Below, in pieces: positions 1 through 64,000 of a stretch of DNA of 64,000 nucleotides. Where the stretch lies: assembly GCA_000611775.1 (NCBI GenBank), contig KK106981.1, positions 2,913,211 through 2,977,210 of the forward strand, written 5' to 3'. The notes beneath the pieces were generated by a model. It was given only the letters and a program-made list of their open reading frames with translations, had not been told where the DNA came from and ran no database searches. A program made the position numbers and the translations under genes. This stretch comes from Umbilicaria muhlenbergii (Eukaryota > Ascomycota > Lecanoromycetes > Umbilicariales > Umbilicariaceae). How positions within the stretch are numbered: the stretch's first letter is position 1; each line of letters opens with the position of its first letter.

Positions 1-400
1 TATCAAGTCTCCATGGTACTTAATGTTGTAGGGTGGAATAGTGGTATATGTGCGACACGTCGTCGCAAAGTGGTGAAGACGAGACACGATAGGCGGACGC
101 GATTAACCCTGCCAAGATACTCGTCCCAAAAAGTGTAGATATTATTCGAATAGGTGTTTTGATTGCACGTCGAGGAATTCAATGTTAAGGATATGGTATA
201 ACTCCATTCAAGTATTATCATTTATTCTTAGTGTTCGTTCGAACAAATCCTCGCTCCACTATGCTATGCCTTGGGTATCATGACAACAGGTTCCAAACGC
301 TACATTTTCCCACCCTCGCCCTTATATGCCTCATGATGTTCGTGAATTCCAGCAGCCTGAACAGCGAAGCTTCCCATACCTCTGAGTAATAATGGTTATC

Positions 401-1664
401 CTAGATGCTGACAGTAGTCCCATTAACCGCAATCCTCCCCGTCCACATCTGCCTCACCATCCAATTCTTACCCAGATCAGCATGAAACACCACTTTCGTA
501 GTACCCTCCAGTACATCAATGGCCCCAGGGCTATACAACTTCCCACTGTCGTCACCAGTGCTCAATAATGGGGTTGCCGCCCTAGTATAAGGGCCCTTGA
601 TCCCAGTCGTACTTGTTGCATACGCTATGTCGTAGCGACTCGTCTTGTATGAGTCGCTGCTATAGAAGAGGATGTAAACATCACCTGTTTTCCCTGCGCC
701 GGCTACGCGCATAAGACTCGGTGCCTCGATGAGTAGGCCATCGGCATCGTCACGGTCAAGGAGCTGTAGAGGCTCGCCGATCAAGGTGATACCGTCTTTG
801 GAGTCTACCTCTTGCAGCATCAAGGGGGTGGGAGGGAAAGTGCTGGTTTCGTTGTGGAGGCTGTTGCCGTCAATGTTGTACACAATGTAACGACTGCCAT
901 CTACATCTTTGAAGCCATCTGGATCGATAGCGCCGCCTTGGCTAAGGAAGGGTGTTAGTACATACACTATAACGGTCCACTGGCGGCAAGTTTCGGAAGT
1001 GAAGAATCATACCTCAGTGGACACACAATAGGGGATGGCAGAGGAGTATAGGGGCCCTCTACGGTCTTGGAAGTAGCTGCGCCGATACACTGTATGGACA
1101 GGTTCGTAGCAATAGTGGGAGCTGCGTAGTACATCACAAAATTCGCATCATGCTATCCCTGCTATCAGCATGTTTGAACCATGATGAGTGACTTGGAGGG
1201 CTGACTACCAGCTGCACTACACTAGGCGCCCAGATCTTGAACCTAGCGCTCCACTCGCCAACAAAAGGTAAAGCATCATTGAAAGTCAAGGTCCAGTTCT
1301 TGAAGTCGTGGGATGTCGCCAGCTGTATGTTGATGCCGCCGCCAGTGATTATACTATTGGTCGCAAATGCATAGTATTTTTTATCGACTTCGATGACACA
1401 CGGGTCGGCAAAGTCGGAAGCGACAACAGGGCCGTAGAGAGCCGTCTTTGGTTTTTTTTTAGCATCCGAGACAATAGTTGCCAGAGTAATCGTCAGGACT
1501 GTGTCAAGATTATTAGTATTGAAGGAGCAAAAATGGTAAATATAGAATAGCAAAATACTTAGACTGATCAAGGAAGCAGCAGCAGTAAGCATATAAAGTA
1601 AGCGCCGCCTGGTAACCGTTTTCTTGGGGAGCGTGGGGTCTAAAAGCTTCTCCGTAGACTCCAT
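401..1664 (-). CDS. GH43-family glycosidase with N-terminal membrane anchor
   Basis: Exons are 1664-1209, 1152-1013 and 941-401, joined as 378 residues. The introns are 56 bp and 71 bp, and the second has a perfect TACTAAC branch site. The product matches the five-bladed propeller of glycoside hydrolase family 43 (arabinanase/xylosidase type). Visible landmarks are SDFADPC near residue 85 (likely catalytic base Asp), the WAPSVVQL blade motif, IDPDGF in the last exon (the pKa-tuning Asp) and EAPSL (likely acid Glu). Residues about 20-45 are a strongly hydrophobic stretch after a basic start, so the enzyme is probably a type II membrane protein or is secreted after cleavage. Family knowledge implies removal of arabinose or xylose from plant hemicellulose or pectin; the exact substrate cannot be read. 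All catalytic motifs are present and the frame is unbroken. Confidence 0.9.
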
Positions 1665-2635
1665 ATCTCAATTGCAAGTCCTTGAATCAAAGTCATGGGC
1701 ACCGCGAAATGTGAAGTGAAAGGCGCATTTCGTAAAAGTTGTCAGGCAACAGTGGCGGAGCCTTTCATTACTATACGCCGTGCTCGTCTGTCACAGGCAT
1801 GCTTCGCCGCGACGGAGCACCATGTCGTCGCAGTTTGCACTGGGGAATAGGAGTTCTGGCCCCCATATACGCTTAAATTGGAGGCTATGCTGCGGGCCCT
1901 GTATGGCGACAAAATAGAACAGTTCACTGCTCGCTTGCAGTGGCACTGGCATACGGCTTTGTCTTTCTGCGAACATGATCTGGTATAAGCCGAATACGAT
2001 GCTCGACCGCCCATTTGCAGGTTATTTTAGATGGCGCGTACGGCAAGGTAGGCCTGCATCACAGCGTCACAGCGTCACAGCGCCACAGCGCCACTGCTGA
2101 CTCTGGCAGCTTCAGGGCTGAGCCTTACCAGCCATCGATCGACTTCACAGTGCGGGTCTAAGCTCCCTCAAGGCTGACAAGTACAACGTAAGCTTGAGAC
2201 TCCTGCGGATCTCCCAGGAAGAAAGACCTTCGCAAGTACGTTGTCTCTTGTAGGGAGCGATGTTGCAGTTGCAATTGACGTTGCGTGGGGTACCCGAAGC
2301 CGTCGCGATGTGATCGGGTCAAGTGTGAAGCCTAGCGAAAGCTTGCTTCCCATCCGGCGGTCTCGGATAATCTGTTTGCCCTGCCCCACATCCGGAGATA
2401 ATCTACACAGTGCTCGATTCTTGCTGTGGCGCGGTGGTCCATCGACTGATCCAAATTCCGAGGCGCCTTCGATGATGTCGGAAGTGAGGAGCGTTTCTTC
2501 GCATCCGAAGCCCCAGTGGTGTTGTTCCTATGAATAGTACCTGGTCGTGATATACAGGCCAGCCTACTTGGTCCAGGATATCAAGCTTTAGAAAGGCGTC
2601 CTCTTCACAATACTCATCAGCGTCATTTGAGTGAC
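1665..2635. other. Intergenic, no gene supported
   Basis: No frame here resembles a known family. A short tandem repeat of about nine bases (cacagcgtc and variants) lies near 2062-2096. The rest holds the 5' side of the GH43 gene and the 3' side of the Sld7-type gene, which are both on the minus strand. Confidence 0.5.
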
Positions 2636-4249
2636 TCAAGTAAATGATGGCAATGTGGCTCGACATGATGGCGACGCCAACGTCTCAACGGCATCTTGCT
2701 CACTACCATCCGGATGCCGTTTCCTCACACGTGGCGTGCTCCAACTGCCATCGCTTGCTCTCATTCCCGCCTTTCCGCTCGGCGGGTCAAAATTACACCC
2801 CCCTTCTTCCTGAGCCCCTCCAAAGCCTTCGTTGTCTTTGTGGGTTTCGAAAGGATCGGTGCAGAATAATGCCAATAGCAGATCGACGGCATCTCGCAGG
2901 GCCTCTTGGCTGATAAGTTGAGCAGCGACAACTTTTCGGAAGGTGAAAGATGCTGCCTTGAAAGTTTGGTGGTAAACGAGCTTGTACTCATCGTCCGAGT
3001 CCTGGATCAGGGCTGGGTCTGGGGTAATAGCAGTGCTGCTCGCGGCTTCTGACGCTGCCCGAGACCGACCAGATTTCTTTCGCTGCTGTAAACCGTAGAT
3101 TCGCATGCCTGCCATGACGAGTCTCGATAAAGCATTCTTGTTCTGCTGTTCGATGCTAATCTCTCCCTCTGGCACAAGGGACACAGTGTCCATAGTCGCC
3201 ATGCTGGCGACACGGCGTAACGATGAGCCTTTGCCATCGGTGATAGCACCACGACTACTGAGAGGTCTTGCTCCAAGTGACGCTGCGCTCGCTGATCGCG
3301 AAAGACCGATTCTCTGCGTTTGTGTTTCCCGAGGCTCTTCGTTCGCCAATCCCACCGCATCATCCTCAAGTCCCCGCTTCAGTGTACTCAATTTATGCCC
3401 GTGCGACGAGGGTGGCCGTTCAAGGTTAGCCATAACCTCTGATATACTCACTCCACCCTTCCTCCTGACCTTTTTTTGGCGTTGCGTTGCATCATCAAAT
3501 AGAGATGAGATCCTTGAACGCTTTCGGGGTGCCTCTTGCGCGGGAGTACGGTCGGCCACCAAGGGTTGTAAAAGTTGTCCGTGGCCATCATATACGGATT
3601 CCGACGGTGGCGAGAGTGGTACCTGGGATAGGTCATAGCGGTGCAAAAGCTCAGAAGACAACGGAAGAGCGTATATCCTTGCCTGGCGCACGGCAATCTC
3701 CAAGGAAACATCGCGTCCGCCACCATCGGGGCTTGGAGACGAAGAAGCTGGAGGTGTAGGCAGCGCGATGGTTCCAGTCTGATCTGATCCGATGGTAGCA
3801 TAAAGCAGTAGTTCCGTAATCTTTGGCCCTATCTGACCGTCCGCTTCAATACCATGGTCCACCCCCAGCAGTATTCCCCGATCTGATTGACCGCCACCTC
3901 TACCCCACCAAGGGTTTTCCGGTGGGCCTGCACCATTCGTGATACATTCATCAGCGATACCATCGCGTACTATCGTCTTGCAGAACCACTCCTCCGTGTT
4001 TTCATTGGTAGTCCATACGCCCAGTGAAGGCCCAGCAGCCACGTGTAACGGTATTCCAGTAGGGTCGACAAAGGAAAGGAAGCGTAGCACTGAGCTGGGA
4101 GAAAGCCTTAGCCGGCTTGTTGATTGGGTGTATTCAAGATGAACATCTGCATACCCGTCAGTACGTCCTGTCTAGGGGCTTCGATTAACCCTACCTTGAA
4201 TCTTGCCTGCGTTATCATCGAGTAAGACGTCCCCCGACCAGACCTCCAT
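2636..4249 (-). CDS. SLD7: Sld7-type DNA replication initiation protein
   Basis: Two exons, 4249-4195 and 4146-2636, give 521 residues. The 48-bp intron has a CTGAC branch site and restores the frame from MEVWSGDVLL into DVHLEYTQS. The N-terminal block (WSGDVLLDD, then LRFLSFVDPTGIPLHV) resembles the Sld7 N-terminal domain. The block near residues 340-440 (SRLVMAGMRIYGLQQRKK, then EYKLVYHQTFKAASFTFR) resembles the Sld7 C-terminal domain. In yeast Sld7 binds Sld3 and helps load Cdc45 at origins. The middle is Ser/Arg rich and probably disordered. About 65 residues follow the point where relatives usually end (near LFCTDP), so the last part may be an extension or hide a missed intron. Family assignment is by motif memory, not by search. 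Confidence 0.75.
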
Positions 4250-4913
4250 TCCGCCAGTGTTACATGGCCTCTAAACTTTATAGCACAATCTAAAGCTGGG
4301 AAGACTCGGTGACTCGTCTATGAACGCTGTGAACTATCGAACCTGGACGCGCTTCTCGATGTTATAAATAGGCATTCGACTAGCGAAGAAAATAGAATAC
4401 GAGTTCAGAGTCTGGCTATCAACACTGGCTGAACGCAGAACCTATGTTGTCATCGTCAAGCCCGCTGTAGCACCCAGACCTGTTTGGCGGGCGCAGTGGA
4501 TTGGCAAAGGTGAGAGACGCGTCGGTTGGCTCGCTGTTTTACTCCCACGATTCACGTCAGATTGGCACTAGTACCTAAACGGACGTGCATTTTTGCCCTA
4601 GGAGCATGTTTGTATCATTATTGCAACGCACGCACGTGTGGCATTGGATTAGGAAACTTCTGAGATTGCAAATAGCTTCTGAATTATACATTATACATGA
4701 AACTCGTTGCACATAGAAACCATCGACCATCGTAAAGGAAAGGCACAGCCCTCAAAGCACCAGTGCCAGCTGAATATCCAGCCGCCAGCCCTAACAGTTC
4801 CTGAACATCTGCTGGCGGATTCATAGCTGTAGCGCATCATCCTGCAGTCTTGCTCTCAGATTACAACGATACCAACCAACGGCTCACATCTATCATATCG
4901 CCTGCAACGTCTC
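4250..4913. other. Intergenic between two minus-strand genes
   Basis: Promoter side of the Sld7-type gene and 3' side of the zinc-finger gene. I see no coding frame or repeat. Confidence 0.5.
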
Positions 4914-7414
4914 TTATTCCGCCGTTCTTTTACGTTTCTGCGTGACGGTTGGGAGATTCAATTCAGCATCTGGACGATCTCTGTGGTATTTACGAATATG
5001 TGATCGCAAGTTGTCTTGTCTGCCGCACCTTGTCTTGCAGCCTATGACGGGGCAGTCCCGTCCCACCGGGTCCTTGGCATGCACACTCCTGGTATGCTTT
5101 CGGAGGTTTGATCGCCGATATTTGCCCGTGAATTTAGCCCCACAATCAATGGCCTCGCACTGGAGATAGTCTGGGTTGACTTGATCTTCTTGGACCGTGC
5201 CGAGAGGCTCGATCGGAGCAGCTGGCATGAGGACTCTATGCGAAGAGTCCGGTGGGGCATGATACCGGGGTGGCCTCGTACCGTTATATCGCCTGCAACA
5301 TATCAATGAGACGTGTAATAGAGGGCATGTATCTCTGTGCTGTATTTACCGACGCATCAACGCAATGTTGTTGTCTGGTCTGGTAGGCGTATCGGGTGAA
5401 GTGCACAGATGGGTTGATCCAACAGGAGAGGTGGTGCCATAGCCCGAATCGGTTTGAAATGACAACGCCGGAGATAGAGTCGTAGCTGGGCTGTTGCGAT
5501 CAGGGAATGTGTCAACCGAAGTGGTGTCAACCGAAGTGGTGTCAACCGAAGTGGTGTCAACCGAAGTGGTGTCAAGGTGCCAGCCTAATCGTTGCATAGG
5601 TCCTTGTGCTCTCCATCCGCAATCATTTTCCTGACCTTTCTTCTCCTCGGCCCTATTCTCATCGTTCTCTTCACATTGCATAACTCTTCCCGTTACATAA
5701 TTCAGTAAGTTAAGTCCTAACAAGTCCTGCTCCTTGGATGAATCGAGTGTTTCAGGGAGGAGACATGAGTTCGCGAAGGCGTCATTCACGGCTTTTACAA
5801 ATGCTGCATAGAGACGTTCTGAGAAGTGACGGTGTGTCTATTGGCTGTCAGTAATTGAGAGTTACTCAACAGCCGTAGCGTTTTACCTCAGCGCCGCTTT
5901 TAAGATCCATCATCACCTCCGGCAGAGTGATAATGTCATTGGTAGTAGTTAGTCGTTGTGCCGTGCCTTTAACAATGGAATTGAAGATCTCCTGAGCTTG
6001 CACAAAAGGTATCGGTTCCACGGGTGTCTGTTCCGGGTTAAGCGGACGGCATTCTGGTACAGGAGACAGCCGTGCTGGAACAGCGGAGCGGTTGATGTGT
6101 GAACCACTTCCCTCGACTTGCTGTTCATTGGCCGGCTGCCCAAATACAAGCGAAGAGTACGGAAATGGTCTCGTACTTGCGCGACCAGATTGTGCGCTCT
6201 CAAAGCTACCGAGCGGAGATATTGAGCGGGACGCATTGTGGTTGTTTTGGTCACTCGAGTTTGGATTGCTTGGTGTGCAGATGGTGTAAGGTCCCTCATC
6301 GTCACAAGCAGAAGAACACATTCGTGAGAGCGGCGAAATTGATTGCGGAGCGTTGGTTCCAGACAGTAATAAATCATTACTAGACTCATACGGTAGTATC
6401 TCGGATGGATCATCAGACATCAACTCGGCGGGAGGCTCATCACCATAGAGCTCACCACAAGTACGTCTGGTGGCGGAAAGCTCAATTCGATGTATCTCGG
6501 TGTCACCAAGTTCTGGCGTAAGGTGCCGCTGAGTACCAAACTCATTAAATCCATTGGTCTTCGCGATGTCAGACGGAATCGGAGATGAGGACCAGGTTGG
6601 CTTGTGTAGACTTCCCGGTCCAGCACCAATAACCACGCATTGATGTACCTGGGTGGCCTCAAGTTTTCGCATAATCCCTATGGTCTTTGCGGTGTCAGAC
6701 AGAATCGGCTGTGAGGATAAGGTCGACTTGTATAAACTTCTCGATCCAGCACGAGTACGTCGGTCGGCGGAAAGCTCGTATCCATGTGCGGTGCCATCAA
6801 GCTCCGGGACACGGTGCCGCTCAGTACCAAGCCCATTGAGCCCTGGTGTCATCGCGGAGTCAGACGGAATCGGGCGTGAGGAGCGTGCTGACTTGTGTAG
6901 ACTTCCCGGTCCCAGCTTCCGGAACGCTCGTTTTGTCTCGTGTACTTTGGTCTGCATGCGTTTGCGCAGCCTCCTAAGTACACGTGACACTCCAGCAGAT
7001 GCGAACCGCTCCGCTGCTTGATGCTCGTGGCACCAGTACTCCCCATCCGGAAGTTTATCGCAGCTGGAAACGTGCTCAAGCATCTGCTCGCTGTTGTTGA
7101 ACACTTCGCGGCACCACAGTAATGGACAAGTGCAACGCTCTTTTTCCGTCGCGGACTTGTTCCGATGGCTTTGAACCCAACGCTTGAATTGCACCTGAGA
7201 AGAGTTCATAGTACGTGAGGCCTGGGAAATCAGCGTCCGGCGGTACTCGTTACTGCAACGACAGGGGTTCAAGCTATACATTCAGGATTAGATCGTGACA
7301 AGAGCAATGAATCATTGTGGCGGCGATGACTTACGCGCATGGTCTATCGTTCGCATGTCCACAATTCGTGCCAAAGCCGTAAGGATGATAGGTATAGCTG
7401 ATTTTCTCGTCCAT
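4914..7414 (-). CDS. C2H2 zinc-finger protein with internal repeats
   Basis: Four exons (7414-7335, 7273-5887, 5837-5350, 5292-4914) join to 777 residues. The first exon, MDEKISYTYHPYG, was found through a GTAAGT donor and keeps the frame. A Cys/His block near residues 65-105 (CTCPLLWC, then YWCHEHQAAERF) and a C-terminal pair of finger-like units (CEAIDCGAKF..H..H and CPVIGC..H..H) suggest DNA or RNA binding in the nucleus. Two repeats stand out: three diverged copies of a 40-55 residue block starting G-x-x-SL-x-K at about 6900-6450, and four perfect copies of the pentapeptide DTTSV at 5515-5575. The rest is Ser/Pro rich. This layout is common among fungal putative regulators of unknown target, and I assign no specific role. 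Confidence 0.8.
5515..5575 (-). repeat. 15-bp tandem repeat coding (DTTSV)4
   Basis: Four consecutive identical 15-bp units (caaccgaagtggtgt on the plus strand) lie in frame inside the zinc-finger gene. The identity implies recent expansion, so copy number probably varies between strains. Confidence 0.9.
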
Positions 7415-9719
7415 TGTGTAGGAAGGTTGCGATATCTTCGCTCCAGTACACTTTGTCTCTCCTCGAATCAGTCTTAATGCAACCTCTTCTGACAACGGTC
7501 AAAATAAAATCACAAGGATGTAGTAGGCTGCACAGCGATGATTGTAAAGCCGTGAATAACAGCAGCACTGTGTGCGGGTAGACAGAATCCAAGATTCAGT
7601 TTCCTGTCTCCGGCAGGCAGTTAACATCTAAACAGAAAGAGCGGGGAATAAAAGTATAGGCAGTGAACAGTCGACGCCTGCAGCTTCAGAGTCCTGCGAC
7701 TTCAGAGTCCTGCAGCTCCCGAGTCCTGCGAGAAGCCACAAGGAAGACTGATCGGACCAAACCGACAACATTTCGTTGCCCGTCCCTATCAAACGCATAT
7801 CGCGATAACAACCCTGAAAGGACTCTTATCTAGCTAGCACGGGTGGCCGTTCCCTCGATACGAGAGCACGTCCATGCCGTTCTAGATTCGGCGTCCATTT
7901 TCGGCCGGGCCCTGCTCTCGATGGCCAACCAATCATCATCATCATGGATATTTGAGGCAACTAGGCAATCAGGCAGCGGTGCCAAGTTGCCTGGAGAGGT
8001 GGGGTTCCTTTGGAGGCATGCTTGCGCGTGCAATGGACGCTGTGCTTCCCTAAAAGTGCATGCGCCAAGGTCAGCGAGGTGGGCTTGTTGAGATCATCGA
8101 GGGAGGGCAGCGGATTCGGAACGGCAGCAAGCAATGAGATGGTCCTAGAGCCTAGTCCACTCGTTTGATGTTTCTGTTGACCCTTGAGTTCGTAAACAGG
8201 CAGAGGTTGTGAATGTAAGTATGCCTCGCGCTAGTTGTGCGACGTCCGTACGAGTCCTTCCATCAGACCCCAGACATGCATCAATATCACTAGTCGACAG
8301 CAGGCAGAAATCGTTAGAGATGATAGCGCATCATAACGCAACGCGCTTTGGCAATTGAAAAGCAATTGAGACTCAAATATGATGCACAAAGTACCGTAGA
8401 AACAGCATGGGAAATCAGCCAGCTATATTCTACGGAAAAGGCTATATTTAGGTAGACTAGAACTCCGCCCTGAGGGAGGCTGGGCCAATGGCACCCCGCT
8501 GAAGTGACACAGAAGCAATAAGATGCAGTCTGATGGGTGGCTGGCTTGTAGCCCAGGCCGTACGCCGCACTCCGCAATGCGTATGGGATACGCGGCTGCA
8601 TTGTCTCTCCCGACTGTTGTAATTATAGCAACTTATAGCAACTTGTAGCAACTTGATGAAGCACCGCTGGCAGCCGGCCTGGGTGGGTGGTGGGTGTCTG
8701 CTGTCTCTGACCGAAGGACCGGAGGTTGACACGATGAAGCGTGGGGGGGAGTCTGGGGGGGAGTCTGGGCGATGAGCCTTTGTTGCCTGGACTTCCCATC
8801 AGCCAATCAGGCATCCGGCTGTTTGTCGCTTGGCGTCTAGTCAGGTAGCCCCCCCCTCGCCCCTCGCCCCCCGCCTCAATCCTCCGAGCTCTCCCATTCT
8901 TCTCCAAGGGCGCCCTCATCGCGACCCCGACACCGAACCCATCACGCCAGGCGGCCAGCATGTTGCTCACTCGCCCTCTTCCTCTTTTTCTTCCTCTTCC
9001 TCTTCCTCGCCCTCAGTCCTTCGACCTTGATCCAGCAGAGTCGTCGCAGATGTTGGTCGGGCCTCTGCTATCGTTCCATGGGCCACTAGGCGTCAGGCCG
9101 CTGAAGAGGTCCTTTGGCCTCTGGGAGACTGAAACCATTGGTGATCATGAAGTTTCAGAAGTCCTGCTCCCAATCCGATGCCGCGACGAGTAGGCAGTCA
9201 TTCAGTCTACGGCAGCACATTAATATGCCGCCAATTCCTTCGTACTGCTGGCATTGACAGAGTACCACACTCGCTATTGATCCCTTTGTGCTCTCGCTTT
9301 GCATCCTTTGTATGCAAGTTCCTTCTTCAAGAGATCGATTAAGCACAAAATAGTAACCCATATCGTTACTATAAAGATTGACTTTACGGCTATCCTCAAT
9401 TGCTGCCGCATCTTTAGGTAGCCTTCTTTACTGAAGTAACCACTCTACTTCGCCTTTATCGGTGGCGATTATCCCCGCCATACGGAGCACGGTCCACCTT
9501 GGTTATCCGTAGAACTCCGATCTTCCACTGTTACCGCTGTCCGTCGCTTGATCTGGGAAACAGCAATCCACCACCTGTCGACTGTCGTCGGGTGGTCTAT
9601 CGTTATCCCTATCGCTGCGCTACACTGTTCGCACTTTCGAAGATCTTGTTGTATCCATAAGACAACCAAGCATTACAACCCGTAACCCAATCGTCAACAC
9701 TGTGTTATCCAAAGCCTCA
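7415..9719. other. Long intergenic region, low complexity
   Basis: No supported gene. The sequence includes a short repeat around 7675-7730 (variants of gagtcctgcag) and a CT-rich tract at about 8970-9015 made of cttcctctt units. Open frames here lack family features and codon structure. Confidence 0.5.
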
Positions 9720-10490
9720 ATGGGAAATCGATATCTTTCCGGCGGGGGGAATGCCTCCGAGACCGGATCGTACGTTGTTTCTTTCCTTTCCCTTCACTAC
9801 CTCTTTGATTCGATCTACTTTAGCTGGACACAGTTGTACTTCTATACTCAGATGTGTTCTTCGTGTGCATTCATCTCGACTGGAATTAGATGGGACTACT
9901 TGCTGTCGCTAATATTTCCTTCGTACAGGACTCGGGCGGAGTATGGTAGCAACACTTCTCACCGCTCTTATCCTCACTCATCTACCAGCTCCGATGCCAG
10001 GGCTCGGGCGGAGTATGGCAGCAACACTTCTCACCGCTCTTATCCTCACTCATCCACCAGCTTCGATACCAGGTGCTTCAACTACAATTACAACAATCAC
10101 AACAGCGCCCAGAACCCAAATGTCCAGTGTCAGACTAGGAACGACCCTTCACCGGGCACTTTCCAGTACCCACAATCCTATTCAGTCCCGGCTCCCGACC
10201 CTCGACAGAGGCTTCCGTTGACCCAACAAACTCTTTACGCCAACCACACCCAGTGCGTCGACCCAATCACTCGTCAACAACGCGAGCAACAGCAGTATGC
10301 TTCCCAGGCCGCCGCGGCTCAGAGTCTGGGCATCGACATGACCAATCCCGCGTTCGCACCGGTAGCTAGAGAGCGTCCCCAAGCTTCTCGGCCCATGGAT
10401 GCTTATGCGGCGGAGCCAGGCCCTCGCTACCTATCGGTCGCACCTCCACAAGATCACCGTCGCCAAGGTCGCCGTGGCAACAGACTCTGA
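9720..10490 (+). CDS. Low-complexity Gln/Ser/Tyr-rich hypothetical protein
   Basis: Proposed exons are 9720-9769 and 9929-10490, giving 203 residues. A 159-bp intron (GTACGT...TACAG) joins NASETGS to TRAEYGS. I chose the ATG at 9720 because the frame upstream opens only at GTG. The first part of exon 2 is a perfect-length 72-bp direct duplication (units from 9930 and 10002) coding RAEYGSNTSHRSYPHSSTS twice. The remainder is rich in Gln, Pro and Tyr, probably disordered, with no domain I recognise and a basic tail (RRQGRRGNRL). Expression is not shown by the sequence. The clean splice join and duplication-compatible frame favour a real gene. Confidence 0.5.
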   Translation: MGNRYLSGGGNASETGSYVVSFLSLHYLFDSIYFSWTQLYFYTQMCSSCAFISTGIRWDYLLSLIFPSYRTRAEYGSNTSHRSYPHSSTSSDARARAEYGSNTSHRSYPHSSTSFDTRCFNYNYNNHNSAQNPNVQCQTRNDPSPGTFQYPQSYSVPAPDPRQRLPLTQQTLYANHTQCVDPITRQQREQQQYASQAAAAQSLGIDMTNPAFAPVARERPQASRPMDAYAAEPGPRYLSVAPPQDHRRQGRRGNRL

Positions 10491-12218
10491 TCTGGTTGCA
10501 GCTCGCATCGCCGCCTCAGCTACCAAGTCTTGAACACTGCAGGCAGGTGTCACTAGGGCTAGGTTAGGGTTATGCTGTCACGAGTTTCATATTCCTTTTC
10601 TTTCATAATGTTTAGGTCCCAATGCCTTAATTCTCTGTAACCTAATTCCCTAATGCTGCAGCAACTGGTCACCGGTGTTTAGTGCTCTGATGAACATCAA
10701 GAACTTTCATGGGAAGCTGCTCAAAGCTGTTATGAATAATACAATTTCCTAATCTGCCTGTCCAATTCCTCCTCTTTGTTTATTAGCAAAGTCATCATGA
10801 CTGTGACACTCACATGATCCAACGGCACAAGGGCGCAGACTCTAGTGAAGACATTGCGATAACGCTGTCGTAGAGTAGTAGCATCCCAAAAGACTACCTG
10901 CGTCTTGATGTAAGAAATACCCGAAAACAAAGGTCGAGTCCCCTCAAACATGAGCCCTCGTAGAACGACACCCCCACATGTGTGATCCTCGACTTCTTAC
11001 TCGCACAAACCTCCTCCACCGAAAGTCAGCACCCTCGGTTGAGTTCCTACCCATATCTTACACTCCACAATTCCTCACTGCACTTTTACCAATCAACATC
11101 CGATCACTTAATCACTTCACCCTTCATTCAATAATACAGTTTTTCCCACCCAATGTCAAACAACCCATGAGCCTACTCCGACCCCCTTACCGAGCCAGCT
11201 GAACACCAAAAACTATCTTCCATCACCCATCCCCCATCTTCCCGTCCCCCTCCACTCACTCAATACCATCACTACCTTCCCCATCCCCCATCCCCCACCC
11301 TCTTCGAACCCCCTCTTCCACCCCCTTTCAACACCTCACCACCACCCCCCCAAAACACCCATATCACCCCTCCACCCCAAACCGCCCTCCCACACACCCA
11401 TCATCAGCAACCCCGCCCCCCCACCACGAGCTCTGCAGCCGTCTAGGCGCTCGTCGCGCCATGCGGGTATATCTAGCGAATCAAACCATCCGCCATCCGA
11501 GAACAAAGCTGGTGCTGTTAGGGCTGAGGACTGAGGAGTGGGACTCAGACCTAGACTTAGACCTAGACTTAGACCTAGACCTAGACTCAGACCTGAGACC
11601 CGAGACCCAAGACCCAAGGCCCAGACCTAGACTTAGACCCGACACCTGAAATAGGAAGGCGGCATACTCTCGAACTACCTTACGCGGATATCACTTATGG
11701 TAAGGTCAATGGCTGGGGTTGCGATAGCTGCGGGTACATGCAGTAGTGGGAGAGTGCGAGAGTGCGGGACTGCGAGACTACCGAAGAGGTGGGTGAAGAT
11801 GTAGAGGTTGCGGGGGTGGAATGGGAGTGCGGTCTGGGTATGTCTTTGATGGTGGGATTGTGGGGATGTGGGATGTGGAATTTCTTGTTTTTGGGGGGAG
11901 GGTGTGGGTGTGGGTGTGTGTGTGTTCGGGTTTTGGGGGAGCGGGGGGGGGGGAAGTAAACTGGGTCACGAGGGGTTGGGGGAGGGGGGGCTTGTGGCTT
12001 GTGTCTAGCCCTTACGAGGCTTGCAAGACTTTGTGGCATGATTCACATATACAGAGAGATCATAGATTGTATTTTCAAAGACAATATACTCATGACCTTC
12101 AGTTATGTAGATTGACTCCCCCGAAACCAACACCATTCCCATCCCAAAAAATCCTACCGCCCAACCCCAACCCTCAACCCCCAAACGCCATCCCAACGAA
12201 TAACCCCATAACCCTCCC
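10491..12218. other. Intergenic region with strong C-rich and G-rich tracts
   Basis: The plus strand is very C-rich at about 11220-11430 and very G-rich at about 11890-11995, where there are several runs of five or more G. A 12-bp minisatellite of gacttagaccta units lies at about 11540-11640. No gene is supported. Confidence 0.6.
11540..11640. repeat. Minisatellite of 6/12-bp units (gaccta / gactta)
   Basis: A run of about a dozen imperfect hexamers alternates gaccta and gactta, read as Leu-Asp repeats in one frame. No coding context supports that frame. Confidence 0.8.
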
Positions 12219-14325
12219 CTACTGCTCCACCTCATCAACCACCACCCCCTTCGGCCCCTTCCCCATCAACCCCTCCCCCTCCCCATGTCCCTGCCCCGCC
12301 TCCACATCCACCACCCGCCCATGCCCCGCCCCCAACATCGGATGATCGCGATCGACCTCCCTCGGCAGCGCGAACCGATCCCCCAACCGAGTAACCGGCA
12401 CCGCATCACTCCCCCCCTTCCAAACGCCCATCCCCACCTCCTCAAACGCCATCCGTTGCAACTGCAACTTATCGTCCAACCCCCAACTCAGCTTCTTATA
12501 CTCCCCACCCAGCACCCCAAACCTCGCCTGCACCCACCCCACCAGAAGATCCAAAAACAAATTCATCAAAATCAACCCCGTCCCCACCACCAGGATCACC
12601 CCGACCCCCAACACACTAAAACTGATCGTGCCCCCCGCCCCGTTCCGCACTTTCTGCCCCGCACACATGGCCTCCCCAATCGGATCCGTCGGCTTCTTCA
12701 CATACGTCCCCTCGAGCAGCACCGACGGCCCCGTCGCATACTGCACGACCAACTGCTGCAGCTTCGCCATCCCGACCGCAAACCACGAGTCGACCTCGAT
12801 CATCCACTGCGTCGCCGGCAGCGGGCCCTGCGTCAACTCATACACCCCCTCCTGCGCCCGGAGCGCGCTGCTCCCGCGCCCGTTGACGCTGTAAAACATG
12901 CTCACGAACTGCAGCGTCAGACCCAGTCGGCCCGCCGTATACTGCTGCACGGCGCTCAACCCGAGCTGCGTGGACCCCGTAAACGCCAGATTATACCCCG
13001 TCAGCGGCGTGCACGCCCCGGTAGTCGGGTTGCAGAATTGGTGCTGGTCGACGCAGCCGAGGGCGTGCACGAAGTAGTCCGAGCTGTAGTAGGTGGTGTT
13101 GCCCGCGGCGTTGGGGAGCTGGTAGTTGATGGGGATGTTGGCGCTGAAGAAGGGGTCCGCTACGGGCCGGATGTAGTTGAGGCTGTTGGCGGCGAGGAAG
13201 AAGATGGAGACGTCGGCGTTGGTGCGGTTGAAGGCGGGGATGGGCTGCCAGATGTTGCCGCTGTAGCCGGCGAGGGCGGAGATGGAGCTGGGGGGTGGGG
13301 TTAGAGAGGCTGCTTTTTGGAAGGAGGGGGGTTAGGAGGCAGGAGGGGGGCTAGGAGGAAAGGGGGGCTTGCCTTAGGGTGTAGCCGATGTTGTCGTAGT
13401 AGGTGTGCTCGTTGTATTGGTAGGTATAGTTTGAGATGCCGGTAACGGGGCCGAGGAAGAATTGTTGGAAGGTTTCGCCATAAGTGCCGGCGCCCTCGTT
13501 GGTGTTGTTCCAGTCTTGCTCGTGGCCTCGAAGGTGGACTGGGGCGCACGTGGTGACTTTTCGATAAGTGACGCGCTCGTGCTCCGGTGCGTTGATGCCG
13601 AGCACCTTATGAGAGTCAATAGGACCAGTGTCCATTTCGTAGGCAGCGGTATCGCCATCGAAACAAATGCCGGATTCGAATGGACAGGACGCGTTCTGGT
13701 TCGTAGTCCATTTGATCTGCTGCTGGGCGAACTGATTGCATTGCAGCACGTCCTGAGCATTGCCATAGCAGGCGCGAGCATAACTAGCCGCGGTGATGGT
13801 ATCATTCAGGATCTTGGTCTGGTAGGCGAAAAGTTCCTGCTGGCTGCCCGAGCCGTCAAGAGTCCACATGCCGCAATTGGGGCTTCGAATCAGAGTCTCG
13901 TTGCCTGCTGATTTGGTCACTTCGGACGAGAAGACACCGGCCACGGCGAAAAGCAGCAGGTTGCATAGAGCTAGAATAGTCAAGGGTAAAGCGCGGAGCA
14001 AAGGTCTTTTCGCACACTTCCACCAGAAGAAGACCATTTGGAAAAACTGCCAGGCCGCGCCGCCAGAAGAACCATTGTTGCGCAGGATCAACTGCTGTTG
14101 ATAGTGAAAGCCATCTCGAGGTTCGGTGCTGGTCCGCACCTGGTGGATGAGATAGCTTAGAATTCTCCAAACGGCGGCACCGGCTGCAGTGACGAATATA
14201 CCCAGAAATGCGGTAAGCAGGCCCCCATCGCGGCTCGAGAGGGTTAAAGTAGAGCCGCGGACAATCCCGTGAGACCAGTTAATCCATGGACCGGTATAGA
14301 TATGTACCCCGACTGCTTGTGACAT
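12219..14325 (-). CDS. Fungal multipass membrane protein, unknown function
   Basis: Two exons, 14325-13373 and 13287-12219, give 673 residues. The 85-bp intron starts with GC (exon CTAAG, intron GCAAGC) and ends CCCCAG; only this join keeps the frame (NIGYTL into SISALAGYSGNIW). Hydrophobic segments lie near residues 30-55 (LLTAFLGIFVTAAGAAVW), 105-135 (LPLTILALCNLLLFAVAGVF) and 540-570 (SVLGVGVILVVGTGLILMNLF). Between the last two is a large loop with many Cys and NxT/S sites, probably extracellular. The cytosolic tail is Gly/Val rich. The start MSQAVGVHIYTGPWINWSHG fits a fungal family seen in many genomes without known function. A strong acceptor just upstream (CTTCTTCCAG near 14347) leaves open an extra 5' exon. 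Confidence 0.75.
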
Positions 14326-15156
14326 GGTGCAATTAGCGTCAAGACTGGAAGAAGAGTACCAGTTCAGTGAAGGAAGAGCCCGCCAGCTACTCAGCCGCTG
14401 TACGCAGGAAACAAGATGGGTGGAAGGGCTCTCTTCCATATATGAAGGTCCGGCTCACGCACCTCATGGGGGTCGGACGGCCCGCCAAGGCTGACACCCA
14501 GCGCTGTCTCCCACGGTGCATTGCCCGACTCCATGCGACTATTCGAGGACGCAGTTGAGGCTGATGCCAGGAGGCCAATGAAAGACGGACAGTACCACAC
14601 CGGACGTGCCGTTTTACTCATGGTGCGAGATGTCCTCGTCGGACAAAGGCGCTTGGCAGCCCGGAATAATCGCTTGGGCCAGCTTCTAGGCGAGGTCTCA
14701 TTCGCTCTTCGACGCTCAAAGAGTGGTGGTGGCGTCGAGTGGAAGGTCGTCCGTGCCGGGTCTCGTTCGCTTAGGGGGCGGGCCTCTGCAGCGGACATTC
14801 AGCTGCTCCCGTTTCTGGCCTTGATGCGTCTTCTAGGCCCAAGCCGCAATTGCCAGACGCAGCGAATCATGCAAGCGCATCGTTGCGATGATTCCGCGAT
14901 ACAGCGTAGGCTGACTCTGAGGCACCCGAGTCCTCTCCTAGAGTTGCACGACGCTATTCCGTTGCGGCAACACTGCTATTCCAAGGAAACACGGTTGGAT
15001 TCATCGATCAGAAACACGGTTGGACTCATCGAGCAAGACATCGATCTCGACAAGATATGCCGTCAAGTGGTACAGCAGGCTGTGGTCATCAGGGCCGGGT
15101 GGATTGCTCCTCTCAGCGCGGCTCCTTCTCGTATCCCTGCTTCGTTGCTGCCCGAG
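14326..15156. other. Upstream region, possible 5' exon or gene remnant
   Basis: A 135-residue open frame on the minus strand (14391-14798) has a plausible donor (GAG|GTGCGT near 14460) facing the membrane-protein gene. The phase of that join does not fit the downstream frame, so I do not add it. The region ends at the TA where the pogo transposon inserted. Confidence 0.4.
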
Positions 15157-15158
15157 TA

Positions 15159-15231
15159 ATCGTGCCCCGCCCCTAATAATCGTTCGCTTATTAGTGCTCG
15201 ACGGCTCAACGTCGCCGACGGCTCAACGTCG
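15159..15231 (+). repeat. Left terminal inverted repeat of pogo element
   Basis: 73 bp, matching 17005-17077 in reverse complement without a mismatch. It contains a duplicated internal 15-mer. Confidence 0.95.
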
Positions 15232-15284
15232 TTTTTCTAGATTATTAGACCACACAATTCAAGACGTGACAACTTTCCACAACC

Positions 15285-16952
15285 ATGTCTGAGGCTTATG
15301 AGGCTTCTGAATCACGTGTAGAAGAGGCTATTCAAGCCTTCTACAATGGTGAATTTACCTCCGCCGCCGCTGCTGCCAAAGCCCATGAGATAGAACCTCG
15401 TCGCCTTCAAAGACGTCTAAAAGGGCAGGCTTCAAAATCCACACGAAATGCCTCCAATAAAGCCTTGACCGATGAGCAAGAGCAGGCCATACGGGATTAT
15501 ATTGAACACTTAGACAGAGTCAATATGTCTCCAATCATCAAACTGCTTAGAGGTGCTGCAAATTACCTACTTGCTGAGGCTTATGTTACCGGTTCTCCTC
15601 CACGCCCTGTCAGTGATCATTGGGCCACACGATTTCTTCAACGCAACCCACAATACCTAAAACGAAAGCAAAAGCCCTTATCAGCCGTACGAAAAGCCAG
15701 TCATGATCCAGCAGAGTTATCAGCCTACTTTGCAGCTTATAGAGACACCAAAGCAGCACTTGGAGTAGCAGATGAAGACACATGGAATATGGATGAGACT
15801 GGCTTTAGGGTAGGAGTTGGAAAGGCTCATTGGGTTATAACTAGTGATCCCAATAAGCCTCTTCTCCTGACAGATCCAGACAACCGTGACTACCTTACAT
15901 CCATTGAGTCAATCAATGGGGTGGGAGGTGATATACCCCCCATGATTATTCTTCAAGGCGTCAATATCCTTGAGAAATGGGGGGTTAATGACTTAAATGA
16001 AGACATCCTATTCGCCACTTCTCCAACTGGTTATTCCAACGACAATTTGGCAGTTCACTGGCTGGAACACTTTGATAAGCATTCTAGAAAGACTCAAATT
16101 GGGACTCATAGAATGCTTATTATGGATGGATTTGGCTCCCACATGACGTACGAATTCTTTCAGCTTGCAAAGCGAAAGAAGATTCTTCTATTTCGACTTC
16201 CAGCTCATTCTACACACTTGACTCAGCCACTGGATGTGGGGTTGTTCCAGCCGTTCAAACATTACCATACAGAAGCCATAGACTCGGCTATTAGGGCAGG
16301 CAATGTGGATTTTAACAAGCTGGATTTTCTGGCTTGTTTTCAGTCTATACGGGCTCAGGCTTTTACAAAATCCACAATTCTTTCTGCCTGGAAGAATACT
16401 GGGCTTATACCCTACAATCCACAGGTGGTTCTCTCCAAGGTTGAGGCTATTCATGCTTTTAAAAAGCCAGTCACACCCCCCCGTCCTACAGCTCCAGCCT
16501 TTGCTCGAACTCCTCACACCACAAAGGAGCTTATCATTCATGGAAAGAAGCTTCAAAATGCCATAAAGAACCTTTCAGTCATTAATAAAGACTTTCAAAT
16601 TCATGTGGAACGATTTATTAAGGGTTCTATTACTTCCGCTCACACTTTATAAATCACCAAGCGAGACCTTCTATCTACACGCAAGGAGGCATTAGCTAAG
16701 GCAAAAAGGAAGGCCTTGAAGGGGAATGTAATTCAAAAGGGGGGGGTAATCTCTGTAAAAGATGTCAGGCAAAAGGCAGTCACACGGCAAGTGACTGAGG
16801 TGGAGAAGCACAAGAATGCCCTGATTAGGGCAGAAAACAAGGAGAAAAGGGAGCAAGAAGCACTTCAAAAAAGGATGACAAAGGCCTTTAAAGCCATTGG
16901 GAAGGAACTTAGTATGGTAGTCAAGGCGCGAGAGGCACGTTTGAAGCAGTAG
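15285..16952 (+). pseudogene. Pogo/Fot1 transposase (DDE, CENP-B-like), one in-frame stop
   Basis: The frame runs from the ATG at 15285 for 555 codon positions and carries a single TAA at 16650-16652. Translation therefore gives 455 residues, and the same frame continues for another 99 codons. The N-terminus has a helix-turn-helix of psq/CENP-B type (AAAAAKAHEIEPRRLQRRL) followed by a second DNA-binding domain (ALTDEQEQAIRDYI to NPQYLKRKQKP). The DDE core shows WNMDETGF (first Asp), LIMDGFGSHMT (second Asp) and HLTQPLDVGLFQPFKHYH (third acidic residue). The part after the stop is a basic coiled-coil tail (LLSTRKEALAKAKRKA and KAFKAIGKELSMVVKARE). The catalytic core lies before the stop, so the shortened protein may still work or may be inactive. 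Confidence 0.9.
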
Positions 16953-17004
16953 ATAATTATGTGGCTGCATTGTAGAGTTGTTGAATAAAATAATAGCAAA
17001 AGTG

Positions 17005-17077
17005 CGACGTTGAGCCGTCGGCGACGTTGAGCCGTCGAGCACTAATAAGCGAACGATTATTAGGGGCGGGGCACGAT
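17005..17077 (-). repeat. Right terminal inverted repeat of pogo element
   Basis: Reverse complement of 15159-15231; followed by the TA target duplication. Confidence 0.95.
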
Positions 17078-17079
17078 TA

Positions 17080-17350
17080 AGGTATGGTGGAGTGACGGTC
17101 CTCGTACCTCGTGGCCACGAGATGATCATGCAGCTCGATCGAATCTGGACTGCACTTGACCTTCTTTCGGCCAAGTCAAGCGAATCCGGTGCGACGTCAA
17201 GGAAGCTCAAGTCCTCCAGCTTCCAATGGGTCCACTTCTCCCACAGCCTGGCTGGGACGACCGCGACCCAGGCCGCCATGTCGTTTTCTTGCAACATACC
17301 GAAGTACTGGAGAATCCCATATCCTTTGCGTCAAGAAGGAGTGTGAAGAG
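17080..17350 (-). pseudogene. Remnant of a minus-strand coding region interrupted by the transposon
   Basis: A minus-strand frame upstream of the insertion reads GYGILQYFGMLQENDMAAW through WPRGTRTVTPPYL and stops being host sequence exactly at the TA duplication. If the transposon and one TA are left out, the frame continues about 14 codons (LTRAATKQGYEKEPR) and stops. There is no clear start. I do not recognise the family. It may be a genuine exon disrupted by the element or a chance frame. Confidence 0.3.
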
Positions 17351-17639
17351 AGTCGATAGCACTAACGAGTTTCTACGCTGATTGAAAGTCAGGTACCGTT
17401 CCTTGGCACTTTTCTCAGTAGCGGATCATAAGCGCATTGGAGCGTGCCGCTCTATCAATAAGTCTACACTCTGAACAACAGGGAAATGCTGCGATTACTA
17501 TGGCAGTCTGAGTTGTAGCACTAAAATTGGTCCCGTTGAGGTTGGGTTCATTTCTCAGCTTGTCAAGAAGCGGAGTCATTGTTCTAATCTCTCAACGTAC
17601 GCATAGGATAAATTTAGTACATATAGGAAATGCTCGATT
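17351..17639. other. Short intergenic stretch
   Basis: Nothing recognised; 3' side of the large minus-strand gene. Confidence 0.4.
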
Positions 17640-20600
17640 CTAGTAGATGATCGTAAAGTTTTCGTCTGTATCATTTGCCAAGCAATCAAGAACTTCATAG
17701 AGACATGGCCAACAGACATCGTCCGATAAAACTACGGTGTGGTGATCCTGTGCGAGACTGACTGATGTCACGGCTAATCGGGCCTGCCAATTTTGATATG
17801 CTTGAACGATACCCCATTCCTGAGGTCGTTCCAAAACTTCAGCCCAGCTTTGGATTGACGTGAGAACCTGAGATTTGTTGCCGGCTTCCTTCGCTTCCTC
17901 GGCCTGCATGACATGTTTGCCACTCGGACAGCCTGCTTTTTGCCGTCGGAGTAATTTGCTTGCCATGGTTTTCAGGATATCCAGATCGGCAGTCCACAGG
18001 CCTCTTTCATGGACAGACACGAGGGTCTCTAACATATAGACTTCCGTGTCCTGCCCACCAAAAGAGCCCACATCAATCGGGAAGCTCGCACCCGTGAAGG
18101 ATAGATGTAGAGAGGTATCGGAGAAACAGTCTTGTTTTCCTCCGTCGTAATCGTCCAAGTTTATCAGATTCCAATCTTGCTTGACTGGAGCTTTTATCCG
18201 TGGCGCGTTTGGCGGTACCAGTAGTGCTATTCCCGGTCGTCCAACGTTGCCTAACACTCTGCGGATTTCTTGCTCGCGAGGCTGCTCGAAAGGGTCACAG
18301 AGTACTGGCGCCGCCACAAAGATAGAATCACCTGACGAAACTGCCATTACATTTAAGAGTGAATCAGGGTTCACGTCGTACAGGCCCGACTCAAACATAA
18401 TGATGCATGAGAAGGTTTCTATTCGGCTCAAAGAAAAAGTCTGAAGTATAGAGGGGGACTCCTCGTTGTCGAATCCACGAGCAAGCTTTACCCAAGATGC
18501 TGCCGAGAGTGGTTTCTCTAATATTCGAATCTGAGAGGGTCTTGGCCGTTGCGCTAAAAAAAGGATTTTTGGGATTTACTCACATCAATCGATGCATCTG
18601 GCAGGAGCTTGTACAACTGTACTGCGGTAGCGAAGCTTTGCAACGACTTCAAATAGTAGTGTTCGATAGACTTGAAAGCCCTGTTGCACACTCGCAAAAG
18701 CCGAGTGGAACCCAAGTTTTGGTCCAGGAGATATCTATGTATTCGAGACATTTCAACGGTTTGCGGCAGCGGCTGCGGCAGATATAGTGGTGGATCAAAT
18801 TGCTGAGGGGAGGCAAAAAATACAGCTGCCTGGCTGTCGCCGCGGAGCATCTCAAACTTGGTTCCGGGGTTCGCTTCCTCAGCCTGTTCGTGGCGCATCC
18901 AATCAGCAAGTGTTAGAGCTTGATCTATCAGGAGCACTGGTTGCGATGATCGATTTGGTTGGTACCAGTAGATGATTTCTTGATCATTCTCAAATGCCGG
19001 GTGTATTTGTTCATCCTCAACAGCTGAAATATCTTCTCCCTGAGAAACAACAATATTCTTGTAATCCAGTAGCTGCTTCTGAAACTGTATAGACTCAGAC
19101 CTGTTGTGCGCTCTTTGCTGAGTAACTAGCCATCTGCAGTGACCTCGCGCTATTTTTTCAGCTCCACTCGTGGTTCTTTTTAAAGATCCACGGGGAATAG
19201 GTAGCGCAGTAGCGTACTCATGTACTTGATGTGCTGTTCCTGGAAGATGGCGGGTGTATCTTATAAAGATATTTTCGCTTCTAACATTGATATCCTTGAC
19301 CCAGTGTCGGATCACCGAGATTCTCCCTTCGAGAGAACCTTGCAGCTCTAGATCGTACATGGACTGCGAAAGTCCAAATGCACTGTCCCTCGGTGAGCCG
19401 AGAAAGCCCACAGACTTTCTGCCCAGACCAATCAACTGCAACGACCTTCGTCGCTCCGCCCCGTGCGAGCTGAGTAGATCCGAAGCGGCTTTAGCCAGAA
19501 CGGCTAGCCCAGAATTGTGATACTTAGATATCGCTTGGGATTCCAGAGGGTCAGTGAAGAGTGCTTCTGAAAATCTTTCTGATAGATCAAGGATGAATTG
19601 CGAAGCAGCCAATGTGTCCTCCCCATCTGAGCCCCATCCTCCGAGAACACAGCCAAGGACTGCTTTGCTCAGATCATCGACAGACAATCGAGATCCATCC
19701 TCAGTCATCGCTCTTGTCCGGATCACGGGATCACCGTAATATCTGAGGTACGCTAACGGTAATGACCAGTGAACGCCGGGTTGCACATTTGATTTGTTGC
19801 CTGTGAGACCAAATGTAAGAACGCCACCGCCAAAGAGATGGTCTCTCTGTTCGATCACGGCCGTTGAGCTGCTTAGTACGACCATATCAGGATAGAGGTG
19901 CCAGGCAGCAAGCCCCAGAAGGAGTTCACCTGACTGCACTTGCTGTGGACTACCCTGAAGTAGGTGTTCCATCCCAGTCAGAGCAACCTTCCATGCTTGT
20001 AAAACACTTTCGTAGAGTACTGGCTTGGAGTTGACAGGGATCTGGAGGTTGCGAATAATTAGTTCCAGTTGGGTTTGCTGCCGGGACTTCCTCAGATCCG
20101 CTGTGCGCAGCCATGCCCGCGCACTGGCGTCCCATTCTGCAAGCCTAGATCTCTCTAGGTCATCAAGTGTCGCCTGATGGGCTGCAATACCAATGTTACC
20201 GGTGGTTTCGAAAGCAGCGACAATCTCTCGTTTCCGCTCAGCAACAATCTCCACCCATATGGATGTAGCCTCTGACCCTTCCCACAATCTTGCCAGCATA
20301 CAAGCTAGCAAATGAACTTTTATAGCCCCGCCACCGGATGTTGCAGCTGCCCAGATGCTTGTTCCATCAGCACCCGCTCGAGCTGCAAAAACACCATCTT
20401 TCTTCTGGTCCTCCTCTTTTACAGTTGAAGCCTTTGCAATCTCAGAGGCACGTAGACCATACGCTTTCTCGAGATTGGGAGTCGGTGGAAGGAGCGGTTC
20501 GAAGAGAGCACGAAGTTGACGAGCGGTCTTATGTACACTCCCGATTTCTGCCTCTTGTCGTCGTGTGGCTGAAAGCGCGTTTCCCACGTCAGAGAATTCC

Positions 20601-20713
20601 TTAGGAGGCTGCACCACCTTGTAAAGGGAGAAGTCGAGGTTGAAGTTTGCAAGAGCAACTGTATTCGCTGCAGTAGCAGTACCGTTGACGAATGCAGCCG
20701 TAAATTTGCCCAC
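17640..20713 (-). CDS. Large conserved fungal protein of unknown function
   Basis: Exon 20713-18584 and exon 18530-17640 join across a 53-bp intron (GTGAGT...CTCTCAG), giving 1,006 residues; the join reads LLPDASID into IRILEKPLS. The open frame begins at GTG, so a short 5' exon is missing. One candidate begins MSIRASCHG near 20800 and splices through a 40-bp intron into FIAFPVGKF. The N-terminal block VGKFTAAFVNGTATAANT and the late block CIIMFESGLYDVNP...VMAVSSGDSIFVAAPVLCDP resemble a family widespread in Pezizomycotina with no assigned function. Near residue 730 is RRVLGNVGRPGIALLVPP. No membrane segment or signal is evident. I have the impression that relatives occur near ankyrin or HET-type genes, and here an ankyrin gene lies 600 bp away on the same strand. 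Confidence 0.75.
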
Positions 20714-21331
20714 CGGAAAGGCTATGAAGCTTAGCTTTGTCTAGGTCAATATCTCAACAGCCATCTTACATGCCATGACAAGAAGCGCGTATACTCATGC
20801 ACAATATATCTAAGTATATAGATATGAGCTAGTAGTGATGGTGGCTTACACAGTCAAAGCCTGGGAGTTGAACTTTGCAAGGCTATGAATAGGCGAGGGG
20901 ATTCATGAAACCAGTCTGCTATCATATCAAGTCAAACGCAGTTATCATGCAGCCTTGCACTACTCGGAGTAAACCGTGTGGGACTGTGCGACATGAGATC
21001 ATCATGCGGCAAGGTACACTGGGGCGCAGAGCGGCGCCAAATGCGTTCGAATACTTAGGAAGATGGCTCTGTCGTGGCATACTGCGGACTTACATTAGGG
21101 CACATCGCTCGATAGGACCACAACATCAAGCGTTCCGAATGCAAACGTATACATGGGCATATTCCACTTCACGCATTGAGTTAGAAGCCCCACGGCCAGC
21201 TCTCACACTCCCTGCGGCTTCCTTGGATTCGACTGTACCAATAATTATGGGCTCGTCGGTGTCGTTGTCTGATATACCTCCGTAACTTTGAGCGCTTCGT
21301 TCTTCTCATCGACAGTCTAGTTCATGACACT
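20714..21331. other. Intergenic, probable 5' exon and promoter of the large gene
   Basis: Contains the candidate first exon (ATG near 20800 on the minus strand) and AT-rich sequence at 20800-20835. No other gene is supported. Confidence 0.4.
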
Positions 21332-24060
21332 TTAACGCAGGGTCTTGAACGCATCACCCTTGCGCTCCGGCGTCATGTCCATCGCGCTTTGTAGTAGCTC
21401 CTGCACGAATGTTTTATCAGCCTCTGGGATCGGCCGTCCACTTGTTCGAAATCTAATTGCTAATGCTGTTGCGCCATCGCTGTTGGTAGCATGGACATAA
21501 GCTCCCGACTTGAGCAGCAACTCTACACTGGATACCGAGCCATTAAATGCCGCATGGTGGAGGGGCTGCCAGTCTCTGGAGCACTCTGAGTCGACCTTGG
21601 CACCCTTGTCGATAAGGAGTCTGGTGATGTCCTCCCGCTCGAATTCAGCCGAGAGGTGCAATGGCCGGCTGCCCGGATGAGGCCATCTGGCTTCTGCCCA
21701 GTACCCGTTTTCCAAGAAGGGAACGGCTTGGGCCTTCTTGTAGGACGTTGACTTTAACTTGTCTTCAATCTTGGCGCCTGACTTGATCAGTAGCTCTACA
21801 AGCTCTGTGTGGCCATAAGCCATGGCGATATGTAGTGGCTGCCATCCAAACTTATTCACCGCCTGCACATTGGCCTCCTTTGAGAGAAGGGCGTTGGTGA
21901 TAGCCGCATAGCCTCCACGGGCGGCCAGGTGTAACGGCTCTTGGCCGTGGATATCCTGGGACCCAACAGGTGTACCCTTCTTGCTTAGAAGGACTTCCGA
22001 AACGGCCAGATGCCCTGCCTTCACAGAAAGATGGAGCGGTGTCTCTTTTTGCGAATTGGCGGCTTTGGCGGAAACTTTCTTTTCTAGTAACCTTTCGACG
22101 ATCTTCTCGTGCCCGTTGTGCGCTGCCAGATGTAAAGCCGTCCACTTATTGCCGTCTTCGCCGTTGACGGGGAACTTATTTCCCAGCAAGAAGTCTAGCA
22201 TCTCAAGATTTCCGCTTTTGGCAGCCCACAGAATAGGCGTCGCTGCGGTCTTCTTCAGAACTTTGGTAGTTGCTCCATTCTCGAAGAACTTCTCTGCCAC
22301 GCCAACATGACCAGCCTCCACGGCGGAATACCACGCTGCGTGGAAATTTGCATCACCGGGATTGAGGGCCGATCGCTCGAGTAAAAGCTCCACGGTGTCA
22401 ACGTGCCCGGCTTCGACGGCTAGTCTTAACGCTGTTCTAGAATTTGCGTCTGTGCTTTCGAGCGGAGCGCCACTGTCGAGGAGCAGAGAACACACCGCGG
22501 TATTCCCTGCACTTGCAGATGCATGTAGAGCAGTCCGTCCGAAGGTGTCTGTTACCCCAAGGTCGGCATGTTTCTGGATCAGTTCTTGGACCATCTCTTC
22601 GGAGCCGTTCAATGCAGCTCTGATGAGTGGAGGATAACCTTCCTTATCCAGGATTCCCTTATCAACTCCTATTCCTTCCGCATCTTGATTTCTTAAATCA
22701 ACTTCTAATCCTTCGAACGCTGCTTCGGAGAGCCTTGGGGTGCTCATGGAAGCTTTCTGGGTCGCCACATTGTCCGATAGAGTTCGTGACGCTAAGCTTG
22801 GCCTCTCCTCAGGAAAGTAGTCCGACATTGGGGTAGATTTGGATGAAATTGCAGGGTTAGCTGAACCATCAGCCACTGTCGAACTCGGTTTTATTCGGGG
22901 CCCTGCGCGCGACAAGAAGGATAAGCTGGCCAATGAGTTCAGGGAGCTAATGGGCCTTCTGCGTTTTTCTTTCGCCACCGGTGGAGTACTTGGTTGCGTT
23001 GAGTCGCTCGAGTTTGACGGTATGGTATCCTGTGCAGTGAGCATGGGGAAACTGTCAGGCTCCATTTGCCCTGAAGTTATCTTCACGTCACCCATCAAAG
23101 TACTGACGAGATCTTCTCTACTGTGTTCCGAATAGTCATTGGTCCCACCCTGGCTCCCTTGTCCTTTGGCAAACTCTCCAAAGGGTGGAGCGGCCAAGTT
23201 GTCCTTTTCTGAACTCAGACCCATTTCCGGACCTGCATTCATGACGTTGTAAGGATCATTGGAGATGCTATAAGGGTCGTTGGCGAAGCCGTATGGGTCG
23301 TCAGAAGTATGGTAAAGATCGTCTGAAATTTTGTAGGGATCGTTGGAAACGCCGTAAGGATCGTTGAAACCATCATATGGGTCGCGGGCTATCTGGTGAG
23401 AATTGACAGAAACGGTGTATGGATCGGTGCAGATGCTATAGGGGTCGGTGGAAACGCTATGGGGGTCGTTGAACTGCTCCTGGTTAATCAATGGAGGGCT
23501 ATAGGCAGGTTGGTTTGCTTTGGCGTAGTCGACACTCGCTTTCTGAAGAACCCTTTTTGAGCTGTCATTCGTTTGCCTATGGAATTTAGTATCGGGCAGC
23601 CGTACTTTGAAAGTGTTTTGTTGTCAAAAGTCTTACCATTGGAGAACAGAGAGCGCAAACTGCACAACAGCGGCCTGCTCTCTGATATCGGCAAGATGTG
23701 CTTTCATGACATCTTCCTTCCACATATGTTTTGTGGTCGCCACCCAGCTAGCGGCCATGCCATCAGAGCCTTCTCCTGCTCCGAGCACTTTTCCGATATC
23801 TTTCTGTAAGGACATCATTGACCCGTTAATGAGGCGAGTGCACGATTGAGGCTATCTCGTTGTTCCTGAACATCGGCAGAGTGTTGCTGCCCAGCAGTAT
23901 CATTCAGCCATTCCTGTATGAATTTCACCCCGCTGTCAAAGATCTTGCATTGCGTTTCGATAGCCGCCAATGTACGACTTGTCTCTTTGTACTTAAGCCG
24001 GATCTCTTTCAGACCCCTAACTACCACACGGACAGTCGCATACACGGTGACAGGGTCCAT
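21332..24060 (-). CDS. Ankyrin-repeat protein with STAND-like N-terminal domain and DPY repeats
   Basis: Proposed exons are 24060-23872, 23803-23637 and 23561-21332, giving 861 residues. The second intron (75 bp, GTAAGA...GACAG) is clear. The first (68 bp) has a strong acceptor (CCTTACAG) but a weak GTTCAG donor; without it the frame breaks near 23820, so this point is uncertain. Residues 1-120 form a helical domain (MDPVTVYATVRVVVRGLKEI, then a Lys/Glu-rich stretch) like the N-terminal domains of fungal STAND proteins. Residues about 150-225 hold a run of NDPYxxS heptads. About twelve ankyrin repeats fill residues 415-840 (for example TALHLAAHNGHEKIVERLLE). No NACHT domain is present. Ankyrin arrays usually bind other proteins, so a signalling or non-self recognition role is inference. 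Confidence 0.8.
23240..23480 (-). repeat. Imperfect 21-bp repeats coding DPY heptads
   Basis: About ten copies of a 21-24 bp unit with core tccttac or tcgtatgg on the plus strand code for N/D-DPY-x-x-S. The core is recurring but diverged. Confidence 0.8.
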
Positions 24061-25173
24061 GACGACGATGCGGAGCAGAGATCAATGAACAAGGTGAGAG
24101 AGAAGCAAAAGCTTCACAACTTTAAAGACCATGAGATCGTCAAAGGCATGCACCCACGTTTCAGAAATGTGCATACCTTACCCATGTATGCTGGATGCTG
24201 GATGCTGGATGCTGGATGCTGGGAGAACAGGTTTGAAATCCGCAGGACGAAGGATCAAGGAGCAAGAGAAAGATTCCTAGTGGCTGTGGCTAGAAACCCT
24301 GCCAAGATAAGAGATGACGATGATGCGTAGCTGCATGCATAAGGTAAGTCAATGACTGGGAAGATAAGGTAGCGTGCGTTTCCAACCACACAAGCACCAC
24401 CTCAGTTGGGGTCCGCGAAGCAGGGTTACATGTATACGTAAATGTTCCATTTATTCAAGGGTTTAGCCCGAGCTTGCAATAGAAATGAACGGCTGTTAGC
24501 TTCTCGGAGGAAGCGGCATATGCCTTCTATCGGGGCCACAGTTGGTAGTCGAGCAGTGCTGCAGTGGAGGGGTGAGACGGTGAGCTTGAGCGCCGTAGGG
24601 GCTGAGGGGCTGAGGGGCGAGGCCGGGCGAGCCTCGGAGCCCTGCACATCGAATCCGTCGACCATGAAACGCCAGCCCCGCAATATCACGTGCGACCTCG
24701 AGATACGACGACTTCACGTGATGCGGGGTTAATTCACCGCCATCCGGAGTTACCTTTAACCCCGTCCGTGAACAGACTGCTCAGACCAAGCACCCACTCA
24801 GCTGTACTCGACAGGAACCCAGATCTTTCGCCAGCCACACCTGACTTGCGCTCTGTTATAAGATGCATACTACGTAGATCTGCTGATGCTAGAACAGAGT
24901 TGTCCCTAGGCTCGATGTGAAGTCTGCGGTGCACCGTCGGCCTCGGGGCGACAATGGGCCGGACGGATCAAGTATTCTCTTATCTCAACATATAAACCTC
25001 ATTTCTGTTCTCTCCTTTCACATAATGCACTTACCTCTACTATAAGCTTGTGAGCCTAAGTGTATCTGTACTTGACTCGTCCGCCCTCCACCGCGCTGTC
25101 CATATCTCCCAACCTCCAATCCCAACATCACATCCTACCGAAAGCAGCAACCCCACTTCCCACCACACCCACC
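24061..25173. other. Divergent promoter region between ankyrin and MDR genes
   Basis: A perfect 10-bp tandem (tggatgctgg type, about four copies) lies near 24188-24222. There is no supported gene in the rest. Confidence 0.5.
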
Positions 25174-26259
25174 ATGTCCTCCATCGTCAACGAAATCAAA
25201 GACAAGGTCGCCGACACCTCCACCTCCTCCTCTGAACACCTCGCCGCCATCCTCCCCTCCAAAGGCTCCCCCCTCGAACTCACCCACCGCCCCACCCCCA
25301 CCCCCGGCCCCACCGACCTCCTCATCGCCGTAAACTCCATCGCCATCAACCCAATCGACTACTACCAGCGCGGCCACGGCTTCGCCATCGCCTCCTACCC
25401 CGCCATCATCGGCTCCGACATCGCCGGCACCGTCCTCTCCGCCGGCTCATCTGTGCCCTCTGACGCCCCCAAACCGGGCACCCGCGTCGCGGCCTTCGCC
25501 CCCTGTTTCTTCAAAAAAGGCGCCCCGGACTATGGCGCGTTTCAGACGCGCGTGCTCGTTCCTGCTGCCAATACGGTGCCGCTGCCGCAGGGGATGAGCT
25601 TTAAGGAGGCGAGTTTGCTGCCGATGGCGGTGGCGACGGCGTGGGCGGGGTGGTATACGCTGGGTTTGCCAAGAGATGCGGCGTATACGGCTGCGGATAA
25701 GAAGGGGATGCTGGTTTGGGGTGGGGCGAGCAGTATTGGTAGCGCGGCGATTCAGGCTGCGAAGTTGATGGGGTTTAGTGTTTACGTTACGGCGAGTGAG
25801 AAGCATCATGAGTATCTGAAGGGGTTGGGGGCGACCAAGTTGTTTGATTACAAGGGGGAGGATGTGGTGGGGAAGATCGTGAAGGCGGCGAAGGAGGATG
25901 GGGTGGAGCTTAAGGTGGGGTTTGATGCTGTTGGTCAGTTGATGTCTTGTTTGGAGATCTTGAAGGAGTTCAAGGGAGAGGGGACGGCGAAGTTGGCGTC
26001 GGCGGTTCCGTTGTCGGAGGATTCGCCGAAGGTGGAGGGTGTGGAGGTGAAGTTTGTTGCGGGGCCTGATGAGGAGGAGAAGAGGATGGAATTTTTTCAC
26101 TTCATCTTTGGGGTTTGGTTGAAGGGGAAGTTGGAGACGGGGGAGTTTGTGCCGAGTCCGAAGATTCGGGTGGTTGAGGGAGGGTTGGAGTCGGCGAATA
26201 AGGCGTTGGATGAGTGGAAGAAGGGAGTTAGTGGGGAGAAGATTGTGCTTGAGGTTTGA
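25174..26259 (+). CDS. Zinc-independent MDR oxidoreductase (quinone reductase / enoyl reductase-like)
   Basis: Intronless, 361 residues, starting at an ATG in a CACCATGTC context. The N-terminal GroES-like half includes INPIDYYQRG and PAIIGSDIAGTV. The Rossmann half carries the nucleotide-binding loop VWGGASSIGSAAIQAAKLMG and the acidic end of the fold near VGFDAVGQ. The Cys and His ligands of zinc alcohol dehydrogenases are not in the usual places, so NADPH-dependent reduction of a quinone or enoyl substrate is the likely chemistry, in the cytosol. There is no neighbouring biosynthetic cluster to suggest a pathway. Codon use switches abruptly: codons before about 25540 favour C at the third base, while codons after favour G. 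Confidence 0.9.
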   Translation: MSSIVNEIKDKVADTSTSSSEHLAAILPSKGSPLELTHRPTPTPGPTDLLIAVNSIAINPIDYYQRGHGFAIASYPAIIGSDIAGTVLSAGSSVPSDAPKPGTRVAAFAPCFFKKGAPDYGAFQTRVLVPAANTVPLPQGMSFKEASLLPMAVATAWAGWYTLGLPRDAAYTAADKKGMLVWGGASSIGSAAIQAAKLMGFSVYVTASEKHHEYLKGLGATKLFDYKGEDVVGKIVKAAKEDGVELKVGFDAVGQLMSCLEILKEFKGEGTAKLASAVPLSEDSPKVEGVEVKFVAGPDEEEKRMEFFHFIFGVWLKGKLETGEFVPSPKIRVVEGGLESANKALDEWKKGVSGEKIVLEV

Positions 26260-26794
26260 ATGGGCGATGCTGGTGCATACATTAGGTACTGTGGATAGTC
26301 TAGCACTAATTAATATGTCTCTATTCGTCAATATTACCAGAAGCCAGTAGCAACGAACGGCGGAAACAAATCTACAGAAGCTCGTTAGGCGATTGAAATT
26401 GCTTCTGTTTAGTACACGGTCGCATTGTCACAACTAGCGGACGGGACAAGAGGAGCCTCAGGAGCTAAAGACTGTATTTTGTGGCCAGGATCACTCAACA
26501 AGAGAGCAAAGTGCAAATATAACATGGCCAGGATGTGAACTGAGCTGCTAAGAAAGTGAAGAGGGCCTGGAAAACACGGTTCAAGCACTCCATGCCGCCA
26601 CTGTCTCAATGGGCATATGATGAGATTTTTCAAGTCCGAGGGCATGGCATTTGAGCTACTACGGAGACCAAGATAGATTCGCGTCTGTCTCGACAACGAC
26701 CGGCATACAGGATGCGCTTCAAGAGTTCGATTCGGAATATTGCCACTCTTGCAAGTTGGTGCCTCTTCCTGTCAGTACGTTCAGATACTCACAG
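26260..26794. other. Intergenic, probably includes the first exon of HUS1
   Basis: An ATG at 26620 begins MRFF, which is how HUS1 proteins tend to start, but I could not place a consensus intron joining it to the exon at 26795. Confidence 0.4.
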
Positions 26795-28087
26795 GATGCC
26801 GTAGAATTCACAGCATCACTCTCTACCCTAAACAAGATCGCCTGGGTGCGCCTCGACAATGACCAAGTCCGCTTTACGATCATCCCGGAGCAGGGCACGC
26901 AAGTATGGGCGTAGGTCGCACTTGCCGCGATTCCGCCTCACAACCACTAACAGCCAAGTAGAGTCCTCTCCATAGTAAGCTTGTCGGCCAGCCGAACCCA
27001 TCTCATCCCATAACCCCCTCCTGACCCAAACCTAAGGATACTATCTTCGAGACCTACACCATCCAATCCGCCGCCCCCAACAACACAATCAACCTCGAAC
27101 TCCCCCTGGCTCCCTTCCACAAAGCCCTCCGCTCAGCCATCGGTGCCACATCCGCCTCCCTGCGCCTAACGAAAAGAGACAATATCCCCCTCCTCTCCCT
27201 CACAATCGTCACCACCACCCTCACCAGCTCCGGCCACACAACCAGCAGTCTCAGCGGCGTCGGCTTCACCAGCGCCAGCATCGAGCCCGGCCACATCGAT
27301 GACTTCAACGCAGACTTCAACGGGAACAACCCAGAACCCACGGTTGAGGATGACATCCGCCCTGGCGCCGCACCCCACCGCGACCGCGAAACAACCATCA
27401 CGCAAGACATCCCCGTCCGCGTCATCAACGCCGCCACAGTCGAAGGCCTGCACGAACCCCGCTGTCGCGAACCAGACGTCCACATCCTCCTCCCCAGCCT
27501 GCTGCAACTCAAAAACATCAGCGAGCGCTTCACCAAACTCGCTCTCCTCGCCACTTCCACCAACCAAAACAACAACAGCAACAGCAACAACAGCAACCAT
27601 AATGCGCGCAACGGTCTGACCAGTACGGCTGCCAGCCCTAAGCTCGAGCTCAGCGCCAACATGCACGGGGAGTTGCGGCTGGGGATCAAGACGGATGCGC
27701 TCAAGTGCGAGAGTAAATGGACGGGGCTGAATAACCCGGAACTGGACCCGAGACAGGTGGAGGGAGGGGTGGAGGGCGTGAGGGAGCATCCGAGTACGCG
27801 GATGAAGGAGAGGGAGGGGGAGGAGGGGTGGGCGGTTGTGAGGATTGATGGAAGGGATTGGGGGAGGGTGTTGAGTGTGGGGAGGTTGGGGGGGAGGGTT
27901 ATCGCTTGTGAGTCTTTGTGATGCTGTCGGCGTTGAGGTCTAGGCTCGAGGTCTAGGCTCATGGCCTTGGGGAGAAGTGGTGCTGACTTGTATGGTGGGG
28001 TGGACAGGCTTTTGTCATGAGCATGCGCTTATTCTTTATGTTTACTTGTCTACGGAGGAGGATGGGGTGGATGATTCGGTCTTGACG
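26795..28087 (+). CDS. HUS1: Checkpoint clamp subunit HUS1 (partial model)
   Basis: Supported exons are about 26795-26910, 26962-26974 (13 nt), 27037-27907 and 28008-28087. Joined, they read FTASLSTLNKIAWVRL, then VRFTIIPEQGTQVWA-VLSI-DTIFETYTIQS, then LTKRDNIPLLSLTIVT, ITQDIPVRVINAATVEGLHEP, EPDVHILLPSLLQLKNISERF, ELSANMHGELRLGI, VRIDGRDWGRVLSVGRL and finally CHEHALILYVYL. These are the conserved blocks of HUS1, part of the PCNA-like 9-1-1 clamp loaded at damaged DNA to activate the ATR-type checkpoint. The 100-bp last intron has a CTGAC branch site. The first exon and the last residues (relatives end soon after SVLT) are not resolved. A low-complexity Asn-rich insert lies near 27560-27600. 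Confidence 0.88.
26962..26974 (+). other. HUS1: 13-nt microexon of HUS1
   Basis: AGTCCTCTCCATA lies between a 51-bp intron ending AAGTAG and a 62-bp intron beginning GTAAGC. Including it keeps the frame and supplies the VLSI residues expected between VWA and DTIFE. Confidence 0.8.
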
Positions 28088-30931
28088 GTAGGTATCGTCG
28101 GTGCCACGCCGTGCTTTAAGGGGATCACTGATTGGTGTGATAGTACTATATTAGCTCTTACAGTGCATAGGTGCTTGCACTTATGGGCGTCGTTTACCTA
28201 CATCAGAAGTACAGTGTTGCTACTTAGATACCCGGGGCTCTGGCGTTTGAAAAGGGTTGTAACTTTGTCTTTTCAATTGAGGCTATTGGAGATAGTTGGC
28301 AATCATGTCCAACTGATACTAACAAACCCCAAGCCACATCGACACCAAGCCGCATCTAACTCGCGGAGCGCCTTCTAATACTTATCACCCGCCTGATGTC
28401 GAGGGCTTTGGAAAACTTATCCGTCGCATGTGACTCCACGATGTGATTTCGAGAATTTATTCACTCCCTTCTTCTGATCGTTCTTTACTTCCGTAATCTG
28501 TCAATCACAGGCCACGAGTCGTAAGGTAAGGGAGATCAAGCTCCAGAAGAAAAGTGTTTCTAATCTTGAATTCTTCGCAGTTCATGTGTGTAACTTCGTG
28601 GGTGTGGTCAACATCTTGTCATCAGCGCCTATCACAGACAACTCTTCTAAATCTCCCTATGAGACGCATCACAATGTATAATTGCCTTCGAGTCTGGTTA
28701 AGATGCTAACTTGATGCTCCATAGAGGTCACAGAGCGGGATAAGTACCTCATAACCTATACTGACTCCCATAATCCACGGATTGTCTTATATGATCAAGA
28801 GCTTCTGGGACGGGCCTCCAGGTTTTCGTGGTAGCACGTAGTCCCGAATTTGTGACAGAATGTGCCGTATAGCTGGCAATCCATATATTGGGTATCACAG
28901 AATGCTCAACGTGAGCGTCTGTGCTTGATATTCCAGTACTGCTCTTAACTGGAAGGGCAGCCACATTCAGAGTGTCATCGGTCGTCCTGGAAGAGGTTTT
29001 TGAGAAACCTACCCCTATATACTCTAGGTCCTAACAGCGTTATAGGAAGCTTTAGAAACAGTACGCGCAACTTCGGTGGCGGCACAGACTTCATTTATTC
29101 GTCAAGTTGTATGAGAGGCAAGGGGTTTCTTCGCCTGCTCCTGGTGCCCTTTGTGGTAATTCAAGTAGTTGAAGTAACGGCCCATGTATGAAGCACTTGA
29201 GTCTTCCGAAATTTCATCGTTCAGGGATTGTTACTTATCCTTGGCTGTTCTTTTTTATTTGGCCCTGCTTTCCATTTTGCAACAACTTGCTGGTGCTCAG
29301 ATCTCATCTCCGCACATATCTCCTTTTGGGGGTTGTTGAACGGTGGATCGAGTCTGACGGCAAAAAAAATTCAACGAAAAAGTACGCATTAACAAAGCTG
29401 GATCACCAGCATTTCCTTTGATCCACAATTGTGACAATACTATCGACCGCTGCGTTTAGTACTCGTCCATCAATTGGCCTTAAATGCTGATACTTTGGAG
29501 CCTGTCCAGTCGTCGCACATAACCATCTCCCTTGCGAAAAAAGTGTCTGCTGAAATGGAGTCTTTCGCAGGGTTTGCTTTCAAGATCAGGTTCTTCCAAC
29601 AGGAGCCTTTTCTCAACTTAGACTTAAGCTGTGGACCAATGGCTCTCTCAAGTGGCAGATATATTATCACCCAGGTGAGTTGTAGCGTATGACAGTCTGG
29701 CCTGAAATCCATTGGTACATTTTCAAAGTTGACGAGGTAAAGCTGACGTAGAGCAACAGCTCCTCTAGACTAAGCTACTCCACCAAGTAAATTATGAAGC
29801 TTGTATCTCGCAGATAGGCCCAAAACTTGTGAGCACAATAGGCCGTTCCGAAGGGAAGCTTGTGAGCGGCTGGCCAAAAGGAAGCCTGCTCTCTAGGTGC
29901 TGCGACAGGGCCATGAGGGCAGAGGGCAGTCACAAAGGCTTAACAGCCCTATGACTGCCACATAGAGACTGACTGCTAAGGAAGGAAGAATCGTACGGGC
30001 GGAGAAGCCAGCTATATACCTCTTCACTAGTGCTATTCACCTAGTAGTGGCTGCTCGGCAAAGGCTGCTGGCTGGCGCCTGACAAAGCTTACATAGACCT
30101 GCGGCGAGTTGAAGAGTTTGCGGTAAAGTCCTCAAGGTGCACACGGGTTAGCAACCTCAGCGCAGGAACAGTTGCGGTATCAGGGGAACTTTCCTGAGAA
30201 GTAGGACACCAGCCGCTCCCAGTCTAAACCCGAAGATGAGAGCGGCAGAGATAGCCAGCCAAAGAGAGCAGCACAATTAAAGCTGAATGATTCCAAGATA
30301 GCGAGATGGGCAGCGCCATCTGTCTATTTCTCAAAGTCAACCTCCTTGTCCCTTAAGGAGGAAAGTATCATGCAAAGTTGCCAATGAGGTTTGCAAGTGA
30401 GTCTTGGACGGCCTTATGACCAGTGCTATGAGTCTATCGAGAATAGAATCGACAATCCTTTGCCCACGCTGCAGACATGATATGGACGGCGATGATCAAT
30501 TCAGAGCCGATGTTCAACAGACTTATTGATGTCCTTAGAGCTTTCTCTTCTCCTCTTCGGATGTGGTTTGTGATAGAGTATATCATTACTCGCATTGGCC
30601 TTATATTGGCTCTCCTGGTCTTCTTTCAATTGTTGCGCTAGGGTGGTTGTCAGGTTTTTCATGATTCCTTGCTGGATACTTCATTAACCAGTTGAGATCA
30701 TCGTCCTCTGTAAGGTCGAGCTCAGGTTGTCTGAGTCAGTCCAACAATTTTCAAGCCCTCAATTCATCAGCATGCCGTACGTCCCGTGCCACCTCTCGCT
30801 CTTTGTTGAGAGATTTGGTCTCGATTGGAACGTCGTATGGCGACACACAACGTCTTTGGTGACATGCCTTTAGAATTTGCGTTCATGCATCAGTGTTTAG
30901 GACCAATGATATCAGTGTTTTCATCAAAGAC
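28088..30931. other. Gene-poor region left of the LTR-like repeats
   Basis: No frame longer than about 130 residues and none resembling a family. The 3' end of HUS1 lies at the left. Possibly old, eroded repeat sequence, but no parts can be named. Confidence 0.4.
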
Positions 30932-31499
30932 TGTTGAATTTATTCAACGAATTGACTAGAGTTCGATTGCTACGAAAAGGGGTGCGAATATATAGAGGGG
31001 GGATGCCAAGCCACTAAGCAGGTGACAGTGAAAACTCAACACTCCCGCTCCCCCACAACCCTAAAACCATAACCTCATTTTCTCACCCAAATCCCTATAT
31101 TCTTAAAGGAATGGCCACCTCTGTGGGGTTCCGATAAGTGCCTTGTAGGCTCATAATGCCTCTTGTTGAAATTCGCCGATTCGCCGCCGAGTAGACGTCA
31201 TTGGAGCAGGGGTTTATGGCAGGGGTTCTAGCGAGAAAAGCAGTCACGTCATGGGCGTACGTATGTCTAGGCTTAGCGAAAAGCTCCTAAACATGTATAT
31301 TAACGGCTCGAAAGCCTCAAGTTTCTGCTTTCTTCCTTACGTTCATTTTATTCAATTTTGGACCGATATTTAGCTAGTGCAATAATACATTTATTTGGCC
31401 TCTAAATAATCGTTCTATACAACAGGTTATGAGCCCGGTCAGCGTAAGGCGCTGCAGACTGACTCCGTCCATGCTGAGAGGACGTTAAAGTCTATGCAA

Positions 31500-31795
31500 A
31501 CAAGCCCTCTACGGAGGCAGTCACGGAAGCCAGCCCACAGAGGTGGTGTTCTAGTCACGGAAGCCCACAAAGGTGGCCATTCCACTTCAGAAGTCCTCCA
31601 CAGAGAGGCAGTCACGGAAGTCCTTCACAGAGAGGCATCCATGGAAGTCCTCCAGAGAGAGGCATCCACAGAAGTCCTTCACAGAGAGTCGGTCACGGAA
31701 GTCCTCCTCGCAGAGGCATTACAGGCCTACAAGGCACTTATCAGAAGCTCCCAAAGGTGATCATTCCACTTCAGAAGCCCTCCACGCAGAGGCGT
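31500..31795 (+). repeat. Minisatellite-rich spacer, copy 1
   Basis: Imperfect units of about 24-30 bp with cores ggaagtcc, cacagagaggca and ccacaaaggtgg. The same block appears in inverted orientation at about 32731-33015. Confidence 0.85.
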
Positions 31796-32274
31796 TGTAT
31801 TTATTCAACGGATTGACTGGAGTTCAATTGCTACGAAAAGGGGTGCGAATATATAGAGGGGGGATGCCAAGCCACTAAGCAGGTGACAGTGAAAACTCAA
31901 CACTCCCGCTCCCCCACAACCCTAAAACCATAACCTCATTTTCTCACCCAAATCCCTATATTCTTAAAGGAATGGCCACCTCTGTGGGGTTCCGATAAGT
32001 GCCTTGTAGGCTCATCGTTCATTTTATTCAATTTTGGACCGATATTTAGCTAGTGCAATAATACATTTATTTGGCCTCTAAATAATCGTTCTATACAACA
32101 GGTTATGAGCCCGGTCAGCGTAAGGCGCTGCAGACTGACTCCGTCCATGCTGAGAGGACGTTAAAGTCTATGCAAACAAGCCCTCTACGGAGGCAGTCAC
32201 GGAAGCCAGCCCACAGAGGTGGTGTTCTAGTCACGGAAGCCCACAAAGGTGGCCATTCCAGTCATGGAAGTCCT

Positions 32275-32540
32275 CCACAGAGAGGCAGTATCGGAAGCCC
32301 ACAAAGGTGGTCATTCCACTTCGGAAGCCCTCCACGCAGAGGCATTTGCCTATAAGGCAGTTATCGGAAGCCCACAAAGGTGGTCATTCCACTTCGGAAG
32401 CCCTCCACGCAGAGGCATTTGTCTATAAGGCAGTTATCGGAAGCCCACAAAGGTGGCCATTCCACTTCAGAAGCCCTTCACGCAGAGGCATTACGGGCCT
32501 ACAAAGCACTTATCGGAAGCCCACAGAGGTGGTCATTCCT
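32275..32540 (+). repeat. Tandem repeat of about 72 bp (cattccacttcggaagccc core)
   Basis: About four tandem units, each with cacaaaggtggtcattcc, a ccctccacgcagaggca block and a taaggcagttatcgg block. Adjacent units are nearly identical. Confidence 0.85.
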
Positions 32541-32730
32541 TCAAGAATTTTGAGGCTTTTGAGTCAAGAAAACGAGGTTGCGGGTTTAAGGGGTGTGGGG
32601 GAGCAGTCGCAGTGAGGGGGAGTGTTGAGTTTTCACTGTCGCCTGCTTAGTGGCTTGGCATCCCCCCTCTATATATTCGCACCCCTTTTCGTAGCAATTG
32701 AACTCCAGTCAATCCGTTGAATAAATACAA

Positions 32731-33015
32731 CGCCTCTGCGTGGAGGGCTTCTGAAGTGGAATGATCACCTTTGGGAGCTTCTGATAAGTGCCTTGTAGGC
32801 CTGTAATGCCTCTGCGAGGAGGACTTCCGTGACCGACTCTCTGTGAAGGACTTCTGTGGATGCCTCTCTCTGGAGGACTTCCATGGATGCCTCTCTGTGA
32901 AGGACTTCCGTGACTGCCTCTCTGTGGAGGACTTCTGAAGTGGAATGGCCACCTTTGTGGGCTTCCGTGACTGAAACGTCACCTCTGTGGGCTGGCTTCT
33001 GTTACTGCCTCGGGG
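32731..33015 (-). repeat. Inverted copy of the minisatellite-rich spacer
   Basis: Reverse complement of about 31500-31795. Together with the flanking LTR-like piece it forms a large imperfect palindrome with arms of about 450-500 bp. Confidence 0.85.
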
Positions 33016-33020
33016 GCGGA

Positions 33021-33845
33021 ACTTCAACTCGCGCAGTCGCCGCCTGCTGCGAGGACTCCTCCACGAAGTCGGGATCGAGAGGGCCTGCCATCGTAAATCA
33101 ACTCTGACCTTTCTCCACTGAGCTCATTAAATGTGCCTATTGCTGCTTAAGTGATCATTGTACTTCTGCTGAGCAGCCCGTAATGGTCAGACATTATAGC
33201 TGGTCCCAGCCGTTTGTCGTAACGTGGATTGTCCGAAGGATCTTAATGCTCCTCATAGTCTGGTCACCGCTGCCGCGCATGACCCACTGCACGGTCCCAG
33301 TGCCTTCATTATAGCTCGTAGACCACTTCATTCGAGCTTTATTGCATCCGATGACTGTGTGTACAGTCTTTTGTACCATTCATTGTGTAAGCTCATCAAG
33401 TATGAAAATATGATGGCAGAGACGCTTGCTGACTTCTGCGGCCAAAATGCTTCCGGGAATGAGCCCAAACATCGCAAGATGCTGCGGTTCCAGGTCATAG
33501 TAGTCTTTAGTCTACTTAATAGACCTGCCCTTGACACCTTCCATCTCAACCTCTTTCCACAAGTGCTGCCGAATCTATCTTGCAAAAAAGGAAAATTAAA
33601 TCAAGCTTTTCTTTAGTGTACCATATAATTGCATTAAAATTTGAACAGATTCTGTAGTATGGACAAAGATGCTGTTTTGCTCTTCAAGTCTGATATCCAG
33701 TCCGCCTGTCTAGAGCTAAAGTCTTATGAACAGCTAATATCTGAGTGTTATTATGACGTTGTCGACCGGTGAATTAGCCACCCAATTGAAGGCAGTCTTT
33801 GGAAGAGGAACAGTAACGAGATAGCTTTCAATAGGTCATCTGTGT
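33021..33845. other. Spacer between repeat clusters
   Basis: No supported gene. Confidence 0.4.
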
Positions 33846-33875
33846 TGAGTTTTCACTGTTGCCTGCTTCAGAGGC
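33846..33875 (+). repeat. LTR-like fragment beginning TGTTGAGTTTTC
   Basis: About 25-30 bp match the end of the repeat at 30932-31041 in reverse orientation and also the piece at about 32625. Similarity begins exactly at TGTTGAG. This is a fossil fragment of the same family. Confidence 0.55.
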
Positions 33876-33938
33876 AGCGGCCAAGCAAGCAACGTCGTGA
33901 TTTTGGTCGTGGTTTTGGTCGTGGTCTTGGTCGTGGTT

Positions 33939-34311
33939 GAACACGCAGTTTAGGGTTTTGTAAGACGCATTGTGGATGCGCATTTTTGGTCTTTTGTGAG
34001 TCGTGTTTTGAACACGCAGTTTAGGGTTTTGTAAGACGCATTGTGGATGCGCATTTTTGGTCTTTTGTGAGTCGTGTTTTGAACACGCAGTTTAGGGTTT
34101 TGTAAGACGCATTGTGGATGCGCATTTTTGGTCTTTTGTGAGTCGTGTTTTGAACACGCAGTTTAGGGTTTTGTAAGACGCATTGTGGATGCGCATTTTT
34201 GGTCTTTTGTGAGTCGTGTTTTGAACACGCAGTTTAGGGTTTTGTAAGACGCATTGTGGATGCGCATTTTTGGTCTTTTGTGAGTCGTGTTTTGAACACG
34301 CAGTTTAGGGA
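33939..34311 (+). repeat. 71-bp tandem array, five full copies
   Basis: Units start gaacacgcag at 33939, 34010, 34081, 34152, 34223 and 34294 (the last is partial). The five full copies look identical. Each contains cagtttagggttttg, including the heptamer TTTAGGG. The array is followed by purine-rich sequence and another TGTTGAA. Confidence 0.95.
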
Positions 34312-34427
34312 ATTATCTGTGGGCTTTTTGGGTCGAGATATGAGCTTTTTGGGAGGTTAGAAATTGGAGGATTTTCGGGAAGTTTTGGGAAGTTGAGGGA
34401 GCAGAGGGAGCCTCCAGCGAGAGGGAG

Positions 34428-34604
34428 TGTTGAATTTAGGCGCTGTCAGCTTACGGCAGTCGCTTATCGGGGTTGATATCGGTGTTGGATGGTAGGCAGG
34501 GTTTAGGGTTTTCAGGGTTCAGGCAGGCACGGCGGGGCCTTATAGTTAGCTGGTTCCCACATTGTTCTTGGCTAGTTAGTCAGTCCTTATCGATATTTAC
34601 AACA
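34428..34604 (+). mobile_element. Possible solo LTR (TGTTG...CAACA), fossil
   Basis: Preceded by a purine-rich tract (gagagggag) and bounded by TGTTGAA and ACAACA, like the repeats at 30932. It has no internal similarity I can confirm. Weak call. Confidence 0.3.
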
Positions 34605-37600
34605 ATCTGCAGGTATAATAACAGTTTCGACAATACATACATGAAAGATAGAAATTCCCCAGAGTGCAAGGGAGGCAAGAAGTCATGATTAGAAAAAACG
34701 GACGGAGTTAAAGTCAAGTGATAGTAGGAGAAATAACATGTGAGTTGAACCAACGGCTACCAGCCATGTCGGTGGGCTTATGGCGAGTGTTCCAACAATA
34801 TAGCATGTTCCATCAATCCCAAGGATGTAAGTCTGGGAAAGTCAAGGTTCCCCATTATTCAGGAACATGGGCCATCTATTCAGTCAATCAAGATGTGCGT
34901 GGATCCCCGTTTCTTAGACGATTCCTTATTATTACTAAGTTATCGATAACGAGGGGTTGTCAAAATTCGAAGTCATTAGCGATCAACAGTAAGTGCTTGA
35001 GAAAAGAGTATCCGCCCAAAGATGAGGAAACCGATGGGACGGTGTTGCAACCGCAACTGAAACCTTCACCTTTACATTCCATTGCTCCCTCAGGTTTGAT
35101 TTCTTCCAATCCAGAGGCATAAAACTATGCTCTGCGGCAGTCTACCAGATTTGCTCAGTGCTGGACCACTGAGACATATGTCTTGACGCAGGATATGTCA
35201 GACAAAGCGAGGAGGTTGAGCTGGTACTGCCATGAAGCCCAAATTATTGCAACAAGAATTTGCTCAAACTGGCACGATTTGGCACTCTCTGACTCGGCAA
35301 GTCTTCCTCTCAGTCCTCTTTCGACATCAAAAACGTCCTCCCTTTATAGTCTCGTTCGATCTATGCCTCGCGACGTGGCACGTGAAGCAGGATTCCCCCA
35401 GTGAGAAATAGAGAAGACCGAGAAATGTGTTCATAGAAAAATTGTTCCAAAAAGCCGCATGAGACGAAGAGACCACTAAGCAAAACAAGATCTCAATGCC
35501 GTGTTTGTTTCCATGATTGGTTCATACTATCGAAACATCTGCAAACAGGTCAGTGCAATTCATCATCAGTTTGGCAAGAGCGCGGTCCCACGAGGGCATA
35601 GCGTTCGGTGTCGACGAAGGCTTCTCTGTCGTGAACGGTAGTTTAGTGCCGACATTCGTTTGAAACTGCCGATTCTATATAATTCGACGGCTGTCAAGCC
35701 CATTTGTCTGTATTTAATGGAGAAATTGCCATCGAACCAGGTACCGCCGACCGTGCCGTCTTTTTGTCTTGGAAGTAGCAAAGGATATGCGGTATTGCTC
35801 GAGTCTAGCGTGCTTGCTGGAGGCCTTGATCTATTGATCCAGACCCGGTGAGAAGATTCTGTTGGTTCTTCGTTCTGGATGCTCGACTAAGACCATGAAA
35901 AACGTACTGGATACCGTGGTGATGTGTACCTTCATGTGGGTAAAGGTTCAACTTCGAAAGTCATGTCGAAAGTGCATCAACAGATGTTGTCGTAAGTGCT
36001 TCATTTATCAGTGGCACTCAGGTCTTTCTTTGTTGGCCGTACGAGGTTAACTTGCGCTAGATCCAGCAACAAAGGTAATCTTGACCCTGTCAGTTGTGCA
36101 GTATAGAAGTATGGTTTCCTAATCCGCTCTACTTAGATGCTAGGATAGGCTACCGGTAGAAGGAGGTAAGAGGTAGTCTTAATGACCTTGAATCCCGAAG
36201 TGTGACGCCTTTATAAATAATAGCTGTGATAAAAGAACGTGATAGGAGAGAGGATAGCGACAATAGATAGTAGAGCGTCTCATGAGCCATGTCATTTCAG
36301 AGTGCTCAAACAGCCTCTGTCAAGTTCATCTCATTGCCAAACCTGCTTCATTTGCTTTTTGAACCAAGGTCTGTGGATCGGAGTTTGTAGAAGTACTAGG
36401 TCGTGACATCTTGCAGGTTAAAAAGCTTTGGTTCTTCTTGGTTAAACGAAGTTCAAAAACCACTGATATTCTTGAGCAAGTACGAAAAGTTGTTCTGTCA
36501 GTCAAAACGATGTCGCCAGCCAAATTGAATAAGGACCTTCTTCGGCCTTTCCTCACGGAGCCTGCAAAATGTGCCTGCCGCTTCTTTTGAGTAAGTGACC
36601 ATGCCTCTTCAGCGGAGCAACCCGTTCTGGCCAGACATCACTGCTGCTCATAGCTTTGTCTTGCCAAAAATCATTTTTAGAACGGGTTTACTTGCCTCAC
36701 TTTTGCGAAAGGGCTCGTCCCAGAGACCTCTGAAAGGTTTTGCTTAATAATTCTCGCATGCGCTTCGGGGAATCGCTCATAGTGACGTCCAAATACTCCG
36801 GATAGCTGTGCACAAGAACTCGCTTTTTCCGTTAGCTAGATGAGGCCTTGCTCAGAGAAGGCTCCCAACAGAAAAATGTGGTAATTCCACGGAATGGGAA
36901 TGTTTTGTTTGCCGTGACAGACCAGGTAAAGCGCTTTAGAAGTAATCACCTTCTGAAAGCTAGCCTTGCCGAAGAGGCCGAGGGAACGAGATCGTTGTGC
37001 CGGTTCCATGACTGAACTAGGCACGTAGGCTAAAGGGAGAACTGAACAGAATCTCGGAAGTAGGCAGCTGGCTAGGGTAAAGCGGACGAAGAGTGTGAGA
37101 TGTCGGCGCTCCCCACATTGCTTGACAGGAGAGAAATAGAAGGTAAGTAGGGAGCGGAGCGGAGAAGAAGGAATGCGGAAAGTCGATAGCGGAAAACATG
37201 ATAGAGAATGAAGCACCGAGGTCGCCAAAAGGTAATTTGGCGCAAGGCAAAGTATTCTGCAGGGTCTCTTGCCTCTGCCGTGAAGATCATGTTCCACATT
37301 GAAATACAATGTACAAAGTGTCACTTGAAGCTGCATACAGTAAAGAGGCAGTCACCAGAAGGAGACACGATAGCACGGGTTTGCTGAACGTTCTGCATAA
37401 GGCGGTGTACTCATTCTCTGACGGCAGCATACCGTTTTCGGTAATGTTGATCTCAGCTATTGCGGTGCGGTGCACAGAGTTTGAACACGGTGGCGTTGGC
37501 CATGGTGTCAACGCTTGTAGCGTTCCGTCTCTTTCCAGGTCTCTCACCGTGTGCTCTACGAATGACTCTTCTCGTCAGACTCTAAAATCTATCTAACATT

Positions 37601-38560
37601 CGGGTCGCGCAGAAAATCCTATTATAAGGCTTCAGGTCTCTGTCTGAACTCGGCGGTTTGTGCGGATCGGCGAGAAGAATGTACAGTCGAGCGCTTGCCT
37701 TGCTGGGGCCGGCTTGGCTTGGACGGCTAATGTTGTTTGATCTTAGATGTCGTTGGATAAAATCATAGACAGCCTCCAAGCCTTCTGATTTCTAGAGTTT
37801 CTGAACTAAGAAGGAGCAGATTGAATTGAAGACTTCGACCTTCCTCAGGTTTCCAGACCATGCCGAGTGATACAGCAGTAGCAAACACTATGCTCGCCAA
37901 GAGATCCTCTACAAGTTAGATCGATAGCGAATGAAGATAGAATCCTTAGAAGAGAATCAATACGTAAGAACAACAGATCATAATGTCTCGTGACTTGCTG
38001 TTCTTTCAATATATACAAAATCCACGTAGTCAACCAACTGTCAGATATAAGACACTTAAAGACAGACGGTTGTTATATTGGGTTTTCCGAATAGGTGGGA
38101 CACTGCGACCAATTGATGATCAGAGTCATCGGACTCCGATGAAGATCGACAGAAATAGCAAAGCAGAAGTACTGAGAAGCTATACCCGTAGCATGGGAAA
38201 GCTGGGAAAGTTGGGAAAGAAGACAACGGTGACAACCTGTATCTTAAAGTATAGGGATGAAGCTAGTAGCTCATCTTCCAGCATTTGATGTGAAGATTCA
38301 GCAGGACAAGGGTCTCTCCGGCTCAACTCCTTGCCAAAAAAAATCCAATGAAAGAAGTACAACCGCCGCTCAGATGTGAGAGGAACCACTTGAATCTCGC
38401 ACCACGGATCCGTAGGTTTGGACTGTTACGGTCAACTATAGAAAAGAAAAGACATAAGTTGTGCAAACGACAGCCTGGGATAGGGAAAGGCCACTGGTGA
38501 TCCAACATGAGGCAAGTCCTTTGCAAGCAAGACTCCACAGCGACCAAGCACCCGCCATGC
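34605..38560. other. Gene-poor region
   Basis: Only short frames without family features. No RNA gene or repeat is recognised. Confidence 0.4.
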
Positions 38561-38659
38561 GCACCATCCAAAGATAAGCGGCGGTTGTGAGCAGAACAAC
38601 CCTGCGCCTACCGCCTCCTTCAAACCCCAGGGGAAACTCACCAGGTCCAGACACATTAA

Positions 38660-39073
38660 GGATTGACAGATTGAGAGCTCTTTCTCGATTATGTGGGTGG
38701 TGGTGTATGGCCGTTCTTAGTTGGTGGAGGAGGCCAGTTGGTAGGTTATGCTGTCGATGGATTCGAGGCTGATTATGTCGCACATTAGTTAGCCTTCGTT
38801 GCGGCGGTCGTCGGACATGCGGCCGGCTTGGTTGATCATTTCAACACCGGCCATTCACCCATCCACTGTGAGCTCGTTCTCGCGTGCGAAGTCGTGGATG
38901 TGCTGGATTAAGCTGTGCACCACTTGGCGTACTCGTGGTGATGCTTTGGGTCCTGTTGCATTGAGCACGCTCTGGTTAAAATTGGGGGTGAACTTCATGC
39001 CTCGGGGGGTGGTCGTCGATGGATTCTCTGAGGCGCCGTTGAAGTGACCATTCCAATGTAGACGAGCTCTCAA
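38660..39073 (-). pseudogene. Decayed N-terminus of an intradiol ring-cleavage dioxygenase
   Basis: The minus-strand frame reads MKFTPNFNQSVLNATGPKAS, PRVRQVVHSLIQHIHDFARE, NELTVDG-stop-MAGVEMINQAG, RMSDDRRNEG-stop-LMCDIISLES and SITYQLASSTN-stop-ERP. This is the N-terminal helical domain of catechol or hydroxyquinol 1,2-dioxygenases, where relatives read VDEWMAG and NEGQL. Three in-frame stops are present. The first two fit TGG to TGA and CAA to TAA, the C:G to T:A changes made by repeat-induced point mutation. The iron-binding catalytic domain that should follow is not found downstream, so the gene is both mutated and truncated. It would once have opened aromatic rings in the cytosol. Confidence 0.75.
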
Positions 39074-39762
39074 TATTCCCGCTAAGGCGAATTGGAGGCG
39101 ACATTGCTCCTATTAAAACACCACCGCCAGCGCAACCACCCACACCGCCGCAATCCACGCGTACATCTTCATCCTAGTCGGGGAACTCGCTGGAGATGGT
39201 GTAGAAAGGAAGCAGGAAATATGGCTGTGGGCGGGTTTAAGTAGTACTCAGATGACCCAAGACGCCTGCTATTCACCGCCGCGACTTCGGACTTCCGAAT
39301 GCAGGTTTTCACTGGGTAGTGAAGAAGCCTGCCGGGAACGACTTCCGGCCAGTGAAATAGGTGTAGGCGCAGGCTTTCACTGCGGAGTGAAGAAGACCTG
39401 CTTCCGGCCAATGAAATAGGTGTGTTGACTGAGGGCATGTGGTGAAGGTATCGGAAGGTGCGGTAGTCGGATGATGTTCTTTGTCCCTTAACGCGGGGTG
39501 AGATTTGTGGTTACTGGTCAGGGCTTTCGTGGCTTTCAAGGCTCCTAGCCAAGGGGCTGGTTCACGCGGACCCGGATGAGGAGGCGATTGCTGACGAACT
39601 ATACGTTGGGTCACGAAACCGATTAATCACGTTGTTAGCATAGTTTAGTGGTCCTTGGGCTTGGGGAAAATTTGTTTTATCAAACGTCTATATTTATTTA
39701 CATGATGAAGCACGCCCTGAGTGCCATGACAAACTCCGATGCAAAGAAAAATGCAGCAAAAC
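39074..39762. other. Intergenic with a short direct repeat
   Basis: Two diverged copies of a block of about 70 bp (gcaggttttcactg / gcaggctttcactg ... cttccggccagtgaaatagg) lie at about 39300-39422. No gene is supported. Confidence 0.6.
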
Positions 39763-40932
39763 TTACGCGCCATTGTACAATTTCCCCAACGAACTCAACT
39801 CCGTCCCACCCGCTTCGATGAGATAGTCCGGGGCATCCATGAAGAATGAATACCTCGCCACCATCTCACTCCCGTCCATCCACTTCGAGACCGTCTGAAG
39901 AAAGTTCTCGATGTCCGCCGCGCTCCCGCTCGTGGTTCCGAACTCCGTGACCCACAACGGCTTGTTCCCCACGGCCGCGTACGCCTCGCTGACATGCGAC
40001 TGGAAGCCAGCAGTATCTGCGGCGGCGCCGTACCAGTGGATGGGGAAGAAATCGAAGTGGCAGTTCGTGCACGCGGACATGAAGTTCTTGAGATAGGTCA
40101 GGCCCATGGATCCGCCTCCGTTGGTGACCGCGGGCGCTCCCAGAGATACAGTGCCTGCGAGAGGCATCATGTAGGTCTGGTAGGCGGAGACTGCGTCGGG
40201 GATTTGCATGCAGCTGCCGCCGTTGCCGCACTGGTCAGGTTCGTTGAAGGCGAGGACGGCCGTCGTGCCGTATTGTGAAATACAGCTTTTGACGTTGGCC
40301 GACCAGACCGAGGTGGCGCCTGGTGCGTTGGACCAGAGGATGGGGACGAACTCGAGGGCGGAGTTGAAGCCGGTGGTTGGCTCGCCGCTGGAGTACGGCA
40401 AGCTGAACCAGTTGTAGGCCCAGGAGACTTTCGATCCTGGACCTGAGAACGGCTGGGTGAGGCGTGGGTCGTTGTACGCGAGGCCGCGTTTGCCGGAGAT
40501 TTTGGTTGGGCTTGGGGTGAGGCCTGAAGAGGTCGTTGAGGGTTTTGGTGCGACGGAGGCTGTCGGGGAGCTTGACGGAGCTGTGGACGTAGTACTCGTC
40601 GAAGTTGACGTAGTACTCGTGGGCGTGGTCGTCGGCTCTGAGGAAGTGGTCGTTGTTGCGCTCGTGTGAAGTGCAGCGTACGCCAACGTCTCGGTGATGG
40701 TGATGATGGCCGGTGCCGGAATCGTCGTTGTCTGACACGTTGGCTTTAGGCCCATGCTCGTGCACGAAGCCGAACCTGTGATCGTCCATTCCACCACGTA
40801 CGGCCCGACGTAGTCCACTGTGGTGATGCAACTACAAGACGTTGTGGGTCTTGGAGTCACAACCACAGGACCTTCCGCGACTGCACGGCTGAGGAGAACG
40901 GCTGCGAAAACGAGGTTCAGAAGGGTCGACAT
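39763..40932 (-). CDS. Secreted GH128-type glucanase-like wall protein (Asl1-like)
   Basis: Single exon, 389 residues. The start is the ATG at 40932; a TTG-initiated extension is not used. Residues 1-21 are a signal peptide (STLLNLVFAAVLLSRAVA). A Cys-containing segment follows, then a Ser/Thr-rich linker (about residues 95-145) likely to be O-mannosylated. The catalytic-core domain begins at KRGLAYND. AFNEPDQ (residue about 240) and WVTEFGTTSG (about 330) hold the two glutamates expected for acid/base and nucleophile in GH128 endo-beta-1,3-glucanases. LKNFMSACTNCHFDFFPIHWYG is also typical. S. pombe Asl1 is a wall-linked relative, so a role in wall remodelling is likely. A TATAAT lies about 60 bp upstream of the start. 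The stop codon overlaps a GTAAGT, but the ending LYNGA fits the family. Confidence 0.9.
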   Translation of the reverse strand: MSTLLNLVFAAVLLSRAVAEGPVVVTPRPTTSCSCITTVDYVGPYVVEWTITGSASCTSMGLKPTCQTTTIPAPAIITITETLAYAALHTSATTTTSSEPTTTPTSTTSTSTSTTSTAPSSSPTASVAPKPSTTSSGLTPSPTKISGKRGLAYNDPRLTQPFSGPGSKVSWAYNWFSLPYSSGEPTTGFNSALEFVPILWSNAPGATSVWSANVKSCISQYGTTAVLAFNEPDQCGNGGSCMQIPDAVSAYQTYMMPLAGTVSLGAPAVTNGGGSMGLTYLKNFMSACTNCHFDFFPIHWYGAAADTAGFQSHVSEAYAAVGNKPLWVTEFGTTSGSAADIENFLQTVSKWMDGSEMVARYSFFMDAPDYLIEAGGTELSSLGKLYNGA

Positions 40933-43382
40933 TGTCAACGAGTGATGCTGGCAATGAGTGATACTGGCCTAAGTGCTGCCATGATGCACGTAATTATAGC
41001 CACGCCTATGAACAATAAGGACAACGATAATATGTGCATTTAGAACAACCAGCTATGTTCACAAAGGATAACAAGCTTGTGTACAGCTATAACAAACACC
41101 TACATACCAAAAGAACAATGACTATGTTTAGAGACTTGAAGCATCAGAAACAAAAGTCAAATACCTGTATCAAGGGGCATCAGTCATCAATACAGGGTTA
41201 TTTGTAAACGCCTCCTCAAGGAGCATTTCAAACAACGTAGAGAATGAAACGCGCTGCCGTCGATTACAAAGTACAAAGCAAGTCATTCTCTTTGATATTC
41301 CTAGGTTCTCAGCCTTGCTAGGGCTGAGACCATACCCGTAAGAGGATTCGCTTGATGCTGCTTAAGCTTTGATAGTACGTGCACGCTATCCCATGATCGT
41401 GGATTCACGGTTGATGCCGCCAGCAGGAAGAGGGGAGAATATCTGGCGCGGCGCCTCCAGGAAGACTGCCTTCTTTCGACTATCTTCTCGATATTGGAAT
41501 CGACCTCTTCGCGCACAATGCCTGGCATTAACTAGGAGTACGCAAAAGTACCGCAGCGGGCGACGTGGGCGGCGAGGGGTTGTTGTGCGAGATAAGGTAG
41601 CCTCCCGACGCAAAACCCAGTGCACTTTTCGGATGGAGGTGAAACGACGTTCGGGGTGCTTCCATCGCGACGATGAACTGTTCACATACAATTCTCTGCG
41701 ATGACTCTCAATCTGGCCTTTCTGCCCGTATAGAAATGGTATGAGACTGTTTCATCGCAATCTTGAGGTTCAAGTGTTCTCCTTGCGACCATTGATCCAA
41801 AGCTTCCTCTTAGTATTCATGCGGAGGGAGACAAAGAGAGATGATTATTAGTAGGACTGAAATTGCTTTGCCTCTGTTGAGCCCCGAGGATATTGGTCAC
41901 GATGTTGGTTTGGGGCTGCGCCGTCGTAATCCTCTAACAGACTTCCAGTAGTTGCAGTTAGTGACATGGTGAGTAAGCACATGGTACGCACCTGCAGCCA
42001 AATCAAGCTCGATCTTTTGCAAGTGCTCCGGCTGAGCGCAAATGAACTGGTGATAAGACGCGGTCTAGAAGCTTTCGATCTTGTGACTTCGAGTAGCCTG
42101 TGAACAGATTCCGTTACCCTTGAGTACCTTCGTAGCGGATGAGAGAAGATAATTTCTCCAAGCCGCTAGAGACAAGCGTGCGACCAGACGAAGCTTTACC
42201 TAACGGAAACCAACGCTGAAATCACTTGTTGCCGCCCCCAAAGCTGTACAGTGCGATGAGCGATGAGATCAAGCCCAACGTTCAGTTATGACTCAAGATC
42301 TCGTATTCTGGCATTCGCATATCGTGGGTGCTGAACAATGATACGTCCTCTTACCAGATTCTCGATCGGCAGCATTGCAGCGTGCAGATTTTTTGTTTGT
42401 TGTTTCATCATACCTGACCAACATGCTCATACCATGGCCCCTGCATCCCGCCCGTTGTCGGATGCATGGCGCTCCGAGTCAATCATTTTGCTGGCCCTGC
42501 GAGTGTGCTTGGATCCCCTTGCCCCCAATACTTTCTCCCGCATTCCCGTCGACGTGACCCAGCTACTCCGTACTGAGATATTCATCCCGGTCCTATACCA
42601 GCAAGGCCTTTTCCTTGTGACCAATCATTACTGGATGTTGGGCAAATCTGGCGGTCGACTTCAGAATCCTTTCCCCCTCTGACTAGATCGAGACGTCTCC
42701 AGCACGGCTGATTACCAGAAGCGGCGTGCCCACCTCGATCATGTCGCTGGACCTGCATCACTGGCTGGGACCGCAGATCTTGAGTGAGCTTAAATGAGCT
42801 TGCCGCACGCCGGCCGTCTCATCCCAAACTCCACCATGCTGTGTTGGAACGATTTGGACCCTCCTCGTCGGCCAAAGTCCAGACCCGTGTGGGATCGTGG
42901 AGTTGCTAGCTTACCGCATACTTCCATCACCAGTCACCAGTGACGCAGGTGCAGGTTCGGTCCAATCAGTGCAGGTCTGATGGTCCGCTAGGATCAAGCA
43001 ATCTCTTCTTTGCTATGCGGACTAAACGCTTTCAAGAGGTGGAGATGAGTCGATCGTTGCTTCAAGAAGAACGAAAACATGCTGGATGTTTTCGGGACAC
43101 GAAGCAGCCGGTAGCACCACGCCTAGTACCGCTTTAAGGATGGATAGCTCTGAACCCTAGGTATTGAGCGTGTATTCACAGGAACTCCTGCTGCGCCTGA
43201 CACACCCCTTTGCTGCTGTGCCCTCTTTCTATCCGCAAGAGCAATAAGACTGCTTGCCCCTGCTGATTTGGTCGTCTGTCCGCACATTCTTTCCTCTGCT
43301 GCTGCCGCAAACACTGTACCTGTACTCTTTGTTACTTCGCAGCACCTACTCACTCGTTTGCCGACTCTCATCAGTAGACAAG
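40933..43382. other. Long intergenic region
   Basis: Small frames on both strands lack family features. A CA/TA-rich promoter-like stretch lies right of the GH128 gene (40980-41110). No RNA gene is seen. Confidence 0.4.
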
Positions 43383-44534
43383 ATGCAGTTCAAGACTCTT
43401 GCTCTCCTCGCAGCCGTCGGCTCTGCCGTCGCTCAGCGCCCATCGAACACGACCATCTGCGACTACTACACCACCGCTCTCCTCAAGACCAACAATGCCA
43501 CCAACCAGATGACCCTATTGACCCTCCTGGTCAATACCGCCGTCATTGGCAACTACAGCGCCGGCGCAAAGAACGCTGTCACAGGTATTTTGAACCCTGG
43601 CGTCTACAACGGTACGGACATCAACCTCCTGCCGTACTTCAACGGTGGCTTGAACTCCACCAATATGGGTGGAACGTCTGGTGTTTCCGTCAACTTCTTG
43701 GATGACGGCGGTGCCGTGCCGTTGATGATGAACAAGCCTGCCAACGGAACCTCATCCAACCAATAGTGCGTCGCAACATGCCTTTCATTTAACCAGCTCG
43801 CTGACAGTCTTCTTAGCATGCTCTTGACTCACTTGTACGAGTACTTCGGTGTCCTCCTAGGCTGCACCATGATCGGCCAGCCCGGCTATCCAGCCTATGC
43901 AGGCGACGCCAGCCAATACGAAGTCCACAAGTACGTTTCCTCCATGCGCTTCTTCCCCTTGTTTAGAACCCCTGTTTCCCCACGCGCTTCTCCCCTCATG
44001 TAGAAACCATCTCTAACAAATCCCCCTCGCAGATTCATGGACCTCGACCCCCTCCAACTCGGCTACTTCATCGCCCAAGTCGCCTCCTCCGCCTCCTCCT
44101 TCGGCGTCGCCCCCTCCGACATCCAAGCCGTCGGCACCGCCCTCTCCCAACTCTTCTCCTACCGCTGCTCCCCCCCCACCACCGTCGTCCCTGCCCAAGG
44201 CCCCCAACTCCAGGCCATCTGTCTCGATCCTACGTGCCCCGTCGCGATGAACAGTACTTGCGCGAGCTATATCAACCAGACTGTGCCGCTGGTTGCGAAC
44301 GCGTCGCTGGCGATGGGCGAAGGAACTAACATGACGAGTATGGTTGCGACGGCTACGACGCTGCCGAGCGGGACGGCGACGGGGGGGATGATGGCTAGTG
44401 GGACTGGGACTGGGACTGGGATGGCGGGGGGTTCGACGGGGACGCCGGCTACGAGCTCGAAGAACGATGGGGTGAGGACTTTAGGTAATTTGGCGGGGGT
44501 GGTAGGGGCTGCGGCTCTTGCTTTCGCTTTGTAA
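43383..44534 (+). CDS. Secreted GPI-anchored fungal protein, unknown function
   Basis: Three exons, 43383-43765, 43817-43930 and 44033-44534, give 332 residues. The joins read TSSNQ-YMLLTHLYEYFG and YEVHK-FMDLDPLQLG. MQFKTLALLAAVGSAVA is a signal peptide. The mature part has many NxT/S sites and blocks such as LLTLLVNTAVIGNYSAG, LPYFNGGLNSTNMGG and VSVNFLDDGGAVPLM. This matches a fungal family of extracellular proteins that I know only as uncharacterised. The C-terminus is Gly/Thr/Ser rich, then SSKND and a hydrophobic end (NLAGVVGAAALAFAL), typical of a GPI signal. Expected location is the plasma membrane or wall. Codons are C-rich before and G-rich after about 44240. Confidence 0.85.
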
Positions 44535-44977
44535 GGGAGGGGGATGGGGGAGTGGTGACTGTGGTGGGGTTGAGGGGCGGCGTTCGTTGTACGATGATGT
44601 CTGGGGGGGGCTGGTGCGAGTAGGTTATAGTTGTTAGCTTAATACCATGTTGAAGATTAGCAGAACCGTGTACGAGTACATTGTGCGCCTACTGGCGACT
44701 ACCTTATTTACGAAGTTCAAGCCTGCCGTCATTGCGCGTCGTTCTTCCGGCCCGTCCCGTGTCCCCGGACGTCAACGCGAGAGCCTCGCGTTAGCCTACA
44801 TCAATCACTTCCTCACCACCTCACGCATCGTCCAAGGCATCCGTATCGCAGAATGTAGTCACAGCATGGTTGATCTTCAAAGTTCACTGCCACACGGAAC
44901 GTAAGCTTACCCCTTCTGAATCTCAGGAGTCACCTCCCTAACGGTTGTCAGATCCATTCAGCCCACCTCCCTAAGCC
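44535..44977. other. Short intergenic spacer between co-directional genes
   Basis: 3' region of the GPI-protein gene and promoter of the DUF7918-type gene. No gene is seen. Confidence 0.4.
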
Positions 44978-46232
44978 ATGGCAATCCCTGACGGTATCAA
45001 TGTCGATATACGCTCCGACGGCAAGGCCCTTAAGTGCTACCATGACCCCGACGGAATTACAATCGGACGAGAAGGCTTCCGAAAATACATCGAGGCAGTT
45101 ACCGATGCGACATTCGAAGTTGAGATTAACCTGACCAGGGACTTCCACTTTGGCAGGTGTGATGGACTCGAGGCGACGTTCATTATGGATGGCCGCGACG
45201 CGGGAGTGGCTTTCATTTCAAAGAAAGCGTTTGCCGATAAGGATCGACGGCTCAGGAGGACCTATACTGCTCCTGATGAGTACTGCACAGCCTCTCGAAC
45301 GTGGCGGAAGGGCTTTTGGTCGTTCGCAAAACTAGACATCCGTGAGTCTCAAGCACCACGCTGCTTTCCATGTCTCATCCATTCTCCACAGAAGAGACGG
45401 TGGATGTAGAAGCCCCGTTACAGGAGGTCAAGCATCTCGGCAGCATCACCGTCTCCGTCAAACGGGTCCAGCAGATGAAATGCCGGCCAATTCCCGCATA
45501 CCGTGCGAGAGAGCACCAGAGGATCACAGAGGTTCCTGAGAAGCTGCTGAAAGGACAGGCTATCAGCAACAGCATAGGGTATATCATCCGACCCACTGCC
45601 CAGTTGAGGAAGCTGAACAATGCAAGCGTTGTGAAAGGAGAAATTACGTCGGAACGTCCGCCACGGGAATATCATAGTACAGCTATCCCTGGTCCAAGCG
45701 GAGAGGCAATGGAATTCACTTTCCTCTATCGCTCGAAGCGTTCGCCTTCCTGTACACCACACATACTCTCGTAGATGACAGCTTATGTTCGACACAGATG
45801 CCCTCCAAGTCCTCGGCTGCATTCCACGCACCCCGTCTCCTGACCCTGCGCCAGAGCTATCTTCCAATCCGGCAGGAGAGAGTCCAGACGCAGCCCTAAC
45901 CAAGATCGATACTACTCTCTCCCCCTCCGAGCGCGACCGCAAGATAACCGCTCTCAAGGTAGTACACCCAGCCACCCTTCTAGACATGACCTCCCCGAGG
46001 ACTTCACAACCGCCTGACTAACATGCCACGTTAGAATCAACTCGCCCGACTCGAGCGCAACCCCAACGTCAAACCCGAGCCCGGACCCAGCACGCGCAGC
46101 AACGCTTCCTCTGGTTCCTCGGCCGCTCAAAAGGGTGTCAAGCGCGAATACGACGGCGTCGAAATCCTCAGCGAGCGCAAGCGATCTCGTCCCTCTGGGC
46201 CCATTGAAACCGTCGACCTCACTGGCGATTAG
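44978..46232 (+). CDS. DUF7918-type protein with acidic/basic tail
   Basis: Four exons (44978-45341, 45392-45751, 45798-45958, 46035-46232) give 360 residues. Introns one and three have good GT-AG sites. Intron two is short (46 bp, GTACAC...ACACAG) and the least certain. The first 230 residues (MAIPDGINVDIRSDGKAL, a repeated beta-type KYIEAVTDATFEVEI, then LGSITVSVKRVQQMKC and LKGQAISNSIGY) resemble the DUF7918 domain common in fungi. FTFLYRSK followed by GCIPRTPSPDP marks its end. The tail has an ERDRKITALKNQLARLE helix and the basic cluster KREYDGVEILSERKRSR ending VDLTGD, which resembles a SUMO-interacting or nuclear motif. The function is unknown; nuclear location is inference. Confidence 0.8.
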
Positions 46233-47797
46233 ATCTAGACCTGGGCTGCACTGGACCTAGATATCAACGCACCCCGGTCTATTCGTGGTGCTATATGTGC
46301 AACTGTCCCTTTACCTCCACCTGCATCTTTACGGTCCCTACTCTTGCGCATGCAGCGATTCGGCTACCATGGGCTGAATCGTGCTTCTGGCACAGCCCCT
46401 TAGCTTTGCTCATTTGCTTTTCTTCGGTGTATGTTAGGGTGTGAAAAAAGGGGAGTATGGGGGGGGTTGGGGGGGGGTGGGGGGGGGTTCAGGAGGCGAG
46501 TGAGACAAGCGCTAGATACCCATATTTGCAATCTGCTTAGCGCTTACTATTCAAATGGCTTCTTATTTCAACAAAGGAACTGGCAGTGGAAAAGCTGGCT
46601 TACGACGTGACTATTGGTTGGGAGAGTTGCTGGTTACATACACTTGCTACCTAGTCTATTGATTCTCTAAACCATTCGCCGCCACCTACATCCTCGGAAC
46701 CCAGAAGGGAATCAGAGAGGCTGATGACTACCGGCGACTGGGCATTGCACCCCCTCTCACCCCTTTTTCCTCCTACCCACATCAACCCTCTCTCTGACAA
46801 AATCACTTCTTTCACTCCCTTCACCCTTCACTCTCTACATAGGCGAAGCGTGGAGAGGGGTCGTCGATATTATAGCGTTCGGGTCGGGTAGTGAGCGTGA
46901 GAGGGTGGACTTGTTGCGGGGGCCAGGGGCCGTGGCTTATAAAGGGACGAGTCGGTTGCTGATGATGGATTTTGGGGGACGGTGTTCATGGAGATGGGAA
47001 AGGGGAGGGGAGTGTAGGTGCGTTAGGGAATGGAATAGGGGAGGCAGGGAGGTTGGGTCTCCCCGTTGCACCGTAGAGTGTGGAAGGCCGATGGCCGCAG
47101 TGAAGGCGCTTTTGATACTGGTCGTGGGTGCTATTCATAATAGTCTGTAAGATAGACTGCGGCGTAATTTGGTTACTGAGAAGGCACTCTCCATGTGCTT
47201 GTGCTGTTGCAGCCAGCTGCTGCTCGGTGGTTTTGGGAAGTCAACTCTCACTTCAACATCCTTGCCGACAGCGACTACTTGAGCGTTATGTTGGGCATGT
47301 CAAGACAGCGCTGAAACCCTGCTGTTACTTATCAGCCACAGTGGCTTATGACCTTTCTCTCCGGCCTATAATCTTTGCCTTCAGGGTTGAGGTTTCCCAT
47401 TTGCAGAGCACCAGAGCACTGGCGGACGGGTCTTCGGCGTTTGAGGGCGGCTGGATACACCTATCTAAAACGCTTTCATCTTCCAGTCTAATGTGCACCG
47501 GCAGGCTGTGTGGGGAAGGGCAAGAGGCAAGGGCCGCCCTCATGAGCTCCAGTGAGTAATTAAGGACTAGCGGCCAATCACCGAGATTTTTGCTGCAGGT
47601 CTGCTTTTGCGCGCCCAGCCGTCCCAAAAATCCCTGACCGGGTAGCCTAGGAGAAAACCAGGAGTTGCGAAGCCATGTCCACTTCCTCGTTGACACCCGC
47701 CCGTGTCTAGGCGCCAGAACTGTTCCAGGTGGCAGTCCTCCCGCATGCTCCTACAGAATCATAGTCTCTAGGTCCTATGCATGGTATGATAAGCTTG
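46233..47797. other. Intergenic, G-run cluster
   Basis: At 46455-46495 the plus strand carries successive runs of seven to nine G separated by one to three bases. A C-rich block (46740-46840) is followed by a G-rich block (46900-47060). No gene is supported. Confidence 0.6.
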
Positions 47798-50700
47798 TTA
47801 TAGTTCTGAGGAGTATAATGCGGGCTTGCTTACCATGAGGTTCTCGCTCATCTCCGTTTCTGCCGTGGGACGCTTCTGCGAGGTTGAAAGCTTTGCGATC
47901 CACAACTTCTTCCTTTGCCGAGATCTAATCATCTGTTGGAATCAGATTTCAGCGTATGTTCAAGACCAAACTGAACTAGTTGTCTCATACTGTTTCGATT
48001 GAATTCTCGACAAGGTAGCGGTATATAACGACCGGCCTTGTTTGCCCTATCCTGTCAACCCGTGCCGCGGCTTGTTCCTCGACCATCGGATTCCATTGAG
48101 GTTCCACTAGATGCACGTGTGATGCCGCTGTTAGGTTAAGCCTACCAAAAGTTAGTCAGAGGTCTATCACTTCCCGGTATGTCTACTTACCCTACAGCGC
48201 CACTCCCGATGGATAGAAGCATAACCCTGAGGTCACGCTCAGACTGAAACCTGTTGATTGCTCTCCTCCTTTGTTCGAGAGAGCAACTGCCATCGATACG
48301 AACAAACTGCAGGCCATGGTCTATCAACGCCAGTTGTAGATCATCGAGCGTCGTCGTCCAGCAGGAGAAGACGAGGCTGTCACGTATAATTAGCGTTCCT
48401 GGTTCTCAGCTTAGGCTTCCCCGTCACGATCTGTCTAACCTCTTCTCTGAACCATTATCGCTCGGACAGCTTCTTCCTATTTCAAGCAGTTGAGACATCA
48501 CTTTGGATATCTTTGAGGAGGTCGTCGGTGATCCTTGTGGATCTGGGGCATCGATCATGTGGGTATCGGCGGCATCGTGAATGCCGTTAGCCCAATCCAT
48601 AGCATCATCTGTTACTGTGAATGGCTTGTCACATATGGGGCATACCTGGGCCGAAGAAGTGGAAAGACCGTCATATAAAGCGGTATATTGCACATAGCAA
48701 TCAGGGCAGAACCGGTGGCCGCATTGACCGCGGAATTTAGCCTCGAGTGCCGATACTGTCGAAATGTCGATGCCGCACTGATTACAACTCTCAGCACCGG
48801 TATAGGAAAGCTTTGTAACATCCAAGCCCGGAATAACATCAGAATGACCATGGCTGCATAACTGTCTTAGGCGGAGTATAGATTGAAGTATGATATGAGA
48901 AGGTTGAGAACAGCCAGATCTCGAAGACGCAAGAAGCAATTCCTTAGCTCGATCGCGAATTCCTTCGTAGTGTGATCGCTCGGTCCGTGATAGTTCAACA
49001 GGCACTAACTTTTCGGTTCTTCTAGAAACACTGGTGGCCCCTTTTGTTCTCCGTATTGCAAGGGCTTTCATCATTAGACGCAGGTTCTCTAGGCCTCGCT
49101 CATCCAATTTGCCAAGGTGACCTAAGATGTGTTTGCGGAAAGTAGAGACAGTGTCAAAAGGTTGGAACCGAAGAAATCTTGTGAGTGCGAAGAGGTCTTC
49201 CAGCCGGTTCTGCACTGGAGTGCCCGTCAGACACCAACGTCTCTGAGCATCAAGCGCAATTGCTGCTTCAGACGTCTTCGCGGATAGGTTCCGTATCCAA
49301 TGGGCTGCGTTTTGCCGGCAAACTTATCAGTGTACGTAACTACCTATCAGAGTCTCGAATAACATGTTCATACCTTCATCAAGCACAATACGAAACCATG
49401 AGATCTTTCTCAGAGTACGGAACTTGAGTAGTAGCGTTTCATAAGTAGTGACGACGAGGTCGTTGTCCACTATCCCCTGTAGGTCTCGGCTAGCCCCCTG
49501 GCCATGATACACGTGCATCTTCAATGTAGAAGGTGCGATATGACTAGCCTATCAGCGAGGGGTATGACACGACATGAGGAGGCGTAAATACCGTTCAAGT
49601 TCAGACTCCCAGGTGTGTAAAGCTAATCATTCTGTCAATATATGATTAGCGGGGCGTAAGGAAAAGAACCGTACTGGATTTTGGAGTAATTATCAGGGTT
49701 GCTCTCGATGGATATTGACTGTGCTTCTTGACGTAGTGAGCGCGGTCGCCTGTGCCAACATATCTTATAGCTTGGTCGAGAGAATGGACTAAAAGTGCAA
49801 GCACTGTGAGAGTCTTTCCCATGCCCATTTCATCTGCGAGCAATCCTCCCCGGCAGGTAAATGGTCTTTCGAATGTTTCAGCGTTAGTTATCTTATGAGT
49901 GAACCTACGCCAACAAATTAGACGACGTAACTCGAATTAAGTATGTCAGAATCGACTTACTTGATCCTACCGAAGTCCACAACACGATCCCACAATGTCA
50001 GACTGCTGTCGTACAATAACTCGCTCTCACGGGTCGACATGAAATGTAAGGCTGATATCTGGTGACTGCTTACATTCATCAGGATCAACCAAGCAATGCC
50101 ATGTGATAGCAAGGAGTAGGGCCCACCTGCAAAGAACCGAGCTTATCCTGGGGTCTTGTAACATCTCTGTGTGAGGCGGTACTGCCTCGAGCTCGTCTAG
50201 GATCCCCTCTACTGCACTTTCGAATTCGGCTTCCACTGATGGAAGCAGGCGCCGAAAGCGTGGCGTAACGTCCTGGTCTTCCCAAGAAAGAACGTGAGGG
50301 TTGCGGTAAGTTGCAGACAGATCTAGCTGCTCGGGCTCTTGTAGAAATATGCCTGCATTCGAGAGAATAGAACTAATAGAGGTCATGTCGTTACTGCTGC
50401 CGTAAACATTGATTTCTGCTTTGAAGTTGTTCCGCGTAGCGCCTTTTTCGAGACAGTTCGCCCGATCCCCAGACACCAAAAGCTCTAGTCGGAGAGATGT
50501 GGCAGCTACTCTTAGCGAATTGAGAACCTGTGCATGGCGGCTATCTAGTACAGCTACTTCTTCCATCGTGGACAATAAGACCGTGGTAGCATCAACTCTA
50601 TGACGCATTCGAAGAGGAGTACGTCCCCTACGAGCCGATTCAAGACATGTGCTGTGCTTCTTAGACCCCTTGAAAGGCGCAATTAGGGCATCGACAATCT

Positions 50701-51263
50701 ACAGCGGTACGTTAGACGCCGTAGGTGTTAAAACGAGGTGATGTATGAATAGTCCTCACCGTGCCAAAACAGATATCAATAGGAGGTGGATCTTCTTTTA
50801 TAAAGCTAGCATGTGTGGGTGTTGTGAGCTCGGAAAAGGTAGCGGAGTCGAGTTCTTCGGGCGTTGAGAGTGGATGAGTTGCGGTAGTGGCGGAATACTG
50901 AGGCACCCCCAATCCGTTCCAACACTGCCCTTTGGTGTCTGGGTCCACCGCACTATGATCCTCCTCCGTATAGCCGTGAAAGCCGTCGACGGGTCTTGTT
51001 CCGTCCCAAAGCCAGTCTCGGAACAATGGACTTGTCTGGGCTGTATTGCATAGTACAGAATTGTCCCTCTTGTTGTGTCTATTTTCATCCCACGGCTCAC
51101 ACGTCTCAATCGCCTCGTCATTGACGTGGAGAGGTATATCGTATGCGGACTGATGGTAGGATGGCCAACGCCGTTCATGCAATGAGGCGGCAATGTGTTT
51201 GGCCGGACGTGGGTTTTCACTCCTATCTTTCGCCCAAGAGCGGGTTCGCTTGAGACTGGACAT
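47798..51263 (-). CDS. SNF2-family ATPase with RING finger (Rad5/Rad16/HLTF-like), frame uncertain at one point
   Basis: A multi-exon gene starting at MSSLKRTRS (51263). Exon one ends at 50760 and exon two starts at 50698. Visible motifs in order are [13 protein letters not shown] (motif I, near 49830), TLIITPKS (Ia), RIVLDEAHWIRN (motif II, split by an intron), [15 protein letters not shown] (motif III, near 49215), a C3HC4 RING (CNQCGID to CPICDKPF, 48775-48620), then [36 protein letters not shown] and [21 protein letters not shown] (motifs IV-VI). RING-bearing SNF2 proteins of this type act in post-replication repair or SUMO/ubiquitin-linked chromatin work. Between QDPRISSVL and [10 protein letters not shown] (about 50145-50070) the frame changes and I found no consensus intron, so either an odd splice or a frameshift is present. 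The 3' end is the first stop in frame, but a GTAAGC donor shortly before could add an exon. Confidence 0.8.
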
Positions 51264-51735
51264 CTGCGCAGAAGTCCTCTGCAGCGGTCGAGTCCTGGCA
51301 GATTGACCTGGGTGAACTGGTGACCACGCAGGGGCAAGACGATCATTATCAATGAGGATGGTCAAAAGAAGGCTGTGGCTGTCCTGGAGGCGATCAAAAG
51401 CGCAATAACGCACAGCCGCTCAGATGGACAAGTGTGCCTCGCGCACCTGTGACTGGGGTGCGTAGCCAGTCATTGGTGATTATTCCTGCGCCGCCATCAC
51501 TTTGCTGTACTACTCGATTACCCGTACAGCACCTGGAATGCCAAGACAATGTATGCCTTGAAAGCCTCGCAGGCTCGCCGTTGCCTCGAGGTTGGTGCGC
51601 AGTCCCGAGCAGCAACGCATAAAGTCAGTGACTGCCATTCAGTTACTTCGTACTCTCTACAGCTCCGACATTCCCAATCCTCTCAAATATACTTACCTAT
51701 CGCAGAGACACGTATAAATCCCTACCTTCTTCGCC
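51264..51735. promoter_or_regulatory. Divergent promoter region, SNF2 gene and NACHT-ankyrin gene
   Basis: 472 bp separate two starts that point away from each other, so regulatory elements are probably shared. No clear TATA box; short CT-rich stretches precede the plus-strand start. Confidence 0.5.
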
Positions 51736-54700
51736 ATGACGAATCGCATTCTAGCCCATCGCATGCTTATTCAGGACTTCGAGGAGGATCCAGCTTTGCC
51801 CATCGCCAGCGGAATAGGTGGCGCAGAACATCAAGAGGGTTCATCGCCCACTCATCACACAATGGTATCCAAGTTTTCGAAGATTTTGAAGTCTTTTAAG
51901 ACGCGTTTGTCACAGGAAGATATAGACCGCTTCAAGGTTGCGACGTTGCACGACCTTAAGTCTGTCGTCAAAGACATTCAGACTGAGCAGGCTTGTCGGA
52001 AGTCTCTCCGCAACATGGCCAAAATTCGCCCGTACCTAGACGGACTTCAGCAATATGCAGCAGTCATTGAGGTTTTCGTGAATAGCAAACCAGACATACT
52101 AGCATTCATTTGGGTCGGTGGTTTCACATCTACTCTACCATCCAGACAGTGCAACATGAAGCTGATTACTTCATTAGGGACCCATTAAGCTCTGTTTGAA
52201 GGTCTGCAGAGCCCCCTCGGCCAGGCAAACCAGAACTAAGATGCTGTAGATTGCTTCGAATTATTCCGAAGCATTCGACGCTCTCCTTGATGCCTACAAA
52301 CAGATTGGTGATGCGCTTCCGATCTTCTCTGACATCAACGATCTCTTCTCTTCCCATACCAGTGTGCAGCAAGTGTTAATCAACGTCTACGAGGATATTC
52401 TGGATTTTCACGGCCGTGCAGTGAATTTCTTCAAGCAGAGAGGTAATTCGCCCTCCAGCTCAGGGAAACAGCACCCGCATTTGTGAAAGTCAAGCACATT
52501 CTGATATTTGCATTGTGAATGTAGCGTGGAAAATTACTATCAAGCTGGCCTTTCGCACCTTTCGAAGTATGTTTGAAGACGTTTTGGAGAATTTGGAACG
52601 TTCCAAAGGCCTTCTTTATCAATCGGCCGACATAGCTAGCTTTCGTGAGGCTCAAGATTCTCGTTCTCTTTTCAAACAGCAATTCGATGCGCAGGAGAGG
52701 AAGGCAATGGATGACAGAAGATCAACAGCACTTGAATGGCTTTCTCACGAGAGTTGTGATAAGTCTCACGAGGAATTGCAGGAGACACGCAGAAGATTTC
52801 CCAATACCGCCAGGTGGATATTTCATGAGAGGGCATTGAAAGAATGGTTGGGCGGTAGTCGAGTAAGGAATCAACCGTTCTGGATATCTGGCATTCCTGG
52901 TGCAGGTAATAAGGTCTTCAAATTTGCTACTCCGGATTTCAACTAATAGGTCGATCATTAAGGCAAAACTGTCCTGTTCAGCTCCATCGTTGACGAGATT
53001 AGGACCACGTCTCCCAAAGCGGCGGTCGCCTTTTTCTATTGTAAGTACAACAACATTCTGAGAAACAACTATCAGGAAATAGCGAAGAGCCTCATTGCTC
53101 AACTACTCTACAACAACGATGACTGTCTAAGATACTTGTACGAAAGGGCTGTCACGTGTCGAGAGAGACATCCAAGCACGAGAACTGTTCTTGAAGAGCT
53201 CATAGGCACTATGGCCCTATTACACCGCGATCTTTTTATAGGAATTGATGGACTCGATGAATGCGACTCTTCGGAACGACACCTTGTTCTCTCCTTAGTC
53301 CACAACCTACTCAAGCTATCCGATACAGAACTTGATCTCAAAATATTTCTGGCCAGTTGCGCGGAAAAGGACATCGAGGAGTCTTTACAACTATCAACTC
53401 ATCTGGCTTTAAATTCCCACCACTTAGACGGTGATATACGAGGCTACATCGAGATACGCTCGGTAGAACTAGGCAAAAGCTTTTCTTTCAGTGAAGAGCG
53501 AGTGCATGAAGTTACGGCCAAAGTTGCGGACAGACCCGAAGGTCTGTAAAGCCTTTGAGTCTCGTGTGGGAGTTTTTATGTAGATCTAGCTGATGAAGTT
53601 TAGGAATGTTTCTTTTAGCGAGGTTAATTATGGACAACTTGCTCGATCAGGAGACATGGGAGGACATTGATGAAGAGTTGAGAACCGAAGTACTACCCCG
53701 AAGAATTGATGAGGCGTATGTTCGATCTATCTAAAGGAAATCTTCATAAGTCGCTGATTATACCTTCTACTGCTGAAGATACGGACGTATCATACTGCGT
53801 ATCCGAAAGCATGTGAACCTCAGACAGCAAGCTCGGGTAAAGCAGATCTTAGAGATGATTACAGGCGCAAAACGCTCCTTGTGGTTGCACGAGATTCAAG
53901 GAGCTCTGTCAATACGGTTAGATGACAAGAGCATTGACTTGGAAAGTCGTAAGATACGAAGACATCTCAAAGAGATATGCGGACCTATCGTGGAGGTACA
54001 CGATGATGGAAGCGTAGAGTTGATCCATCACACGGCCAAGACGTCTGTATCAGTTCCTGTCTTGGAGCTTGTTCACTGATTTTTCGCTAGCTTCCTCGAG
54101 CAAATCCCTAGCGATCAGTTCATCAACCCCAACATTGCCAATCGAAATATAGTACGTCTTTGTATGAGTTACCTTACCTTCGACTGCATTACCACGGAAC
54201 TCGACTACCTCGAATACCTAAAGAGAGTGAAGATGGGCGAATACGCTTTCCTGGAGTACTCCATTTGTTATTGGCTCCAGCACATGCATTATCTCCATTC
54301 AGTAGAAGAGAGAGATAGCAAAGAGGTAAAAGATCTTCTCGACTTGTCCCTTGAGGTATTGGATCTACACTATGAAACATTGCTTCTTAAAAGCACTCCA
54401 ACGATCAGTCAGGGTATTACGCCCGTTGGTCAAAGTGCTACGTGGGAGCTTCTAGATGGTGTCCAAGAGTCGTTTGAGGCCGCTCATAGTATTGCTGACG
54501 ATGGCGACCAGTTGGGAATACTGAAGCCTAAGGTATACCGTCTACTCTTTCACATCAGGAGTCTTGTCGAAGCCGTAGCCGAAGGTCCGACTGATCTTTC
54601 CATGTCAATAACCGAAGCCTATGGAACGCTAATCTTCAAGTGCCCCATTGTCCGCTGTAAACATTTTCATCGGGGTTTCCGTTCTCGCGCACAACGTGAT

Positions 54701-56230
54701 GGCCACGTCAAAGGCCACGAACGTTCATTTCGATGTCCCAATGAAGGTTGTGATTACCAGGTTCTTGGATTTTCGTCAAAAGCTGCGCGCACCGCACATA
54801 TTTCCTCATACCATAATTCCTCATGCGAAGAATACACGTTCCCGAACGTTGAGCCTCGCTCTATCTGGAAGACCCTTGAGGATGCCATTGACAAGGATGA
54901 CGCGACCGCGGTCCGGGCTCTATGTGAGGAAGTCGCGAGACTTCCTGACAAGAGGTACGGATTTCTTTTACGAGCTGTAGAAAAGAAGTGTCTGAAAGCT
55001 GCTCGTGCTCTTGTAGGAATATTTAGTGGCGATTCAAAAGAGATAAACCACCAGGGCCGAGGCGGACGAAACGCACTGCATGTAGCCGCTGAAGCTGGAG
55101 AACAAGATCTGGTGGCACTCATATCTCGGACATCCGCGGATGTCAATATCACAAATTCACAGCGGATGTCGCCCATCTGCATAGCTGCATCGAACGGACA
55201 TTTAGGGGTTGTGCAGCTTCTCCTCCAGCATGACAAATGTGATATGCGTCTCCGAGGCGGAAGCGGATCCCTACTTACACCACTGCTGTCCGCCGCAGCT
55301 GCTGGTCATCTGGAGATAGTTCGATTTTTACTTGAAGACGATATACAGCAATATGTTGAAGAAGGTCATTTCTTGAAGGCTTTAAAAGCTGCGGCAGCGT
55401 CACGTCATGGTACCATCGTTAGATTCATGTTAGAAAAAGGATCCACCGTCTACGCTCAGAACACATACAGCAAGAGACTTGCGGCGGCAGTGAACGAAGG
55501 AATTGACGTAGCAGTGGACCTGCTGCTGCAAAGACGCACTATGAAGAAGAAAAGAGGAGAATTCGATGAAAAGGGCAGAACATACGGCAATACTCTTCTG
55601 GTTGCAGCTCAGGAAGGAAATGAAGCTGAGATAAAGCGACTACTGGACGGTGGCGCTGATGTCAATGTCACAGGTGGTCACTATGGAAGTGCACTGCAGG
55701 CAGCAGCATTAAATGGACACAAGGATACTGCACAGCTGCTGTTGAATAATGGAGCTGATGTCAATGTCACAGGTGGTCACTATGGAAGTGCACTGCAGGC
55801 AGCAGCATTAAATGGACACAAGGATACTGCACAGCTGCTGTTGAATAATGGAGCTGATGTCAATGTCACAGGTGGTCACTATGGAAGTGCACTGCAGGCA
55901 GCAGCATTAAATGGACACAAGGATACTGCACAGCTGCTGTTGAATAATGGAGCTGATGTCAATGTCACAGGTGGTCACTATGGAAGTGCACTGCAGGCAG
56001 CAGCATTAAATGGACACAAGGATACTGCACAGCTGCTGTTGAATAATGGAGCTGATGTCAATGTCACAGGTGGTCACTATGGAAGTGCACTGCAGGCAGC
56101 AGCATTAAATGAACACATGGATACTGCGCAGCTGTTGTTGAATAACGGAGCTGATGTCAATGTCACAGGTGGTCAATGGGGAAGTGCACTGCAGGCAGCA
56201 GCGCATTATGGATACAAGGACGTGGTATAG
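51736..56230 (+). CDS. NACHT - C2H2 - ankyrin receptor-like protein (fungal NLR type), truncated in the last repeat
   Basis: Eight exons (51736-52113, 52178-52201, 52250-52442, 52525-52905, 52963-53541, 53604-53715, 53779-54042, 54091-56230) give 1,356 residues. Residues 1-230 are a helical N-terminal domain. The NACHT Walker A is GIPGAGKT (about 321-328, across an intron) and Walker B LFIGIDGLDECD (about 418). A winged-helix-like region reads ILEMITGAKRSLWLHEIQGAL. Two C2H2-type units lie near 827-885 (CPIVRCKHF..H..H and CPNEGCDYQ..H..H). Ankyrin repeats run from about 964 to the end, the last six being 33-residue units. The stop is TAG inside unit six, where the pattern wants CAG (VVQLLLDYGAD). 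After it the ankyrin pattern goes on, then shifts frame and ends at 56360 (GFGTALYAAKK to LLEAAI). Such proteins control heterokaryon incompatibility or immunity in other fungi; the ligand is unknown. Confidence 0.88.
52178..52201 (+). other. 24-nt microexon of the NACHT-ankyrin gene
   Basis: Codes GPIKLCLK between introns of 64 and 48 bp. It is in frame and matches the motif FIWGPIKLCL expected at this place in the N-terminal domain. Confidence 0.75.
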
Positions 56231-56248
56231 CTGTTGTTGGATTATGGG
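55655..56248 (+). repeat. 99-bp ankyrin-coding tandem repeat, six units
   Basis: Units start at 55655, 55754, 55853, 55952, 56051 and 56150. The first four appear identical base for base from ADVNVTGGHYG to LLLNNG. Unit five differs at a few bases and unit six more. A seventh, degenerate start (GCTGATGTCCATGCC) is at 56249. Confidence 0.95.
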
Positions 56249-56362
56249 GCTGATGTCCATGCCACCCGGGAGGGGATTTGGCACTGCGCTGTATGCCGCT
56301 AAGAAATCCTCGTCCTCGAACGCACCAGCAGTGATAAAACTTCTGGAGGCAGCAATATGAAA
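56231..56362 (+). pseudogene. Detached 3' end of the NACHT-ankyrin gene
   Basis: Downstream of the TAG the frame continues LLLDYGADVHATREG. One frame over it continues GFGTALYAAKKSS...NAPAVIKLLEAAI and ends with TGA, a normal last ankyrin helix. One stop and one frame change therefore separate it from the translated part. Confidence 0.7.
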
Positions 56363-58485
56363 ACGGGGAACGGAGGTGCCAGAGTCTCCTTCAACATCTG
56401 TACCAGACACTCCGCAATCTCGGCCTCATCCTGGTCAGCTTCAGCTTCCTCAGTGAGAGAAATTCGACAGCCACGACGATCCGGAACCACTTAGGGTTAC
56501 GGTTGACTCCATGGCGTGGTAAGGGGTGGTGGATGTGGCGGCAGATGGTGGCGGTCTTGGCTCGATCATCTCACATTGGTCTCAGTGGCAAGATTTGGGT
56601 CAGGCAATCGAGGGTGTTGGGCCTGAGAGCGAGGATGATGCTGGTCTGTTTATGTCCTTTGTGGTTTCTTGTGTTGTAGTCGTATGCGGACTTTGAGTTG
56701 AAGTGGCTGGGTTTAGGACAAGCCAGTCTCTAATGGTTGTTATCTCAGTATTTGGACTGTATTGCGAACTCTTTCTTTTCTTTTCTTCAGACTGGGCTTG
56801 GAGATTAGGATGGCCAAAGGTGCTTTGATAATGACTTTCATTGGTCAGGAGTCTACGAGCTTAGGCAGAGTAGGGTTCAGTGATACGGAGCAAAGAGCGT
56901 ATGTGATCTGACATGATGCTAAACGAGAACCTGGCGACGAGCATGACTTATCTGTTCAGTGGAACCTGGCAAGTGAAACCTACCTCTTTTTCTATAGTTA
57001 ACATCTCTCAGCCAGCAGGGAGTTGCCTAGATCCTAGGAACGGCGAGCTTTGATATACCCATCCGCAAGCTCCATCCTTTCGGTCAAATCACAATGACCT
57101 GCCGAGATTGCGGTCAGACAATTCAACAGTGAACTAGGTCCACATCCAGATCCATTCAACCATGGCCGTATCGCGAATGCTTTTACAATGACTTACAACT
57201 GCGAAGTCAATCGAGAGGGTCAAAAGTTCATGATAGCATTACAGAACCCAAGCACCAATTTTTTGCGCAGTCTTGTAGCCTCAAGCAGAGCACAAACGTG
57301 CCTCCGACAAGGATGGCGGGTCTGGATATTGATTGGCGCATGGTCTTTGAAAGTGCTAATTTGGAATTCGCTATTTGGTGCAAGCATGGATGGACTTAGC
57401 TCGAGAGCGACACACTCGGCTAGAGGCTTAGGGCTTGTAGTGTTAGGGCAATGCCAGCGCTATATTGCGGTGAATCTGATGTTGAAGCAGAGGAAGAGTC
57501 AGCAATACGAAGGTAAAACACGTTCATAGAGATTAGTAGGAACCTCGGAGATTTAGTGGGCTTTACTGCCAGCCGGGTTCGATGCGTTTGGCACAGGGAA
57601 CGAGTCTAGATAGATCCCGGGTTGATCCACATATCCCTCGTATCGATTCACGCATGCCTCTAGCCCTACTATTAGCTGAACAGATCTAGCTACGTGACTA
57701 TGCTTCCAGAGTTCTGCGTGTAAGCATGGAAAACCATGCCTTCCGGTCTGCTCGCATTGCTCTTGGCAGCAGCAGCAGCAGCATCATCAGCGGCATCAGA
57801 GCAGCGCGCAGTAGTCTCAGTCACTGTCTCACCCCTCAGCAGTTCTATGATGGTTTATCATACTGGATTCATAATTGGCTAGCCGAGACTCTTTCCCTAG
57901 GTGGTACGCCGCTAAGCCAGCGAGCCTCCAGCTAGTTGCGAATAGCCATGAGAAGGCGGGACGTGGGACGGCAGTGGCTGCGGCGGCTGCGGCGGTGGCT
58001 GCCTGGTCTACAGTCGGCAGCACTCTGGTGCATGAGGATAGCCCGATTTTCTTCAGGAGCATGGGTGACGCGTCAACAGCGGCGGCGGTGGCGGCGAGGC
58101 TGGGGTTTGGAAGGTGGTAGCACATGAAGATCCACGTAGCCTACTTATGTCTTTGGTTGATTAAGCAGCGACTTCGCCGCACTGCTCATGCGAGGTTGCT
58201 GTAGCCATGACTTCATCTGGTCAAGCTTTCTACAGACAGTGTGGGTGAAAGAGACCATGACGTTGGCGGGTAATATTGGGTGCGCGCCGCAGTTAAGCCA
58301 CATTGCGCCGCAATAGAGCAGTAGAACCTTTCAAGTTTGGTCTGCAGATATGATGTTTGTCCTGCCACCATCACGCCGACTTTTCATCATGGCTTGCAGC
58401 CTGATGGTCTTACTAGGTCTGCTATATGCAGGATATCTCCCTAACCCCAACTCCCCGCTCCCAATCCCAGTCATCTCCTCAACCG
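56363..58485. other. Intergenic, no supported gene
   Basis: Includes a small Ala/Gly-coding GC-rich stretch with gcggcggctgcggcgg repeats at about 57970-58090. Frames here lack family features. Confidence 0.5.
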
Positions 58486-59350
58486 TCATAGACCCACCTG
58501 TAACGCGCTGTCTACCGGATATGACGCTAGATTCGCAGTATTGTTATAACTGCTGCTAGTGACGCCATTTTTTAGAAAGCATTGGCTCTCAGAGGGAAGC
58601 CATCCCACCGCATCACACCTGGCAGATGAATTCGCCGTTTGCACCAGTTGGTTCGTGTAGGTGGCACAAGCGCCGATGCATGCATCGAGCGAATCAACTT
58701 TCGAAAGAATCTGAAGGTCCACCACGCTCGGGTTGCCGAAGGCTGCGCCGGCGGCATAATCCGTGCTACAGCGAATCGTGTACGCAAGTTTGGTTCCATT
58801 GACATTGAAGGGTTGGCTGGTCCCCGGCATCGAGGGGACGTATGTCGTGCCGTCGGCCGCTGGACAAGCAGTTGCCGATGGCGAGGATGAGCTCGTAGTG
58901 GTTGTGGAAGGAACCGTACTGGAGGTTATGGTCGTGGAGGGGCTGTACAGCACCGGAGATATAATGAGCGAATTCTACGGGGGCGTAGCTGTCATTCAAC
59001 ACTCACCTTGCGGATGGGGTGGGAGCGGCATTAGAGGTGTTCTTCCGTTGTGCCGCCAGCCCCCCTCCGACTCCCCCTCCTATAGCAGCACCGAGAATAA
59101 CGACAGCTATGATGACAATCAATGCCCAGAACCCGACAGGCGATAAACCGCATATTCGACGCTTCCGGAGAGGTGATTCAGACGGGTCTAGCTCCTTCAT
59201 GTCGTCGTGTTTATATGGCATCTCATAATGAGGCGGGACGACTTCGATGCCTTGTTGAACAGGGATATCATGTCGACTTGACACAACTTCGAGACCAGCA
59301 GGAGCACGGACTTCGAGACCAGCAGGAGCGGTATTATTGAAAGCACTCAT
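58486..59350 (-). CDS. Single-pass membrane protein with possible Apple/PAN-like ectodomain
   Basis: Exons 59350-59007 and 58942-58486 give 266 residues. The 64-bp intron (GTGAGT...TGTACAG) joins APTPSA to SPSTTITSS. The N-terminal half is hydrophilic with a small direct repeat (GLEVRAPAGLEVV), followed by a basic stop (LRKRRICG) and one membrane segment (FWALIVIIAVVILGAAIGGG, about residues 75-98). After a Ser/Thr-rich stalk comes a domain with six or more Cys (IRCSTDYAAG, LDACIGACATYTN, RCDAVGWL, CFLKNG), which looks like the fungal Apple/PAN-like fold. The arrangement (short cytosolic N-terminus, stalk, Cys-rich ectodomain) is common in Dothideomycetes. The ligand is unknown; carbohydrate or protein binding is inference. 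Confidence 0.75.
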
Positions 59351-59740
59351 CGCTGAACAGGAAAAAGAGCAGGTAATAGAAGTTCAGTTAGAACAAAAGC
59401 TTAAGAACACGAAGAAGGTATTGAGAGTACACAACAAAGAAAGTTGCAGATGGAGCTGCACATATACAAGGGGGACCTCGTAAGCAATGAGCCTTGCGAG
59501 ATCCAGCCTGGAGGGGATCCGGAAGATGGATTAGTGCAGCCTCGTAACAACATTGATGCAGTATGTATGTTCTCACTGGTCGAAGACCAACACTGGGCTT
59601 GCTTATTTGCGGCACAGCACAAGGGTGATGTACTCGGGAGCCTATCGGTTCTAAAATTCCCGACATATTTTTCCGAACAAGCTGAGATTTCGTGGCACGT
59701 TTATAAATAACAATGATCCATGGCCTTGCAGCCCAGCCTA
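59351..59740. other. Spacer between membrane-protein gene and kinase-like gene
   Basis: Promoter side of the membrane-protein gene. Nothing else is recognised until the MITE at 59741. Confidence 0.4.
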
Positions 59741-59803
59741 ATCGTGCCACGCAACTACGTAATATTCTTCGCATATTAAAGAACATTAGTTGCGTGGCAC
59801 GAT
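59741..59803. mobile_element. 63-bp pogo-type MITE with 17-bp inverted repeats
   Basis: Starts ATCGTGCCACGCAACTA (59741-59757) and ends with its exact reverse complement (59787-59803), flanked by TA at 59739-59740 and 59804-59805. The ends resemble those of the pogo element at 15159 (ATCGTGCCCCGCCCC), so a related transposase may have mobilised it. The TA plus the first base of the element form the stop codon of the kinase-like gene. Confidence 0.8.
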
Positions 59804-61662
59804 TACACGTCTTCATTGTAATCGTCGAAAGGGAAATGATCTCGCACGGCGATTCTGTCACTTTCGGTGCTCGAGTGTTCTAACATTCCGGACTTGATCG
59901 TTTGCACAAGAGCTTTGGACTTCTCCAACTGCTCGTCGTCTGGCACCCAGCCAAGAGCATCTGTGCCTAAAAATTCCCTCATCTCCTCCAGCTCTTGCAT
60001 CTTTTCATCTTCCTGATTGTATTCGTCAACGCATTGCTGTAACTCGTTATCTGAATACTTCACCGGACATTCCGCTGATTCTTTTCTACCCTTACCACCA
60101 GCGGTTGTCGAGCCTTCGTGTCCCAAAGGCATTGGCCACTTGCTCTGGGCCTGGATAATCGCATACTTGAGCGACAAAGAGCCGCCCTCCCAGGGTGTTC
60201 CCGCGCGATCAAATAATTTAGCTCGGAGCATAGCATTTTCGTCCCTTAAAGCGTCGAAGTGGTCTGGCATGTGCCGCATGGTCAGGGCAGCATAGTAGAA
60301 ATGGACGACGCGTTTTCGCATCGTCTCACGTACGGCCTGTTGCTCTACGGAGTCAAGATTTTGGAAATTGTCTGGTAACTTTATCTCTGGCTTCGCCAGT
60401 CTCTCCGACAAGGGATCACCCCAATTCTGAAAGTACTTTGGTATGCCTGCACATAGGCATAGGGGCAGTACGACCGCATGCTGCCAATCGATGATCCCGA
60501 CGATTTCATTCGAGTCGGAAACTAAGATGTTACTGGGCGAAAAGTCTGGATGACGAAGAACTGGGCGAGAGAAGCGGTATGTAGATGAGATGTCGAGATG
60601 TGGCGCCAATCTGAGGTAGCTAGAAAGAAGTTGAGCGTGCGCAGTCGGCGACATCTGCCGGAACCCATGAATTTCGCGCAAGTATCGTTCAACGTTCAGG
60701 CGGGGCTTGCCATACTGCTTGCAGAAGTCGATCTCGCGCTTTGCTGGGGCCTCAAAGCAAGGGAGAAAGCTAGTCCCTACATTACTCATGTCATCAGTGT
60801 TGGACCAGATTTCGGCAGCGTCGAGCCAGCTGGCAAGTCTTACATGGACCACGGTCAACGTCTAATGCCGCACGTTCCCGGTACCACCACTCGTACTGGG
60901 CAGTTGGGCCAACGACAATCTGATCTGCTGCTTGCGGAGTGCCAGATACAGGAATGGCGTACTCTGAGCCTGTAAGGTCCTTGCGATAGTACAGACTCCC
61001 ACTTGCGGGCAGCTGTATCTTGAGAAATTGCTTCTCCACTTCTACTATTTGCCTCATTATCTTCACACGTGCCTTCATATCCATCGTGAACCACCGCTCA
61101 CTCAGCATCATCCCTTCAACCTTCTCTAACAGGAGGTACTCTGTACCAACGGGGTTCATATTGACGGAGGAGTAGCCGAGGACTTTTGGGACTGGAACGC
61201 CATGGTGACGCAGGAAACCAAGAGTTGCGGCTTCACTAGCAACGGCATAATGCGCTGGGGCAGTTGTACGGAAGGGCAGTCTGGCAAGGACCGTGTAGCC
61301 ATCAGTAAACGTAGCCTGGAGAACACGGTTGAAGCCTCCTTCAGCGAGTTTCGTGATTGACGCTAGGTCGGAGACGGCCCGGCTCACAGAACGGCATATG
61401 GTGGTTGCGAGGGCGTCGACATCGAACTTCAAGCAACGCTCAGTGCGACGACGCTCCTCATTGAATCTGCGTTGTGAGAAATTGTCAGCCTCATCCCTTC
61501 AAGGAAATGTGCAAGCCTCTCGTGATCAATTGGCTTTTGGGCATACAAGAAGCGTCCACCTGTGTACTCGAACAGATCACTGCTCCAAGAGCTTATCTTC
61601 CTGCCTGGACTCAAGTTGCATGTTCCCACGAGTATGCGCGGAAGGCTTGACAAAGGCCTCAT
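59803..61662 (-). CDS. AIM9: AIM9-like kinase-fold protein (APH family), probably mitochondrial
   Basis: Exons 61662-61547, 61466-60844 and 60776-59803 give 570 residues. The joins read YTGGRFL-FNEERRRTERC and DRGPW-TSFLPCFEAP. The N-terminus (MRPLSSLPRILVGTCNLS) is Arg/Ser rich and lacks acidic residues, as in mitochondrial presequences. The kinase fold shows LAEGGFNRVLQATF (nucleotide loop), ARLPF (Lys/Arg strand), HPDFSPSNILVSD (catalytic loop) and GIIDWQHA (metal-binding Asp). This is the aminoglycoside phosphotransferase-like family to which yeast AIM9 belongs, whose loss affects mitochondrial inheritance. The C-terminal 100 residues are acidic and Glu/Gln rich. A second copy begins at 63651 in the opposite direction. 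The stop codon is shared with a MITE end. Confidence 0.85.
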
Positions 61663-62778
61663 TGCCCCGAATAAGGGAATCTTTCCGAGGGCTCTCCTTC
61701 GTGCCGGATCGGTGGTGTACGCTTATCAGCTTGACGCCAATCGCCAGCCTTCATCAAGTTGATACTGCGTGCTCTTAAGAGGACAAGTGACATGCAATCG
61801 TCGCTCAAGTGGTCCTCGATGCCGCTTTGCCATAGGTTTCCAACAAGTGCCGTCATGCTCGCGGGCGACACCCACGCCTTCCACTTGAGCCATTCGGTGG
61901 AGAAATTTGACAGCGGCAAGGGTCAATCGAGGGCCAACACATATAGTCAATAATGGTGAGAAGAATCATGACGACAGCAGCGATGTAGAATTGGAGCATT
62001 CTACATAGCCTAATTGTCGGCGTTCACTGCGCCTGTGTAACGGTCACGGAGCGCATAAAAGACGGTTACCGTGCGAGTATAAACCATGTGACTGTGCTTG
62101 TGCCAAGGCGGACAAACAATACTCCGCTTCGAACACCATTGAGTCGGCTTTGTCTGGTGATCTTATCCCGAGGTGTGTTTACGCAGCTCAACAATGAACG
62201 ACTGAGTTGAACTGGAGGCTCACTACCTGAAGTGATCCATGTCCAAACTTCTTTGTCATTATTGTCTCCTAGCTAGGATAGGTATCAATCTGTCGTCTCC
62301 TCGACACCGGTATCCGTTGGGATAGCCAGACAATGTCATGATACCTACCCTTTGGTGGAATGGTATGTTAGAGTGCTGTTTCCATCCTAGCTGGTTCGCT
62401 GACTTTTCTGAATTCGGCACTGCATTTATCGATTGGTCCTTATCGATTGGCAGATAGAGACCACAAGCTACCAACTATTCATATATGCTTATTGTTGTAC
62501 GAGGGAGCCTTGAAGGAAGCAGCCTTGAACGTAGATTTAATAGATTGCTAAGCTCTTCCCATGTTGAATGGAAGTACTTGGGTTACACTCCTTGTCGGAC
62601 CCGTACATCCCCGGATACATGAACTCGTTTCCCGTGGTCAAAACATCAACCCTTGTGCCACAAACATCCAACTTTCTCCTAGCGCCAGGGAGCTGTGACT
62701 ACGCATGCAAGAATCAGGAGACATCTTTGAGAGCCTCTTCCGCAGCCTCTTCGAGGATCTCTCCATCGGGCTCAGTAT
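61663..62778. other. Intergenic, no supported gene
   Basis: Upstream side of the first AIM9-like gene. Frames up to 86 residues lack family features. Confidence 0.4.
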
Positions 62779-63081
62779 CTACTGGAATATACATGACGGC
62801 GATGACTGCGTGTGTTCTCCGTTCTTGTCACGCCATTGTTTGATAGTACTTGGGATTTTACCGGCATTCGGCTGTAGTTGAAACTTGTGGCATTCCTTAT
62901 CTTCATGATTGATGACGCCGTCGTAGTCCCAGCGGACACCGTAGCGAAGGAGATCGGCAGCGGTTTTGGGCCAGACAGTTTTGCCTCTGCTTATGGTGGG
63001 TTTGAAGAACTTTCTGAGGTCTGATGGGTTTGACGAGATCACTTGAACCACCCCGAAGACCTTCTTAAAGAAGTTTCCCAT
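62779..63081 (-). CDS. Small hypothetical protein, 100 residues
   Basis: A single frame from an ATG at 63081, beginning MGNFFKKVFGVVQVISSNPS and containing PKTAADLLRYGVRWDYDGVI and EDKECHKFQLQPNAG. The mid part reads like a folded protein. A TATATAA-type box lies about 155 bp upstream (near 63238), which supports expression. No family recognised, and a further 3' exon is possible. The N-terminal Met-Gly could be a myristoylation site, which is speculation. Confidence 0.45.
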   Translation of the reverse strand: MGNFFKKVFGVVQVISSNPSDLRKFFKPTISRGKTVWPKTAADLLRYGVRWDYDGVINHEDKECHKFQLQPNAGKIPSTIKQWRDKNGEHTQSSPSCIFQ

Positions 63082-63650
63082 AGCGAGAAATGGAGAGCCG
63101 AAACCGACGAGCCAACGTTGACGAATAGAAGCAAAATATAGGGCCCAAGTAATGAATACACTGCTATCTCAAAATCGAACTGAATTGACTGTAAGAGCGT
63201 AAGGAAGGAAGCAGAACTCGGAGGCCTTAAGGGCTCTATATAAATGGATGGAGCGCATGCAGAGGGCCCCTGTAGCAGTCACCTACAGGGGAGGCATGTA
63301 GGGAGCGCCCATGCACCGTTGTCAGTGTTGCAGTAGTCCTGGCACCCTAACTTCGCACATAGAAACAACCGCAGTGCTTTGGCCTTGGCGGCGGCAAACA
63401 AAGGTTTATCGAGCAACTAAGAATTAGAACTGGAGTAGCGGCCGGACAGGAGAGACTCCTCAGACTCCAATGAAAGCAATCCGAATGCTTCGGTTCGCTT
63501 GTGTCTGGTACCTCGTATACGGAAGTAGCTTGGCTTTGGCTGTGAAGTGATATCAGGTCCAAACTCTAGTGCCAAGATATTAGCGTCAAACCTGGGACGG
63601 AAATGAAGAATGCCCATTTCTATGGGATTACCTACAGACATTCAATCGTC
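63082..63650. promoter_or_regulatory. Divergent promoter region with TATA box
   Basis: Lies between the small minus-strand gene and the plus-strand AIM9-like gene. A TATATAAA-like box near 63236-63246 fits the minus-strand gene. Confidence 0.5.
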
Positions 63651-64000
63651 ATGCTGACAACGGCAAATCCAACGGGCCCTTCTCTTCTGTACTATTATCG
63701 GCATGTTTTCAAGCTCGTTCGCTCATCAGGGCATCTCAATCCTCTGAAGTATGTCGCTTGCGCTTCGAGACGCCGTTCTCGCCGACACAGTTCATTCGCT
63801 TGTACGAGGTATCATTCTACGATGAGTGAGCTCGCATCGACCTGCTCGAAACCCGACAAGGAGCTGTTCACCTATACCTCTGGTCGCTACCTCTACAACG
63901 AGAAGCTTCGGCTTGCAGAGAGACATGTTCACTTTGATGTTCCAGCACTTAAGGATATCGCCGCAAAGTGTGTCGGCCGACGAAGCGTTACACGCATTGA
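63651..64000 (+). CDS. Second AIM9-like kinase-fold protein, 5' part only
   Basis: Open from the ATG at 63651 to the right edge (116 codons). A long Arg/Ser-rich, acid-poor leader (HVFKLVRSSGHLNPLKY, then RRRSRRHSSFACTRY) suggests mitochondrial import. The conserved block DKELFTYTSGRYLYNEKLRL and AERHVHFDVPALKDIAAKCV lines up with SDLFEYTGGRFLFNEERRRT and ERCLKFDVDALATTI of the gene at 59803-61662, with no intron at the matching place. The kinase core lies beyond the window. Confidence 0.75.
   Translation, partial: MLTTANPTGPSLLYYYRHVFKLVRSSGHLNPLKYVACASRRRSRRHSSFACTRYHSTMSELASTCSKPDKELFTYTSGRYLYNEKLRLAERHVHFDVPALKDIAAKCVGRRSVTRI

What the first reader, a model, noticed from the sequence alone, without database searches (positions are those of the whole stretch)
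55655..56248. Near-identical ankyrin repeats in an NLR-type gene: a rapidly changing recognition surface
Four consecutive 99-bp units look identical at every base, including silent positions, and the next two diverge progressively. Older ankyrin repeats in the same protein share only the fold. In Podospora and other fungi, STAND genes with such high internal repeat conservation are known or suspected to evolve by concerted repeat shuffling and to control non-self recognition. This may be an uncharacterised allorecognition or immune receptor.
Basis: partly seen in the sequence, partly recalled or inferred. Interest (0 to 1): 0.85.

Follow-up and report, generated by a model that had tools for sequence, protein, structure and literature searches.

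The report
Fungal immune-type receptor with copied ankyrins
A fungal immune-type receptor gene ends in a row of freshly copied, identical ankyrin repeats, a pattern already known in fungi, and in this assembly a stop codon cuts the last repeat short.

Summary
The repeat observation is real. Window 55655-56111 is exactly periodic at 99 bp (457 bp; 358 comparisons, no mismatch). Units 1-4 are identical; unit 5 differs at 5 of 99 bases, unit 6 at 22 of 99. They end an eight-exon gene (sequence-based model, 51736-56230) coding DUF7708, NACHT (NPHP3_N, P-loop GIPGAGKT), winged helix, two C2H2-like fingers, older ankyrins and copied ankyrins. This is a fungal NLR with "high internal conservation" ankyrins, a class described in 2014 (PMC4986451): a new member of a known kind. 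Two longer arrays of the same unit type lie beside NACHT frames elsewhere in the genome. This array shows no sign of diversifying selection (low power); strain variation and allorecognition could not be tested. Most worth following: a double C2H2 module, not recognised by Pfam, shared by three DUF7708-NACHT genes with different C-terminal ends.

The parts
51736..56230 (+). NLR gene model, eight exons: 51736-52113, 52178-52201, 52250-52442, 52525-52905, 52963-53541, 53604-53715, 53779-54042, 54091-56230; 1356 codons plus stop
   Evidence: Introns placed by hand at GT...AG sites, 48-82 nt; no transcript evidence; start codon not proven
52045..52643 (+). DUF7708 domain (aa 104-238, spans introns)
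   Evidence: Pfam PF24809 E=6.5e-17
52803..53357 (+). NACHT-type NTPase (NPHP3_N, aa 292-457, spans an intron), P-loop GIPGAGKT
   Evidence: PF24883 E=3.5e-33; plain NACHT model 24.1 bits, below its cut-off of 26.7
53834..54100 (+). Winged helix (GPIID_WHD, aa 575-647, spans an intron)
   Evidence: PF22939 28.5 bits, cut-off 27
54626..54817 (+). Double C2H2-like module, C-x4-C-x15-H-x3-H and C-x4-C-x15-H-x4-H
   Evidence: All eight Cys/His columns invariant in 3 of 3 sequences; places; no Pfam model over its cut-off
55070..55672 (+). Older, diverged ankyrin repeats (start approximate)
   Evidence: Pfam ankyrin stretches; last one 59% identical in DNA to unit 1
55655..56111 (+). Exactly periodic stretch, period 99
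55673..56068 (+). Ankyrin units 1-4, identical in DNA
56069..56167 (+). Ankyrin unit 5, 5 of 99 bases different from unit 1
56168..56266 (+). Ankyrin unit 6, 22 of 99 bases different from unit 1, carries the stop
56228..56230 (+). In-frame TAG that ends the open frame
56271..56360 (+). Homologue of the L009 C-terminal ankyrin cap, in another frame than the array
   Evidence: 15 of 35 aligned positions identical to the L009 cap, E=5e-5 for the single comparison

Best explanation
This is a fungal NLR (STAND) receptor gene whose ankyrin sensor end has recently been lengthened by tandem copying of one 99-bp repeat, by unequal crossing-over or replication slippage, so that one sequence now fills 4.6 units. 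By analogy with fungal NLRs the ankyrin surface would bind a ligand, the NACHT module would bind nucleotide and oligomerise, and the DUF7708 end would pass on a cell-death or defence signal. Shown here: open frame and domains of the model, recent homogenisation, and arrays of the same unit type beside other NACHT frames of the genome. Inferred: recombination as the cause, the sensor role and the immune role. Not shown: allorecognition. In this assembly the product is cut short inside unit 6, so this copy may be impaired.
For: Domains; exact periodicity; unit comparison. Other arrays: L009, 19.7 x 99 bp at 99%, 1834 bp exactly periodic, NACHT in the adjacent frame on the same strand; L010, 9.5 x at 95%, likewise; L024, 8.6 x at 93% of another ankyrin unit, in a frame with a winged helix beside a NACHT match. 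Of 26 distinct ankyrin places held, five have at least four units at 91% or more; one of the five, L025, is a kinase-ankyrin protein. Published: 10% of ankyrin domains of fungal NLRs show this conservation, and Podospora ankyrin NLRs vary in repeat number and show positive selection, mostly on the concave face (PMC4986451, passages).
Against: The frame stops in unit 6 and a cap homologue lies out of frame behind it. No diversifying signal in this array. No second strain. No SNARE, HET or other known partner among the ten neighbouring frames scanned. A single-sequence AlphaFold2 model (mean pLDDT 70.9, pTM 0.47) pairs the helices along the array but leaves the last helix (443-455) unpaired; ten-residue pLDDT means are 68-93 in the array and 72, 70 and 64 in the last three blocks. 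The NPHP3_N model is not specific: it also rings in 9 of 14 prokaryote control genomes, over its cut-off in 5.
Confidence: 0.75

Rival explanations
1. The gene is a decaying receptor: the stop in unit 6 and the frame change behind it have removed the C-terminal cap, so the product is unstable or inactive, and the array is a relic of an earlier active phase.
For: TAG at 56228; cap homologue in another frame; the paralogue L009 keeps its cap in frame; the model's last helix is unpaired. Podospora het-d also has a strain with stops in a repeat, thought to disrupt the protein (PMC12222747, passage).
Against: The 1356 codons before the stop are open across seven introns. A splice that avoids the stop can be drawn: of 25 GT/AG pairs of 40-160 nt around it, 11 end in the cap's last residues, the nearest being 56222 or 56225 to 56303, 82 or 79 nt; nothing supports their use.
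Confidence: 0.35
2. The copy number is wrong in this assembly: the array was collapsed or expanded by the assembler.
For: Identical 99-bp units are hard for short reads; no reads are available; the sequencing method is unknown; none of the 14 contig ends (150 bases each) carries TTAGGG or CCCTAA; L009 holds a run of 260 N outside its array, a gap or a withheld stretch.
Against: Only 7 contigs; no N in the window; a far longer exact array (1834 bp) is resolved elsewhere; units 5 and 6 differ in a graded way, which a simple duplication error does not give.
Confidence: 0.12
3. The gene is an NLR-like protein with a role other than non-self recognition, for instance in secretion or development.
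For: A NACHT protein of Penicillium herquei is reported as required for unconventional secretion (PMC13311144, listing and start of abstract only). Most fungal NLRs are not allorecognition genes (PMC12881547, passage).
Against: High-internal-conservation repeats are enriched in fungal NLRs and tied to non-self recognition in Podospora (PMC4986451, passages); NACHT-ankyrin genes lie at incompatibility loci of Aspergillus and Botrytis (PMC11138114, passages).
Confidence: 0.2

Closest known systems
Podospora anserina ankyrin NLRs with high internal conservation, e.g. Pa_3_8560 (PNP_UDP/NACHT/ANK), PMC4986451 (passages)
   Same: NACHT plus tandem near-identical ankyrins at the C-terminus
   Different: N-terminal domain here is DUF7708; no strain data here; stop in the last unit
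HNWD receptors het-d, het-e, het-r (PMC12222747, PMC4986451, passages)
   Same: NOD plus repeats of over 80 to 100% identity (their figure), a sensor changed by recombination
   Different: They have a HET domain and WD40 repeats; this gene has neither
Aspergillus fumigatus hetE candidate and Botrytis cinerea Bcvic1 (NACHT plus ankyrin; PMC11138114, passages)
   Same: NACHT plus ankyrin architecture
   Different: Those have genetic evidence for incompatibility; Bcvic1 is paired with a SNARE gene, and none was found among the ten neighbouring frames here
PDB 6ne1 chain B, deposited as 'Pfs, NACHT and Ankyrin domain protein'
   Same: Ankyrin array similar over residues 249-422 of the 462-residue query, E=2.5e-33
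   Different: A 192-residue ankyrin chain on its own; many designed ankyrins score as well or better
Paralogues in the same genome: L009 array (C2:1815460-1817410) and L010 array (C2:5172547-5173485)
   Same: Same kind of unit, GGxYGxALQAA...LLLxxGADVNxx, beside a NACHT frame
   Different: Longer arrays; no DUF7708 match there; L009 has an in-frame cap; 68-72% DNA identity to this array over the main matches

Membership tests
Fungal NLR/STAND receptor | NACHT or NB-ARC module with P-loop | tested here: met
   NPHP3_N E=3.5e-33, GIPGAGKT; the plain NACHT model stays below its cut-off (24.1 of 26.7 bits)
Fungal NLR/STAND receptor | C-terminal superstructure-forming repeats | tested here: met
   Ank_2 E=1.4e-68
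Fungal NLR/STAND receptor | N-terminal effector domain | tested here: inconclusive
   DUF7708 E=6.5e-17, function unknown; 'DUF7708' occurs in no paper of the held library
High-internal-conservation NLR (PMC4986451) | repeats over 85% identical over at least 100 aa | tested here: met
   Five units, 165 aa, mean pairwise identity 97.6%; with unit 6, 85.9%
High-internal-conservation NLR (PMC4986451) | repeat number polymorphism between strains | not testable with these tools
   One assembly only; no relatives held
High-internal-conservation NLR (PMC4986451) | positive selection at contact positions | tested here: inconclusive
   Window pN/pS 0.53 at seven contact-type positions, 0.63 elsewhere, three distinct units. 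L009 0.47 and 0.79, L024 0.82 and 0.69, L010 3.34 and 0.64
HNWD family | HET domain and WD40 repeats | tested here: not met
   Neither is in the 18 families listed at E up to 1
Allorecognition (het) gene | allelic incompatibility phenotype | not testable with these tools
   Needs genetics
Intact receptor gene | open frame through the C-terminal cap | tested here: not met
   TAG at 56228 and cap homologue in another frame; alternative splicing not excluded

The most novel reading that the evidence does not exclude
The gene belongs to a DUF7708-NACHT receptor line with a conserved double C2H2 module between the NACHT part and the C-terminus, whose end has been swapped: copied ankyrins here, WD40 repeats at C1:8050140, and a Med15-like stretch without repeats (in the frame scanned) at C1:242875. 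Pfam does not recognise the module, and the survey passage I read found C2H2 fingers in 34 Sordariales NLRs but only treble-clef fingers beside canonical repeats (PMC12258605). The module could be a fixed adaptor, or a second sensor that binds metal, nucleic acid or protein.
Probability: 0.35. Interest if true: 0.45.

Novelty: new member of a known kind. Interest (0 to 1): 0.27.

Why it matters
It adds one more receptor to the published class of fungal NLRs whose repeat ends are kept near-identical by recombination, in a genome that holds several such arrays of about 5 to 20 units. Such genes are good places to measure how fast a receptor end changes length. The double C2H2 module may matter more: if it is a fixed part of some fungal receptors, domain surveys that rest on Pfam miss it.

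Tried and rejected
Diversifying selection in this array: not seen, with only three distinct units. The seven contact positions (2, 3, 5, 13, 14, 26, 33) are those randomised in designed ankyrin libraries, recalled and not taken from a call. L010 alone points the other way (3.34 against 0.64). A permutation test of amino-acid variation, run on L010 only and after seeing that ratio, gave p=0.016; treat it as post hoc.

RIP as the cause of the stop: not tested directly. The array's dinucleotide indices (TpA/ApT 0.51; (CpA+TpG)/(ApC+GpT) 1.92; whole window 0.75 and 1.23) do not look like RIP by the usual thresholds, which I recall.

An adjacent recognition partner (SNARE, HET, patatin): none in the ten neighbouring frames scanned; four gave matches (SNF2/RING, PAN-like, two APH kinase pieces) and six gave none at E up to 0.01.

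Telomeres as a sign of whole chromosomes: no TTAGGG or CCCTAA in 150 bases at any of 14 contig ends.

Recent exchange of repeats between genes: the main matches in the L009 and L010 arrays are 68-72% identical to this one (one short 33-base match is 91%), so none is seen.

Solved relatives of the NACHT part: best E=0.13.

The count of five arrays in 26 places uses the places cut out for the best array and ankyrin matches (30 of 179 Ank_2 matches), so it leans towards strong ankyrins and is not a genome frequency. The Ank_2 model rings in 5 of 14 control genomes.

Full report
Observation. The array is real and as described. Tandem Repeats Finder reports 55651-56265 as 6.2 copies of 99 bp. The exactly periodic stretch is 55655-56111, 457 bp. 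Units 1-4 are identical at all bases; unit 5 differs at 5 of 99 and unit 6 at 22 of 99. At the protein level units 5 and 6 are 93.9 and 63.6% identical to unit 1. The unit, GGHYGSALQAAALNGHKDTAQLLLNNGADVNVT, is a 33-residue ankyrin repeat.

Gene. Joining eight exons at seven GT...AG introns of 48-82 nt gives one open frame of 1356 codons from 51736 to a TAG at 56228-56230. Pfam finds DUF7708 (aa 104-238), NPHP3_N/NACHT (292-457), a winged helix (575-647) and ankyrins. Between the winged helix and the ankyrins lie two C2H2-like fingers that no Pfam model reports over its cut-off. The model rests on sequence alone; there is no transcript.

The end of the gene. The TAG lies inside unit 6, the most diverged of the six. 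Behind it, in another frame, is GFGTALYAAKKSSSSNAPAVIKLLEAAI followed by a stop. It matches the in-frame C-terminal cap of paralogue L009 (15 of 35 aligned positions, E=5e-5 for the single comparison). The gene has probably lost its cap through a stop and a frame change. Splicing around the stop cannot be excluded: of 25 GT/AG pairs of 40-160 nt tried in a script, 11 end in the cap's last residues, and those nearest the stop (56222 or 56225 to 56303) are 82 or 79 nt long, within the range of the gene's own introns. No data support them, and the cap's match to L009 runs through the part they would remove. A single-sequence AlphaFold2 model (mean pLDDT 70.9, pTM 0.47) shows helix pairs along the array and a lone last helix.

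Genome context. The genome is 34.8 Mb in 7 contigs, unnamed, with no relatives held. It has 64 NPHP3_N-matching stretches, some of them pieces of one gene; the same model also rings in 9 of 14 prokaryote controls. Two other arrays of the same kind of unit lie beside a NACHT frame on the same strand: L009 with 19.7 copies (99% matches, 17 units identical in protein sequence) and L010 with 9.5 copies (95%). I made no full gene models for these two. L024 has 8.6 copies at 93% of another ankyrin unit, in a frame with a winged helix beside a NACHT match. Of 26 distinct ankyrin places held, five have at least four units at 91% or more; one of these, L025, is a kinase-ankyrin protein. That sample leans towards strong ankyrins.

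Selection. In the window array pN/pS is 0.53 at seven contact-type positions and 0.63 elsewhere, from three distinct units. L009 gives 0.47 and 0.79, and L024 0.82 and 0.69. Only L010 points towards diversification: 3.34 against 0.64, with variation concentrated at those positions (post hoc permutation p=0.016). The contact positions are recalled from designed ankyrins, and pairwise counts are not independent, so this is a hint about a paralogue, not a result for the gene in question.

The double C2H2 module. A search with the region from the NACHT end to the first ankyrins found two further genes, at 30-31% identity. One (C1:8050140, minus strand) continues into WD40 repeats. In the other (C1:242875, minus strand) the frame has a Med15-like match and no repeats. 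All eight Cys/His positions are invariant in the three, and searches with the other two modules found these three places only. All three genes have a DUF7708 match upstream of the NACHT match, and 8 of 8 DUF7708 matches in the genome lie within 0.8 kb of an NPHP3_N match on the same strand. DUF7708 rings in none of the 14 controls. PMC12258605 reports 34 C2H2-bearing NLRs in Sordariales, but says that the 16 zinc fingers next to canonical repeats were all of the treble-clef type (passage). PMC9815663 has no occurrence of 'zinc' or 'C2H2' in its main text. My searches (listings) show no paper whose title or opening lines describe this arrangement; the library holds open papers only, and I did not open the other papers listed.

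Known or new. Near-identical ankyrins in fungal NLRs, their repeat number polymorphism and positive selection, mostly on the concave face, are published (PMC4986451, passages). Stops in such repeats are published for het-d (PMC12222747, passage). NACHT-ankyrin genes at incompatibility loci are published (PMC11138114, passages), with the warning that most fungal NLRs are not allorecognition genes (PMC12881547, passage). The finding is therefore a new member of a known kind, apparently truncated in this assembly. Open questions are strain variation, transcription past the stop, and the role of the C2H2 module.

Noticed in passing
window 33930-34310: A 71-bp unit repeated 5.4 times at 99% identity (sequence read); no gene was assigned to it in the calls made here.
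   Followed up: no
window 31590-31718, 32283-32539 and 32805-32935: Tandem repeats of 27, 73 and 27 bp close to the 71-bp array.
   Followed up: no
window 21332-23623 (-): 763-codon frame with many diverged ankyrins and an N-terminal run of NDPY-like repeats; only ankyrin models match it at E up to 0.001.
   Followed up: partly
L009 3461-5411 (C2:1815460-1817410): Ankyrin array of 19.7 units at 99%, 1834 bp exactly periodic, beside a NACHT frame and with an in-frame cap: a stronger example than the window gene.
   Followed up: partly
L025 1-2925 (-) (C3:2063650-2066574): Protein kinase followed by a 4.7-unit, 91% identical ankyrin array: high internal conservation outside NLRs.
   Followed up: partly
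L095 and L096 (C1:242875 and C1:8050140): DUF7708-NACHT genes that share the double C2H2 module but end in a Med15-like stretch or WD40 repeats.
   Followed up: partly
L010 3548-4486 (C2:5172547-5173485): Variation between ankyrin units leans towards contact-type positions (post hoc permutation p=0.016), a possible case of diversification.
   Followed up: partly
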